Assembly (NCBI RefSeq): GCF_019048065.1
Contig: NZ_CP077291.1
Coordinates: forward strand, 4,278,001 to 4,342,000
Source of the DNA: Citrobacter farmeri
Lineage (GTDB): Bacteria; Pseudomonadota; Gammaproteobacteria; Enterobacterales; Enterobacteriaceae
Direction of reading: 5' to 3'
DNA length: 64,000 nt
Each line of letters begins with the position of its first letter. Within the stretch, counting starts at the first letter, position 1. Position numbers and translations under genes: made by a program. The notes under the pieces are model-generated. The model worked only from the letters and a program-made list of their open reading frames with translations, did no database searches and was not told where the DNA came from. Of the stretch, positions 1 to 64,000 are shown piece after piece.

Positions 1-2143
1 CTTCAACCACACCTTTCTTATCACGCGCGGTCAGATTGGATTCCAGAACGCTTAAATAGCCAGGCATCATCTTCTCGAACACTGCCAGCCCATCGGTAAT
101 CAGTTTCGGCCCCACCAGCTCTATGTACTGTTCCAGCATCGGAATATCTAATAGCGCTTGCGATTTACTGCTCTCTTCAGATTTCACCGTGCACTCCTCT
201 TCGTCTTGGGTATCCCAGTACTTCTTAATCATGGCGGTTAACGCCGGTACCGACAGCGGCTTGCTCAGCACGTCATCCATACCCGCATCCAGATACTCTT
301 TTTTATCTTTCAGAACGTTCGCCGTGAGCGCCACCAGCGGCGGCAGATCTTCACGCGCATAGCGCTGGGTGAGTTCGCGCGAAATATCGAGGCCGGTCAT
401 ATCCGGCAACTGAATATCCAATAACACCAGATCATATTCACCCGGAGTGAACATCTCGAGCGCCGCTTTCCCGGTCATGGCAACATCCACGCTATTGCCG
501 AGTTTTTCCAGCACCGAGCGTGCCACAATGACGTTCAGTTCGATATCTTCCACCAACAGGACGTTCAACGCCGGTAGTGGCAAATCATCATCTTCAAATG
601 CATCTTCAACTTCTTCCGCCACCGCGGGTGCATTGACGGTCAGGGTAAAGATCGAGCCTTTGCCGGGCTGACTTGCCACGGTGATATCCCCGCCCATATT
701 TTTCGCCAGACGACGCGAGACCGCCAGACCGATCCCCGTACCGGTCGCCGGTTTTCCGCCGTGGCTGTCTTTCACCTGATAATACATAGCGAAGATTTTG
801 TCCTGCTCGTCCTGCGGAATGCCGATGCCGGAGTCTTCCACTTCAAAGTGCAGAATGCTGCCTGCGTCATAACGTACGCGCACGGTTACCTGACCCTGCT
901 GGGTAAATTTCACCGCGTTGCTAATCAGGTTCCACAGGATCTGCCGCAGGCGCGTTCCGTCAGTCACGACTTTATGCGGTAGCGGCAAGGTCGGGTCGAG
1001 TACAAAACGCAACCCTTTCTGCTGCGCCTGCAGGCCGGAGAGGTTCTCCAGATCGGCCATAAAGCTGGTGAAATCCACCGGCTGATTATCCAGTTGAACC
1101 TTACGCCGTTCCATCTTATCCATGTCAATGATATCGTTAAAGATATTCCCCAGCGTCACCGCGGAAACATGAATAGTTTTCAGGTATTTTTCCTGCTCGG
1201 TCGTCAGGTCAGTGTCCAGCAGAATGCGGCTCAGGCCGACGATTCCGTTCAGTGGCGTACGCAGTTCGTGGCTGATGGTGGAAATAAAGGTGGTTTTATC
1301 GCGACTGGCGCGTTCAAGCGCATCCTGATAGCGCTTGCGCTCGGTAATATCACGACCAAACCCCATCAGGCCATGACGTTTCCCCACGCGATCGTAATAA
1401 GGCACTTTGCGGATTTCAAAACAGGCTTTGCGTCCGTCCGGATAATCGAGCCATTGCTCATAGGTCAGCGACACGTTATGGCGGAAAACTTTTTCGTCAG
1501 TCTCAATGACCTTTTCGGCCGCTTCCGGCGAGTACACATCGGCAGGCTTTAAATGCACCAGTTGTTTTTCGCTTTTGCCGGTGAGCAATTCCATTGCCCG
1601 GTTGCAGCCGGAAAACTCTTTATCTTCATTGCGATAAAAAACCAGATCCGGTGAGGCATCCAGAAAGGAACGTAAGAAGGAGGATTGCTGTTCAAGCTGA
1701 ATCTGCGCCTCTTCGCGCTCTTTGATCTCAACTTTAAGCTGCTCAAACGTTGACTGGCGTTCCGCCTCCGCCTTTTCGCGGTCGGCAATCTCCTGATTCA
1801 GCTGCGAAATATTATCTTTCAGTTGGACATTAAGCTTGAGGTCGCGCTCGCGCATCTCCTCCAGCTTTTGCACCAGTCGGGATAACCGCTGACGGGACTC
1901 TTCCAGTTGCTCCACCACCACCGACAAAAAATAGACCGCCCAGGGAGTGATTAACAAACCAAAGAAAATGGAGCGAATGACATCGATCTGTTCGACCCGA
2001 CCATGCAGCACCATGGTGACCGCCATTTGCACCACTATTGCCAGCACAACGAGCGCTAACGCCAGCAACAGCGAAAAGCGCACCAGACCCAACTTCATCA
2101 TCAGGTCCACATAGTACTGCGCCAGCATACGAATTTGCTTCAT
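1..2143 (-). CDS. arcB: Aerobic respiration control hybrid sensor kinase ArcB (3' end outside window)
   Basis: Inner-membrane tripartite sensor kinase that senses quinone redox state and phosphorylates ArcA. The frame begins at the ATG complementary to 2141-2143 (MKQIRMLAQYYVDL...) and stays open to the left edge, giving about 714 of the usual 778 residues. Visible in order are two N-terminal membrane segments, a charged coiled-coil linker, a PAS region, the histidine-kinase dimerisation motif with SHELRTPLNG, the ATPase domain and a receiver domain. The edge cuts into the HPt domain: the last readable residues are LTARDKKGVVE, which in E. coli lie just before the HPt phospho-acceptor His717. 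The truncation is an artefact of the window, not a mutation. yhcC lies upstream on the same strand with a gap of about 93 bases. Confidence 0.97.
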   Translation of the reverse strand, partial: MKQIRMLAQYYVDLMMKLGLVRFSLLLALALVVLAIVVQMAVTMVLHGRVEQIDVIRSIFFGLLITPWAVYFLSVVVEQLEESRQRLSRLVQKLEEMRERDLKLNVQLKDNISQLNQEIADREKAEAERQSTFEQLKVEIKEREEAQIQLEQQSSFLRSFLDASPDLVFYRNEDKEFSGCNRAMELLTGKSEKQLVHLKPADVYSPEAAEKVIETDEKVFRHNVSLTYEQWLDYPDGRKACFEIRKVPYYDRVGKRHGLMGFGRDITERKRYQDALERASRDKTTFISTISHELRTPLNGIVGLSRILLDTDLTTEQEKYLKTIHVSAVTLGNIFNDIIDMDKMERRKVQLDNQPVDFTSFMADLENLSGLQAQQKGLRFVLDPTLPLPHKVVTDGTRLRQILWNLISNAVKFTQQGQVTVRVRYDAGSILHFEVEDSGIGIPQDEQDKIFAMYYQVKDSHGGKPATGTGIGLAVSRRLAKNMGGDITVASQPGKGSIFTLTVNAPAVAEEVEDAFEDDDLPLPALNVLLVEDIELNVIVARSVLEKLGNSVDVAMTGKAALEMFTPGEYDLVLLDIQLPDMTGLDISRELTQRYAREDLPPLVALTANVLKDKKEYLDAGMDDVLSKPLSVPALTAMIKKYWDTQDEEECTVKSEESSKSQALLDIPMLEQYIELVGPKLITDGLAVFEKMMPGYLSVLESNLTARDKKGVVE

Positions 2144-2236
2144 CAGGGATTTCCTTTACGACAACCTGGCACAATAATACTCAATTCTGCGCAAGACGTT
2201 TGAGAATGTGCAAGAAATCCATAGGCCCGTCATAGT

Positions 2237-3166
2237 TCAGGCGTCAGGCGGAACCCATGGCCGTCCGAGCGCAGAGCCCTGTACGCCATGTGCATTCAGA
2301 TAACGATCCAGTTCGACCATCCCGGTCCAGCGGTTTTCACACCACAGCGGGGCCAGTAGCGTAGGGCGGCGTGCGCTGGCGGAAATACGATGATAAATCA
2401 CCTCCGGCGGGGTATGGCGGATCATCTCGCCTGCAGTTTGCGTGTAGTCCTCCAGTTCAATCCCGTTCAGACGCCCTGCTTCCCAGGCCCTTGCCATAAT
2501 GCTGCCCTTCACGATGTGCAACGGGTGCAGTTTGATGCCATCCACTCCCGTTGCGACCACCCGTTCAAGCGTTTGCAGGCATTCCGTCTGCCCTTCTCCT
2601 GGCAGACCGACAATAAGGTGCGAGCAGACTTTCAGGCCGCGCTCACGTGCAAGGCGAGTTGTGCGCTGATAGCAGGCAAAATCGTGTCCACGATTGATAC
2701 GATGCAGGGTTTTATCATGTGCGGTTTGCAATCCCAGCTCCAGCCACACTTCATAGCCCTGATCTTTATACTCACAGAGCAGGTCGAGAACCGCATCCGG
2801 TACACAGTCGGGGCGCGTTCCGACACACAAACCTACGATGCTGGCCTGACTGACGGCCTGCTGATACATCGAGCGCAGCACCTGCACTTCAGCAAAGGTA
2901 CTGGTATAAGCCTGGAAGTAGGCCAGATAACGTTTCGCCCGATTAACCAGATGGGCCTGATGCGCGAGCTGTTCGGCGATCGAATGATGCTGCTGCGCTT
3001 CATCCGCAAAAGAGGCAACATTACAGAAGGTGCAGCCGCCGCGCCCGATGGTGCCATCGCGATTTGGGCAGCTAAATCCGCCGTGGAGCGTCAGTTTATG
3101 AACTTTTTGCCCATAACGACGAGAAAGATCCCCACCAAACATATTGACTAATTTCTGTAACTGCAT
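2237..3166 (-). CDS. yhcC: Radical SAM protein YhcC
   Basis: A 309-residue radical S-adenosylmethionine protein of the YhcC/TIGR01212 family; its reaction is not established to my knowledge. The iron-sulfur ligands are Cys33, Cys45 and Cys48 (SCPNRDG...GGCTFC), a widely spaced variant of CxxxCxxC that resembles the Elp3-like branch. The ATG at 3164-3166 (MQLQKLVNMFGG) was chosen because it matches the length of the E. coli protein; a longer frame opens at a TTG 33 bases upstream but adds unconserved residues. It lies upstream of arcB on the same strand and diverges from gltB. Confidence 0.93.
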   Translation of the reverse strand: MQLQKLVNMFGGDLSRRYGQKVHKLTLHGGFSCPNRDGTIGRGGCTFCNVASFADEAQQHHSIAEQLAHQAHLVNRAKRYLAYFQAYTSTFAEVQVLRSMYQQAVSQASIVGLCVGTRPDCVPDAVLDLLCEYKDQGYEVWLELGLQTAHDKTLHRINRGHDFACYQRTTRLARERGLKVCSHLIVGLPGEGQTECLQTLERVVATGVDGIKLHPLHIVKGSIMARAWEAGRLNGIELEDYTQTAGEMIRHTPPEVIYHRISASARRPTLLAPLWCENRWTGMVELDRYLNAHGVQGSALGRPWVPPDA

Positions 3167-3852
3167 AATCTGATAGACCGCGCCTTGAAAAGAGGCCAAA
3201 GCCTGCCATTTTTAGCCCTTGTCGGCGATGACCTGGATCAATCGCCCCGGCAGGCTTTTATCAATTGCATACCCAGTCAAAATAAACGATATTTCATTCA
3301 CAACTCAGCCAATTACTTTTCCTTATCTCCGGTCATTTTTTTTATCTTCTGACGTCGATTGCACAAAAACAGTATCATGAAACGTCATACCGCAACAAAC
3401 CAGCATGAAACACTGCATATAACAATGAATAAAGTGGAGACATGCGCTAACTGGCGGTTATGACAGTGAGACAGATCACACTCCCCGCTTCGTTTCCAGT
3501 ACGTTAATTCAATGTCAAAATGATATTATTTTTAATATTTTCATCAAGATATATGCTCTGTAGCACATTATCAGAGAAATAAGATTGCCATTTGACCTGT
3601 GTGTGGATTCCCGATAACGTGGAAATCCGCTGGAAGCTTTCTGGATGAGCGGTGTGCTCATCATATTTATGCAGTAATTGAGATTCCCTCTGACAGCAAG
3701 TCCTCAAACTTGTTTGACCTAAGCGAAATGGATAAAGAGGGCGAATGCGAGGTAAGCGTATAACACGCAAACCCCGTCGCCATGCTCTTGGTGTGCCCGT
3801 GCGCAAACGGTATCGGAAGGGTGTCTCGCAGAGCCTGGGGAGGTTCACTGAT
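3167..3852 (+). promoter_or_regulatory. yhcC-gltB divergent control region and gltB leader
   Basis: This gap of 686 bases has no convincing gene. It is A+T-rich in the middle (about 3500-3560). In E. coli the gltBDF promoter is controlled by Lrp, IHF, CRP and ArgR over a long upstream region, so length and composition fit, but I cannot place the start site or Lrp sites by eye. The last 108 bases are open in the gltB frame and encode an Arg-rich stretch that is discussed as a finding. Confidence 0.6.
3465..3480 (+). promoter_or_regulatory. Candidate CRP site upstream of gltB
   Basis: AGTGA-N6-TCACA, one mismatch from the CRP core TGTGA-N6-TCACA, lies about 370 bases before the gltB start codon. 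CRP control of gltBDF is reported in E. coli; that this particular site is used is an inference. Confidence 0.45.
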
Positions 3853-6800
3853 ATGTTGTACGATAAATCCCTTGAGAAGGATAACTGTGGTTTCGGCCTG
3901 ATCGCCCACATAGAAGGCGAACCTAGCCACAAGGTAGTGCGTACCGCCATACACGCACTGGCCCGAATGCAGCACCGTGGCGCAATCCTCGCAGATGGTA
4001 AAACGGGCGATGGTTGTGGTCTGCTGTTGCAAAAACCTGACCGCTTTTTCCGCATCGTTGCCGAAGAGCGCGGCTGGCGTTTAGCCAAAAACTACGCGGT
4101 CGGTATGATCTTCCTGAACAAAGATCCTGAACTGGCCGCGGCGTCTCGCCGTATTGTCGAAGAAGAGCTTCAGCAGGAAACCCTGTCAATTGTTGGCTGG
4201 CGCGATGTACCAACCAACGAAGGTGTACTGGGTGAAATCGCCCTCTCCTCCCTGCCACGTATTGAACAAATTTTCGTGAATGCCCCTGCGGGCTGGCGTC
4301 CGCGCGATATGGAACGTCGTCTGTTCATCGCCCGTCGCCGTATTGAAAAACGACTGCAGGAAGACAAAGACTTCTACGTCTGTAGCCTGTCAAACCTGGT
4401 CAACATCTATAAAGGTCTGTGTATGCCGGCGGATCTGCCGCGCTTCTACCTGGACCTCGCGGACCTGCGCCTGGAATCAGCCATCTGTCTGTTCCACCAG
4501 CGCTTCTCTACCAACACCGTGCCGCGCTGGCCGCTGGCTCAGCCGTTCCGCTACCTGGCGCACAACGGTGAGATCAACACCATTACTGGTAACCGCCAGT
4601 GGGCTCGCGCCCGTACCTATAAATTTCAAACCCCACTGATCCCGGATCTGCACGACGCCGCGCCGTTTGTCAACGAAACCGGCTCCGATTCCAGTTCTAT
4701 GGATAACATGCTGGAACTGCTGTTGGCGGGCGGGATGGACATCATCCGCGCCATGCGCCTGCTGGTGCCGCCAGCCTGGCAGAACAACCCGGACATGGAT
4801 CCGGATCTGCGCGCCTTCTTTGACTTTAACTCCATGCACATGGAGCCGTGGGACGGCCCGGCGGGTATCGTGATGTCCGACGGGCGTTTTGCCGCCTGTA
4901 ACCTCGACCGTAACGGTCTGCGTCCGGCGCGTTATGTCATCACTAAAGACAAGCTGATCACCTGCGCGTCTGAAGTGGGGATCTGGGATTACCAACCTGA
5001 CGAAGTCGTCGAAAAGGGCCGTGTCGGCCCCGGCGAACTGATGGTTATCGACACCCGCGGCGGCTGCATTCTGCATTCTGCCGAAACGGACGACGACCTG
5101 AAAAGCCGCCATCCGTATAAAGAATGGATGGAAAAAAACGTCCGCCGTCTGGTGCCGTTTGAAGATCTGGCTGACGATCAGGTTGGCCAGCGAGAACTGG
5201 ACGATGATACGCTCGCCAGCTACCAGAAACAGTTTAACTACAGCGCAGAAGAGCTGGACTCCGTTCTCCGCGTACTCGGTGAAAACGGTCAGGAAGCGGT
5301 CGGTTCAATGGGTGATGATACCCCGTTTGCCGTACTTTCCAGCCAACCGCGCATTATTTACGACTACTTCCGCCAGCAGTTTGCCCAGGTGACTAACCCA
5401 CCTATCGATCCGCTGCGTGAAGCGCACGTCATGTCGCTGGCGACCAGCATCGGTCGCGAAATGAACGTCTTCTGCGAAGCGGAAGGCCAGGCGCACCGTC
5501 TGAGTTTTAAATCGCCGATTCTGCTGTACTCCGATTTCCAACAGCTCACCACAATGAAAGAAGAGCACTATCGCGCCGACCGGCTCGATATCACCTTCGA
5601 TGCGACGCAAACCACGCTGGAAGAAACGGTTAAAGCGCTGTGCGATACCGCCGAGCAGATGGTACGCAGCGGCACCGTTCTGCTGGTGCTAACGGACCGT
5701 AATATCGGCAAGAATCGTCTGCCGGTACCGGCCCCGATGGCGGTCGGCGCAGTACAGACAAGACTGGTAGAACAGAACCTGCGCTGCGACGCCAACATCA
5801 TTGTCGAAACCGCAAGTGCCCGTGACCCGCATCATTTCGCCGTGCTGCTGGGCTTTGGCGCGACGGCCATCTATCCGTACCTCGCGTACGAGACGCTGGG
5901 CCGTCTGATCGATACCCAGGCGATTGCTAAAAACTACCGTACCGTGATGCTGAACTACCGTAACGGCATCAATAAAGGGCTGTACAAAATCATGTCCAAA
6001 ATGGGCATCTCGACCATTGCCTCCTACCGCTGCTCCAAACTGTTTGAAGCGGTGGGTCTGCACGATGATGTCGTTGCGCTGTGCTTCCAGGGCGTGGTCA
6101 GTCGTATCGGTGGCGCGGGCTTTGCCGACTTCCAGCAGGATCTGCTGAACCTGTCCAAACGTGCCTGGCTGGCGCGTAAACCGATTACGCAAGGTGGCCT
6201 GCTGAAGTATGTCCACGGCGGCGAATACCATGCCTACAACCCTGATGTAGTACGTACTCTGCAACAGGCAGTTCAGAGTGGTGAATACAGCGACTATCAG
6301 GAATACGCAAAACTGGTTAACGAACGTCCCGCGACGACGCTGCGCGATCTGCTGGCAATTAATCCCGGCGACAACGCGGTCAGCATCGAGGAAGTCGAAC
6401 CGGCGAGCGAACTGTTCAAACGTTTTGATACCGCGGCAATGTCGATCGGCGCACTGAGCCCGGAAGCGCATGAAGCGCTGGCCGAAGCGATGAACAGCAT
6501 CGGCGGTAATTCTAACTCCGGCGAAGGCGGCGAAGACCCGGCGCGCTACGGCACCAATAAAGTGTCACGCATCAAACAGGTGGCATCCGGTCGTTTCGGC
6601 GTTACGCCGGCGTACCTGGTTAACGCCGACGTCATTCAGATTAAAGTCGCTCAGGGCGCGAAACCGGGCGAAGGCGGTCAGCTACCGGGTGATAAAGTGA
6701 CTCCGTACATCGCCAAACTGCGCTACTCGGTACCGGGCGTGACGCTGATCTCCCCGCCACCGCACCACGATATCTACTCTATCGAGGATTTAGCACAGCT

Positions 6801-8313
6801 GATTTTCGACCTGAAGCAGGTTAACCCGAAAGCGATGATCTCCGTGAAGCTGGTGTCTGAACCCGGTGTCGGCACCATCGCCACCGGCGTAGCAAAAGCT
6901 TATGCGGATCTCATCACCATCGCCGGTTATGACGGCGGCACCGGTGCGAGTCCGCTCTCCTCGGTAAAATACGCGGGCTGTCCGTGGGAACTGGGCCTGG
7001 TGGAAACCCAGCAGGCGCTGGTCGCCAACGGCTTGCGTCACAAGATCCGTTTGCAGGTCGATGGCGGTCTGAAAACCGGCGTGGATATCATCAAGGCGGC
7101 GATCCTCGGTGCAGAAAGCTTCGGCTTCGGAACCGGTCCGATGGTCGCGCTGGGCTGTAAATACCTGCGTATTTGTCATCTGAACAACTGCGCAACCGGC
7201 GTGGCAACCCAGGATGACAAACTGCGTAAGAACCACTATCACGGTCTGCCGTTCAAAGTAACCAACTACTTTGAGTTCATCGCTCGCGAAACGCGCGAAC
7301 TGATGGCGCAGCTTGGCGTGACGCGTCTGGTGGATCTGATTGGCCGTACCGACCTGCTGAAAGAACTGGATGGTTTTACTGCCAAACAGCAGAAGCTGGC
7401 GCTGTCCCGGCTGCTGGAAACCGCGGAGCCTAAGGCTGGCAAAGCGCTGTACTGCACCGAAAACAACCCGCCGTTTGATAATGGCGTGCTGAACGCGCAG
7501 TTGCTGCAACAGGCGAAGCCGTATGTCGACGATCGCCAGAGCAAAACCTTCTGGTTCGATATTCGCAATACCGATCGGTCCGTTGGCGCGTCGCTCTCGG
7601 GGTATATCGCTCAGACCCACGGCGATCAGGGGCTGGCCTCTGACCCGATTAAAGCGTACTTCAGCGGCACGGCAGGTCAGAGCTTCGGCGTCTGGAACGC
7701 GGGCGGCGTGGAACTGTATCTGACCGGCGATGCCAACGACTATGTCGGCAAAGGCATGGCAGGCGGCTTGCTGGCAGTACGTCCTCCGGTTGGTTCCGCT
7801 TTCCGCAGTCATGAGGCGAGCATCATCGGTAACACCTGCCTGTACGGTGCAACCGGTGGTCGTCTGTATGCCGCAGGACGTGCGGGTGAACGTTTCGGGG
7901 TGCGTAACTCCGGCGCAATCACCGTGGTGGAAGGAATTGGCGACAACGGGTGTGAATACATGACCGGCGGGATCGTCTGTATCCTCGGCAAAACGGGGGT
8001 GAACTTCGGCGCAGGCATGACGGGCGGGTTCGCCTACGTGCTGGACGAAGACGGCGAGTTCCGTAAACGTGTGAACCCGGAACTGGTCGAAGTGCTGGGC
8101 GTTGATGAACTGGCTATCCACGAAGAACATCTGCGTGGCCTGATCACCGAACACGTGCAGCATACCGGTTCACAGCGCGGAGAAGAGATTCTGGCCAACT
8201 GGTCAGCCTTCGCCAACAAATTCGCGCTGGTTAAACCGAAGTCCAGTGATGTGAAAGCACTGTTGGGTCACCGTAGTCGTAGCGCAGCAGAGCTGCGTGT
8301 GCAGGCGCAGTAA
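3853..8313 (+). CDS. gltB: Glutamate synthase (NADPH) large subunit
   Basis: Catalytic alpha subunit of GOGAT, which transfers the glutamine amide to 2-oxoglutarate to give glutamate and so completes ammonia assimilation with glutamine synthetase. The ATG at 3853 is preceded by a strong GGGGAGG ribosome site 9 bases upstream. It gives 1486 residues, the E. coli length, with a short propeptide before Cys12 ([10 protein letters not shown]), the N-terminal nucleophile of the class II amidotransferase domain. After the central domain come the FMN-binding synthase domain ([15 protein letters not shown]), the 3Fe-4S cysteine cluster ([12 protein letters not shown]) and the C-terminal glycine-rich beta-helix. 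gltD follows after 12 bases. An in-frame extension to 3745 exists but lacks a comparable ribosome site. Confidence 0.98.
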
Positions 8314-9744
<1,431 letters not shown>

Positions 9745-9755
9745 TAAACCTTTCT

Positions 9756-9795
9756 GACTCCCCTGCCCCGAGAAATCGCTCAGGGATGGGGAGTC
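9756..9795 (+). terminator. Candidate terminator hairpin after gltD
   Basis: GACTCCCC at 9756-9763 pairs with GGGGAGTC at 9788-9795, and CCCTG/CAGGG can pair inside. It lies 11 bases after the gltD stop. There is no clean T-run, so it may be a Rho-assisted or mRNA-stabilising structure. Confidence 0.5.
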
Positions 9796-9881
9796 ACCCT
9801 TGTTCTTCACAATATCCCCCTCCATTCTTCGAAAGCGGCTCGCAAATTTCGCCGTAAGTGGATGTAATGGGCAGAGAAGAA

Positions 9882-9908
9882 TTGACCGCATATCCCCTTA
9901 AGTATACT
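9882..9908 (+). promoter_or_regulatory. Weak candidate promoter for yhcG
   Basis: TTGACC at 9882-9887 and TATACT at 9903-9908 are separated by 15 bases, shorter than the preferred 17. The -10-like element is 46 bases before the yhcG start codon. Spacing makes this tentative. Confidence 0.3.
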
Positions 9909-9953
9909 GATAGCGATATATTTTCAATCTGTGACTATCACGTCAGGGATAAT

Positions 9954-11054
9954 ATGATGGCAACAACATCAGCACAACACGCAGGCGAGTATCAGCAAAT
10001 CCACGACGGCATTATCCATCTGTTGGATACCGCCAGGACGGAGACCGTCCGCAACATCAATGCGATCATGACGGCGACATACTGGGAAATAGGCCGGCGC
10101 ATTGTCGAGTTTGAGCAGGGCGGTGAAGCGCGGGCAGCTTATGGTACTCAACTGATTGAGCAACTGTCCGTTGATTTAACCCGGCACTATAAACGAGGTT
10201 TCTCAACCGGAAACCTGCGTCAAATTAGAGCTTTTTATCTTTACTTTCAGCATATTGAAATTCACCAGACGGTGTCTGGTGAATCTATAAATCTCATACA
10301 ACTCGCCAGGATATTCCCGCTGCCCTGGTCAGCTTATGTCCGGCTCCTGTCGGTTAAAAACGCCGATGCCCGCATCTTTTACGAGAAAGAGACATTACGC
10401 AACGGTTGGTCGGTACGACAACTCGATCGGCAAATCGCTTCTCAGTTTTATGAACGGGCACTGTTGTCTCATGACAAACCCGCGTTGCTGCAACAGGCAG
10501 AACCCACCGCGCCCGACGTCTTACCAGAACACGCAATACGCGATCCCTTTATTCTCGAATTCCTCGATCTAAAGGATGTGTATTCGGAATCCGATCTGGA
10601 AGAAGCACTGATAAATCATCTGATGGAGTTTATGCTTGAGCTCGGTGACGATTTCGCTTTTGTCAGCCGTCAGCGCCGATTACGCATTGACGATAGCTGG
10701 TTTCGCGTCGACCTGCTTTTCTTCCATCGCCGCCTGCGCTGTCTGTTAGTTGTTGACCTGAAAGTGGGCAAATTCAGCTATGCCGACGCAGGACAAATGA
10801 ACATGTACCTGAACTACGCCAAAGAGCACTGGACAATGCCTGGGGAAAATCCGCCAGTCGGGTTAATCCTGTGTGCGGGGAAAGGGGCTGGAGAAGCCCA
10901 CTACGCGCTGAACGGTTTACCGAATACTGTGATGGCAAGCGAGTACAAAGTGCAATTACCTGACGAAAAATTACTGGCAGATGAACTCATCCGTTCGCAA
11001 ATAGCACTGACAGCGCAGAAAATTGAATCCTCAGAAACGTCTTTGATGGAATGA
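9954..11054 (+). CDS. yhcG: YhcG-like DUF1016 / PDDEXK nuclease-domain protein
   Basis: A 366-residue protein with the N-terminal DUF1016 domain (YWEIGRRIVEFEQGG near residue 45, then the KRGFSTGNLRQIRAFY segment) and a C-terminal PDDEXK-type nuclease-like domain whose core is visible as DSWFRVDLLFFHRRL followed by VVDLKVGKFSYADAGQM. The family is described as a probable DNA endonuclease; its substrate and job are unclear, and homologues occur scattered and horizontally exchanged. The ATG at 9954 follows CAGGGA at 7-base spacing; a longer in-frame ORF starts at 9858 with no clear ribosome site. It sits between gltD and the converging nan operon, the relative position of yhcG in E. coli. Confidence 0.88.
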   Translation: MMATTSAQHAGEYQQIHDGIIHLLDTARTETVRNINAIMTATYWEIGRRIVEFEQGGEARAAYGTQLIEQLSVDLTRHYKRGFSTGNLRQIRAFYLYFQHIEIHQTVSGESINLIQLARIFPLPWSAYVRLLSVKNADARIFYEKETLRNGWSVRQLDRQIASQFYERALLSHDKPALLQQAEPTAPDVLPEHAIRDPFILEFLDLKDVYSESDLEEALINHLMEFMLELGDDFAFVSRQRRLRIDDSWFRVDLLFFHRRLRCLLVVDLKVGKFSYADAGQMNMYLNYAKEHWTMPGENPPVGLILCAGKGAGEAHYALNGLPNTVMASEYKVQLPDEKLLADELIRSQIALTAQKIESSETSLME

Positions 11055-11080
11055 TGAACGGACGGAATATAAAAACGTAA

Positions 11081-11109
11081 AACCGGATGGTGAAAACCAT
11101 CCGGCTTTA

Positions 11110-11110
<1 letters not shown>
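11081..11110. terminator. Bidirectional terminator between yhcG and nanQ
   Basis: CCGGATGG at 11083-11090 and CCATCCGG at 11097-11104 form a perfect 8-base-pair stem with loop TGAAAA. It is flanked by an A-rich left side and CTTTAT on the right, and lies between two convergent genes. Confidence 0.7.
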
Positions 11111-12445
<1,335 letters not shown>

Positions 12446-12449
<4 letters not shown>

Positions 12450-13135
12450 AGCACCGCCTTTTTCAGCGCCGCGTTATACCACTCGCAGATATGTTCCAGC
12501 CGGGTAATCGCAGATCCAACCGTTACCGCCCAGGCACCGTGCCGCATCGCTTCACCGGCCTGTGCCGGGGTGTTGTAGCGGCCTTCGGCAATCACCCGAC
12601 AACCCGCTTCGCTCAGCGCTTTCACCAGCGCCAAATCGGGTGCTTCAGGCGTTTCTGCCGTAGTGTAACCAGAAAGCGTGGTGCCAATAATTTCAGCGCC
12701 AAGCGCCTGACAGGCCAGACCGTCCTTCAGCGAGGAGCAATCGGTCATTGCCAGCAACTGGTGATGATGAATACGGGCCAGCAATGCCTCAACCGGAACC
12801 GGACGCACACGGTCAGTCCCGTCAATAGCAATAATATCCGCACCGGCCTGGGCCAGCGCATCCACATCCTCCAGAAAAGCGGTGATGCGCACAGGAGAAT
12901 CAGCAAGGTCGCGCTTGAGAATGCCAATTATCGGCACGGAAACTACGGCTCGCGTCGCCTTCAGATTCTCAACGCCTTCAATACGCAACGCGACGGCACC
13001 CGCCTGCTCTGCTGCCAGCGCCATTGCCGCCACAATCTCAGGCTTATCCAGTGGGCTGCAAGGAACCGGCTGGCAGGAGACTATCAGACCACCCTGCGCG
13101 ACAATGTTTTTATCCAGTTGTGTAAGTAACGACAT
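12446..13135 (-). CDS. nanE: N-acetylmannosamine-6-phosphate 2-epimerase NanE
   Basis: TIM-barrel epimerase (229 residues) that converts ManNAc-6-P to GlcNAc-6-P. The start is the ATG at 13133-13135 ([16 protein letters not shown]) behind an AAGGGAAG-type ribosome site, matching E. coli; a longer frame to 13177 adds unconserved residues. Conserved strands with [12 protein letters not shown] and [13 protein letters not shown] are visible. It is translationally coupled to nanK. Confidence 0.95.
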
Positions 13136-13155
13136 ACTTCTTCCCTTACGAATGC

Positions 13156-13176
13156 TGCCCGGCACAAGACCGGGCA
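13156..13176. repeat. Short hairpin between nanT and nanE
   Basis: TGCCCGG at 13156-13162 and CCGGGCA at 13170-13176 form a 7-base-pair stem in the 47-base gap between nanT and nanE. It resembles half of a REP element and may shape mRNA processing between the two genes. Confidence 0.55.
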
Positions 13177-13182
13177 AGTGGA

Positions 13183-14673
13183 TTAACTTTTGCTTTTGAT
13201 TAAGGGGCTTTTATCACCACCGAACGGGATGGCACCGCTAAACGGTTTACCGTCGATAGCATCATGGGTACGCAGCGCCTCGGGTCGCAGCCAGCGCTGG
13301 ACGCGAGACGGCATGTCCAGACCAATCAGCAGGATCACCACAAAGGTCAGGCTGAAAGAGAGCGATCCCAGTGCGGTGCCCAGATCCAGACGCTGAGCAA
13401 TCAACGCCCCCAGGATCGGTGCCAACGCCCCGCCGAGTGCGCCGACGTTATAAGTGAAGCCCAGACCGGCCGCCCGCTGATCGGTATCGAAATAACCGCC
13501 AATCAATTTTGGCAAGATCCCGGAGATCCCTTGTCCCAGCATCTGCTGGAAAAACAGCAGAAAACCGAGAACCCAGACGTTAGTACCGCCTATCGCAAAC
13601 ACCGGAATGATCAGCACCTGTGAAGCCAGCAGACTGCACACATAAGCTTTACGGGTCCCCAGCCAGTCACCGAGGAAACCACCTACGCAGCAACCGACCG
13701 CGGCGCCAAAGCCGCTAAAGAAGAGCACGCGGGCCACGGTGGAAGGATCGTAAGCCAGCTCCGTTTTCAGATAAGTGGGCAACAACGCCTGAATCGGCCA
13801 CGAGTAGAGGAAAGCAAACAGGACGACGACCATGAGCATAACGCCCGTCGGCCAGCGCTTGCCGCTGCTTTGCACCATGAAGCTGATAAAGATCACCGCA
13901 CACAGCACACCCAGTACCGCGACAATCGCCGCATTTTGCAGGTCACCGGCAAAGCAGAACCACAGTGCCGTCGCCGCCGCTATCGTCATCAGCATATTGA
14001 CGACGCGATGCTCACCCCGATAGAGAATATCAACCATCGTGCGTACCGGCGCTTTACCTGCATGCTTCTCTTTCCAGTCCTCCGCTTCCGGTATGTTTTT
14101 CCGCAGCCAGAGCGCGAAAATAATCGGCAGGATGCCAATGAAGAACAGCGCGCGCCATCCCCAGACGGGCACGACCAGACTGTAGACCTGAGCCGCAATC
14201 ACGGCGCCAACAGAGAAGCCCGAGATCAGAAAACCACTGGCCTTATTACGCAGATGTTTTGGCCAGCTTTCAATTACATAGGTTGCACTGGAGCCATATT
14301 CACCCGCCATCCCCATGCCAATCACCAGTCGGGCGATAAACATGGTGGTGTAACCCGGCGCAAAACCGCAGGCCAGTGTCCCCATTGAGAACAGAATAAT
14401 ACTGGTGACCATTGCCAGACGGCGCCCATAACGGTCACCCATTGCGCCCAGCATTAACCCGCCAAACCAGCGGGAAATAAAAGCTGCCGAAATCAGACTC
14501 GCCGCCTGAACCGTCGTCAGCCCAAATTCGCCTTGCACTTCCGTCAGCACAAGGGCAATCAACACAAAATCAAAACCATCCAACAAATATCCCAGCCATG
14601 CGGCGGAAAATGCTCGCCATTGCGCCCGGTTGAGATGGCGATACCACGGGATGCTTTGGGTAGAAGTACTCAT
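13183..14673 (-). CDS. nanT: Sialic acid transporter NanT
   Basis: Major-facilitator proton symporter (496 residues, the E. coli length) for N-acetylneuraminate uptake across the inner membrane. Many hydrophobic segments are evident, with the MFS motif [10 protein letters not shown] between the second and third segments and a duplicated variant [12 protein letters not shown] in the second half. It lies between nanA and nanE, separated from nanA by a REP pair. Confidence 0.97.
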
Positions 14674-14703
14674 TTTACTCTCCCGACGATTTTTTTACTG
14701 TAT

Positions 14704-14785
14704 TGCCGGATGGCGGCTTCGCCTTATCCGGCCTACATATCGTGTTGTGTTTTGTAGGCCGGATAAGCATCAGCGCCATCCGGCA
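14704..14785. repeat. REP pair (BIME) between nanA and nanT
   Basis: Two inverted REP units, 14704-14737 (TGCCGGATGGCGGC...) and 14753-14785 (ends CGCCATCCGGCA), face each other around a 15-base spacer. Extragenic palindromes of this type are typical of enterobacteria and can act in mRNA stability, attenuation or gyrase binding. It starts 5 bases beyond the nanA stop. Confidence 0.9.
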
Positions 14786-14790
14786 CCCCA

Positions 14791-15684
14791 TCAGGAACGT
14801 TCCGCCATCAATTGTTCCGCCAGCGCTTTCAGTTCCGGCAGATATTTTTCATCTACAGGGGCAAACGGCTTGCGACACAGTGGTACAGAAATCACATCCA
14901 TATAGTGCAGAACCGTTTTCAACCCGCGGAACACGCCAGCCTTAATCAGTAGATCGATAACCTTATTGCACTCTGTTTGCAGCTTTTGCGCCGTCCGGAT
15001 GTCACCTTCTTTGAGTGCTTTTACCATTCCCAGATACCGCCAGCCCATGATGTTGTAAGTGCTGCCAATACCACCGTCCGCTCCGGCCAGCAGGCCAGAA
15101 GCGAAAATTTCGTCATAACCGTTATAGAGCACCAGATCCGGATGCGCGCGGCGGATCTGTTCCATCTGAAACAGATCGCCTGACGTTTGTTTCAGTGCGC
15201 CAACGCCTGGCAACGTCACCAGCGTGTTGATCTGATCCAGCGTTAACTTCACGCCACTCAACGCCGGAATGTTATAGACCACCATCGGCAGGCCATCTGC
15301 CGAATCAATGATGGCCCGGTAATGATCGCAGTGTTCCTCGAAGCTGAACGGATAGTAGAACGGCGTTACCGCAGAGACGGCATCAAAGCCGTAACGATGT
15401 GCTGCGCGAGCGAGCTGCTGGCTCTCGTGGGTGCTGACCGTTCCAACGTGAGCGATAAGCATCACTTTGCCCTTCGCCTCTTCCGCAACCACTTCCAGTA
15501 CCTGCTCCCTTTCCGCACAACTCTGCACAAAGGCTTCGCCGGTAGAACCACCTACATACAACCCATCAATACCCTGAGCGATGTTGAAACGCACCAGTCG
15601 GCGCAGGCTCTCAATATCCAGTTTTTGCTGGTTATCGAAGGGGGTTAACAATGCTGGCATTACGCCTCGTAAATCTTTTGCCAT
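14791..15684 (-). CDS. nanA: N-acetylneuraminate lyase NanA
   Basis: Class I aldolase (297 residues) that cleaves sialic acid to ManNAc and pyruvate. The Schiff-base Lys165 (GALKQTSGD), Tyr137 ([10 protein letters not shown]) and the carboxylate-binding GGSTGE loop at 45-50 are all present. The ATG at 15682-15684 ([10 protein letters not shown]) gives the E. coli length; the ORF can be extended by five residues. First gene of the nanATEKQ operon. Confidence 0.97.
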
Positions 15685-15718
15685 AACGACCTCTGTCATG
15701 ATTAGTGTTATCTGACTG

Positions 15719-15741
15719 CATACCTTTATACCTGTTATACC
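15719..15741 (-). promoter_or_regulatory. NanR operator: three GGTATA-type repeats
   Basis: Read on the minus strand, two exact GGTATA hexamers (15736-15741 and 15727-15732) and one GGTATG (15719-15724) recur at 8-9 base periods just upstream of nanA. GGTATA repeats are the known binding sites of the GntR-family repressor NanR, released by N-acetylneuraminate. Confidence 0.88.
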
Positions 15742-15780
15742 AGATCAAATAAGCAGCAGCACAATACAGAACGCTTATAG

Positions 15781-15796
15781 TGCGATCTGCTTCACT
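15781..15796 (-). promoter_or_regulatory. Candidate CRP site of the nan promoter
   Basis: TGCGA-N6-TCACT, close to the CRP core, lies about 45 bases further upstream of nanA than the NanR repeats. CRP activates the nan operon in E. coli; occupancy here is inferred from the position. Confidence 0.5.
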
Positions 15797-15817
15797 AAAC
15801 GATCGTCAGGATCGCGA

Positions 15818-16600
15818 TCACTTACGTGTTTTTGAATTTTTACCGAGAGCGTGCCAGGTGGCGGAAACGCTGTTGAGATGAGATTGCAAAGCGCGATCGG
15901 CTTCATCCGGGTCGCGCTGGCGGATGGCCTCCACGATGGCAATATGCTGCTGATAACTCACATTATTATGCTCGTAAAGCTCACGATCCGGCACGGTCGG
16001 GCGAGCGGCGATCAGCCAGTCCAGCAGCGCAACGTGGATCGCCATAAAGATCGGATTGCCGGGGATCTCCGCCAACACGCGATGAAAATCGACATCTGAA
16101 CGAATGAACAGCGCATTGTCATCCAGCGACCGGCTGTTGATCTCCAGTGCTTTTGCCAGCAGATCGATTTGTTCGTCTGTCGCATTCTCAGCGGCATAAC
16201 GCACGAGGCTGGACTCAAAGAACAGGCGCAACTGCTCGAAGTGGGCAATACCGTCTGGATGCGCGAGGAAATCTTTCGCCATTCCGGACAGTTCACCAAT
16301 GATGGTATCCGCCGAAGGACGCGAAACGCGGGCGCGTTCGCCGTTGTTAATTTGCACCAGACCTTTACGCTTCAGCGCCGCCAGTGCCTCACGTACTGAA
16401 GGACGACCAACGTTGAAAAAGGCCATCAGTTCCCGCTCGGACGGCAACTGTTCCCCCTCGCCAAATTCACGGCGACGGATCATCTGCTCTAACTCTTCTT
16501 CGACCATTTCCGACAGCTTTTTACGCGCCAGCGGACGACGGCGAAGGCTACGCCCAATGGTAGCGGGAGAATCTTCTGCTTGCGAATCGAATGCGTTCAT
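15818..16600 (-). CDS. nanR: Sialic acid regulator NanR (GntR family)
   Basis: FadR-subfamily GntR repressor (260 residues). A winged helix-turn-helix is visible at about residues 30-95 ([25 protein letters not shown] in two parts), followed by the all-helical FCD effector domain with metal-type residues ([10 protein letters not shown] and the terminal [11 protein letters not shown]). The start is ATG at 16598-16600 (MNAFDSQ), with AGG upstream; the longer frame to 16720 is unconserved. It is transcribed toward nanA with its operator between them. Confidence 0.95.
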
Positions 16601-16690
16601 AAGACCTATTTGCGAGTCACGGTGACAAACAACAGCAGGCTCATCGTAACACAGGATTGGAAGGAGGGTGAAACCGTGGTCGGCACGATC

Positions 16691-16717
16691 AAAAACAGGC
16701 CTCACTGGGCCTGTTTT
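16691..16717 (-). terminator. Rho-independent terminator of sspAB
   Basis: Stem AACAGGCC at 16694-16701 with GGCCTGTT at 16708-16715; on the minus strand it is followed by a U-run, seen as AAAAA at 16691-16695. It lies just after the sspB stop. Confidence 0.85.
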
Positions 16718-16720
16718 CAT

Positions 16721-17221
16721 CTATTTAACAACACGTAATGCCGGTCGACCACCTCGCGGCGGCGGCGGATCGTCATCCGGGCTGTTGTCATCGTCATGAT
16801 CCGGCTTGTCACCGTCAATGACTGACATAACGGTTTCGCTCTCTGTGCCAGATGTCACATCATCGTCATTAAGACTGGCAACATCCTCGTCATAGGCCGC
16901 TTCCGGTTCAAACATCGTTCCGGCACCGTTTTCACGCGCATAAATAGCCAGCACTGCTGCTAACGGCACAGAAACCTGACGCGGAACACCGCCAAAACGC
17001 GCATTAAAACGCACTTCGTCGTTAGCCAGCTCCAGATTCCCCACCGCACGCGGTGCAATGTTCAGGACAATCTGCCCGTCGCGTGCATATTCCATTGGAA
17101 CATGCACACCAGGCAACGTCACATCCACCACCAGGTGCGGCGTGAGTTGGTTGTCCAGCAACCACTCATAGAAAGCACGCAGCAGATACGGACGACGTGG
17201 TGTTAGCTGTGACAAATCCAT
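16721..17221 (-). CDS. sspB: ClpXP adaptor SspB
   Basis: Specificity-enhancing factor (166 residues) that tethers ssrA-tagged proteins to ClpXP. The folded N-terminal domain (residues 1-110) is followed by an acidic linker rich in Asp and a C-terminal ClpX-binding tail, GGRPALRVVK. It lies 5 bases downstream of sspA in the same operon. Confidence 0.96.
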   Translation of the reverse strand: MDLSQLTPRRPYLLRAFYEWLLDNQLTPHLVVDVTLPGVHVPMEYARDGQIVLNIAPRAVGNLELANDEVRFNARFGGVPRQVSVPLAAVLAIYARENGAGTMFEPEAAYDEDVASLNDDDVTSGTESETVMSVIDGDKPDHDDDNSPDDDPPPPRGGRPALRVVK

Positions 17222-17226
17222 CAGTA

Positions 17227-17865
17227 TTAACCCCGGCCAAGACGCATTTCGCGTTCAGCTTCGGTTAAAGACGCCAGGAAAGAATCACGCTCGAAGACGC
17301 GGGTCATGTAACCTTTCAACTCCTTCGCGCCCGCACCACTGAATTCAATGCCCAGTTGCGGCAGACGCCACAGCAGCGGTGCCAGGTAGCAATCCACCAG
17401 GCTGAATTCATCGCTCAGAAAATACGGTTTCTGACCGAATACCGGCGCAATCGCCTGCAGTTCTTCACGCAGTTGTTTGCGGGCAACGTCAGCTTCTGAA
17501 GCAGACCCGCTAACGATGACGTTCATCAGCGTATACCAGTCTTTTTCGATACGGTGCATGTACAGGCGGCTTTCACCACGTGCCACCGGGTAAACCGGCA
17601 TCAATGGCGGATGAGGGAAACGCTCATCCAGGTATTCCATAATGATGCGAGATTCCCACAGGGTCAGCTCACGATCCACCAGTGTCGGGACGCTCTGATT
17701 CGGGTTGAGGTCAATCAGATCCTGCGGAGGATTGTCCTTTTCCACGTGCTCGATCTCGAAACTTACACCTTTCTCCGCCAACACAATGCGGACCTGATGG
17801 CTATAGATGTCAGTAGGACCAGAAAACAGCGTCATTACCGAACGTTTGTTGGCAGCGACAGCCAT
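17227..17865 (-). CDS. sspA: Stringent starvation protein A SspA
   Basis: RNA-polymerase-associated protein (212 residues) with a glutathione-S-transferase fold: an N-terminal thioredoxin-like half (TLFSGPTDIYSHQVRI) and a helical C-terminal half. It is induced on starvation and aids acid tolerance in E. coli. Near-identical to the E. coli protein along its length; in an operon with sspB. Confidence 0.97.
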   Translation of the reverse strand: MAVAANKRSVMTLFSGPTDIYSHQVRIVLAEKGVSFEIEHVEKDNPPQDLIDLNPNQSVPTLVDRELTLWESRIIMEYLDERFPHPPLMPVYPVARGESRLYMHRIEKDWYTLMNVIVSGSASEADVARKQLREELQAIAPVFGQKPYFLSDEFSLVDCYLAPLLWRLPQLGIEFSGAGAKELKGYMTRVFERDSFLASLTEAEREMRLGRG

Positions 17866-18110
17866 GAAAACCTCCAGGTATATTCAGAATTTTTACTGCT
17901 ACCGGCCATCGCATGGCCAGTCAGAAGTGATGTCACCCACTTCGGAAAAGTCATCATCGTTCAAAAAGCAAACAAAAAATGAGCAATACCCGATATTTGG
18001 GCAGAAAATTGGATGATAGTTTACCAGATTTTGTGACCTTTGTGGTGAGTCGATTCTGGAAATGGGGAAAAAGAGGGTATTGTCAGCGGTTTACGCCAGA
18101 TTTATTCATA
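17866..18110 (-). promoter_or_regulatory. sspA upstream region
   Basis: Intergenic stretch between sspA and the rpsI terminator. It contains a short inverted repeat with GGCCAT and ATGGCC around 17905-17920 and A+T-rich sequence near 17965-18030 where the sspA promoter is expected. No gene is supported. Confidence 0.4.
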
Positions 18111-18136
18111 AAAAAACCCGCCGAAGCGGGTTTTTT
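18111..18136. terminator. Terminator of rplM-rpsI
   Basis: A-run, stem ACCCGC at 18116-18121 with GCGGGT at 18126-18131, then a T-run to 18136. It is symmetric, so it could act in both directions, but only rpsI (minus) runs into it. Confidence 0.88.
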
Positions 18137-18169
18137 CGCCAACCGTAATCTGCCAGAGGCAGAAAACAA

Positions 18170-18565
<396 letters not shown>

Positions 18566-18577
18566 CTATAATCCCGA

Positions 18578-19175
<598 letters not shown>

Positions 19176-19237
19176 GAGAAGTCGGGGTCAAAGATCGACC
19201 CCTAAATGTGATTTGCTCAACAGTTTGTTGGCAGCCA

Positions 19238-20365
19238 TCAGGGCATGTGCTCTCGCTTCAGATACTCTTCGCTCTGCATCTCCTGCAAACGCGACAGACA
19301 GCGCTGAAATTCGAACTTCAGTCGCTCGCCCTGATACACCTCATAGAGAGGCACGGCGGCGCTCACCACCAGCTTGACGTGGCGCTCGTAAAATTCATCC
19401 ACCAGCGCAATAAAACGGCGCGCTTCGCTTTCCATCAGCGGCGTCATCACCGGCACATCAAACAGCATTACCGTATGATATAACCGTGACAGCGCAATAT
19501 AGTCGTGCTGGCTACGGGCATCGACACACAGGGTGTGAAATGATACCGCCAGCGTCTGGTTTTCTATGCCCATCGTCGGTAATGGACGGTGATTGATCTC
19601 CAGAACCGGTCCTTGCTGTTCACGTTTGACACCCGCCAACGCCAGCCAGAGGTTGTCCATCTGCTGCTGCGTTTCATTGTTCAGCGGGGAGAGCCACAAA
19701 TGCGCCTGGGTCAATGTCCGCAGACGATAATCCACGCCGGCATCAACGTTCATGATGTCACAATGTTGTTTAATCGCATCGATCGCGGGAAGAAAACGCG
19801 TACGCTGTAACCCATTACGGTAGAGCTCATCAGGCGGAATGTTCGATGTCGCCACCAGCGTAATACCGCGCGCAAACAGCGCCTTCATCAGACCGCCGAG
19901 CAGCATGGCGTCGGTGATGTCAGAGACAAAAAACTCATCAAAGCACAGCACATCCGTCTCGGCCTTAAAACGGTCGGCCAGGATTTCAAGCGGATCGGTT
20001 TGCCCCTGGAGAGCAGTTAACTCCTCATGCACGCGCAGCATAAAGCGATGAAAATGCAGGCGCTGCTTACGCACGCCTGGCAGGCTATGGTAGAACAGGT
20101 CCATTAGCCAGGTTTTCCCTCGCCCTACGCCCCCCCACATGTATAAGCCTCGCACCGGAGCGTTGCGTGACTCTTCTTTTTTCCCCAGCAGCTTACCGAC
20201 GCGAGCCATAAACCCTTTTGTTTCCGGGACAGCGGTTTTGTTCGAGGTCAACGCCTGGTAAATGATCTCCAGACGATTGACCGCTTCTTTTTGCACGTCG
20301 TCGGGCTGGTGAGTACCATCGTTAATGGCTTTTAGGTAACGCGATGTGGGGGTAAAGCTCTGCAT
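19238..20365 (-). CDS. zapE: Cell division ATPase ZapE
   Basis: AFG1-like P-loop ATPase (375 residues) that associates with the Z-ring and affects FtsZ assembly under heat or low oxygen in E. coli. Walker A is GGVGRGKT at residues 78-85 and Walker B-like LCFDEF follows near residue 140. It is divergent from zapG. Confidence 0.95.
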   Translation of the reverse strand: MQSFTPTSRYLKAINDGTHQPDDVQKEAVNRLEIIYQALTSNKTAVPETKGFMARVGKLLGKKEESRNAPVRGLYMWGGVGRGKTWLMDLFYHSLPGVRKQRLHFHRFMLRVHEELTALQGQTDPLEILADRFKAETDVLCFDEFFVSDITDAMLLGGLMKALFARGITLVATSNIPPDELYRNGLQRTRFLPAIDAIKQHCDIMNVDAGVDYRLRTLTQAHLWLSPLNNETQQQMDNLWLALAGVKREQQGPVLEINHRPLPTMGIENQTLAVSFHTLCVDARSQHDYIALSRLYHTVMLFDVPVMTPLMESEARRFIALVDEFYERHVKLVVSAAVPLYEVYQGERLKFEFQRCLSRLQEMQSEEYLKREHMP

Positions 20366-20557
20366 GATGTTATTGTTATTCCTTGAAAATCGGTGTGCCG
20401 TCGTTCACGGTTGACGAAAAAAAGGCCGTTCTACACTACGCGATATAAAGACGGGATTCCACTTCTGCGGGATTAGCGGTTATAGTGGCAGTATCAGGCG
20501 CAGGCATGGAGCCTAAAGCCAACACCCTACGGAAACAAAAGACAACGGGAGATGTTC

Positions 20558-20956
20558 ATGACCTGGGAATACGCGCTAATTGGGTTAGTCGTCGGCATCA
20601 TCGTCGGTGCTGTAGCCATGCGTTTTGGCAACCGGAAACTACGTCAGCAACAAGCGTTGCAGTACGAACTGGAAAAGAATAAAGCCGAGCTGGAAGAGTA
20701 TCGCGAAGAGTTGGTCAGCCATTTTGCCCGCAGCGCCGAGTTGCTGGACACCATGGCCCACGATTATCGCCAGCTGTATCAGCACATGGCGAAAAGCTCC
20801 AGCAGCCTGCTGCCGGAACTGTCAGCGGAATCTAACCCGTTCCGTAACCGTCTGGCCGAGTCTGAAGCCAGCAATGACCAGGCACCGGTACAAATGCCGC
20901 GTGACTATTCCGAAGGTGCATCCGGCCTGCTGCGTAGTGGTGCAAAGCGCGACTAA
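20558..20956 (+). CDS. zapG: Inner-membrane division/elongation protein ZapG (YhcB)
   Basis: DUF1043 protein (132 residues) with a single N-terminal membrane helix (YALIGLVVGIIVGAVAM) and a cytoplasmic coiled coil (about residues 30-70), then a Ser/Pro-rich tail. It links to divisome and elongasome components in E. coli. Start ATG 20558 (MTWEY) has GGGAG 6 bases upstream; an ATG-less start six bases earlier is less likely. Confidence 0.93.
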   Translation: MTWEYALIGLVVGIIVGAVAMRFGNRKLRQQQALQYELEKNKAELEEYREELVSHFARSAELLDTMAHDYRQLYQHMAKSSSSLLPELSAESNPFRNRLAESEASNDQAPVQMPRDYSEGASGLLRSGAKRD

Positions 20957-20980
20957 TCGCACATCGTTAATATTTTTCCC

Positions 20981-20999
20981 GGGCGCAGCGATTGCGCCC
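20981..20999 (+). terminator. Weak terminator-like hairpin after zapG
   Basis: GGGCGCA at 20981-20987 pairs with TGCGCCC at 20993-20999, loop GCGAT. No T-run follows, so termination strength is doubtful. Confidence 0.4.
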
Positions 21000-21124
21000 A
21001 CCTCTTATCTCCCGTCCCGACTATCATTTAATCATTATCCGCATTGTTAGCAGATTGAAAATTCAATAACATCAAACTGTTTTGAATCGTCTTTCCCTTT
21101 ACTCAAGGTACGAGAGCAGGATCA

Positions 21125-22492
21125 ATGAAAATACAAACCCAGCTGTTGAGTGCATTAGCGTTAAGTGTCGGGTTAACTCTCTCGGCGCCATTTCAGGCCA
21201 TTGCGTCGATTCCAGGTCAGGTTCCCGGCCAGCCCGCGCTTCCCAGTCTCGCCCCGATGCTCGAAAAGGTGCTGCCTGCCGTCGTCAGCGTGAAGGTTGA
21301 AGGAACCGCGACCCAAACGCAGAAAGTCCCTGAAGAGTTTAAAAAATTCTTTGGTGATGACCTGCCAGAGCAGCAGGCGCAGCCGTTTGAAGGGCTAGGT
21401 TCCGGGGTTATTATCGACGCCGCGAAAGGCTATGTTCTGACCAATAATCACGTCATTAATCAGGCGCAGAAGATCAGCGTGCAGTTGAATGATGGGCGTG
21501 AATTCGAGGCTAAACTGATTGGCAGCGACGATCAAAGCGATATCGCCCTGCTGCAAATTCAAAACGCCAGCAAGTTGACGCAAATCGCTATCGCCGACTC
21601 GGATAAACTGCGCGTCGGTGATTTCGCCGTGGCAGTCGGTAACCCGTTTGGCCTCGGGCAAACCGCTACCTCCGGTATCGTTTCGGCGCTGGGGCGCAGC
21701 GGGTTGAATCTGGAAGGTCTGGAAAACTTTATTCAAACCGACGCCTCTATTAACCGTGGGAACTCAGGTGGCGCGCTGCTTAACCTGAACGGTGAGCTGA
21801 TCGGTATTAACACGGCCATCCTTGCGCCTGGCGGCGGCAGCGTTGGAATCGGTTTTGCCATCCCCAGTAATATGGCCCAAATACTCGCGCAGCAACTGAT
21901 TCAGTTTGGTGAAATCAAACGCGGTCTTCTGGGCATTAAAGGGACCGAAATGACTGCCGACATCGCCAAAGCGTTCAAGATGGACGTGCAGCGCGGAGCC
22001 TTTGTCAGCGAAGTGCTGCCGAACTCCGGCTCCGCCAAAGCGGGCATTAAGTCCGGCGATGTGATTACCAGCCTCAACGGTAAACCACTCAACAGTTTTG
22101 CCGAGCTGCGTTCCCGGATTGCCACCACAGAACCCGGCACCAAAGTGAAGCTTGGCCTGTTGCGTAACGGCAAGCCGCTGGAGGTGGAAGTAACGCTCGA
22201 TACCAGCACCTCATCGTCTGCCAGCGCGGAGATGATCGCCCCGGCATTGCAGGGCGCGACACTAAGCGACGGTCAGCTCAAAGACGGCAGTAAAGGCATC
22301 AAAATTGACAGCGTTGAAAAGAGCAGTCCCGCCGCACAGGCTGGTCTACAGAAGGATGATGTGATCATCGGAGTCAACCGTGACCGGGTAAACTCTATCG
22401 CCGAAATGCGCAAAGTGCTGGAAGCCAAACCGTCCATTATCGCGCTACAGATCGTCCGCGGAAACGAAAGCATTTATCTGCTCCTGCGCTAA
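21125..22492 (+). CDS. degQ: Periplasmic serine endoprotease DegQ
   Basis: HtrA-family protease and chaperone (455 residues). A Sec signal peptide ends near residue 27 (AIA-S). The catalytic triad is His109 (TNNHVIN), Asp139 (QSDIALL) and Ser214 (RGNSGGALL), followed by two PDZ domains (from about residues 255 and 360). Start ATG 21125 follows GAGCAGGA. degS lies downstream, separated by a large inverted repeat. Confidence 0.97.
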   Translation: MKIQTQLLSALALSVGLTLSAPFQAIASIPGQVPGQPALPSLAPMLEKVLPAVVSVKVEGTATQTQKVPEEFKKFFGDDLPEQQAQPFEGLGSGVIIDAAKGYVLTNNHVINQAQKISVQLNDGREFEAKLIGSDDQSDIALLQIQNASKLTQIAIADSDKLRVGDFAVAVGNPFGLGQTATSGIVSALGRSGLNLEGLENFIQTDASINRGNSGGALLNLNGELIGINTAILAPGGGSVGIGFAIPSNMAQILAQQLIQFGEIKRGLLGIKGTEMTADIAKAFKMDVQRGAFVSEVLPNSGSAKAGIKSGDVITSLNGKPLNSFAELRSRIATTEPGTKVKLGLLRNGKPLEVEVTLDTSTSSSASAEMIAPALQGATLSDGQLKDGSKGIKIDSVEKSSPAAQAGLQKDDVIIGVNRDRVNSIAEMRKVLEAKPSIIALQIVRGNESIYLLLR

Positions 22493-22496
22493 ATCC

Positions 22497-22538
22497 AGTT
22501 AACCGGACATCAGCCTCGCGTGTGATGTCCGGTTAACT
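22497..22538. repeat. 16-bp perfect inverted repeat between degQ and degS
   Basis: AGTTAACCGGACATCA at 22497-22512 is the exact reverse complement of 22523-22538, with a 10-base loop. It begins 4 bases after the degQ stop. Without a T-run it may be a Rho-type or mRNA-stabilising hairpin that separates degQ and degS expression. Confidence 0.85.
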
Positions 22539-22582
22539 CGTGATATGCTGCTGCCGTTCCTTTTATTAATGACGCCTCCATC

Positions 22583-23650
22583 ATGTTAGTGAAGCTCTTA
22601 CGTTCGGTCGCAATTGGTTTGATTGTTGGCGCCATTCTTTTGGTCGCCATGCCTTCGCTTCGCAAAATCAACACACTTTCTGCGCCGCAATATGACAGTG
22701 CCGACGAGACGCCCGCCAGTTATAACTCAGCAGTACGTCGCGCGGCCCCCGCTGTGGTCAACGTCTATAACCGCAGTATGAACAGCACCGCGCATAATCA
22801 ACTGGAAATCCGCACCCTGGGTTCCGGTGTGATTATGGATCAGCGCGGCTACATTATTACCAATAAGCATGTGATCAACGATGCCGATCAGATTATCGTC
22901 GCCTTACAGGATGGGCGAGTGTTTGAGGCGTTGCTGGTCGGCTCTGATACGTTGACCGATCTGGCGGTACTGAAAATCAACGCCACAGGCGGTCTGCCGA
23001 CGATTCCGATCAATGCTGGACGTTCACCGCATATCGGCGACGTGGTACTGGCGATCGGTAACCCCTATAACCTTGGACAGACCATCACTCAGGGCATTAT
23101 CAGCGCCACGGGGCGTATCGGCCTGAATCCAACCGGACGGCAGAACTTCCTGCAAACGGATGCCTCTATCAACCACGGTAACTCTGGCGGAGCACTGGTG
23201 AACTCGCTGGGCGAACTCATGGGCATAAACACCCTGTCGTTTGATAAAAGCAATGACGGCGAAACGCCGGAAGGGATCGGCTTTGCCATTCCGTTCCAGT
23301 TAGCGACCAAGATTATGGATAAGCTGATCCGCGATGGTCGTGTTATCCGTGGCTACATTGGGATTGGCGGTCGTGAAATCGCTCCACTGCACACCCAGGG
23401 CGGCGGTATGGATCAGATTCAGGGGATCGTCGTGAACGAAGTCGCGCCTGATGGTCCAGCGGCGCAAGCCGGTATTCAGGTTAACGATCTGATTATTTCC
23501 GTGAACAGCAGACCCGCGGTCTCCGCACTGGAAACCATGGACCAGGTGGCAGAGATTCGCCCTGGATCGGTGATTCCGGTGATTGTCATGCGTGATGATA
23601 AGCAACTGACGCTGCAGGTCACCATTCAGGAATACCCGGCAACCAATTGA
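22583..23650 (+). CDS. degS: Site-1 protease of the sigma-E response, DegS
   Basis: Inner-membrane-anchored HtrA protease (355 residues) that senses misfolded outer-membrane porin tails through its single PDZ domain and starts RseA cleavage. One N-terminal membrane anchor (residues 4-23), triad His96, Asp126 and Ser201 (HGNSGGAL), PDZ from about residue 255. Length equals the E. coli protein. Convergent with mdh. Confidence 0.97.
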   Translation: MLVKLLRSVAIGLIVGAILLVAMPSLRKINTLSAPQYDSADETPASYNSAVRRAAPAVVNVYNRSMNSTAHNQLEIRTLGSGVIMDQRGYIITNKHVINDADQIIVALQDGRVFEALLVGSDTLTDLAVLKINATGGLPTIPINAGRSPHIGDVVLAIGNPYNLGQTITQGIISATGRIGLNPTGRQNFLQTDASINHGNSGGALVNSLGELMGINTLSFDKSNDGETPEGIGFAIPFQLATKIMDKLIRDGRVIRGYIGIGGREIAPLHTQGGGMDQIQGIVVNEVAPDGPAAQAGIQVNDLIISVNSRPAVSALETMDQVAEIRPGSVIPVIVMRDDKQLTLQVTIQEYPATN

Positions 23651-23670
23651 TTATTGGTCATCAGACAATA

Positions 23671-23700
23671 AAAAACCGGAGACATCGCTCCGGTTTTTTT
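23671..23700. terminator. Bidirectional terminator between degS and mdh
   Basis: A-run, stem ACCGGAG with CTCCGGT, then a run of seven T. The symmetric A/T tails suit two convergent genes. Confidence 0.92.
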
Positions 23701-23717
23701 ATGGCTTCACGATTCGC

Positions 23718-25542
<1,825 letters not shown>

Positions 25543-25549
25543 CCCTCTT

Positions 25550-25572
25550 CCCCGTCGCCTATGGCGGCGGGG
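25550..25572 (+). terminator. Hairpin after argR
   Basis: CCCCGTCGCC at 25550-25559 pairs with GGCGGCGGGG at 25563-25572 (one G-U pair, loop TAT), 7 bases after the argR stop. Only a short TAAAA follows, so it is a terminator candidate without a U-run. Confidence 0.6.
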
Positions 25573-25908
25573 TAAAACCCTGCTTTAACGTCCACTTCCC
25601 GTTAATTTATCTGCCTGTTATTTAGCAAATAGTGCGTTTATCTGTCCAAAATCATTCATGTAGTGAATGTGCAAACGAAAAACCGCACAAATCGCAAAAT
25701 TTCATATCCATATGATTTTATTAGATATAAATAAAACACCCTCACTTTTTAATTCCAGATAAGCATAAAAAATGAAATTTTTATTACTTATGCACCGGTG
25801 AAACAATTAGCGTGGTATTAATTTATCGCGTGATTAGTGTATACTTGATTTTGTGATGAGGGTCACGAAACGAAGACCCCCAATAATAAATTCGACGAGG
25901 TACTTATC
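25573..25908 (+). promoter_or_regulatory. yhcN upstream region
   Basis: A 336-base, strongly A+T-rich gap without a gene. A TATACT -10-like hexamer lies at 25840-25845, 64 bases before the yhcN ATG, with no good -35. H-NS-type silencing or stress control is possible from composition but not shown. Confidence 0.4.
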
Positions 25909-26172
25909 ATGAAAATCAAAACAACTGTTGCTGCGTTAAGCGTTCTCTCTGTTCTTTCTTTCGGCGCATTCGCCGCAGATTCTATCAGCGCAGAACAAGC
26001 ACAAAATCGCGAAGCGATTGGCTCTGTCTCCGTAAGTGCAATCGGCTCTAGCCCAATGGACATGCATGAAATGCTGAACAAAAAAGCCCAGGAAAAAGGC
26101 GCATCAGCGTATCAGATCACCGAAGCCCGTAGCGGTGACACCTGGCATGCCACTGCCGAATTGTACAAATAA
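25909..26172 (+). CDS. yhcN: YhcN, small periplasmic DUF1471/BhsA-family stress protein
   Basis: An 87-residue secreted protein. The signal peptide runs to about residue 22 (SFGAFA-ADS), followed by a single DUF1471 domain (AIGSVSVSAIG... and GDTWHATAELYK). In E. coli YhcN is linked to peroxide and acid stress. Start ATG has GACGAGG upstream; a strong terminator follows. Confidence 0.92.
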   Translation: MKIKTTVAALSVLSVLSFGAFAADSISAEQAQNREAIGSVSVSAIGSSPMDMHEMLNKKAQEKGASAYQITEARSGDTWHATAELYK

Positions 26173-26199
26173 ACCCTCGTCGTCTAGTCCGACGACCTT

Positions 26200-26224
26200 G
26201 CCCCCGACTGTCGGGGGCTTTTTT
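26200..26224 (+). terminator. Rho-independent terminator of yhcN
   Basis: GCCCCCGA at 26200-26207 pairs with TCGGGGGC at 26211-26218 and is followed by six T. A smaller GTCGTC/GACGAC stem precedes it at 26179-26196. Confidence 0.93.
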
Positions 26225-26229
26225 ATCTC

Positions 26230-26502
26230 TCAATGACGGACATTAAAACGCAGTTGACCTTCCAGCTCTTCTTCCGCTTCATCAAACAACAAAATCAATG
26301 CGCCATAACGCCGACGTGACTTCTCGGGTAGGTGCACAAACTCGATCTCCAGCGGTAACGGCAGCGCTTCACTCATGATGATGTCCCACAGAGAGTCGAG
26401 GTCACTCACTTTTTCTTTGGCCAGGCCAAACATCCGCGCAAACTCACGGTAAAAATCGTCCTGATCCTCAATTTCATCAAAATCAAATGTATAGATATTC
26501 AT
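26230..26502 (-). CDS. yhcO: YhcO, barstar-family protein
   Basis: A 90-residue acidic protein of the barstar (RNase inhibitor) fold family, with the typical [18 protein letters not shown] start and SLWDIIM segment. No barnase-like RNase is encoded beside it. Its partner is unknown. It sits between the yhcN terminator and an aldehyde dehydrogenase gene 29 bases upstream on the same strand. Confidence 0.9.
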
Positions 26503-26531
26503 CTATCGCCACCTTCCCGACATCGGTCTGA

Positions 26532-27980
26532 CTACAGGCCGCCAATATGCAGGGTTTTCACTTCCAGAAATTCGTCTAACCCCAGCACCGATCCTTCACG
26601 TCCCAGCCCGGACTCTTTCACTCCGCCAAACGGTCCCAGCTCGGTGGACACCGCACATTCGTTTATCCCGATCATGCCGCTTTCAATGGCCTGGGAGACA
26701 CGGAATACCCGCTGCAGGTTTTGCGTATAGAAGTAAGCGGCAAGGCCAAACGGCGTATTGTTCGCGCGCTGAATCACCTCTTCTTCATGAGTAAAGCGGA
26801 AGCAGGCGGCAACCGGACCGAATGTCTCTTCACTCGCCAGTTTCATGCCGTCGCTGCACTCGCCCAACACGGTAGGCTGCCAAAAGTTACCGCCGAGCGC
26901 GTGCGCTTTCCCGCCCGCCAGCACTTTCGCCCCTTTCGCGACGGCATCTTCAACGTGCTCACGCACTTTATCGACCGCAGAGGATTCGATCAGCGGCCCC
27001 ACCATCACATCATCATCGAGACCATTACCCACCTTCAACGCCTGAACCGCATCGGCCAGTTTGCGGGTGAATTCATCGTAGACGCGCTCCTGGATATAAA
27101 AGCGGTTCACGCTGACGCACACCTGCCCGGCATTACGGAACTTATTGGCGATAGCGCCTTTCACCGCCGCATCGATGTCCGCGTCGTCAAACACGATATA
27201 AGGGGCATTGCCACCCAGTTCCATCGATACTTTTTTCATGGTCTCTGCGGCATTACGCACCAACGTTTTACCGACTGCCGTTGAGCCAGTGAACGAAATT
27301 TTGCGCACCTCATGGCTTGCCATGATGGCATCGCTGATCTCCGGCGTATTGCCCGCGACGGCGTTGAGCACGCCATCAGGCACCCCTGCTTTCTTCGCCA
27401 GCGTAAGCAGCGCAAAGGCACTCAGCGGCGTGTTATTGGCCGGTTTTATCACCCCGGTACAGCCCGCCGCCAGTGCCGGGCCGAGCTTACGGGTCAACAT
27501 CGCCATCGGGAAATTCCACGGCGTGATTGCCGCCACCACGCCAATCGGTTCGCGGGTCGCCAGAATACGGGAGCCGGGTTTAATCGGCGGGATGATTTCG
27601 CCGTTGGCGCGCTTCGCCTGCTCGGCAAACCACTGAATAAAACTGGCAGCGTACTCAACCTCACCTTCGGCTTCTTTCAACGGTTTACCCTGTTCGGTGG
27701 TCATCAGCCGTCCCAGCCAGATTTTGTTTTCAATGATCAATTCATACCAGCGGTACAGAATCGCCGAGCGCTCTTTTGCCGTTTTTGCCCGCCAGGCTGG
27801 AAATGCCTTACTGGCCGCCGCAATGGCCTCCTCGGTCTGCTGTTTCCCCGCTTTCGCCACCTTTGCGATCGTCTCGCCAGTTGCCGGATTCAGCACATCA
27901 AAGGTGGTATCAAGCGTTTTCCATAGCCCATCAACCAGATATCCCGTCTGAAAAAGTTCGTTGTCCTGAAGCATTTGCAT
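26532..27980 (-). CDS. NAD(P)-dependent aldehyde dehydrogenase, succinate-semialdehyde type
   Basis: ALDH-superfamily enzyme (482 residues, the length of GabD). Catalytic Cys288 (NAGQVCVS), Glu254 (MELGGNAP), the NAD-binding ITPWNFPM and FTGSTAVGK motifs and the C-terminal EETFGPV motif are all visible. The overall pattern is closest to succinate- or glutarate-semialdehyde dehydrogenases (GabD/Sad type); the substrate is not certain. ATG 27978-27980 is preceded by AAGGAG at 8 bases; the frame extends 18 codons upstream without support. E. coli K-12 has no such gene between yhcO and aaeB, so this is a lineage-specific gene. Confidence 0.88.
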   Translation of the reverse strand: MQMLQDNELFQTGYLVDGLWKTLDTTFDVLNPATGETIAKVAKAGKQQTEEAIAAASKAFPAWRAKTAKERSAILYRWYELIIENKIWLGRLMTTEQGKPLKEAEGEVEYAASFIQWFAEQAKRANGEIIPPIKPGSRILATREPIGVVAAITPWNFPMAMLTRKLGPALAAGCTGVIKPANNTPLSAFALLTLAKKAGVPDGVLNAVAGNTPEISDAIMASHEVRKISFTGSTAVGKTLVRNAAETMKKVSMELGGNAPYIVFDDADIDAAVKGAIANKFRNAGQVCVSVNRFYIQERVYDEFTRKLADAVQALKVGNGLDDDVMVGPLIESSAVDKVREHVEDAVAKGAKVLAGGKAHALGGNFWQPTVLGECSDGMKLASEETFGPVAACFRFTHEEEVIQRANNTPFGLAAYFYTQNLQRVFRVSQAIESGMIGINECAVSTELGPFGGVKESGLGREGSVLGLDEFLEVKTLHIGGL

Positions 27981-28034
27981 GGTGTTTTCTCCTTCTGATG
28001 TCCTGAGTTGCGCACATCGAATAAGTATAGCCAT

Positions 28035-28064
28035 AAAAAAACCGACGCTTTTAGCGTCGGTTTT
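28035..28064 (-). terminator. Terminator of the aaeXAB operon
   Basis: ACCGACGCT at 28041-28049 pairs with AGCGTCGGT at 28053-28061; on the minus strand a U-run of seven follows (28034-28040 read as A). It separates aaeB from the aldehyde dehydrogenase gene. Confidence 0.9.
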
Positions 28065-28069
28065 GAGGG

Positions 28070-30037
28070 TTAGCTGTCGGTTAACGCATGCTGGTACTTG
28101 TGCAACATGCCGGTCAACCGTTTCACTGGTTCGGTGACCTGCGGCGGCGCTTCCCAGACCCGCAGTTTTTCCTGATATACATCCAGTTCGTCTAATAGCT
28201 GACCAAAATAGCGTCGACGCTTATCATCATTCACGGCAGAAATGACGTGATCCGCCGTACGACGTAACTGTTTGTGGAACGCGGAGAGATCGTCGTTGAC
28301 TGGAATCGGCGCATCCCGCAGGCGCTGATGCGCAATAATCATGGTCAACGCCAGGCGGAATTTCGGTAAATCCCCGGGGAATTTGTTCATCAACAGAAAC
28401 AGTTGCTGATAGAGCGCCGGAAGATGATTCTCTTTGCGCCGCACCACGTTGGTGGTCATCGCCGACACCGCCGCAGAGACGAACTGGTTGAGCAGCACAC
28501 GGCCCGTACGGTCGCGAGAGTTATCGCGCACAATCACAATCACCAGAAAAGCCAGTACGCAACCCACAATCTGCCCTAGCGCACTGTCCAGGAACTGGCT
28601 GAAGTGGAAGGTCATCGGGTTATCCAGCACGATGATGTTAATGGTACTGGCCAGCGCCCCCATAGAGCCCAACCGCCGCTTCTGTACTTCGATTCCCAGA
28701 AAGAACCCCAGCACCGCGAGGCTCAGGCAGAGCAACAGCATGCTTTGCTGGGTGTTGGGGAGGATCACCAGAAAATAGAGCGCCCCCAGCGGTAATGCGG
28801 CAAGCGTACCGTAAATAAAGTCAATGGCGACCATGCGCGGATTCGGCAGACGCATCGCCAGCGAGGTGACCACCGCAATCATCACCATCGCGCCGTTACC
28901 GGAGGTCCAGCCGGTCCACAGCCAGAACAGCGTCCCCAGCACGCAAGAAATCGTGGTGCGCCAGAAGTTCACCATTGCGTGATGACGCTCAGCAGATTCG
29001 ACCTTCACCACCGGTTCATCCTGCAGCACTTCCTCTTCCGTGGCGCTGATTTTAGTATTGCTGATCACGCCACGCTTGAGCAGCAGATAACGCGTTGCCG
29101 CTCCGGCCCAGGTATACAGCGTAACGGGCGTTTCGCGCTCACCGGTCCATGCAATCACCCGACGCAGACGCTTAAGCTGTTTATGTACATCCTGCGCGGT
29201 TTCAACCGGCATAGCGAAGAACTCACGGAAGGTATCGGTGATCAGCTCAGGACGCGTATTCTGGATCAGATAGGTTTCACAGGACTGCGTAATCATGGTC
29301 AGCGACAGCGTATTGATCGCCTTCAGGCGGCGATTCGCCCGTGCCCAGCGGGAGGATTCCATGTTCAGGTTGCTACGCATTCCTTCCAGCGCGGTTGCCC
29401 GACGCACCAGCGAGCCCCAGGCCTTATCCACTTCTTCGCTGTCACCATGTTTAATACACAACTGCATCAGCTGGTACTGCGCCACCAGCAGGCTATCCAG
29501 CTCACGATCCACCTCTTGTTTGATCGATCGCGGAGAAAAAAGCAGATCCGCCATAATGGCGCAGACAATCCCAATCACAATCTCGCTACAGCGTTCTACG
29601 GCAAACTGCGGCGTCAGTAGCGGTTCGGTTTGAATAGTGATAACAATGATCAGCGCAGTGTAGCCCGATAGCCCCCAGGCATAGGAGTTCTCGACGCGTA
29701 CCAGCGAGGAGATCCAGGTGCAAAAACCCGCCCAGATACAGCAGACCAGAATCATCAGTAGCGGTGCGCGGATCATCGCAATGATGATCGCCAGCGCCGC
29801 AATAGAACCGATAAACGTCCCGACGATGCGCAACATCCCTCGATAGCGAATCGCGCCGGAATACGGTTCGCCGCCGGCGGCAAAGGCCGGACCCGCCGCG
29901 ACAATCGCGGCCGTCAGCACCGCCCAGCGCGGCGTTTCAAGCTGGAAATGAAAGCCAACAAATAGCGCGAGAACAATCGCGCAGGCCAGTTTGACCGCAA
30001 AGCGAATGTGCTGGTTGGCGATGGAAAAAATGCCCAT
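28070..30037 (-). CDS. aaeB: p-Hydroxybenzoic acid efflux pump subunit AaeB
   Basis: Inner-membrane FUSC/PET-family transporter (655 residues, as E. coli) with two sets of hydrophobic segments (about residues 10-160 and 370-500) separated by soluble regions. With AaeA it exports aromatic carboxylic acids. It lies 5 bases after aaeA. Confidence 0.96.
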
Positions 30038-30042
30038 CGCGA

Positions 30043-30975
30043 TTAACCAAATTCGCGCAGACGGTGCGCCATTTTACGGAAGAACGAGTCATTATTTTCG
30101 TCACGATCCTGCTTGCCGGTGATCACAACCGTCGCGGTGGTGCCGGCTGGCCACAGGTTTTCCTGCTGATCGTCAAGCTGGATACGTACCGGAACGCGCT
30201 GTGCAAGGCGGACCCATTCCAGATTCGAATCGATGGTCGCCATGCCTTTGTCGTCGCGCGTGCTGCTGGCATTGGTGACCCCTGCCGCAATGCTATCGAC
30301 TCTCCCTTTTAAAACCTTGTTGCTGCCCAGCGGGGTAATTTCTGCACGATAGCCAGGGCGGACGCCTTCCAGTTTGGTCTCTTCCATATAGGCCAGCACA
30401 TAGAAGGAGTTCTGTTTCACCAGCGCCACGGCGGTAGAACCCCGGGTGATAAACTCACCGGTATAGACGTTCAGGTTGGTCACCCAACCATCCGCAGGGG
30501 CACGAATGACGGTACGTTCAAGATCTAACTTTGCGAGATCGCGGGTCGCCTGCGCTTTGGCAAGCTGATGTAATACGGTTTGCAAAACGTTGTTGGCCTG
30601 ATCGATCTCTTCCCGAGACATCGCCTGGACGCCAAGACGATTACGACGACTGGCTTCCTGACGTTTCTCTTGCGCCAGCACCTGGTAATAGGCAACGTCG
30701 GCTTCAGCCTCTTCCAGCGCCTTTTGGTAGCGCGGTTGATCGATGGTGAACAGCACCTGATCTTTCTTCACCAGATCGTTATCGTGGACATTAACATGCG
30801 TGATAAGTCCGGCAACGTCCGGCGCGATGGCAACCACATCTGCGCTGAAGCGGGCGTCACGCGTCCAGGGTGATTCGGTGTAATAGACCCAGGTGCGGAA
30901 AATAGCGATGAACGCCAGGATGACCAGAACGAGGGTAATGGCCGTACGGGAGATTTTTCTTGTTAGTGTTTTCAC
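30043..30975 (-). CDS. aaeA: p-Hydroxybenzoic acid efflux adaptor AaeA
   Basis: HlyD/EmrA-type membrane fusion protein (310 residues): one N-terminal membrane helix (residues 12-28), a lipoyl half-motif ([20 protein letters not shown]), a coiled-coil hairpin and the second lipoyl half ([16 protein letters not shown]). It bridges AaeB to an outer-membrane channel. Between aaeX and aaeB in one operon. Confidence 0.96.
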
Positions 30976-30982
30976 TTCAACC

Positions 30983-31186
30983 TCAAACGAACAGGCGCGA
31001 TATCAAGTAAAAGAGACAGCAATACAGCGCAGTATTAAACAGCGCCGGATGCCAGACAAAATCATAGATGCCCGTGGGCACCAGCACCCGGCGCACCAGC
31101 CAGAAAATCGCCAGTGACAGAAGCAATTCAAAGAATATCGGGGGGAAGGAAAGACCAAACACCACGATAACGGGAAACAGACTCAT
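30983..31186 (-). CDS. aaeX: AaeX, small membrane protein of the aae operon
   Basis: A 67-residue DUF1656 protein with two hydrophobic segments ([18 protein letters not shown] and the C-terminal [15 protein letters not shown]). Function unknown; a conserved first gene of aae efflux operons. Divergent from aaeR. Confidence 0.93.
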
Positions 31187-31333
31187 GTTGACCTTGATAT
31201 TTTAGAGAGTGCAGGCGATGCAGTTTTCAGCTGATGTCGACGGAGAAGGGCAAGGAAAGCCAGGCGAGAGCGACACAGCCTTTATTTGGAATAATAATAT
31301 ATTACCGTAACTGTTATGCTGTTATCTATAATA

Positions 31334-31349
31334 TGTGATCTAAATCACT
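31334..31349 (+). promoter_or_regulatory. Candidate CRP site between aaeX and aaeR
   Basis: TGTGA-N6-TCACT, near-consensus with central TCTAAA, lies 19 bases before the aaeR start codon and inside the 181-base divergent region. At this position it could overlap the aaeR start site and repress it, or serve aaeX from upstream. Confidence 0.55.
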
Positions 31350-31367
31350 TTTAAGCCAGAGTGAATA

Positions 31368-32300
31368 ATGGAACGATTAAAACGCATGTCGGTGTTCGCC
31401 AAAGTGGTGGAATTTGGTTCCTTCACCGCCGCTGCCAGACGGTTACAAATGAGTGTTTCGTCGATCAGCCAGACGGTATCAAAACTGGAAGATGAACTGC
31501 AGGTCAAGCTACTGAACCGCAGCACGCGCAGCATTGGGCTTACCGAAGCGGGCAAAATTTATTATCAGGGCTGTCGACGTATGCTGCATGAAGTGCAGGA
31601 TGTTCACGAGCAGCTTTACGCCTTTAACAACACGCCGATTGGTACGCTGCGCATTGGCTGTTCTTCAACCATGGCACAGAATGTCCTCGCAGGCATCACC
31701 GCTAAAATGCTCAAAGAGCATCCCGGCCTGACGGTCAATCTGGTCACCGGCATTCCTGCCCCCGATCTGATTGCCGACGGACTGGATGTCGTCATCCGCG
31801 TGGGCGCCCTGCAGGATTCCAGTCTGTTTTCACGCCGCCTGGGCGCGATGCCGATGGTGTTATGCGCAGCGAAAAGCTATCTCGCTCAATATGGCATACC
31901 GGAAAAACCGGCCGACCTCACCAACCACTCCTGGCTGGAATACAGCGTGCGCCCCGATAATGAGTTCGAGCTGATCGCTCCTGAAGGGATCTCCACGCGA
32001 CTGATCCCACAGGGGCGATTCGTTACTAACGATCCGATGACCCTCAACCGCTGGCTGACCGCCGGCGCGGGGGTCGCCTATGTCCCGCTAATGTGGGTGA
32101 TCAACGAGATCAATCGGGGCGAGCTTGAGATCTTACTGCCGCGCTATCAGTCCGATCCACGCCCGGTCTATGCGCTGTATACCGAAAAAGACAAACTGCC
32201 TCTGAAGGTGCAGGTGGTGATTAACTACCTGACTGAATATTTCGTCGACGTGGCGCAGATTTTTCAGGGAATGTACGGTCGGGGAAAAGAGAAAGCATGA
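31368..32300 (+). CDS. aaeR: LysR-type regulator AaeR
   Basis: LTTR of 310 residues with N-terminal helix-turn-helix (GSFTAAARRLQMSVSSISQ at about 17-35) and a periplasmic-binding-like effector domain. The E. coli orthologue activates aaeXAB in response to aromatic acids. Divergent from aaeX; convergent with tldD. Confidence 0.95.
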   Translation: MERLKRMSVFAKVVEFGSFTAAARRLQMSVSSISQTVSKLEDELQVKLLNRSTRSIGLTEAGKIYYQGCRRMLHEVQDVHEQLYAFNNTPIGTLRIGCSSTMAQNVLAGITAKMLKEHPGLTVNLVTGIPAPDLIADGLDVVIRVGALQDSSLFSRRLGAMPMVLCAAKSYLAQYGIPEKPADLTNHSWLEYSVRPDNEFELIAPEGISTRLIPQGRFVTNDPMTLNRWLTAGAGVAYVPLMWVINEINRGELEILLPRYQSDPRPVYALYTEKDKLPLKVQVVINYLTEYFVDVAQIFQGMYGRGKEKA

Positions 32301-32340
32301 GGAAGACATCCTCCCCCATGACGGGAGAGGATAGAGAGAA

Positions 32341-33801
<1,461 letters not shown>

Positions 33802-33862
33802 TTAGTGACTGCGATAGAGGTTCTATGTACTGAGAGTGGGGCAATTCCTTGCCCCCGTCAAA

Positions 33863-36800
33863 TCATTGCGAATTTTCTTTCCGCGGCTGACGCAGGACTT
33901 CGTTGATCTGTGGTTTGTCGAGCGGACCGGTGATCCGATAGCGCAGAATCGAGACTTTACTCCACAGCGGTCCCAGCACTTTACTGGCGGCAAAGACCGC
34001 CGCGCCAACGATCGGGTTCACCGCAAACGCGGCAGCCACACCCACCGTGGCAGAGATTTCCGGTGCCACCACCGCTTCAACATCCAGCTCGCGACGCACC
34101 AGGTTGACCGAGCCTTTCATGGCGATATCCGCCTCCAGTCCATCCACCAGCGTATCGTCCGTATGCAATATGCCGTCTTTGATCCAGGCGGTGCTGCGAA
34201 TGGAGTCGAAGTAAAATCCTTCGTTGAAGGTATCGCTAAAATCAAAGCGCAGTTTGCGCAGCAGTGCGTCAAAGCTCAGCAGGCGCAGCAACTGTCCCGC
34301 GTGCCCGGTGCTTAACTCAGTGATCTCCCCTTTGCCCAGCCGGGTGCGGATGATGCCGTTTAGCGAGGCTTCCTCCGGCTTCCACGGCGGGTTGCGCCAG
34401 TGTAGATCGTAATCAACGTTAAAAGACGCGTTACGAATGGGGGTGGATACGCCAAAGAACCCTGCCGCCGCATCAATCTTGTTACCCCGCAGCTTCCCTT
34501 TCAAAGAGGTGCGCTCGCTGCCAGGCGTGTTTACCCACTGTCCGTCCGCCGTCAGTCGGGTGAAGCCGGTATCCAGCAGACCGTTACTCAGGTTCAGGGT
34601 ATCGCCCTGAATGGCCACATCCGCATCGATGCGTCCGTATTTCTGTCCCCACATCCAGCACTCTTCACAGCGCAACTGTACGTCAGGCCAGCCACGGAAA
34701 CTAACGCGATCTACGGATGCAAATGGTGAAGCTGACGCGTCGCTGTTATCCGTTTTGACGGTGGCGGGGTTGTAGTAGAGGTATTTGATAAACGCCTGCC
34801 ACGGCGCGTGATTGCGCATTGCCAGCGTCGCGTTGATCTCCCGTCCCTGCGCCTCGACGTTTGTACCCTTCGGCGTCGGTTCGGAAACGATACTCAGGTT
34901 GTTCCACTGTTGCCCTCCCAGCGTTAACGCCGGCGTGCGCAGCGTAACATGTTGCGGGAAGTTCGCGTTGGCCCCGACGTTGTCCGCCGCGCCTTTCTGG
35001 AACAGAGCCAACCATTGCGCACCATCCATCGCTGGCAGATTCAGCTCAATGCCTTCTCGCTCAGGCAAAGGCGGTGTCGTATGGCTTTCCGCCGTCCAGA
35101 TTGCACGGTCCAGCGTCAGTTTCTGATTCAGCAACCAGCGGCTATTAAAGTGGTTATCCTGCCCGGCGCTACCGGTGAGTGTAAAGCTGCGCAGGTCGCC
35201 GGTTGCTTTGATTTTAACGGGTAACGCCGCGCCAGCCTCTTTATCCAGCGGAGAAGGTAAGTGACTGCTTACATTCCGGAGATCGCTGTTCAGCTCAATA
35301 TTGTACGTCGTACCAGAATGATACGGCAGGTCGATTCCTACTTTGCCGCTCCACGCCATGCTGCCGTTGAGCGCGTCATTGACCTGGGAAGGTAACACAC
35401 CGGTGCGAGCGGGCTGCCAGTTGCCGTTGAGATTCACCGCGACCTGATAGGCTTTCGCGCCCTCTGTGGTAGTAAAATCAACGTTCAGCGGCTGATTGAA
35501 CCAGTTCGCCGTCATCGGCTCACTTTTCAGGTTGCCATTGGTAAAACTGAATTTGCCGCTGAGGTTTTTCAGAGTACTGTCGAGCGGTTTGATAAACAGG
35601 CTGTTATCGCGCAGCGACACATCGCCTTTTGCGGTAACCCGTTCGCCGTCCAGCGGGATATCCAGATGTAAGCGAGCATTCACATCGCCGTCGATCTGCA
35701 ACTGCTCAAGCGTGGCACCCAGCGATGTTTTCAACGGTGTGTCATCAAAATATGGTCCCACCGCCTTGCCCGGCCCCTGAATATCGGCGTCAATCAGCAA
35801 CTTTTCTTTCGCGTAGTCCGGGATAATAGCCGTCAGATTCGTGGCCTTCACGCCGCCTAAATTAACGCCATCGGTTTTCATCCACAGGCCGTCGTTAAGG
35901 AAATCCAGCTCAATATTCAGATCGGTCAGCGCCGGCCAGTCCGGTTGAAAAGCAAATTTTGCATTGCGCAGCGGGACCAGCACTTCAAACTGACCTTCGT
36001 TGTGCTTGTACGGGAACAAATGCGGATTGCCGCCGTACACCAGCGTCGCATTATCCGCTTCTCCACCCTGAATCGCGCCGCTGAGATAATCCACCAGCGC
36101 CTTGCCCATCAGGTTCTCCGGGAAGTAACGCCAGGCCTGAGAACCGTCGTCGGTGCTGATACCCGCCAGAATCCCCAGCCAGGGGTCATCGCCTGTCGGT
36201 TGCAGATAGCGGAAACCACCGCGCGCGTGGACCGCTTTCGCTTTCACGTCGATGTTACGTCCGTCCAGTTGAAAGCCTTTGTCATTTTTCAGCCAGTTCA
36301 GCGTGGCAACACCGTCTTCAATTTCTAATGGCGCACGAAAGACCGTTTCGTAGGGCATTTTTGCCTGTTTCATCGACGCGGTCAGCGCGCCATTTTCCAC
36401 GCTCCCGGAGAGCGTTCCGGAGAAGTGTTCCGCACCCGGCAACAGTTTCCACTGCTTCCACGCCAGATCGCGCCATGACGCCTGAAAACGGGTCTTTTCT
36501 GTGGCCTGAAGCGGAATATCCAGCGCCAGGGTGTCAATATTTCCGCTCGGTTGGGTGGCAAGCCAGATATCCCCCAGAGCAGGCGAGAGCTTCGACACCA
36601 TCGGGCGCAGTCCCTCAAGCCCGGACAACTCCAGATGGCTGGCGCGGATGCGCAGTTCGTCACTGCGTTTACTGTCTGCACCGCCGACTTCCTGCTCAGG
36701 GATCCAGGCAAGTTGTAACGCACCGCGCGGCCAGGCCTTGCCGTCCATCGTGATACGGGTATCAGGAATAGAAAACTGCCAGCCGGGCTGCTCACGGCTG

Positions 36801-37663
36801 ATATGCGCCGTCAGGTTGTCGACAGAGAGCGTATGCGTGTTATTGTCGCCTTTCCAGCTTGCCCCGCCCTGTTTTAGCCAGACATCGCCACCGGCGATTT
36901 CACCTTTGCTGATGGTCATCCAGCCTTCGAGGCTAAAGCGCGCGGTTTCCAGCGCCACGTTATCCTGCATCCATTTGCCCAGCCACGGCTTCACGTCGAT
37001 GTCGTCAGCCTGCAGCCAGACCCGACCATTATTCAACAGACCTTCATCATCACGCAGATCCATACGCACCTGCATAACGCCGTGCTGCCCGGTCAGACTG
37101 GAGAGACTGACTTGTCCTTCCGCGCGATGGCGGTTTTTACCGTTCACCCAGGTGAGTTGCGGAATCGCCAGTTCAGCACGCTGGCCGGACAGCGTCAGAA
37201 AGCTGATTTGGCTGTCGCGTAGATCAAAGTGATCGAACTGGCGCAGGAAAAGATCGTTGATTCGGCTGGCTTCCAGTCCGTCACCGCCTTCGCTACGTTC
37301 AATGGGCGTGTTGGTACGGAAGTTCAGCTGCCAGAAGGTGAGATCGCGAAACTGCCAGCGCATGTGTAGCAAACTCTGCCAGACATCCAGCGCCAGGGTA
37401 ACGCGTTTTACCGAAAATTCACCGCCGTCTTTCAGCTCCGCGTGGATATCACGCGCTTCGAGGGTGGGACCAAAATTTTGCCAGTTGGCAGAGATCTGGC
37501 TGGCCTGGACCGGCAGTCCCGTTGCACACTCAATTTTGCTGAGGATCGTCGGACGCCAACTGTCGAGATGCGGTAATGCCAGGCGCAAACCACTGACCAG
37601 CAGCGCTACGACAACGACGAGCGCGGCTCCAGTGAGCAATAATATCCCCGGCAATCGCCTCAC
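33863..37663 (-). CDS. yhdP: YhdP, AsmA-like phospholipid transport protein
   Basis: A 1266-residue inner-membrane-anchored envelope protein: one N-terminal membrane helix (residues 5-27) and a very long beta-rich periplasmic repeat region ending in a DUF3971/AsmA-like C-terminal domain. With TamB and YdbH it is thought to carry phospholipids to the outer membrane. The frame is intact with no internal stop. Located between rng and tldD, as in E. coli. Confidence 0.95.
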   Translation of the reverse strand: MRRLPGILLLTGAALVVVVALLVSGLRLALPHLDSWRPTILSKIECATGLPVQASQISANWQNFGPTLEARDIHAELKDGGEFSVKRVTLALDVWQSLLHMRWQFRDLTFWQLNFRTNTPIERSEGGDGLEASRINDLFLRQFDHFDLRDSQISFLTLSGQRAELAIPQLTWVNGKNRHRAEGQVSLSSLTGQHGVMQVRMDLRDDEGLLNNGRVWLQADDIDVKPWLGKWMQDNVALETARFSLEGWMTISKGEIAGGDVWLKQGGASWKGDNNTHTLSVDNLTAHISREQPGWQFSIPDTRITMDGKAWPRGALQLAWIPEQEVGGADSKRSDELRIRASHLELSGLEGLRPMVSKLSPALGDIWLATQPSGNIDTLALDIPLQATEKTRFQASWRDLAWKQWKLLPGAEHFSGTLSGSVENGALTASMKQAKMPYETVFRAPLEIEDGVATLNWLKNDKGFQLDGRNIDVKAKAVHARGGFRYLQPTGDDPWLGILAGISTDDGSQAWRYFPENLMGKALVDYLSGAIQGGEADNATLVYGGNPHLFPYKHNEGQFEVLVPLRNAKFAFQPDWPALTDLNIELDFLNDGLWMKTDGVNLGGVKATNLTAIIPDYAKEKLLIDADIQGPGKAVGPYFDDTPLKTSLGATLEQLQIDGDVNARLHLDIPLDGERVTAKGDVSLRDNSLFIKPLDSTLKNLSGKFSFTNGNLKSEPMTANWFNQPLNVDFTTTEGAKAYQVAVNLNGNWQPARTGVLPSQVNDALNGSMAWSGKVGIDLPYHSGTTYNIELNSDLRNVSSHLPSPLDKEAGAALPVKIKATGDLRSFTLTGSAGQDNHFNSRWLLNQKLTLDRAIWTAESHTTPPLPEREGIELNLPAMDGAQWLALFQKGAADNVGANANFPQHVTLRTPALTLGGQQWNNLSIVSEPTPKGTNVEAQGREINATLAMRNHAPWQAFIKYLYYNPATVKTDNSDASASPFASVDRVSFRGWPDVQLRCEECWMWGQKYGRIDADVAIQGDTLNLSNGLLDTGFTRLTADGQWVNTPGSERTSLKGKLRGNKIDAAAGFFGVSTPIRNASFNVDYDLHWRNPPWKPEEASLNGIIRTRLGKGEITELSTGHAGQLLRLLSFDALLRKLRFDFSDTFNEGFYFDSIRSTAWIKDGILHTDDTLVDGLEADIAMKGSVNLVRRELDVEAVVAPEISATVGVAAAFAVNPIVGAAVFAASKVLGPLWSKVSILRYRITGPLDKPQINEVLRQPRKENSQ

Positions 37664-37719
37664 GCGTCTCTCCTTGTCTGCCTAAAAATGTGTCGCCCGT
37701 CATGCGGCACAGCATCGGT

Positions 37720-39189
37720 TTACATCATGACGACGTCAAACTGCTCCTGGTTATAGAGCGGTTCAATTTGTACTTTGACCTGTTTGCCGACAAAAATCTC
37801 TACTTCCGCCAGCGCGTGCGACTCTTCCCCTTTCAGGGTCTCCGCGACTGCTGGGGAAGCATAGACCAGAAAGCGGTCAGAGTCGTAGGCGTGGTGCACG
37901 CGAACGATTTCACGCATGATCTCATAGCAGACGGTTTCCACTGTCTTCACCGTGCCGCGGCCATGACAGGTCGGACACTCGTTGCACAGCACATGCTCCA
38001 CGCTCTCTCGCGTACGCTTACGCGTCATTTCCACCAGACCCAACTGGGAAAAACCATTAATGCTGGTTTTCACCCGATCTTTACTCAGCGCCTGCTCAAG
38101 CGAATGCAGCACCCGGCGACGGTGATCTTCATTATTCATGTCGATAAAATCGATAATAATGATGCCGCCAAGATTACGCAGTCGCAACTGACGGGCAATC
38201 GCCTGGGTCGCTTCAATATTTGTGTTAAAGATAGTGTCATCGAGATTACGATGGCCAACAAACGCGCCAGTATTGATATCGACGGTGGTCATCGCTTCAG
38301 TCTGATCGATAATCAGGTAGCCGCCGGATTTCAGTTCAACTTTGCGTTCCAACGCACGTTGGATCTCATTTTCAACGTCAAAGAGATCGAAAATCGGCTG
38401 GCGTCCGCTGTAATGCTCCAGCTTGCTGGTCATTTCCGGGATATATTCCGCAGTAAATTCCAGCAGCGCTTCATAGGTCAGACGGGAATCCACGCGAATG
38501 CGGTCTAACTGTGCATCGGCAAAATCACGCAGCACACGCTGCGCCAGCGCCAGTTCGCCATACATCTGATAACGCGTCTGCGGGCGCTTTTTGCGCTCCA
38601 TCACTTTGGTCCAGACGCGCTTAAGGTACGCGGCATCTGACGCCAGATCCTCTTCACAGACCCCTTCCGCCGCGGTGCGGATGATAAATCCGCCCTGCTC
38701 GTCGCAGTATTCGGCGACCACTTTTTTCAGGCGTTCACGCTCGGCTTCGCTTTCGATACGTTGAGAAACGCCAACGTGCGAGGCACCAGGCATAAAGACC
38801 AGATAGCGAGACGGCAAGGTAATGTCGGTTGTCAGGCGCGCGCCTTTGGTGCCCAGCGGATCTTTTACCACCTGCACCATCAGGTCTTGCCCCTGACGCA
38901 CCAGCTCTGAAATATCGCGAACCGTGAACTGTTTCTGCTCTTCACCCGCCACGCATTCAGTGTGGGGCATAATGTCAGAAGCGTGAAGAAACGCAGCTTT
39001 ATCCAGCCCAATATCTACAAAAGCCGCCTGCATACCCGGAAGTACGCGACTGACCCGACCTTTGTAGATATTGCCTACGATCCCACGTCGCGCTTCGCGC
39101 TCAATATGAATTTCCTGCAGAATACCGCCATCAATGTACGCCACGCGTGTTTCCGATGGCGTTACGTTTACCAACAATTCAGCCGTCAT
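37720..39189 (-). CDS. rng: Ribonuclease G
   Basis: RNase E/G-family endonuclease (489 residues) that matures the 16S rRNA 5' end and turns over mRNAs. S1 domain near residues 35-125, catalytic aspartates in [10 protein letters not shown] and IIIIDFIDM, and the zinc-link CPTC motif. The ATG at 39187-39189 ([11 protein letters not shown]) is used in E. coli; it overlaps the end of maf by 11 bases. Confidence 0.97.
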
Positions 39190-39772
39190 GTTTATCCCTT
39201 TTCTCACGCAGTGAGTTAAAATTGCTCAGCAACTCATACGTTTCAACCAGCGGTAAGCCGACCACGGCGTGATAACTGCCATTTATCTTCCTGACAAAAC
39301 AGCCACCCTGCCCCTGAATACCGTATGCACCTGCTTTATCCATCGGTTCACCGCTGGCGATATAGTCAGCGATGTCCGCATCCGTCAGCGCTCTGAACGT
39401 CACCTCGGTCATCACCAGGCAATCGAGCACATATTGACTATCCGCCAACGCAACGGCTGTCATCACCTGATGCGTTTGCCCGGACAATTTGCGCAACATC
39501 AGCGCCGCATGGTGTACGTCACGCGGCTTCTCTAACACTTCACCGTTGAGGGTAACGATGGTATCTGCTCCCAGCACGGGAAGATCGCGTGGCGTCAGCG
39601 CCACACCTGCCAGGGCTTTTTCCCGCGCCAGACGTGACACATATTGCTGTGCGCTTTCTCCCTCGCCACGCGTTTCTTCGATTCCCGTGACAATACGTTC
39701 AAAAGAAACGCCCAACTGCGTAAGCAGTTCCTGGCGGCGCGGCGAACCGGAAGCTAAGTATAGAGACGTCAT
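39179..39772 (-). CDS. yhdE: Maf-family nucleotide pyrophosphatase YhdE
   Basis: House-cleaning pyrophosphatase (197 residues) acting on dTTP, UTP and modified forms. The N-terminal [10 protein letters not shown] motif and catalytic LGADTIV segment are present. It lies between mreD and rng; its 3' end overlaps rng. Confidence 0.95.
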
Positions 39773-39780
39773 AGAAACCT

Positions 39781-41297
<1,517 letters not shown>

Positions 41298-41360
41298 AAG
41301 TTTGCGTATTCTCGTATCAGAGTCGGCAGGACAGCGTGACGCTCTCCTGCCGGCATCCGA

Positions 41361-42712
<1,352 letters not shown>

Positions 42713-44653
42713 TTAAACCGAGTATCTTTGAGAATATTTTTTCACATTGGTATCCAGCGGCTGGGAGGCAGCAAAAAAATCCCCCTGTCCACCGGAAACA
42801 CCACGCGCTGTCAGCGTCTGCCACTCACCGCGCGAACGTACGCCCGTTGCATAAACCTGGGTGCTGGTACCCGAGCACGCTTCCACCAGGCTTTGAACCA
42901 GCAACTGGTTTTCCGTTCGCTTCTCAATGTTCCTGACCAGACTCGGGTGGAGCTTGATCAATTCCACATTGAGCTCTTTAATCCAGCTGGTACTCACCAG
43001 CGTTAAACCCGCCTGTGTGACGGCAACCCGAACACCCAATGCATTCACTAAGCGGATGACGGGTTGCAATCGGCTGATGTGTTGACCTACATCCGCCTCT
43101 GCAAGTTCAATAATTATGCGTTTTCGTTGCGATTTTTCACACTGCATCAAGGTATCGCGTAACCAACGCTGAAAACGCGGACGAATCAGCGACTCTACCG
43201 TCACCTGCATTGCCAGGTTCTCTTCTGGCCAGTAGTTCAACAGTGGGATGACACGACTGATTTGTAAGCGGTCATACTCTTCTGATAAACCAAACTGTAA
43301 AACCATCGGCATGTATTCCGCCGAACTGACCTCTTCATTACCATCGAAGATCCGGCACATCAGTTCCCGATGATGAACGTGCCCGTCCCGGGTGACGGCC
43401 GGTTTCTGATAGATTCGCGGGCCGCCTCGACTCAGCATCTGCTCAATCAGCGTCCGCCAGCGCACGTTGCCACGCCCTTTTTCCGGCAGTGAATCGTCAT
43501 ACACCGCCCAACTGTTCCCGCCCTGCAGCACGGCGTTACGGGTCGCCGCTTCGGCATGTTCCATCACCTGTTCGGTCGACTGTCCGCTACGCCAGGCGCA
43601 TATACCGATATGTACCATATCGTCACGATCGAGCATTTTATTAGTCGGAAGTGCATCAACCGCTTTTAATAGTTGTCCGGCTACGCTTTCCGCCTCTTTC
43701 AGGGTGCGGTGTGGCAGGAGAACGGCAAAGTCACTGCGATGGTAACGCGCCAACAGTGACCCCGGATAACGCATCATAAAGGTGGATAATAAATTGATCA
43801 GGCTGAACAGTTCTTCTTCAGCAAGGTTACGCCCCCAACTGTCGCGCAGCAGGTTAAAGTCCGGCAGGCGAATCATCATCACCACACCATGCGCGCCGAC
43901 TTTTTCCTGATCGTCCAGCAGCGTTGCCAGTTGGTTGTCAAAGAAGAGCCGATTACTGAGACCGGTTTTGGTGTCCTGCGCGGCGTAAGAGCGAATCAGC
44001 GTATCGAGACGGCTGCGCTGCTCCTGAGCGCTCTGGATTTCAGCCAGTAGCATATCCAGTGCGCTGCTGGTGCGCGTCGGCCATTCATAGACAGTACCCC
44101 GTACGCTGGCACCGCGCTCTCCATTCAAAATTCGCGTCGAGCGTATCTCCAACAGTTCCTGCCCGGAAAGTTGACGCTGAAGCCAACGCACCGACAGAAA
44201 CAGCATTAGCACAATAAAGCCAATAGCCAGCGTGAGCGGCGCAGTGGTTATCAGTGAATGAAAATAGTTGCCCATCGGATCCTGGTAGACCAGATCCATC
44301 GTCATTCCCGGGTGTTTCATCAGCGGAACCGAAAGCTCGCGAAAGAGATTACTGGTGCCAACCGGGCGATAGCTGCTGTTGCGGGTTTGGCTATAAATGA
44401 CCTTATCGCCCTGCAACAGATCGACGCGCACAATGTCCGCTGACACCATCAGTTCATCGATCAGCGAGGTTAACTGGTTGAAATCGCGCGAAACCAGATG
44501 CGTATCAATCGCTGTCGCCACCGACTGGACACGATGGCTCATCTTGTACTGGATGGCGTTGTAAAAACTCAGCGAGCAGCCGATCAGGGTCACAAAGATG
44601 GTTAACCCGGTGAGTAGCGTGACAAAAGCTGAGAATTTCGTCGTTAATCGCAT
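42713..44653 (-). CDS. csrD: CsrB/CsrC decay regulator CsrD
   Basis: Membrane protein (646 residues) that targets the sRNAs CsrB and CsrC for RNase E decay. Two N-terminal membrane segments (about 10-32 and 133-153), a HAMP-like and coiled-coil region, then degenerate GGDEF and EAL domains. The signature residues are lost: HRSDF in place of GGDEF and ELM in place of EAL, as in E. coli, so cyclic-di-GMP catalysis is not expected. Confidence 0.95.
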   Translation of the reverse strand: MRLTTKFSAFVTLLTGLTIFVTLIGCSLSFYNAIQYKMSHRVQSVATAIDTHLVSRDFNQLTSLIDELMVSADIVRVDLLQGDKVIYSQTRNSSYRPVGTSNLFRELSVPLMKHPGMTMDLVYQDPMGNYFHSLITTAPLTLAIGFIVLMLFLSVRWLQRQLSGQELLEIRSTRILNGERGASVRGTVYEWPTRTSSALDMLLAEIQSAQEQRSRLDTLIRSYAAQDTKTGLSNRLFFDNQLATLLDDQEKVGAHGVVMMIRLPDFNLLRDSWGRNLAEEELFSLINLLSTFMMRYPGSLLARYHRSDFAVLLPHRTLKEAESVAGQLLKAVDALPTNKMLDRDDMVHIGICAWRSGQSTEQVMEHAEAATRNAVLQGGNSWAVYDDSLPEKGRGNVRWRTLIEQMLSRGGPRIYQKPAVTRDGHVHHRELMCRIFDGNEEVSSAEYMPMVLQFGLSEEYDRLQISRVIPLLNYWPEENLAMQVTVESLIRPRFQRWLRDTLMQCEKSQRKRIIIELAEADVGQHISRLQPVIRLVNALGVRVAVTQAGLTLVSTSWIKELNVELIKLHPSLVRNIEKRTENQLLVQSLVEACSGTSTQVYATGVRSRGEWQTLTARGVSGGQGDFFAASQPLDTNVKKYSQRYSV

Positions 44654-44859
44654 CCTTGAGTTAACTCCGACGGTTGAATTGTGACATGAAACTGCTTAAC
44701 TGAACGCGAAATTCGTCCGGTTGCGCAAAGAGTGAGTGCATACTACCAAATCAGGTGTATCTGGCAATTTATTGCGTTGCATCGGCTTCACGTTTCAATT
44801 AGCGAGTATAGTCTTCAGACGTCATTTTCCAATCCACCATGCAAAATTGAGGACAGGTT

Positions 44860-45834
44860 ATGCAGGCTTTGATCTTAGAACAGCAGGACGGTAAAACCCG
44901 TGCATCCGTGCAGACTCTCGAAGAAAGTCGGCTGCCAGAAGGCGATGTCACAGTGGATGTCCACTGGTCCAGTCTGAACTATAAAGATGCGCTCGCCATC
45001 ACCGGAAAAGGAAAAATCATCCGCAACTTTCCGATGATTCCTGGCATTGATTTCGCCGGTACCGTTCGGGCCAGCGAAGATCCTCGTTTTCATGCGGGCC
45101 AGGAGGTATTGCTGACCGGTTGGGGCGTTGGCGAAAACCATTGGGGCGGTCTGGCAGAACAGGCACGAGTGAAAGCGGACTGGCTGGTTGCATTGCCAAA
45201 GGGGCTGGACAGCCGTAAAGCGATGGTGATCGGCACCGCCGGGTTTACTGCCATGCTGTGCGTGATGGCCCTTGAAGAGGCAGGCATTCGTCCGCAAGAC
45301 GGTGAAGTCGTGGTGACGGGCGCCAGTGGCGGCGTCGGCAGTACCGCGGTCGCGCTGTTGCATAAGCTGGGCTATCAGGTTGTTGCGGTATCCGGACGCG
45401 AAAGTACGCATGATTATCTCCGGCAGTTAGGCGCAAGCCGTATCCTGGGCCGTGATGAGTTCGCGGAATCTCGTCCGCTGGAAAAACAACTGTGGGCTGG
45501 AGCGATTGATACCGTGGGCGATAAAGTACTGGCGAAAGTGCTGGCGCAGATGAACTACGGCGGCTGTGTTGCTGCCTGTGGTCTGGCGGGCGGTTTTGTC
45601 CTGCCGACGACGGTGATGCCATTTATTTTGCGCAACGTCCGCCTGCAAGGGGTTGATTCCGTAATGACACCGCCGGCGCGGCGCGCACAGGCCTGGCAAC
45701 GTCTGGTAAATGATTTACCAGAATCATTCTATGCACAGGCCGCGACGGAAATTTCGCTGGCCGACGCGCCGAAGTTCGCTAATGCCATCATTAATAACCA
45801 GGTGCAAGGCCGTACGCTGGTTAAAGTGAAGTAA
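44860..45834 (+). CDS. acuI: Acryloyl-CoA reductase AcuI (YhdH)
   Basis: NADPH-dependent medium-chain dehydrogenase/reductase (324 residues) that detoxifies acrylyl-CoA. The nucleotide motif GASGGVGSTAVALL is near residues 154-167; the zinc ligands of alcohol dehydrogenases are absent, as usual for this family. Divergent from csrD across 206 bases. Confidence 0.94.
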   Translation: MQALILEQQDGKTRASVQTLEESRLPEGDVTVDVHWSSLNYKDALAITGKGKIIRNFPMIPGIDFAGTVRASEDPRFHAGQEVLLTGWGVGENHWGGLAEQARVKADWLVALPKGLDSRKAMVIGTAGFTAMLCVMALEEAGIRPQDGEVVVTGASGGVGSTAVALLHKLGYQVVAVSGRESTHDYLRQLGASRILGRDEFAESRPLEKQLWAGAIDTVGDKVLAKVLAQMNYGGCVAACGLAGGFVLPTTVMPFILRNVRLQGVDSVMTPPARRAQAWQRLVNDLPESFYAQAATEISLADAPKFANAIINNQVQGRTLVKVK

Positions 45835-45888
45835 ACACAAACGCCGCAGAAATTTACACTTAATTAACTAAATTTCGCTGCGTACTGA

Positions 45889-46944
<1,056 letters not shown>

Positions 46945-47544
46945 GTGCGGCTGAATGCAAAACAAATAACCTGGCTGAAAGTCGCTCTTCATCTGGCGGG
47001 ATTGCTGCCGTTTCTTTGGCTGTTCTGGGCGATTAACAGCGGCGGACTCAGCGCCGATCCCGTGAAGGATATCCAGCATTTTACCGGTAGGATGGCTCTG
47101 AAATTTCTGCTCGCCGCCTTGCTGGTTACGCCGCTCGCGCGCTACGCTAAACAGCCATTATTGATACGCACGCGTCGTCTGCTGGGGTTATGGTGTTTCG
47201 CCTGGGCCACGCTGCATCTGACAAGTTATACGCTGTTGGAGCTGGGGATCCATAATCTCGGCTTGTTGGGACGAGAGCTGATTACGCGTCCGTATTTAAC
47301 GCTTGGGATCACCAGTTGGCTCATCCTGTTCGCGCTGACGCTAACGTCAACGCAGGCGGCGCAACGAAAACTGGGCAAACGCTGGCAACTTTTACACAAT
47401 TTCGTCTATCTTGTGGCGATCCTCGCCCCGATACATTATCTGTGGTCGGTGAAGATTTTATCGCCTCAACCCATCATTTATGCCCTGCTGGCACTGCTGC
47501 TTTTGGCCTGCCGTTACAAGAAGTTCCGCCAGTGGTGGCGCTAG
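46945..47544 (+). CDS. msrQ: Heme-binding membrane subunit MsrQ
   Basis: Ferric-reductase-like integral membrane protein (199 residues, about six hydrophobic segments) that feeds quinol electrons to MsrP. It starts with GTG directly after the msrP TAA stop, so it is translationally coupled. Conserved heme-type His residues are visible ([34 protein letters not shown]). Confidence 0.94.
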
Positions 47545-47926
47545 TTCAGCGAACTGTGCAGTCGGTTACAAAATGCAGAGACCTGGATGTTATTTGTGTG
47601 TTAGCGGTTGATTATCTTCCCTGATAAGACCAGTATTTAGCTGCCAATTGCTACGAAATCATTATAATGTGCGACCTTGGCTCCCTGGACGGCGTTTTTA
47701 GACCGCTGAAAAGGTGACAATCGAGCATTGAAGGTATATTTTGTTTTTTGCCGGTGGATTGCAGCAAATCGCCGCATGTTAACCGACAAGTCTCACATGA
47801 ATCGTTGAGGCGGAATATACCGGCGTCCAGGCAGGCAAAAGCCGTTTTGCCGTCGGGACTCACGCTTTACAGACAGCGCTCAACGCCTGTCACAATCACA
47901 CTAAACAAAGAGTACGGAACCCACTC
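47545..47926 (+). promoter_or_regulatory. accB promoter and long leader
   Basis: A 382-base non-coding gap. A perfect TATAAT lies at 47663-47668 with a poor -35, which would give a leader of about 250 nucleotides before accB. E. coli accBC also has a long leader and is autoregulated by AccB. No terminator follows msrQ that I can see. Confidence 0.6.
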
Positions 47927-48394
47927 ATGGATATTCGTAAGATTAAAAAACTGATCGAGCTGGTTGAAGAATCAGGCATCTCCGAACTGGAAATCTCTGA
48001 AGGCGAAGAGTCTGTACGCATCAGCCGCGCAGCGCCAGTAGGTAGCTTCCCGGTGATGCAACAAGCCTACGCTGCACCAATGATGCAGCAGCAACCTGCT
48101 CTGTCTAACGCAGTTGCTCCGGCAGCAGAAGCGCCGGCAGCCGCCGCAGCAGAAATCAGTGGTCACATCGTACGTTCCCCAATGGTTGGTACTTTCTACC
48201 GCACCCCGAGCCCGGACGCAAAAGCGTTCATCGAAGTGGGTCAGAAAGTCAACGTAGGCGATACCCTGTGCATCGTTGAAGCCATGAAAATGATGAACCA
48301 GATCGAAGCGGACAAATCAGGTACCGTGAAAGCCATCCTGGTCGAAAGTGGTCAACCGGTAGAATTTGACGAGCCGCTGGTCGTCATCGAGTAA
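47927..48394 (+). CDS. accB: Biotin carboxyl carrier protein AccB
   Basis: Carrier subunit of acetyl-CoA carboxylase (155 residues). An N-terminal dimerisation segment, an Ala/Pro-rich linker (about residues 60-76) and the biotinyl domain with the modified Lys121 in EAMKMMNQ. accC follows 10 bases on. Confidence 0.99.
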
Positions 48395-48404
48395 CGAGGC
48401 GAAC

Positions 48405-49754
48405 ATGCTGGATAAAATTGTTATCGCCAACCGCGGCGAGATTGCATTGCGAATTCTTCGTGCCTGTAAAGAACTGGGCATCAAGACTGTCGCTGTGCAC
48501 TCAAGCGCGGATCGCGATTTAAAGCACGTATTACTGGCGGATGAGACGGTTTGTATTGGCCCGGCCCCGTCCGTAAAAAGTTATCTGAACATCCCCGCTA
48601 TCATCAGCGCCGCTGAAATCACTGGCGCGGTGGCAATTCACCCGGGTTATGGCTTCCTCTCTGAGAACGCCAATTTTGCTGAACAAGTTGAACGCTCTGG
48701 CTTCATCTTCATCGGCCCGAAAGCTGACACCATCCGTCTGATGGGTGACAAAGTGTCGGCCATCACCGCGATGAAGAAAGCTGGCGTCCCGACCGTACCA
48801 GGTTCTGACGGCCCTCTGACCGACGATATGGATGCTAACCGCGCCCATGCTAAACGCATCGGCTATCCGGTTATCATCAAGGCGTCCGGCGGCGGCGGCG
48901 GTCGCGGTATGCGCGTAGTACGCGGTGACGCGGAACTGGCGCAATCCATCTCCATGACCAAAGCGGAAGCGAAAGCGGCTTTCAGCAACGACATGGTTTA
49001 CATGGAGAAATACCTTGAGAACCCACGCCACATCGAAATTCAGGTGCTGGCAGACGGTCAGGGTAACGCGATCTATCTGGCTGAACGTGACTGCTCTATG
49101 CAGCGTCGTCACCAGAAAGTCGTCGAAGAAGCACCCGCACCGGGCATTACCCCGGAACTGCGTCGCTACATCGGTGAGCGTTGCGCGAAAGCGTGTGTGG
49201 ATATCGGCTATCGTGGCGCAGGCACCTTTGAGTTCTTGTTCGAAAACGGCGAGTTCTATTTCATTGAAATGAACACCCGTATTCAGGTTGAACATCCGGT
49301 GACCGAAATGATCACTGGTGTTGACCTGATCAAAGAACAACTGCGCATCGCTGCGGGTCAACCGCTGTCGATCAAGCAAGAAGAAGTGCAGGTGAAAGGC
49401 CATGCGGTGGAATGCCGTATCAACGCCGAAGATCCGAACACCTTCCTGCCGAGTCCGGGTAAAATCACCCGCTTCCACGCGCCAGGTGGTTTTGGCGTGC
49501 GTTGGGAATCGCATATTTATGCCGGTTACACCGTACCGCCGTACTATGACTCAATGATCGGCAAGCTGATCTGCTACGGCGAAACCCGTGATGTAGCAAT
49601 TGCCCGCATGAAGAACGCGCTACAGGAACTGATCATCGACGGCATCAAAACCAACGTTGATTTGCAGACCCGCATCATGAACGACGAGCACTTCCAGCAT
49701 GGTGGTACCAACATCCACTATCTGGAGAAGAAACTCGGTCTTCAGGAAAAATAA
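48405..49754 (+). CDS. accC: Biotin carboxylase AccC
   Basis: ATP-grasp subunit (449 residues) that carboxylates biotin on Acc[18 protein letters not shown] start, glycine-rich ATP loop [11 protein letters not shown] near residue 160, and catalytic [19 protein letters not shown] 48405 preceded by CGAGG is chosen; the frame opens upstream inside accB. Confidence 0.99.
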
Positions 49755-49794
49755 CATTAGACCGATCGCCTATCGGTAATGATGTCTGCGCGTT

Positions 49795-49830
49795 AAACGC
49801 CGGGTTTTCGATGAAAATCCGGCGTTTTTT
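49795..49830. terminator. Bidirectional terminator after accC
   Basis: AAACGCCGG at 49795-49803 pairs with CCGGCGTTT at 49819-49827, with additional pairing of GTTTT and GAAAAT inside and T to 49830. It sits between accC and the convergent DUF4432 gene. Confidence 0.92.
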
Positions 49831-49836
49831 ATGGCG

Positions 49837-50883
49837 TTAGCGATAACTGCCTATTTCCATTTTCAACGCCTCTATCGCCGCCTCGTTTTCCACAATACCG
49901 AGCTCAAAGTCGTAATTCACTGTTTCACCGGGCTGAATAAACGCCAGACGCCCCTGGGCACGCTCTTTCGCTCGGCCATCAGGAAAACTGTTGCTTACTT
50001 CCAGCCCCATCACATATTCTCCCGCGCCTAAATTTTTCCACTGGATAAAATTAGGTAACTGCCGGGTATTGAATTTCTCATAGATCCCCCAGCCCAGTTG
50101 ATGGTTGAACAAAGCAACTTTACTCATTCCTTCCTCATCGCTATTGAGCGCCATGTAGTAAACCTGCTCTGCAAAACCCGGCTGTGGCGGGCTAATAGTT
50201 AAATGATCCGCTAGCCCCTCCTCAGCTCTCGGCGTACGCGGCACAACACGTCTTGCCGACAGAATAATTTCCGCCTCCGGGGAAAGCAGCGGCCAGCCGT
50301 AGTTGAAGTGATAGAGTATTTGTAACGGCTGTGGAGTGAACCCGTTATTCGTCACCTTATCCGTAATGTGCAGAACATTCCCACCATACGTACAACGAAT
50401 CGTTCTCTCCAGGGTCAGATTCTCACCAAACAGGCGCGTTTCCCGTACCTTGCCGTTAATAATAAATTCAATCCCCTTTTCGCTACGCTCAGTACGATAG
50501 CCCACCTCTTCGGCCGGGATCGAGGCCAGCCGCCCGTGCAACCCCAATGTTTCGCCGTCATCTTCGCAGGGTGTACCGATATAGCTCAGGCCACAGGTCG
50601 TCAGTAGCCCAGCATAGAAACTGCGTAAAAAGCCGTTACCCTGAGGTTCAAAGAACGTGGGGGCAACCATCCCACCTGGCGCGATAAAAGAGAGTGAGGT
50701 CTCTTTGTAGCTGGCCCAGGCGATATCCAGCGCCCGATCTTTCACCACGGTGAAGGAAAGCCCACCACCGGTTCGAACATCGAATGCTTCTGTTCCTTTC
50801 GCTCTGCCGCTACATAACTCATAGTGTTTAATGCCAGCGACCTGAGAGAGATCGCCAATCCACGGCCAGATTTCATTTTTCAT
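49837..50883 (-). CDS. DUF4432 aldose-1-epimerase-like protein
   Basis: A 348-residue galactose-mutarotase-fold protein of the DUF4432 family. Conserved patches include VVKDRALDIAWASYKE, FLRSFYAGLLTTCGL, GLHGRLASIPAEEV and LYHFNYGWPLL. Such genes commonly occur in carbohydrate operons, where a role as epimerase or mutarotase is presumed but not proven. Its start overlaps the upstream kinase stop (ATGA), so it is the last gene of the sugar operon. The exact reaction is unknown. Confidence 0.85.
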   Translation of the reverse strand: MKNEIWPWIGDLSQVAGIKHYELCSGRAKGTEAFDVRTGGGLSFTVVKDRALDIAWASYKETSLSFIAPGGMVAPTFFEPQGNGFLRSFYAGLLTTCGLSYIGTPCEDDGETLGLHGRLASIPAEEVGYRTERSEKGIEFIINGKVRETRLFGENLTLERTIRCTYGGNVLHITDKVTNNGFTPQPLQILYHFNYGWPLLSPEAEIILSARRVVPRTPRAEEGLADHLTISPPQPGFAEQVYYMALNSDEEGMSKVALFNHQLGWGIYEKFNTRQLPNFIQWKNLGAGEYVMGLEVSNSFPDGRAKERAQGRLAFIQPGETVNYDFELGIVENEAAIEALKMEIGSYR

Positions 50884-51842
50884 AGGGTCGCGTCCTGAAC
50901 AGACTGGGCATGACGCTGAATAAACGCATCGACGTCCTCAAGTCGGGAAGTACCTTCCATTGGGCCACGCTGCGTGACTGCCATCGCGCCGCAAACATTA
51001 GCGTATTGCAAGGCTTTATGCGCATCAAAACCGAGCAGACGAGAGGCCACGTATGCGCCACCGAAGCAATCCCCAGCCCCGGTGGGATCCACCTCATCAA
51101 CCAGGTAACTATCTACATGAAATTGTTCCTGTGCAGAGTAATAGCTCGCGCCCTTGCTACCTCGTTTTACAATCACTTCTTTGACGCCTTCAGCAAGGAA
51201 GCCAGCAATTGCACGATCCGGCGTAGAGTGCGGCGAAAGCAACAGGACTTCACCTTCACTGGGCATATAAATGTCGGTTAATTCGAGAACAAAGTGCAGT
51301 GCATCGCGCATTTCTGGAATATCAAGCATCTCTTTGCGAATATTAGGATCAAAAGAGATCATGCCACCATTTGCTTTTACTATGGTTACCGCTTTTTTAA
51401 CGGCATCAACCATATGGAATGAAAACAATGATGAACCCATTATGTGAAAATGCGTGCAATCTTTCAGAATGTGCTCATCGACATGTTGTGCCGATAATTT
51501 TCCACAAGCGGCATTCTTGATATTAAAAATAAAATCACGATCGCCAGAGTGGTGGTAAGTGACAAATGCGCTGCCCGTCGCCTCCAGTGGCAGTCTGGAT
51601 ATTCCCCTAATATCAACCCCATCAGTAGCAAGTCGGTGAATATTAATATCACCAAAACCATCATTGCCGACGCAGCTAATAATACCGCAAGATACTCCAA
51701 ATCGCGTAACCTGATCGATAAAGATAGCCGGAGCACCGCTAGGGTATGGACCGTTCCACACGCCTGGTTGATCAAACGGTTGCCCGATTCGGCTTGCCAT
51801 AATTTCAACCAGAATTTCCCCAATCGTGAAAACCTTACTCAT
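50880..51842 (-). CDS. PfkB-family sugar kinase (kinase 1)
   Basis: Ribokinase-fold kinase of 320 residues. The N-terminal GEILVEIMA strand, substrate-lid glycines, and the C-terminal PfkB signature DPTGAGDCFGG with catalytic Asp258 are intact. It shares distinctive stretches with the second kinase encoded at 57374-58333 (HIMGSSLFSF, SFDPNIRKEML, ALQYAN), so the two are paralogues. Likely phosphorylates the imported ketose or its monophosphate; which step is unresolved. Located 21 bases after the permease gene. Confidence 0.9.
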   Translation of the reverse strand: MSKVFTIGEILVEIMASRIGQPFDQPGVWNGPYPSGAPAIFIDQVTRFGVSCGIISCVGNDGFGDINIHRLATDGVDIRGISRLPLEATGSAFVTYHHSGDRDFIFNIKNAACGKLSAQHVDEHILKDCTHFHIMGSSLFSFHMVDAVKKAVTIVKANGGMISFDPNIRKEMLDIPEMRDALHFVLELTDIYMPSEGEVLLLSPHSTPDRAIAGFLAEGVKEVIVKRGSKGASYYSAQEQFHVDSYLVDEVDPTGAGDCFGGAYVASRLLGFDAHKALQYANVCGAMAVTQRGPMEGTSRLEDVDAFIQRHAQSVQDATL

Positions 51843-51863
51843 ATGATTAATCCCCTGAAATAA

Positions 51864-52853
51864 TCAGCTGCGTTTTCTTTTATTTCTGACATCAACATAT
51901 ACCGCAACCAGAATGACCAGTCCTTTAACCACCATCTGGTAAAAGTAAGGAACATTCATTAAATTCATACCATTATTTATGACACCAATGGTTAATGCGC
52001 CAATCATGGTACCGATTACCGTCCCATAGCCCCCATTAAGGCTGGTTCCCCCCAATACGGCGGCAGCGATAGCATCCAGCTCATAGCTGATTGCAGAGTT
52101 GGGTTGCCCGGAATAAAGGCGGGAAGCGAGGATCATACCGCTGATCCCGGCCAGTACGGCTGTTATCATAAAGACCTTAATCTTCAGACTGACAACGTTA
52201 ATGCCAGAATAAACTGCAGCCTCTTTATTTCCACCAGTAATATAAATCTTGCGGCCAAATGCCGTTTTCGTGAGAATAAAATGGTTAACCAATAACAACA
52301 CCAGCAGAATCCAGATGGGAATCGGCACCGATAAAAATTCACCGTTACCCAGAGCAAGGAAAGCATCGTTCTTGATCATTACCGGTGTGCCATCTGTCAC
52401 AATATAGGCAATGCCGCGGAATATACCCATCGTAGCGACTGTCACAATAAAAGAGGGAATACCTGCCAGTGCCGTTAAACCACCATTAATCAGGCCCAAC
52501 ACCAATGCGGCAACAATCGACAGTGGCACCAGTAAAATAAATGGAATACCCCATGAAGCACCAAGTGCCGCAAACGTCCCAATCAATGCAATGGTAGAAC
52601 CGACTGACAGATCAATATCACCGAGAAGTAATACATAAGTCATACCGTAAGCGGTAATAGCAATAATGGAAACCTGAAGGGTAATATTGATAATGTTATT
52701 GGTTGTAAAAAAACTGTCATTCATAAAGCTAAACAGAATAATCAATACCAGCATGCCACTCAAAATTCCGCCATATTGTTTAAATAGCTGCCTGACCCCA
52801 TTCACACCAGGTGTAACCGGACTTTTCGACACCGGCAAACTCTTCTCACTCAT
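51864..52853 (-). CDS. ABC sugar transporter permease (RbsC family)
   Basis: Integral membrane permease of 329 residues with about nine or ten hydrophobic segments and the typical YVLLLGDIDLSVGSTIAL and AAAVLGGTSLNGGYGTV motifs of the ribose/autoinducer-2/monosaccharide branch. It directly abuts the ATPase gene. Imports a free monosaccharide with the neighbouring ATPase and binding protein. Confidence 0.93.
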   Translation of the reverse strand: MSEKSLPVSKSPVTPGVNGVRQLFKQYGGILSGMLVLIILFSFMNDSFFTTNNIINITLQVSIIAITAYGMTYVLLLGDIDLSVGSTIALIGTFAALGASWGIPFILLVPLSIVAALVLGLINGGLTALAGIPSFIVTVATMGIFRGIAYIVTDGTPVMIKNDAFLALGNGEFLSVPIPIWILLVLLLVNHFILTKTAFGRKIYITGGNKEAAVYSGINVVSLKIKVFMITAVLAGISGMILASRLYSGQPNSAISYELDAIAAAVLGGTSLNGGYGTVIGTMIGALTIGVINNGMNLMNVPYFYQMVVKGLVILVAVYVDVRNKRKRS

Positions 52854-54353
52854 TTAACATACTCCTGTAGCCGCAGCCATTACCTGCGTCTGAGTTAAAT
52901 TTTCACAAGAATAAATATCAGCAACCATTTTATTGCGCATTACCACCAGACGATCGCTTAATGCCATGACCTCCGGCAGTTCAGAGGAAACCAGAATAAT
53001 TGCCGTCCCAGCCGCAGCCAACTGGCGTATCACGTTATAAATTTCAAACTTAGCCCCAACATCCACACCGCGCGTCGGTTCATCAAGCAGCAGAATTCGC
53101 GGAGTCCTCTCCAGCCATTTCGACAACACGATTTTTTGCTGATTACCCCCACTTAATGCCCCAACCGACTGATGAATGGAGCTAACTTTAGTGTTCATCC
53201 TGGTGACTGCCGCTAGCGTTCGCTGCTCCTCTTCCCGATGATTAATCAGACCCAGCCCTGATGCGTTATATTGAAAGGCAACATGGTGAGTATTCATATT
53301 CACGTCATGCATCAGCACCAGCCCTTCTTCCTTGCGGTTTTCTGTGACAAATGCAATACCCTGATCGATAGCCTGTTTTGGGCTCGAAATCATGACCGCT
53401 TTACCATCAATCAGCAGGGTTCCCTGATAAGAGATCAGACCAAAGAGTGCTTTCATCACATCTGAACGCCCGGCACCGACCAGACCAAAAAACCCCAGCA
53501 CTTCGCCTGGACGAACAGAGAAACTCACCTCCCGGAAGAGGTGCGGATGAGTAAGATCCCGAACCTCAAGTTTTGCCGGCACGCTTTCATCCGGCCTGTC
53601 TCCAATACGTGGCGGCCAGATATTCTTCATTTCCCGTCCGACCATTTGTGCAATCAGATGCTTAATATCGCTCTCTTTTTTCTCATGTGTGGCAATATAT
53701 TCCCCATCACGAATAACCGAGATATCATCAGAAATCCGCATGATTTCATCCATTCGATGGGAGATATAAATGACAGCACAACCACGCTGCTTTAATTTCG
53801 CGATGATGTTGAAAAGTATTTCTGCTTCGTTATCGCTGAGCGAAGATGTCGGCTCATCCATAATGACGACATCTGCTGGATAACTTAACGCCTTAGCAAT
53901 TTCAACCAATTGCCGATGCGCCATTGACATATTGCCAACGAATGTCTGCGGATCAAGTGGAATACCCAGATCGGTCAATAATTGCTGACAATCAGCAAGC
54001 ATCTTTTTATCGTTAATGACCCCAAAACGCCGCGGCTCATTGTTGGCATAAATATTCTCTGCCACGGTCATATTATTACTCAGACTGAGCTCCTGAAAAA
54101 TAATGGAAATACCAAGCTGGCGCGAGTGCTGCGGATTGTTGATAGTGATGATTTCACCGCGTAACTTTATTTCACCTGATGTTGGCGGGTATACACCAGC
54201 CAGAATTTTCATGAGTGTCGACTTTCCCGCACCGTTTTCGCCCAGTAATGTATGCACGCGTCCCCGGCGAAGAGTCAGCGTAATATCCTTCAGCGCCTGT
54301 ACGTGGCCAAACGTCTTTGCAATATGCGAAACATCAAGAATAATATCCGTCAT
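52854..54353 (-). CDS. ABC sugar transporter, double ATP-binding protein (RbsA family)
   Basis: ATPase of 499 residues with two ABC domains. The first has Walker A GENGAGKST at residues 38-46 and DEPTSSLSDNEAE. The second has the degenerate Walker A GLVGAGRSD and signature SGGNQQKIVLSKWL, as in RbsA. A strong hairpin lies between this gene and the binding-protein gene upstream. Confidence 0.95.
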   Translation of the reverse strand: MTDIILDVSHIAKTFGHVQALKDITLTLRRGRVHTLLGENGAGKSTLMKILAGVYPPTSGEIKLRGEIITINNPQHSRQLGISIIFQELSLSNNMTVAENIYANNEPRRFGVINDKKMLADCQQLLTDLGIPLDPQTFVGNMSMAHRQLVEIAKALSYPADVVIMDEPTSSLSDNEAEILFNIIAKLKQRGCAVIYISHRMDEIMRISDDISVIRDGEYIATHEKKESDIKHLIAQMVGREMKNIWPPRIGDRPDESVPAKLEVRDLTHPHLFREVSFSVRPGEVLGFFGLVGAGRSDVMKALFGLISYQGTLLIDGKAVMISSPKQAIDQGIAFVTENRKEEGLVLMHDVNMNTHHVAFQYNASGLGLINHREEEQRTLAAVTRMNTKVSSIHQSVGALSGGNQQKIVLSKWLERTPRILLLDEPTRGVDVGAKFEIYNVIRQLAAAGTAIILVSSELPEVMALSDRLVVMRNKMVADIYSCENLTQTQVMAAATGVC

Positions 54354-54367
54354 AGTGGCCTCTGTAT

Positions 54368-54397
54368 CACAACAAAACGCACGGGCGTTTTGTTGTG
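54368..54397 (-). repeat. 13-bp perfect hairpin between binding-protein and ATPase genes
   Basis: CACAACAAAACGC at 54368-54380 is exactly complementary to 54385-54397, loop ACGG. It fills most of the 59-base gap. Such hairpins downstream of binding-protein genes commonly stabilise the upstream mRNA or partly terminate, giving more binding protein than membrane components. Confidence 0.85.
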
Positions 54398-54412
54398 AGG
54401 TGACGAGTGGAC

Positions 54413-55303
54413 TTATTTTCCGGTATATACACCCGGTTGCACAGGGATCAGTTTTTCTACCGGCTTGCCGTTAAGATGATCAACGGCGGCGTCCACCGCT
54501 TTGGCACCCATCTGATCCGGGTACTGGCGGATAACCGCTACGAAAGTTTTTCCGCTATCAACCGCATCCCGCGCTTCTTTCATCCCATCAAAACCAATGA
54601 TTTTAATGTTATCGTTACGGGCAGATTTCGCCGCAATGACGGCCGCCAGCGCCGCATCGTCGCCGAAGCCAAACAACCCGCTCAGATTTGGGTTTGCCTG
54701 CATAATATTCTGTGCCGTGGTCAATGCTTCAGCACGAGTAATACCGGGTTGCTCTGCAACAATCTTGATATCTGGCGTCTCGCTTAATCCTTTTTTAAAC
54801 CCATCAACTCGCGCCACCACCGATTGCAAAGCCGGATAAGAGATAATGGCCACCGTGCCTTTACCCTCTAAAAGTTTACCCATTAATTTCCCAGCTTCGA
54901 CACCACCTGCATAGTTATCAGTGGCAACGTGCGCAACCACGGGCACACCATCGGCAGCCACATCTACAGTAATCACCGGAATGCCTGCTTTATCAGCTTT
55001 AATAATAGCGGCCTGCACACCTTTGGAGTCAACCGGGGAAATAATAATGGCATCAACTTTTTTAGTAATAAAGTCTTCAACATCAGAAAGTTGTTTATTT
55101 AAGTCCTGATTAGCGATAGAGATACTTAAATCGACATTATCTTTTTTTGCCTCATCCTTCATCGCATTAGCCAGATCGATATAAAAAGGGTGCTGCTGTG
55201 TTAATAACGAGGCACCGATTTTATACTCTTTGGCCCAGGTACTTTGTGATAACAAAGCCAGACTAATTAATATAGTCGAGCTGAGTAATTTAATTTTTTT
55301 CAT
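54413..55303 (-). CDS. Periplasmic sugar-binding protein (RbsB family)
   Basis: Type I periplasmic binding protein (296 residues). Signal peptide MKKIKLLSSTILISLALL to about Ala24 (STWA-KEYKIG). The mature part shows the ribose-type pattern DLSISIANQDLNKQLSDVED and IIISPVDSKG. ATG 55301-55303 is placed 5 bases after AGGAG; a GTG two codons upstream overlaps that site and is rejected. The ligand cannot be read from the sequence. Confidence 0.94.
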   Translation of the reverse strand: MKKIKLLSSTILISLALLSQSTWAKEYKIGASLLTQQHPFYIDLANAMKDEAKKDNVDLSISIANQDLNKQLSDVEDFITKKVDAIIISPVDSKGVQAAIIKADKAGIPVITVDVAADGVPVVAHVATDNYAGGVEAGKLMGKLLEGKGTVAIISYPALQSVVARVDGFKKGLSETPDIKIVAEQPGITRAEALTTAQNIMQANPNLSGLFGFGDDAALAAVIAAKSARNDNIKIIGFDGMKEARDAVDSGKTFVAVIRQYPDQMGAKAVDAAVDHLNGKPVEKLIPVQPGVYTGK

Positions 55304-55339
55304 AAACACTCCTGATTATTTTTGTAGGGTATAATAATT

Positions 55340-56261
<922 letters not shown>

Positions 56262-56315
56262 AAAACTATCACAGGGAATACGTATAAAAGCGTGACGAAT
56301 CTCAAAACATCACAA

Positions 56316-56371
56316 CTAAACTTACAAAACAAAAATAAAAATATTTGCTAACTTTGAAAGTGTAAGTTTAG
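56316..56371. promoter_or_regulatory. Operator candidate B (CTAAACTTACA / TGTAAGTTTAG)
   Basis: A perfect 11-bp inverted repeat: CTAAACTTACA at 56316-56326 and TGTAAGTTTAG at 56361-56371. Its core CTTACA...TGTAAG is the same as in candidate A, whose left arm starts 102 bases away; the pair could support looping. Confidence 0.7.
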
Positions 56372-56532
56372 AAAACCTCGCCAATAAATTATTTTTTTAT
56401 TAAATATCATATAATTAAGGTAATCTTATGCAGAAAGCCAGGCTGTCGATATTCATTTCAAAACGTAGATAGTGATGAAGGATAACTTTCAAAGAAAAAA
56501 ACATGGGACTATAGTGTACGCAATTCAGGCTA

Positions 56533-57363
56533 ATGATGAGTGTTAACGTGCCCAGGAAATCATCTAATCTTTTGAAACGCAGGCTAAAGATTGCTGAAAT
56601 CGTCGCCACCCAGGGGGAGATAAAAGTTGATGACCTGTCTGCCCAGCTTGGTGTCTCCGGCGTCACTATTCGCGGCGATTTGAGTTATCTGGAGCAGCAG
56701 GGATATCTAAAACGCTCATTTGGTGGCGCTATCGCTACTCCAGCGCCACCAGGCGAACCCGAGCAATTTCAACCATCCACTACGCTTTCCCTGGCGCAAC
56801 AGATGGAGAGTGCACGACACTGCGTCAGACTTATTCGCGACCGAGATACGCTGTTTCTCGGTCACGGTTCGCTTTGTCGAAAAATAATTCCCTTGTTAAG
56901 CGAAGTGAAAAAGCTGCGCCTGGTAACCAACGATCCAGAACATGCGATCCTGGCCAATCAATTCATTGACGGAGAGATCATTCTGGTCGGGAATGAAATG
57001 CTGCGTCCGGATACCGTGCTGGCGGGAAAATCGCTGGAGCAGGCACTGCAGCATTACACGATCACCCACAGTATTCTCGAAATTAGTCATCTTGACACTG
57101 ATGGCACACTAAATACGGATATGGCCAAACTGGCTCCGGCCTGGCAGCTTTGCTTCGATCATGCGCAGAATAAAACCGTTATTATTACCGCAAACGCGGT
57201 ATCGCCAGTGGCAATTGGCAATCTCGATCAGGCGGAATATGTGATCGTCTGCCGCAGCATCAACGAGCAATATCAGCGACAATTACAGGATGCTGATTTT
57301 GTTATCCTCTACACCAGCAATGAGTGCTTTACCTGGTCTAACCGTGAAAGGCTTAAGGAATGA
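56533..57363 (+). CDS. DeoR-family transcriptional regulator
   Basis: A 276-residue sugar-type regulator. The N-terminal DeoR helix-turn-helix is at about residues 18-70 (VDDLSAQLGVSGVTIRGDL, then LKRSFGGA), followed by a DeoRC sugar-phosphate-sensing domain that is divergent: the usual GxTT-type loop appears as FLGHGSLCRKII. Start ATG 56533; the ATG at 56536 is better spaced from AGG and is equally possible. Divergent from the aldolase operon; presumably its repressor with a sugar phosphate as inducer. Confidence 0.9.
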   Translation: MMSVNVPRKSSNLLKRRLKIAEIVATQGEIKVDDLSAQLGVSGVTIRGDLSYLEQQGYLKRSFGGAIATPAPPGEPEQFQPSTTLSLAQQMESARHCVRLIRDRDTLFLGHGSLCRKIIPLLSEVKKLRLVTNDPEHAILANQFIDGEIILVGNEMLRPDTVLAGKSLEQALQHYTITHSILEISHLDTDGTLNTDMAKLAPAWQLCFDHAQNKTVIITANAVSPVAIGNLDQAEYVIVCRSINEQYQRQLQDADFVILYTSNECFTWSNRERLKE

Positions 57364-57373
57364 GAGGACGTTT

Positions 57374-58333
57374 GTGACACTAACCATCTGTACTATGGGC
57401 GAATTACTGGTCGAATTTTTATCCCGTAGCCCGCAGCAAAAATTCACGCAACCTGGCGAGTTTATCGGGCCGTTCCCCAGCGGAGCGCCTGCCATTTTCG
57501 CCGCACAGACAGCAAAACTCTCTCACAGAGCGATTATTTTCGGCTGTGTCGGAAATGATGAGTTTGGCCGTCTGAATATTGAGAGGCTGCGGCATGAAGG
57601 GGTGATCACCGATGGTATCCATATCATGGAAAACGCAGTAACTGGCACAGCCTTCGTCAGCTATCGTAGCCAGCAGGAACGCGATTTTGTTTTTAATATT
57701 CCCCACAGCGCCTGCGGTTTGTTTACTGCCGAGCACATTGAACCGGGACTGTTGCAACAGTGCAGCCATATTCACATCATGGGATCATCACTGTTCTCAT
57801 TCCGAATGATCGACGCGATGCGCAAAGCGATTTCGGTGATCAAAGCCGCTGGCGGTACCGTCTCTTTCGATCCCAATATCCGCAAAGAGATGCTAACTAT
57901 CCCCGAGATGGCGCAAGCACTCGATTATATCATTGAATATACAGATATCTTTTTACCCAGCGAAAGTGAGCTTCCCTTCTTTGCACGCCATAAAAATCTG
58001 TCCGAAAAACAAATTATCAGTGACCTCCTTCACAGCGGCGTGAAGCATATCGCCGTGAAGCGCGGGCAGCGAGGCGCCAGCTATTATCAGCAGGAAAACG
58101 GGACTATGCAGGAGTTGCACTTTGACGGGCACAAGCCCAAAACTATCGATCCTACAGGCGCTGGCGACTGCTTTGGTGCCACCTTTGTTACGCTGTTTCT
58201 TTCTGGTTTTCCGGCACAGAAAGCACTGCAATATGCTAACGCCAGCGGAGCGCTCGCCGTCATGCAGCAGGGACCAATGGAAGGGATTTCATCGCTGGGC
58301 GACATCGAAAACTTTCTTTCCCACCACCCCTGA
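57374..58333 (+). CDS. PfkB-family sugar kinase (kinase 2)
   Basis: Ribokinase-fold kinase of 319 residues starting at GTG 57374, 6 bases after GAGAGG and 10 bases after the regulator stop. The PfkB signature is DPTGAGDCFG with catalytic Asp265. It is a paralogue of the kinase encoded at 50880-51842, sharing most core motifs but differing in lid and C-terminal regions. Cotranscription with the regulator rather than with the transporter suggests a different regulation or the other phosphorylation step. An in-frame ORF reaches back into the regulator gene to 57290 without a ribosome site. Confidence 0.9.
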   Translation: MTLTICTMGELLVEFLSRSPQQKFTQPGEFIGPFPSGAPAIFAAQTAKLSHRAIIFGCVGNDEFGRLNIERLRHEGVITDGIHIMENAVTGTAFVSYRSQQERDFVFNIPHSACGLFTAEHIEPGLLQQCSHIHIMGSSLFSFRMIDAMRKAISVIKAAGGTVSFDPNIRKEMLTIPEMAQALDYIIEYTDIFLPSESELPFFARHKNLSEKQIISDLLHSGVKHIAVKRGQRGASYYQQENGTMQELHFDGHKPKTIDPTGAGDCFGATFVTLFLSGFPAQKALQYANASGALAVMQQGPMEGISSLGDIENFLSHHP

Positions 58334-58424
58334 ATGTCAATTTTTCTGTCAGATTATTTTCTCTGTCTGAAGAGTTGCCGTAGAATTGCCCGTTTCTCGC
58401 CTCCTCATGATAAGGAAACCTTCC

Positions 58425-58667
58425 GTGGACAACCGTTTTGTTCAGGCCCACAAAGAGGCGCGCTGGGCGCTGTGGCTGACCCTTCTCTATCTTGCTGCGT
58501 GGTTAGTAGCTGCTTACTTACCTGATTCGGCGATCGGCATTACTGGCCTGCCGCACTGGTTTGAACTGGCCTGTCTGCTGACGCCGCTGATCTTCATTTT
58601 ACTGTGCTGGGCCATGGTGAAATTTATCTACCGAGACATTCCTCTGGAGGATGATGATGCAGCTTGA
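58425..58667 (+). CDS. yhdT: YhdT, DUF997 small membrane protein
   Basis: An 80-residue inner-membrane protein with two hydrophobic segments (WLTLLYLAAWLVAAYL and LACLLTPLIFILLCWAM) and an acidic C-terminus. GTG 58425 with AAGGA 8 bases upstream gives the E. coli length. It overlaps panF by 11 bases and is a presumed accessory of that symporter. Confidence 0.93.
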   Translation: MDNRFVQAHKEARWALWLTLLYLAAWLVAAYLPDSAIGITGLPHWFELACLLTPLIFILLCWAMVKFIYRDIPLEDDDAA

Positions 58668-60108
58668 AGTCATTCTGCCGCTGGTTGCTTATCTTATTGT
58701 GGTGTTTGGTCTCTCAGTCTACGCCATGCGTAAACGGCAAACCGGCACCTTCCTGAATGAATATTTCCTCGGCAGCCGCTCAATGGGCGGGATCGTGCTG
58801 GCGATGACGCTGACCGCGACCTACATCAGCGCCAGTTCGTTTATCGGTGGACCTGGTGCTGCCTACAAATACGGGCTGGGCTGGGTATTACTGGCCATGA
58901 TTCAGCTCCCCGCCGTCTGGCTGTCGCTGGGAATACTCGGTAAGAAATTTGCCATTCTTGCCCGTCGCTATAATGCCGTCACCCTCAACGACATGCTGTT
59001 TGCCCGCTATCAAAGTCGGCTGCTGGTGTGGCTGGCGAGCCTCAGTCTGTTAGTGGCCTTTGTCGGTGCCATGACCGTGCAGTTCATTGGTGGCGCGCGC
59101 CTGCTGGAGACCGCTGCAGGAATACCCTATGAAACAGGCCTGCTGATTTTCGGCGTCAGCATTGCGCTGTATACCGCGTTCGGCGGCTTTCGTGCCAGCG
59201 TGCTTAACGACACCATGCAAGGGCTGGTGATGCTGATTGGCACCATCGTGCTGCTGGTCGGCGTCGTGCACGCCGCTGGCGGCCTGAGCCATGCCGTAGA
59301 GACCTTAAACGCCATCGACCCGAAACTGGTTTCGCCGCAGGGTGCAGATGACATTCTGTCTCCGACCTTTATGACCTCATTCTGGGTGCTGGTGTGCTTT
59401 GGTGTGATCGGTCTGCCGCATACGGCAGTACGCTGCATCTCCTATAAAGACAGCAAAGCCGTACATCGGGGAATTATCATCGGCACCATCGTGGTGGCGA
59501 TCCTGATGTTCGGCATGCATCTTGCCGGCGCGCTGGGGCGAGCCGTGATCCCCGACCTGACGGTGCCGGATCTGGTTATTCCAACGCTGATGGTGAAAGT
59601 ACTGCCGCCTTTTGCCGCCGGGATCTTCCTTGCCGCGCCGATGGCGGCCATTATGTCGACGATCAACGCCCAATTGCTGCAAAGTTCCGCTACGATCATT
59701 AAAGATCTCTACCTCAACATCCGCCCGGAGCAGTTGCAGAATGAGACACGACTGAAGCGAATGTCGGCAATGATCACCCTGATCTTAGGCGCGCTGTTAT
59801 TGCTTGCGGCCTGGAAACCGCCAGAGATGATTATCTGGCTGAACCTGCTGGCGTTTGGCGGTCTGGAAGCGGTGTTCTTATGGCCGCTGGTGCTTGGCCT
59901 TTACTGGGAGCGCGCAAACGCAACCGGTGCGCTGAGTGCGATGATTGTCGGCGGCGTGCTGTATGCGATTCTCGCCACCTTTAACGTTCAGTACCTGGGC
60001 TTCCACCCGATTGTGCCCTCGCTACTGCTAAGTTTGCTGGCTTTCCTGGTTGGAAACCGCTTCGGCTCTCCTGCCCCGCAAGCCGCTGTTTTGACTACTG
60101 ATAAATAA
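58657..60108 (+). CDS. panF: Sodium/pantothenate symporter PanF
   Basis: SSS-family transporter (483 residues) with about 12-13 hydrophobic segments, importing pantothenate with Na+. The ATG at 58657 ([13 protein letters not shown]) lies 7 bases after GGAGG; two ATGs just upstream are too close. Conserved [20 protein letters not shown] motif. prmA follows 11 bases on. Confidence 0.97.
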
Positions 60109-60119
60109 AGAGTTTTACC

Positions 60120-61001
60120 ATGCCATGGATCCAATTAAAACTGAATACGACGGGCGCTAACGCGGAAGAGTTGAGCGATGCCCTGATGGAAGCGGGTTCC
60201 GTTTCCATCACCTTTCAGGACACGCACGACACGCCGGTTTTTGAGCCATTGCCGGGCGAAACCCGCCTGTGGGGCGACACCGATGTCATTGGTCTGTTTG
60301 ATGCAGAAACTGACATGAAAGAGGTTGTCGCCATCCTGGAACACCATCCGCTGTTGGGTGTCGGTTTCGCGCATAAAATCGAACAACTGGAAGATAAGGA
60401 CTGGGAACGCGAGTGGATGGACAACTTCCACCCGATGCGTTTTGGCGACCGCCTGTGGATCTGCCCAAGCTGGCGCGATGTACCGGATGAGAATGCCGTC
60501 AACGTGATGCTTGACCCCGGTCTGGCGTTTGGTACCGGGACTCATCCCACCACCTCACTGTGCCTGCAGTGGCTCGACAGCCTCGATTTAACCGGCAAGA
60601 CCGTCATCGACTTTGGCTGCGGTTCTGGCATCCTGGCGATTGCTGCATTGAAACTGGGCGCCGCAAAAGCAATTGGCATCGATATTGACCCACAGGCGAT
60701 TCAGGCCAGTCGCGATAACGCGCAGCGTAACGGCGTGTCCGAACGTCTGGAACTCTATCTGCCGCAGGATCAGCCAGAGGCTATGAAAGCCGACGTGGTG
60801 GTCGCCAATATTCTGGCTGGCCCATTGCGCGAACTGGCACCATTAATCAGCGTCCTGCCCGTTACAGGCGGTCTGCTGGGCCTTTCCGGTATCCTTGCCA
60901 GTCAGGCCGACAGCGTGTGTGAAGCCTACACCGATCTCTTCACCCTCGATCCGGTCGTTGAGAAAGAAGAATGGTGTCGTATCACCGGTCGTAAACAGTA
61001 A
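60120..61001 (+). CDS. prmA: Ribosomal protein L11 methyltransferase PrmA
   Basis: SAM-dependent enzyme (293 residues) that trimethylates L11. An N-terminal substrate domain precedes the Rossmann domain with motif [15 protein letters not shown] near residue 160 and NILAGPL. In the yhdT-panF-prmA operon. Confidence 0.97.
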
Positions 61002-61146
61002 TCTTCTCTCATGCACGTGGCCGTATAACCGGCCACGCTTTTCAGCATTTCGTACGCTTCTTTCCCCTCTTTCCTGCGGTAAAATAGTCGCGTAACTCAT
61101 TGAAGTTACAAATATAAAAATCTATTTAATTTAATGGAAGAATGTT

Positions 61147-61887
61147 ATGAAGCCGTTTTTGAGCAAGGCAGCACTCCTGGCGTTAAGCATTATGCCGTTC
61201 ACCGCGATGGCGTCGCACTGGAGCTACGAAGGTGAAGGCTCTCCGGAACATTGGGGCTCCCTCAATGAAGAATATAAAACCTGCCAGGCCGGAATGAACC
61301 AGTCCCCAATTAATATTGATACCACGCTAAAAGCCCATATTTCCCCACTCAGTATTCACTACTCCGATGGTCCGATAACGCTTCTCAATAATGGGCATAC
61401 GATTCAGGCCGGACTAAAAAACACCACTGCGGATACAGTATCTATTGATGGTGTCCCCTTCACGTTGCAACAGTTCCACTTTCACTCCCCGAGCGAAAAC
61501 ACCATACATGGGAAACATTACGCGATGGAGATGCACCTTGTGCACAAAGATGCGAAAGGGGCGGTGGCGGTCGTCGCAGTCATGTTCGATAAAGGAGCAG
61601 CCAACTCAGAACTGGAAAAGCTCTGGGCAACGATGCCTGAAAAAGCGGAGCAAGACGTGAAAATCACCGTGCAGATGGACCTCAACGCTTTGCTGCCTAA
61701 GAGTAAAACCTACTGGCGTTTCAGTGGCTCGCTCACGACACCGCCCTGTTCTGAGGGCGTGACCTGGATTGTCCTTAAACATCCTCTGACGCTTTCCACT
61801 GCGCAACTGGAGAAATTTACTCACACCATGCATCACGATAACAGTCGCCCAACACAACCGCTCAACGGTCGGGTAGTGGTTGAATAA
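61147..61887 (+). CDS. cah: Periplasmic alpha-carbonic anhydrase
   Basis: A 246-residue alpha-class enzyme hydrating CO2. Signal peptide to about residue 22 (FTAMA-SHW). The zinc ligands His111 and His113 (QFHFHSP) and His130 (EMHLVH), the following SEN motif and a likely disulfide Cys46-Cys201 are all present, so the active site looks complete. E. coli K-12 has beta- and gamma-class enzymes only and no gene here. GGAAG precedes the ATG. It is followed by a long inverted repeat. Confidence 0.94.
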   Translation: MKPFLSKAALLALSIMPFTAMASHWSYEGEGSPEHWGSLNEEYKTCQAGMNQSPINIDTTLKAHISPLSIHYSDGPITLLNNGHTIQAGLKNTTADTVSIDGVPFTLQQFHFHSPSENTIHGKHYAMEMHLVHKDAKGAVAVVAVMFDKGAANSELEKLWATMPEKAEQDVKITVQMDLNALLPKSKTYWRFSGSLTTPPCSEGVTWIVLKHPLTLSTAQLEKFTHTMHHDNSRPTQPLNGRVVVE

Positions 61888-61941
61888 TCCCTTCACGACG
61901 CAATCATCTGCTGAAATGAGAGCATAGTCACATTAAGTCAC

Positions 61942-61972
61942 GATAATCTGCTGATTAATTCAGCAGATTATC
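61942..61972. repeat. 13-bp perfect inverted repeat between cah and dusB
   Basis: GATAATCTGCTGA at 61942-61954 mirrors TCAGCAGATTATC at 61960-61972, loop TTAAT. It lies 54 bases after cah and about 170 bases upstream of the dusB-fis promoter. Either a terminator lacking a U-run or a DNA-binding palindrome. Confidence 0.8.
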
Positions 61973-62143
61973 TTGTCAGCCCCCATTGTCGCGAAGAAAA
62001 AATGAGAAGTTACGCAAAATTATATGCGTACAGATTTTCGCCACATTTTTGTAATGCAATGATTTGTATGGCTAATTATTTAATGGTGTTTACTTTAACG
62101 GCGATTCTTTGATCCACCTCAGAGGATTGGTTAAAGTTTGGCC

Positions 62144-62172
62144 TTTCATCTCGTGCAAAAAATGCGTAATAT
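62144..62172 (+). promoter_or_regulatory. dusB-fis promoter
   Basis: TTTCAT at 62144-62149 and TAATAT at 62167-62172 with a 17-base spacer, followed by a G+C-rich discriminator (ACGCCGCC). This matches the E. coli fis promoter, which is under stringent and growth-rate control and autorepressed by Fis. The upstream 61973-62143 is A+T-rich and likely holds Fis and IHF sites, which I did not resolve. Confidence 0.85.
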
Positions 62173-62211
62173 ACGCCGCCTTGCAGTCACAGTATGGTCA
62201 TTTCTTAACTC

Positions 62212-63177
62212 ATGCGCATCGGACAATACCAGCTTAGAAATCGCCTGATCGCAGCGCCCATGGCTGGCATCACTGACAGACCTTTTCGGACGCTGTGTTA
62301 TGAGATGGGAGCCGGATTGACCGTATCCGAGATGATGTCGTCTAACCCGCAAGTTTGGGAAAGCGATAAGTCCCGTTTACGGATGGTGCACGTTGATGAG
62401 CCAGGAATTCGCACGGTGCAAATTGCCGGTAGCGACCCTGTTGAGATGGCCGATGCCGCACGGATTAACGTGGAAAGCGGTGCCCAAATTATTGATATCA
62501 ATATGGGGTGCCCGGCTAAAAAAGTGAATCGTAAGCTCGCAGGCTCAGCCCTTTTGCAGTACCCGGATATAGTGAAGTCGATACTAACCGGGGTGGTTAA
62601 TGCAGTGGATGTTCCTGTTACCCTGAAGATTCGCACCGGCTGGGCTCCGGAACACCGTAACTGCGTAGAGATTGCCCAACTGGCTGAAGACTGTGGCATT
62701 CAGGCTCTGACCATTCATGGACGCACCCGCGCCTGTTTGTTCAATGGAGACGCTGAGTACGACAGTATTCGGGCAGTTAAGCAGAAAGTTTCCATTCCGA
62801 TTATCGCGAATGGTGACATTACTGACCCGCTTAAAGCCAGAGCTGTGCTTGACTATACGGGGGCTGATGCCCTGATGATAGGCCGCGCAGCTCAGGGAAG
62901 ACCCTGGATCTTTCGGGAAATCCAGCATTATCTGGACACTGGGGAGTTGCTATCCCCCCTGCCTCTGGCAGAGGTTAAGCGCTTGCTTTGTGCGCATGTT
63001 CGGGAACTGCATGACTTTTATGGCCAGGCAAAAGGGTACCGAATCGCGCGTAAACACGTCTCCTGGTATCTCCAGGAGCACGCTCCAAATGACCAGTTTC
63101 GGCGCACATTCAACGCCATTGAGGATGCCAGCGAACAGCTGGAGGCGTTGGAGGCATACTTCGAAAATTTTGCGTAA
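62212..63177 (+). CDS. dusB: tRNA-dihydrouridine synthase B
   Basis: FMN-dependent enzyme (321 residues) that reduces uridine in the tRNA D-loop. N-terminal TIM barrel with [10 protein letters not shown] and the catalytic Cys in [16 protein letters not shown] (about residue 100), C-terminal helical tRNA-binding domain. First gene of the fis operon. Confidence 0.98.
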
Positions 63178-63202
63178 ACAGAAATAAAGAGCTGACAGAA
63201 CT

Positions 63203-63499
63203 ATGTTCGAACAACGCGTAAATTCTGACGTACTGACCGTTTCTACCGTTAACTCTCAGGATCAGGTAACCCAAAAACCCCTGCGTGACTCGGTTAAACA
63301 GGCACTGAAGAACTATTTTGCTCAACTGAACGGTCAGGATGTTAATGACCTCTATGAGCTGGTACTGGCTGAAGTAGAACAGCCCCTGTTGGACATGGTG
63401 ATGCAATACACCCGTGGTAACCAGACCCGCGCTGCTCTGATGATGGGCATCAACCGTGGTACGCTGCGTAAAAAATTGAAAAAATACGGCATGAACTAA
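63203..63499 (+). CDS. fis: Nucleoid protein Fis
   Basis: Homodimeric DNA-bending protein (98 residues) that activates rRNA promoters and shapes the nucleoid. The N-terminal beta-hairpin arm and C-terminal helix-turn-helix ([19 protein letters not shown]) appear identical to E. coli. 25 bases downstream of dusB. Confidence 0.99.
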
Positions 63500-63523
63500 T
63501 CTCGATTAGCTAATTGCTTGTTT

Positions 63524-63560
63524 AAAAAGGCGCTACTCGGCATGGGGAAGCGCCTTTTTT
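63524..63560 (+). terminator. Rho-independent terminator of dusB-fis
   Basis: AAAAAGGCGCT at 63524-63534 pairs with AGCGCC at 63549-63554 and the following six T. Confidence 0.93.
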
Positions 63561-63584
63561 ATACGCATCTTTTGTGGAGCAGGT

Positions 63585-64000
63585 ATGAACTCACGATTTG
63601 AACCACAGTACTTTGGTGATGATTCCGCGTCGATCATCCATGGAGATGCACTAACAGAGCTCAAAAAGCTCCCCGCGGAAAGCGTCGATTTAATCTTTGC
63701 CGACCCACCTTACAATATCGGAAAGGATTTTGACGGAATGGTGGAGTCCTGGGACGAAAGCGTCTTCCTGGACTGGCTGTACGCGTGCATAGAAGAGTGC
63801 CATCGGGTACTGAAAAAACAGGGCACGATGTACATCATGAACAGCACCGAAAACATGCCACATATCGATCTCAAATGCAGAACGCTGTTTACCATCAAAA
63901 GCCGGATCGTCTGGTCTTATGACAGTTCGGGCGTGCAGGCGAAGAAATTTTTTGGCTCAATGTATGAACCCATTCTGATGATGGTCAAAGATGCCAGACA
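63585..64000 (+). CDS. yhdJ: DNA adenine methyltransferase YhdJ (5' part)
   Basis: N4/N6 beta-class DNA methyltransferase. The catalytic DPPY motif is at residues 40-43 (FADPPYNIGK), and SMYEPILMMVKDA follows; the right window edge cuts the gene at about residue 138 of roughly 290. The E. coli orthologue methylates ATGCAT. ATG 63585 lies after GGAGCAGG. Confidence 0.94.
   Translation, partial: MNSRFEPQYFGDDSASIIHGDALTELKKLPAESVDLIFADPPYNIGKDFDGMVESWDESVFLDWLYACIEECHRVLKKQGTMYIMNSTENMPHIDLKCRTLFTIKSRIVWSYDSSGVQAKKFFGSMYEPILMMVKDAR

Follow-up and report, generated by a model that had tools for sequence, protein, structure and literature searches.

A locus for catabolism of a ketose, probably D-tagatose, between accC and yhdT in Citrobacter farmeri

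Introduction

The D-tagatose PTS cluster of enteric bacteria, on which work in K. oxytoca is reported, consists of tagKTH plus gatY (PMC10101011). We identified PTS-type loci as this cluster by their gene content; in the 16 fetched stretches an EIIBC gene is always present, an aldolase gene in 14 and a GatZ/KbaZ gene in 10, and a DeoR regulator and a TagK-like kinase stand in a divergent arrangement like that of the island described below. One such cluster (L060) carries a fructose-type EIIBC, EIIA-HPr, a 1-PFK-type kinase and GatZ; in two others, from K. spallanzanii (L092) and an Erwinia MAG (L095), the cluster is present and the aldolase absent. Elsewhere in the phylum, the GatZ/KbaZ gene adjoins the TagK gene on the same strand in all 13 loci considered, five of which have ABC genes 55–63% identical to those of the island, and a GatY-like aldolase, sought with the island aldolase as reference, occurs in none of the 13 stretches. 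Work on Agrobacterium by Wichelecki in 2015 is reportedly linked to these ABC-TagK-GatZ operons. In E. coli, the gatYZ and kbaYZ pathways begin with galactitol or amino sugars imported by a PTS.

Here we consider a window of 64,000 nucleotides of Citrobacter farmeri DNA, in which an island of eight genes lies between accC and yhdT. The locus is already known: genes c4013-c4018 of CFT073 ('SAC No. 8', 2010) match it in content, order and site (PMC2831201), and the same locus appears in 2026 as 'GR 23' accC..yhdT (PMC12928451). Between them these papers suggest a '5- or 6-carbon sugar' and a tagatose aldolase described as hypothetical; in the text consulted, neither names a tested substrate. Our literature search also found no test of any island enzyme or mutant. 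A D-tagatose assignment offers a testable substrate for a locus that occurs in 1406 of 5426 complete E. coli genomes, or about a quarter.

Results

Eight intact ORFs, all with clear family matches, occupy positions 49837-58333 of the window, between the end of accC at 49754 and the start of yhdT at 58425 (Table 1), as the original prediction had described. The minus strand carries six of them, starting with the aldolase gene and continuing with those for the SBP, ATPase, permease, K1 and DUF4432, the last two of which overlap by 4 bases; the DeoR and K2 genes run divergently on the plus strand. The two neighbours are indeed adjacent in K-12 MG1655, and also in BL21(DE3), with the island absent from both. 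The claim that the genes were inserted holds relative to K-12; across genomes, however, a comparison of the gap that had been suggested finds the occupied and the empty junction each recurring in several genera, and trees of the island and of its flanks, which bear on transfer versus descent, are poorly resolved. The island gene order is found again in other genera, and the six genes with computable values have a dN/dS of 0.014-0.052 relative to E. coli Nissle (synonymous sites are saturated in K1 and the aldolase), so the locus is not there by chance. DNA identity between the window and the E. coli locus is about 78%.

Table 1. Positions of the island features in the window
Feature	Position	Strand	Match or remark
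Left junction	49755..49836	.	differs from accC-yhdT gap in island-less genomes
DUF4432 protein resembling aldose-1-epimerases (mutarotases); ends the operon	49837..50883	-	PF14486 346.8 bits
K1, tagatose-kinase-type member of the PfkB sugar kinases; putative D-tagatose 6-kinase	50880..51842	-	NF049991 406.9 bits
ABC permease, ribose/monosaccharide type	51864..52853	-	PF02653; 43% identity to E. coli RbsC
ABC ATPase, two ABC stretches	52854..54353	-	PF00005, two stretches; 44% identity to RbsA
Periplasmic sugar-binding protein (SBP)	54413..55309	-	PF13407; 30% identity to RbsB
Class II ketose-bisphosphate aldolase of GatY type; heads the operon	55340..56194	-	TIGR01858 485.0 bits
Divergent regulatory region	56195..56532	.	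29.6% G+C; ACTTTCA/TTACAAA elements recur
DeoR-family regulator	56533..57363	+	PF08220, PF00455
K2, second TagK-like PfkB kinase	57374..58333 (ATG alternative 57395)	+	NF049991 359.1 bits
Right junction, 5' of yhdT	58334..58424	.	58 bases with 94.8% identity to E. coli Nissle; K-12 differs

The aldolase passes the curated cut-off of TIGR01858, class II tagatose-bisphosphate aldolase (443.55 bits), and is predicted to cleave tagatose 1,6-bisphosphate. Its identity is 71% to the L060 aldolase (70-73% across the PTS-type loci), 64% to E. coli GatY and 59% to KbaY, and its earlier description as GatY-type stands. The SBP, ATPase and permease families are all matched, in agreement with the proposal that an ABC importer brings in a free sugar. 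A ribose or allose importer was considered and rejected, since all of the importer proteins miss the RbsABC and AlsABC equivalog cut-offs and the SBP differs from RbsB at 6 of 12 positions that we take to be ribose contacts. The ligand of the SBP cannot be assigned from sequence. Its gene has an alternative ATG start at 55303.

The DUF4432 protein matches a PDB entry titled 'Hypothetical aldose 1-epimerase' (3ty1; E 2.4e-31). In resolvable enteric ABC-type loci (14, window included) the gene following K1 is GatZ in five and DUF4432 in four; the window's island has no GatZ and carries DUF4432 in its slot. The best NCBIfam match of the DeoR protein is AgaR, at 101 bits, under the AgaR cut-off of 260. 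When 7 of 13 extracted intergenic regions were aligned, the recurring elements of the divergent region (e.g. at 56246-56261 and near 56485) emerged as candidate DeoR operators.

Neither kinase reaches the tagatose-kinase cut-off of NF049991 (420 bits), so K1 and K2, which are 50% identical, are classed as TagK-like only. KDG kinase, fructokinase and ribokinase were rejected for both, with scores far under the cut-offs. A solved relative of K1 is the 'putative Ribokinase II' of PDB entries 3iq0/3k9e (654 bits), and a literature search for these structures found no paper. For K2, a start at GTG 57374 (319 codons) or at ATG 57395, which lies 31 bases past the end of DeoR and matches the E. coli annotation, fits better than one at 57290, inside DeoR. 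We built a first kinase tree of 49 rows, with six genome-duplicate loci (L088-L091, L093 and L094) and kinase ORFs outside 290-420 aa removed (broken ones are hence absent), and a second from 28 of these rows plus 13 new ones. K1 falls in a K1 clade in both trees, and in the first K2 forms one clade with the DeoR-adjacent TagK-like kinases of PTS-type clusters (support 100/100).

Published sugar use gives a further view of the substrate. By Biolog, D-tagatose is used by Nissle 1917 (PMC7924626) and by DSM 30083T (PMC4334874) but not by K-12; BL21(DE3) fails to grow on this sugar (PMC10101011). Presence of the island in Nissle and DSM 30083T and its absence from K-12 and BL21 match D-tagatose use in these four strains. 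The comparison follows phylogeny, the two pairs belonging to what we take to be groups B2 and A. Nissle uses 12 carbon sources that K-12 does not, and K-12 five that Nissle does not (PMC7924626), so other loci could explain the use of tagatose. A tag-PTS elsewhere in the genome was rejected as the cause in both users: blastn, which would miss very distant genes, finds an EIIBC relative in 5 of the 5426 E. coli genomes, Nissle and DSM 30083 not among them, and the best EIIBC relative in DSM 30083T has 44% identity.

We think it likely that D-tagatose is the main substrate, that K1 is the first kinase and that the island is a hybrid of two tagatose modules. It looks like a hybrid because the aldolase, DeoR and K2 match a tagatose-PTS-like cluster, and the ABC genes and K1 match the TagK-GatZ operons. 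The original prediction of a ketose-catabolism locus agrees with the aldolase, importer and TagK-like kinase matches, and its preference for D-tagatose with the aldolase cut-off, the GatZ in the slot of relatives and the sugar use of the four strains. Free D-tagatose would be imported by the SBP, ATPase and permease and phosphorylated by K1, most likely at C-6. A second phosphorylation, of tagatose 6-phosphate at C-1, would fall most likely to the housekeeping enzyme PfkA, K2 being a helper or alternative, and the aldolase would split tagatose 1,6-bisphosphate into DHAP and glyceraldehyde 3-phosphate, perhaps assisted in trans by KbaZ. The DUF4432 protein probably interconverts anomers, and DeoR probably represses both arms until a sugar of the pathway arrives. 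Against this explanation stand the kinase scores under the tagatose-kinase cut-off, the aldolase-less clusters L092 and L095, a relative (G074) that lacks K2, DUF4432 and any GatZ/KbaZ match, and the use of other ketoses by the tagatose-positive strains. The exit steps of this explanation overlap with the first two alternatives that follow.

D-tagatose may leave mainly by epimerisation, K1 making tagatose 6-phosphate, KbaZ (or GatZ) converting it in trans to fructose 6-phosphate, and the aldolase being secondary; this is possible, if on the unlikely side. E. coli GatZ and KbaZ are reported to interconvert these two phosphates (PMC11907403), the pairing of TagK with GatZ/KbaZ rather than a GatY-like aldolase at all 13 loci outside the family points the same way, and 14 of 15 genomes with an ABC-type locus hold a GatZ/KbaZ match somewhere. 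Against this, the genome at hand has KbaZ as its sole GatZ/KbaZ match, about 122 kb from an island that lacks GatZ and near a second TBP-type aldolase, and the aldolase heads the operon here. The fifteenth genome (G074) has the island locus without K2, without DUF4432 and without any GatZ/KbaZ match.

The original prediction had one kinase making a monophosphate and the other a bisphosphate, which would give a self-contained pathway through the 6-phosphate and the 1,6-bisphosphate. We now regard this as unlikely. Both kinases are seen in 13 of the 15 ABC-type loci (those of G085 and G135 fragmented; G138 shows no K1 on a short contig), dN/dS of K2 is low, 15 K1 and 14 K2 sequences are consistently distinct at 16 positions, and the island has no 1-PFK-type kinase. 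However, K1 and K2 agree at the aligned positions that, in ribokinase, are presumably those of the sugar site and of phosphoryl transfer, and kinases of the K2 type also sit in PTS-type clusters that carry a 1-PFK-type kinase. Moreover, K2 is broken at codon 192 of 312 in the tagatose-positive DSM 30083T and is missing from G074.

A different ketose substrate, such as D-psicose, L-sorbose or a modified sugar, with the likeness to tagatose systems reflecting ancestry only, is doubtful. PfkB and GatY families have shifted substrate, as with YdjH/YdjI, and neither island kinase scores above the tagatose-kinase cut-off. D-psicose and L-sorbose also support growth of Nissle, but L-sorbose use is assigned to sor genes (PMC7924626), and DSM 30083T uses L-sorbose and D-tagatose but not D-psicose (PMC4334874). 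The aldolase cut-off and the GatZ in relatives' slot likewise point to tagatose phosphates. Least probable, in our view, is a two-sugar scavenging locus, in which one ABC importer would supply K1 with D-tagatose and K2 with D-psicose or some similar ketose. It would explain why Nissle, with K2 intact, uses both sugars and DSM 30083T, with K2 broken, D-tagatose only, but an epimerase would then be needed as the exit for psicose 6-phosphate, and the genome to which the window belongs matches AlsE at no more than 39% identity.

Discussion

If D-tagatose is the substrate, a locus without a tested function in the literature found would explain differences between strains in the use of a sweetener that is offered as a prebiotic. 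It would also be a sugar pathway seemingly assembled from two others, with two related kinases retained. An ABC plus two-kinase route had been called unusual, which holds in part: 5 of the 13 loci from the rest of the phylum are ABC-TagK-GatZ operons, and the enteric form is widespread among E. coli.

Compared with the enteric D-tagatose PTS cluster, the island shares a GatY-type aldolase with a divergent DeoR and TagK-like kinase. It differs in importing by ABC, in lacking EIIBC, EIIA-HPr and a 1-PFK-type kinase, and in holding a second TagK-like kinase, K1, in its import operon. The ABC-TagK-GatZ operons resemble the island in combining an importer (SBP, ATPase and permease) with a TagK-type kinase in a single operon, at protein identities of 49-63%, but have GatZ and no aldolase, whereas the island has an aldolase and DUF4432, and would have GatZ function at most in trans. 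With gatYZ and kbaYZ of E. coli the island shares the TBP aldolase family, at the identities given above, whereas the pathways there are those of galactitol and GalNAc.

Layout of the island

The interval between accC and yhdT in the window (G000:C1:4278001-4342000) holds eight genes, all intact, arranged as an operon with a divergent pair beside it and with a G+C content of 47.4% against 53% in the window; no tRNA genes were found in the window by ARAGORN. The original prediction of an eight-gene island is real and its tagatose lead is a good one, and the locus is a common one built of parts of known kinds. It had already been catalogued as SAC No. 8 (PMC2831201) and as GR 23 (PMC12928451), and we recognised no published test of it in an open-licence library, which mostly lacks subscription papers.

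Genes of the island in the window, and the K2 copy of E. coli DSM 30083T
Feature	Position	Strand	Remark
Island	49837-58333		Between accC and yhdT
Aldolase (GatY-type)		minus	Operon
Binding protein		minus	Operon
ATPase		minus	Operon
Permease		minus	Operon
K1 (TagK-like kinase)		minus	Operon
DUF4432 protein		minus	Operon
DeoR regulator		plus	Divergent pair
K2 (second TagK-like kinase)	Start most likely 57374 or 57395, rather than 57290	plus	Divergent pair
K2 of DSM 30083T	L017:13886-14821		Internal stop at codon 192 of 312

Evidence for D-tagatose as the probable substrate

The island aldolase scores above the cut-off for tagatose 1,6-bisphosphate (TBP) aldolases, and the island is present in 1406 of 5426 complete E. 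coli genomes, counting those with at least 80% of the island query covered in one place. We inspected 11 annotated copies (GMF054, Nissle, CFT073, DSM 30083 and seven picked down the ranking); all lie between accC and yhdT, and in ten no gene, K2 included, is flagged as broken, the exception being the K2 of DSM 30083T. Island presence agrees with published D-tagatose use in four of four strains, though these are four strains only and share ancestry: Nissle (PMC7924626) and DSM 30083T (D-psicose negative; PMC4334874) carry the island and use the sugar, and K-12 (PMC7924626, PMC4334874) and BL21(DE3) (PMC10101011) lack it and are reported not to. For DSM 30083T, the sugar data were obtained on one culture of the type strain and the genome (ATCC 11775) on another. 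The main text of PMC7924626 mentions tagatose a single time, and its section 7 links no genes to the sugar. TBP aldolase genes, which may or may not include that of the island, are described as more prevalent in B2 strains (PMC5996543).

The enteric tagatose PTS does not explain this use of D-tagatose, since a blastn search, which would miss very distant genes, found a relative of its EIIBC in 5 of the 5426 E. coli genomes. These are PK8275, PK8261 and Br_112_kylling, on plasmids, and HCM-24C-3 and HCM-27C-1, on chromosomes; the host is chicken in four records and is not given in one. A further E. coli plasmid (UID2309220033) carries a GatY-type aldolase gene and gatZ amid CDP-glycerol transferase genes and IS1 copies (L149).

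In DSM 30083T, K1 alone is both an intact and a strong TagK match, two further matches being weak (<90 bits), so K1 and host enzymes appear to be enough for D-tagatose use. At the positions that align with the ribokinase site, K1 and K2 carry matching residues; elsewhere, 16 positions consistently set the K1 group apart from the K2 group. The second phosphorylation probably falls to PfkA, by analogy with the established GalNAc route, for which 6-phosphofructokinase I is named (PMC3147056).

Distribution in the family and at the accC-yhdT junction

A tagatose-kinase model, run on 392 genomes sampled from the family, matches in 32 (E 1e-70). Their loci sort into 15 with island-like ABC import genes (ABC-type), 16 with EIIBC (PTS-type, two of which, G095 and G374, lack an aldolase match) and a single locus with a different ABC form (G201). 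Of the ABC-type loci, ten occupy the accC-yhdT interval, four are at other sites and one (G138) is on a short contig; island genes are fragmented in G085, G135 and G138. Of seven genomes of the same genus, six show no TagK-like match at E 1e-60; the seventh, G004, has one, in a PTS-type locus. The cluster, complete or with genes missing, is carried among others by E. coli, Superficieibacter electus, two Trabulsiella species, Klebsiella spallanzanii and two Enterobacter isolates. Enterobacter sp. BIGb0383 (L058/L090) has an accC-yhdT island without K2 and DUF4432, and no GatZ/KbaZ match in its genome. In the ABC-type clusters of K. spallanzanii (L092) and an Erwinia MAG (L095) no aldolase gene separates DeoR from the binding protein, and tblastn finds none in either locus.

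Where the ABC-type island is absent (22 genomes with accC fetched), accC and yhdT lie close together in 19, at 81-222 bases, and in three (G006, G016, G018) yhdT was not found in the fetched stretch. The gap sequence is visibly similar between K-12 and six resolved same-genus genomes. At the occupied junction the intergenic DNA to the left and to the right differs from this empty form, and on the right the window and Nissle are 94.8% identical over 58 bases; two junction forms therefore occur across genera. Synonymous divergence between window and Nissle is 1.67-2.51 for island genes where computable, against 0.55-1.06 for accC, panF and prmA, about twice that of the neighbouring panF and prmA, with values near saturation. 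The data favour neither an old island that some lineages have lost nor its spread by recombination.

Probable ancestry of the two halves

In the kinase tree the 15 K1 sequences form one clade (98/98), and a second clade (100/100) unites the 14 K2 sequences with the 15 kinases from PTS-type loci and with those of G374 and Gilliamella. In a wider tree, with long branches and an uncertain root, the two groups fall together, adjoining the kinases of two ABC-GatZ operons (99/98).

Across 398 genomes of the phylum, TagK matches (E 1e-90) in 13 besides that of the window. A GatZ/KbaZ-like gene (47-54% identity) adjoins TagK on the same strand in all 13 loci, some gene overlaps there being an artefact of over-long ORF calls; ABC genes like those of the island accompany it in five, and a GatY-like aldolase in none of the 13 fetched stretches. 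In two acetic acid bacteria, Ameyamaea (L096) and Swaminathania (L097), genes for a TagK-like kinase and a KbaZ-like protein are grouped with one for a DeoR regulator.

The gene after K1 could be called in 14 of the 15 enteric ABC-type loci. It is GatZ in five (G011, G077, G085, G135, G366), DUF4432 in four (G000, the genome of the window, with G170, G263 and G359) and neither in five (G074, G112, G229, G303, G367). Pfam confirms GatZ in L048, L049 and L056, and a PF08013 search locates it in G085 and also, as fragments, in G135. A GatZ/KbaZ match occurs somewhere in 14 of the 15 genomes, G074 having none genome-wide. Our reading is that the island is probably a hybrid: an operon of the ABC-TagK-GatZ kind came together with the half of the enteric tagatose cluster that holds the aldolase, DeoR and K2, and GatZ was subsequently lost or gave way to another gene.
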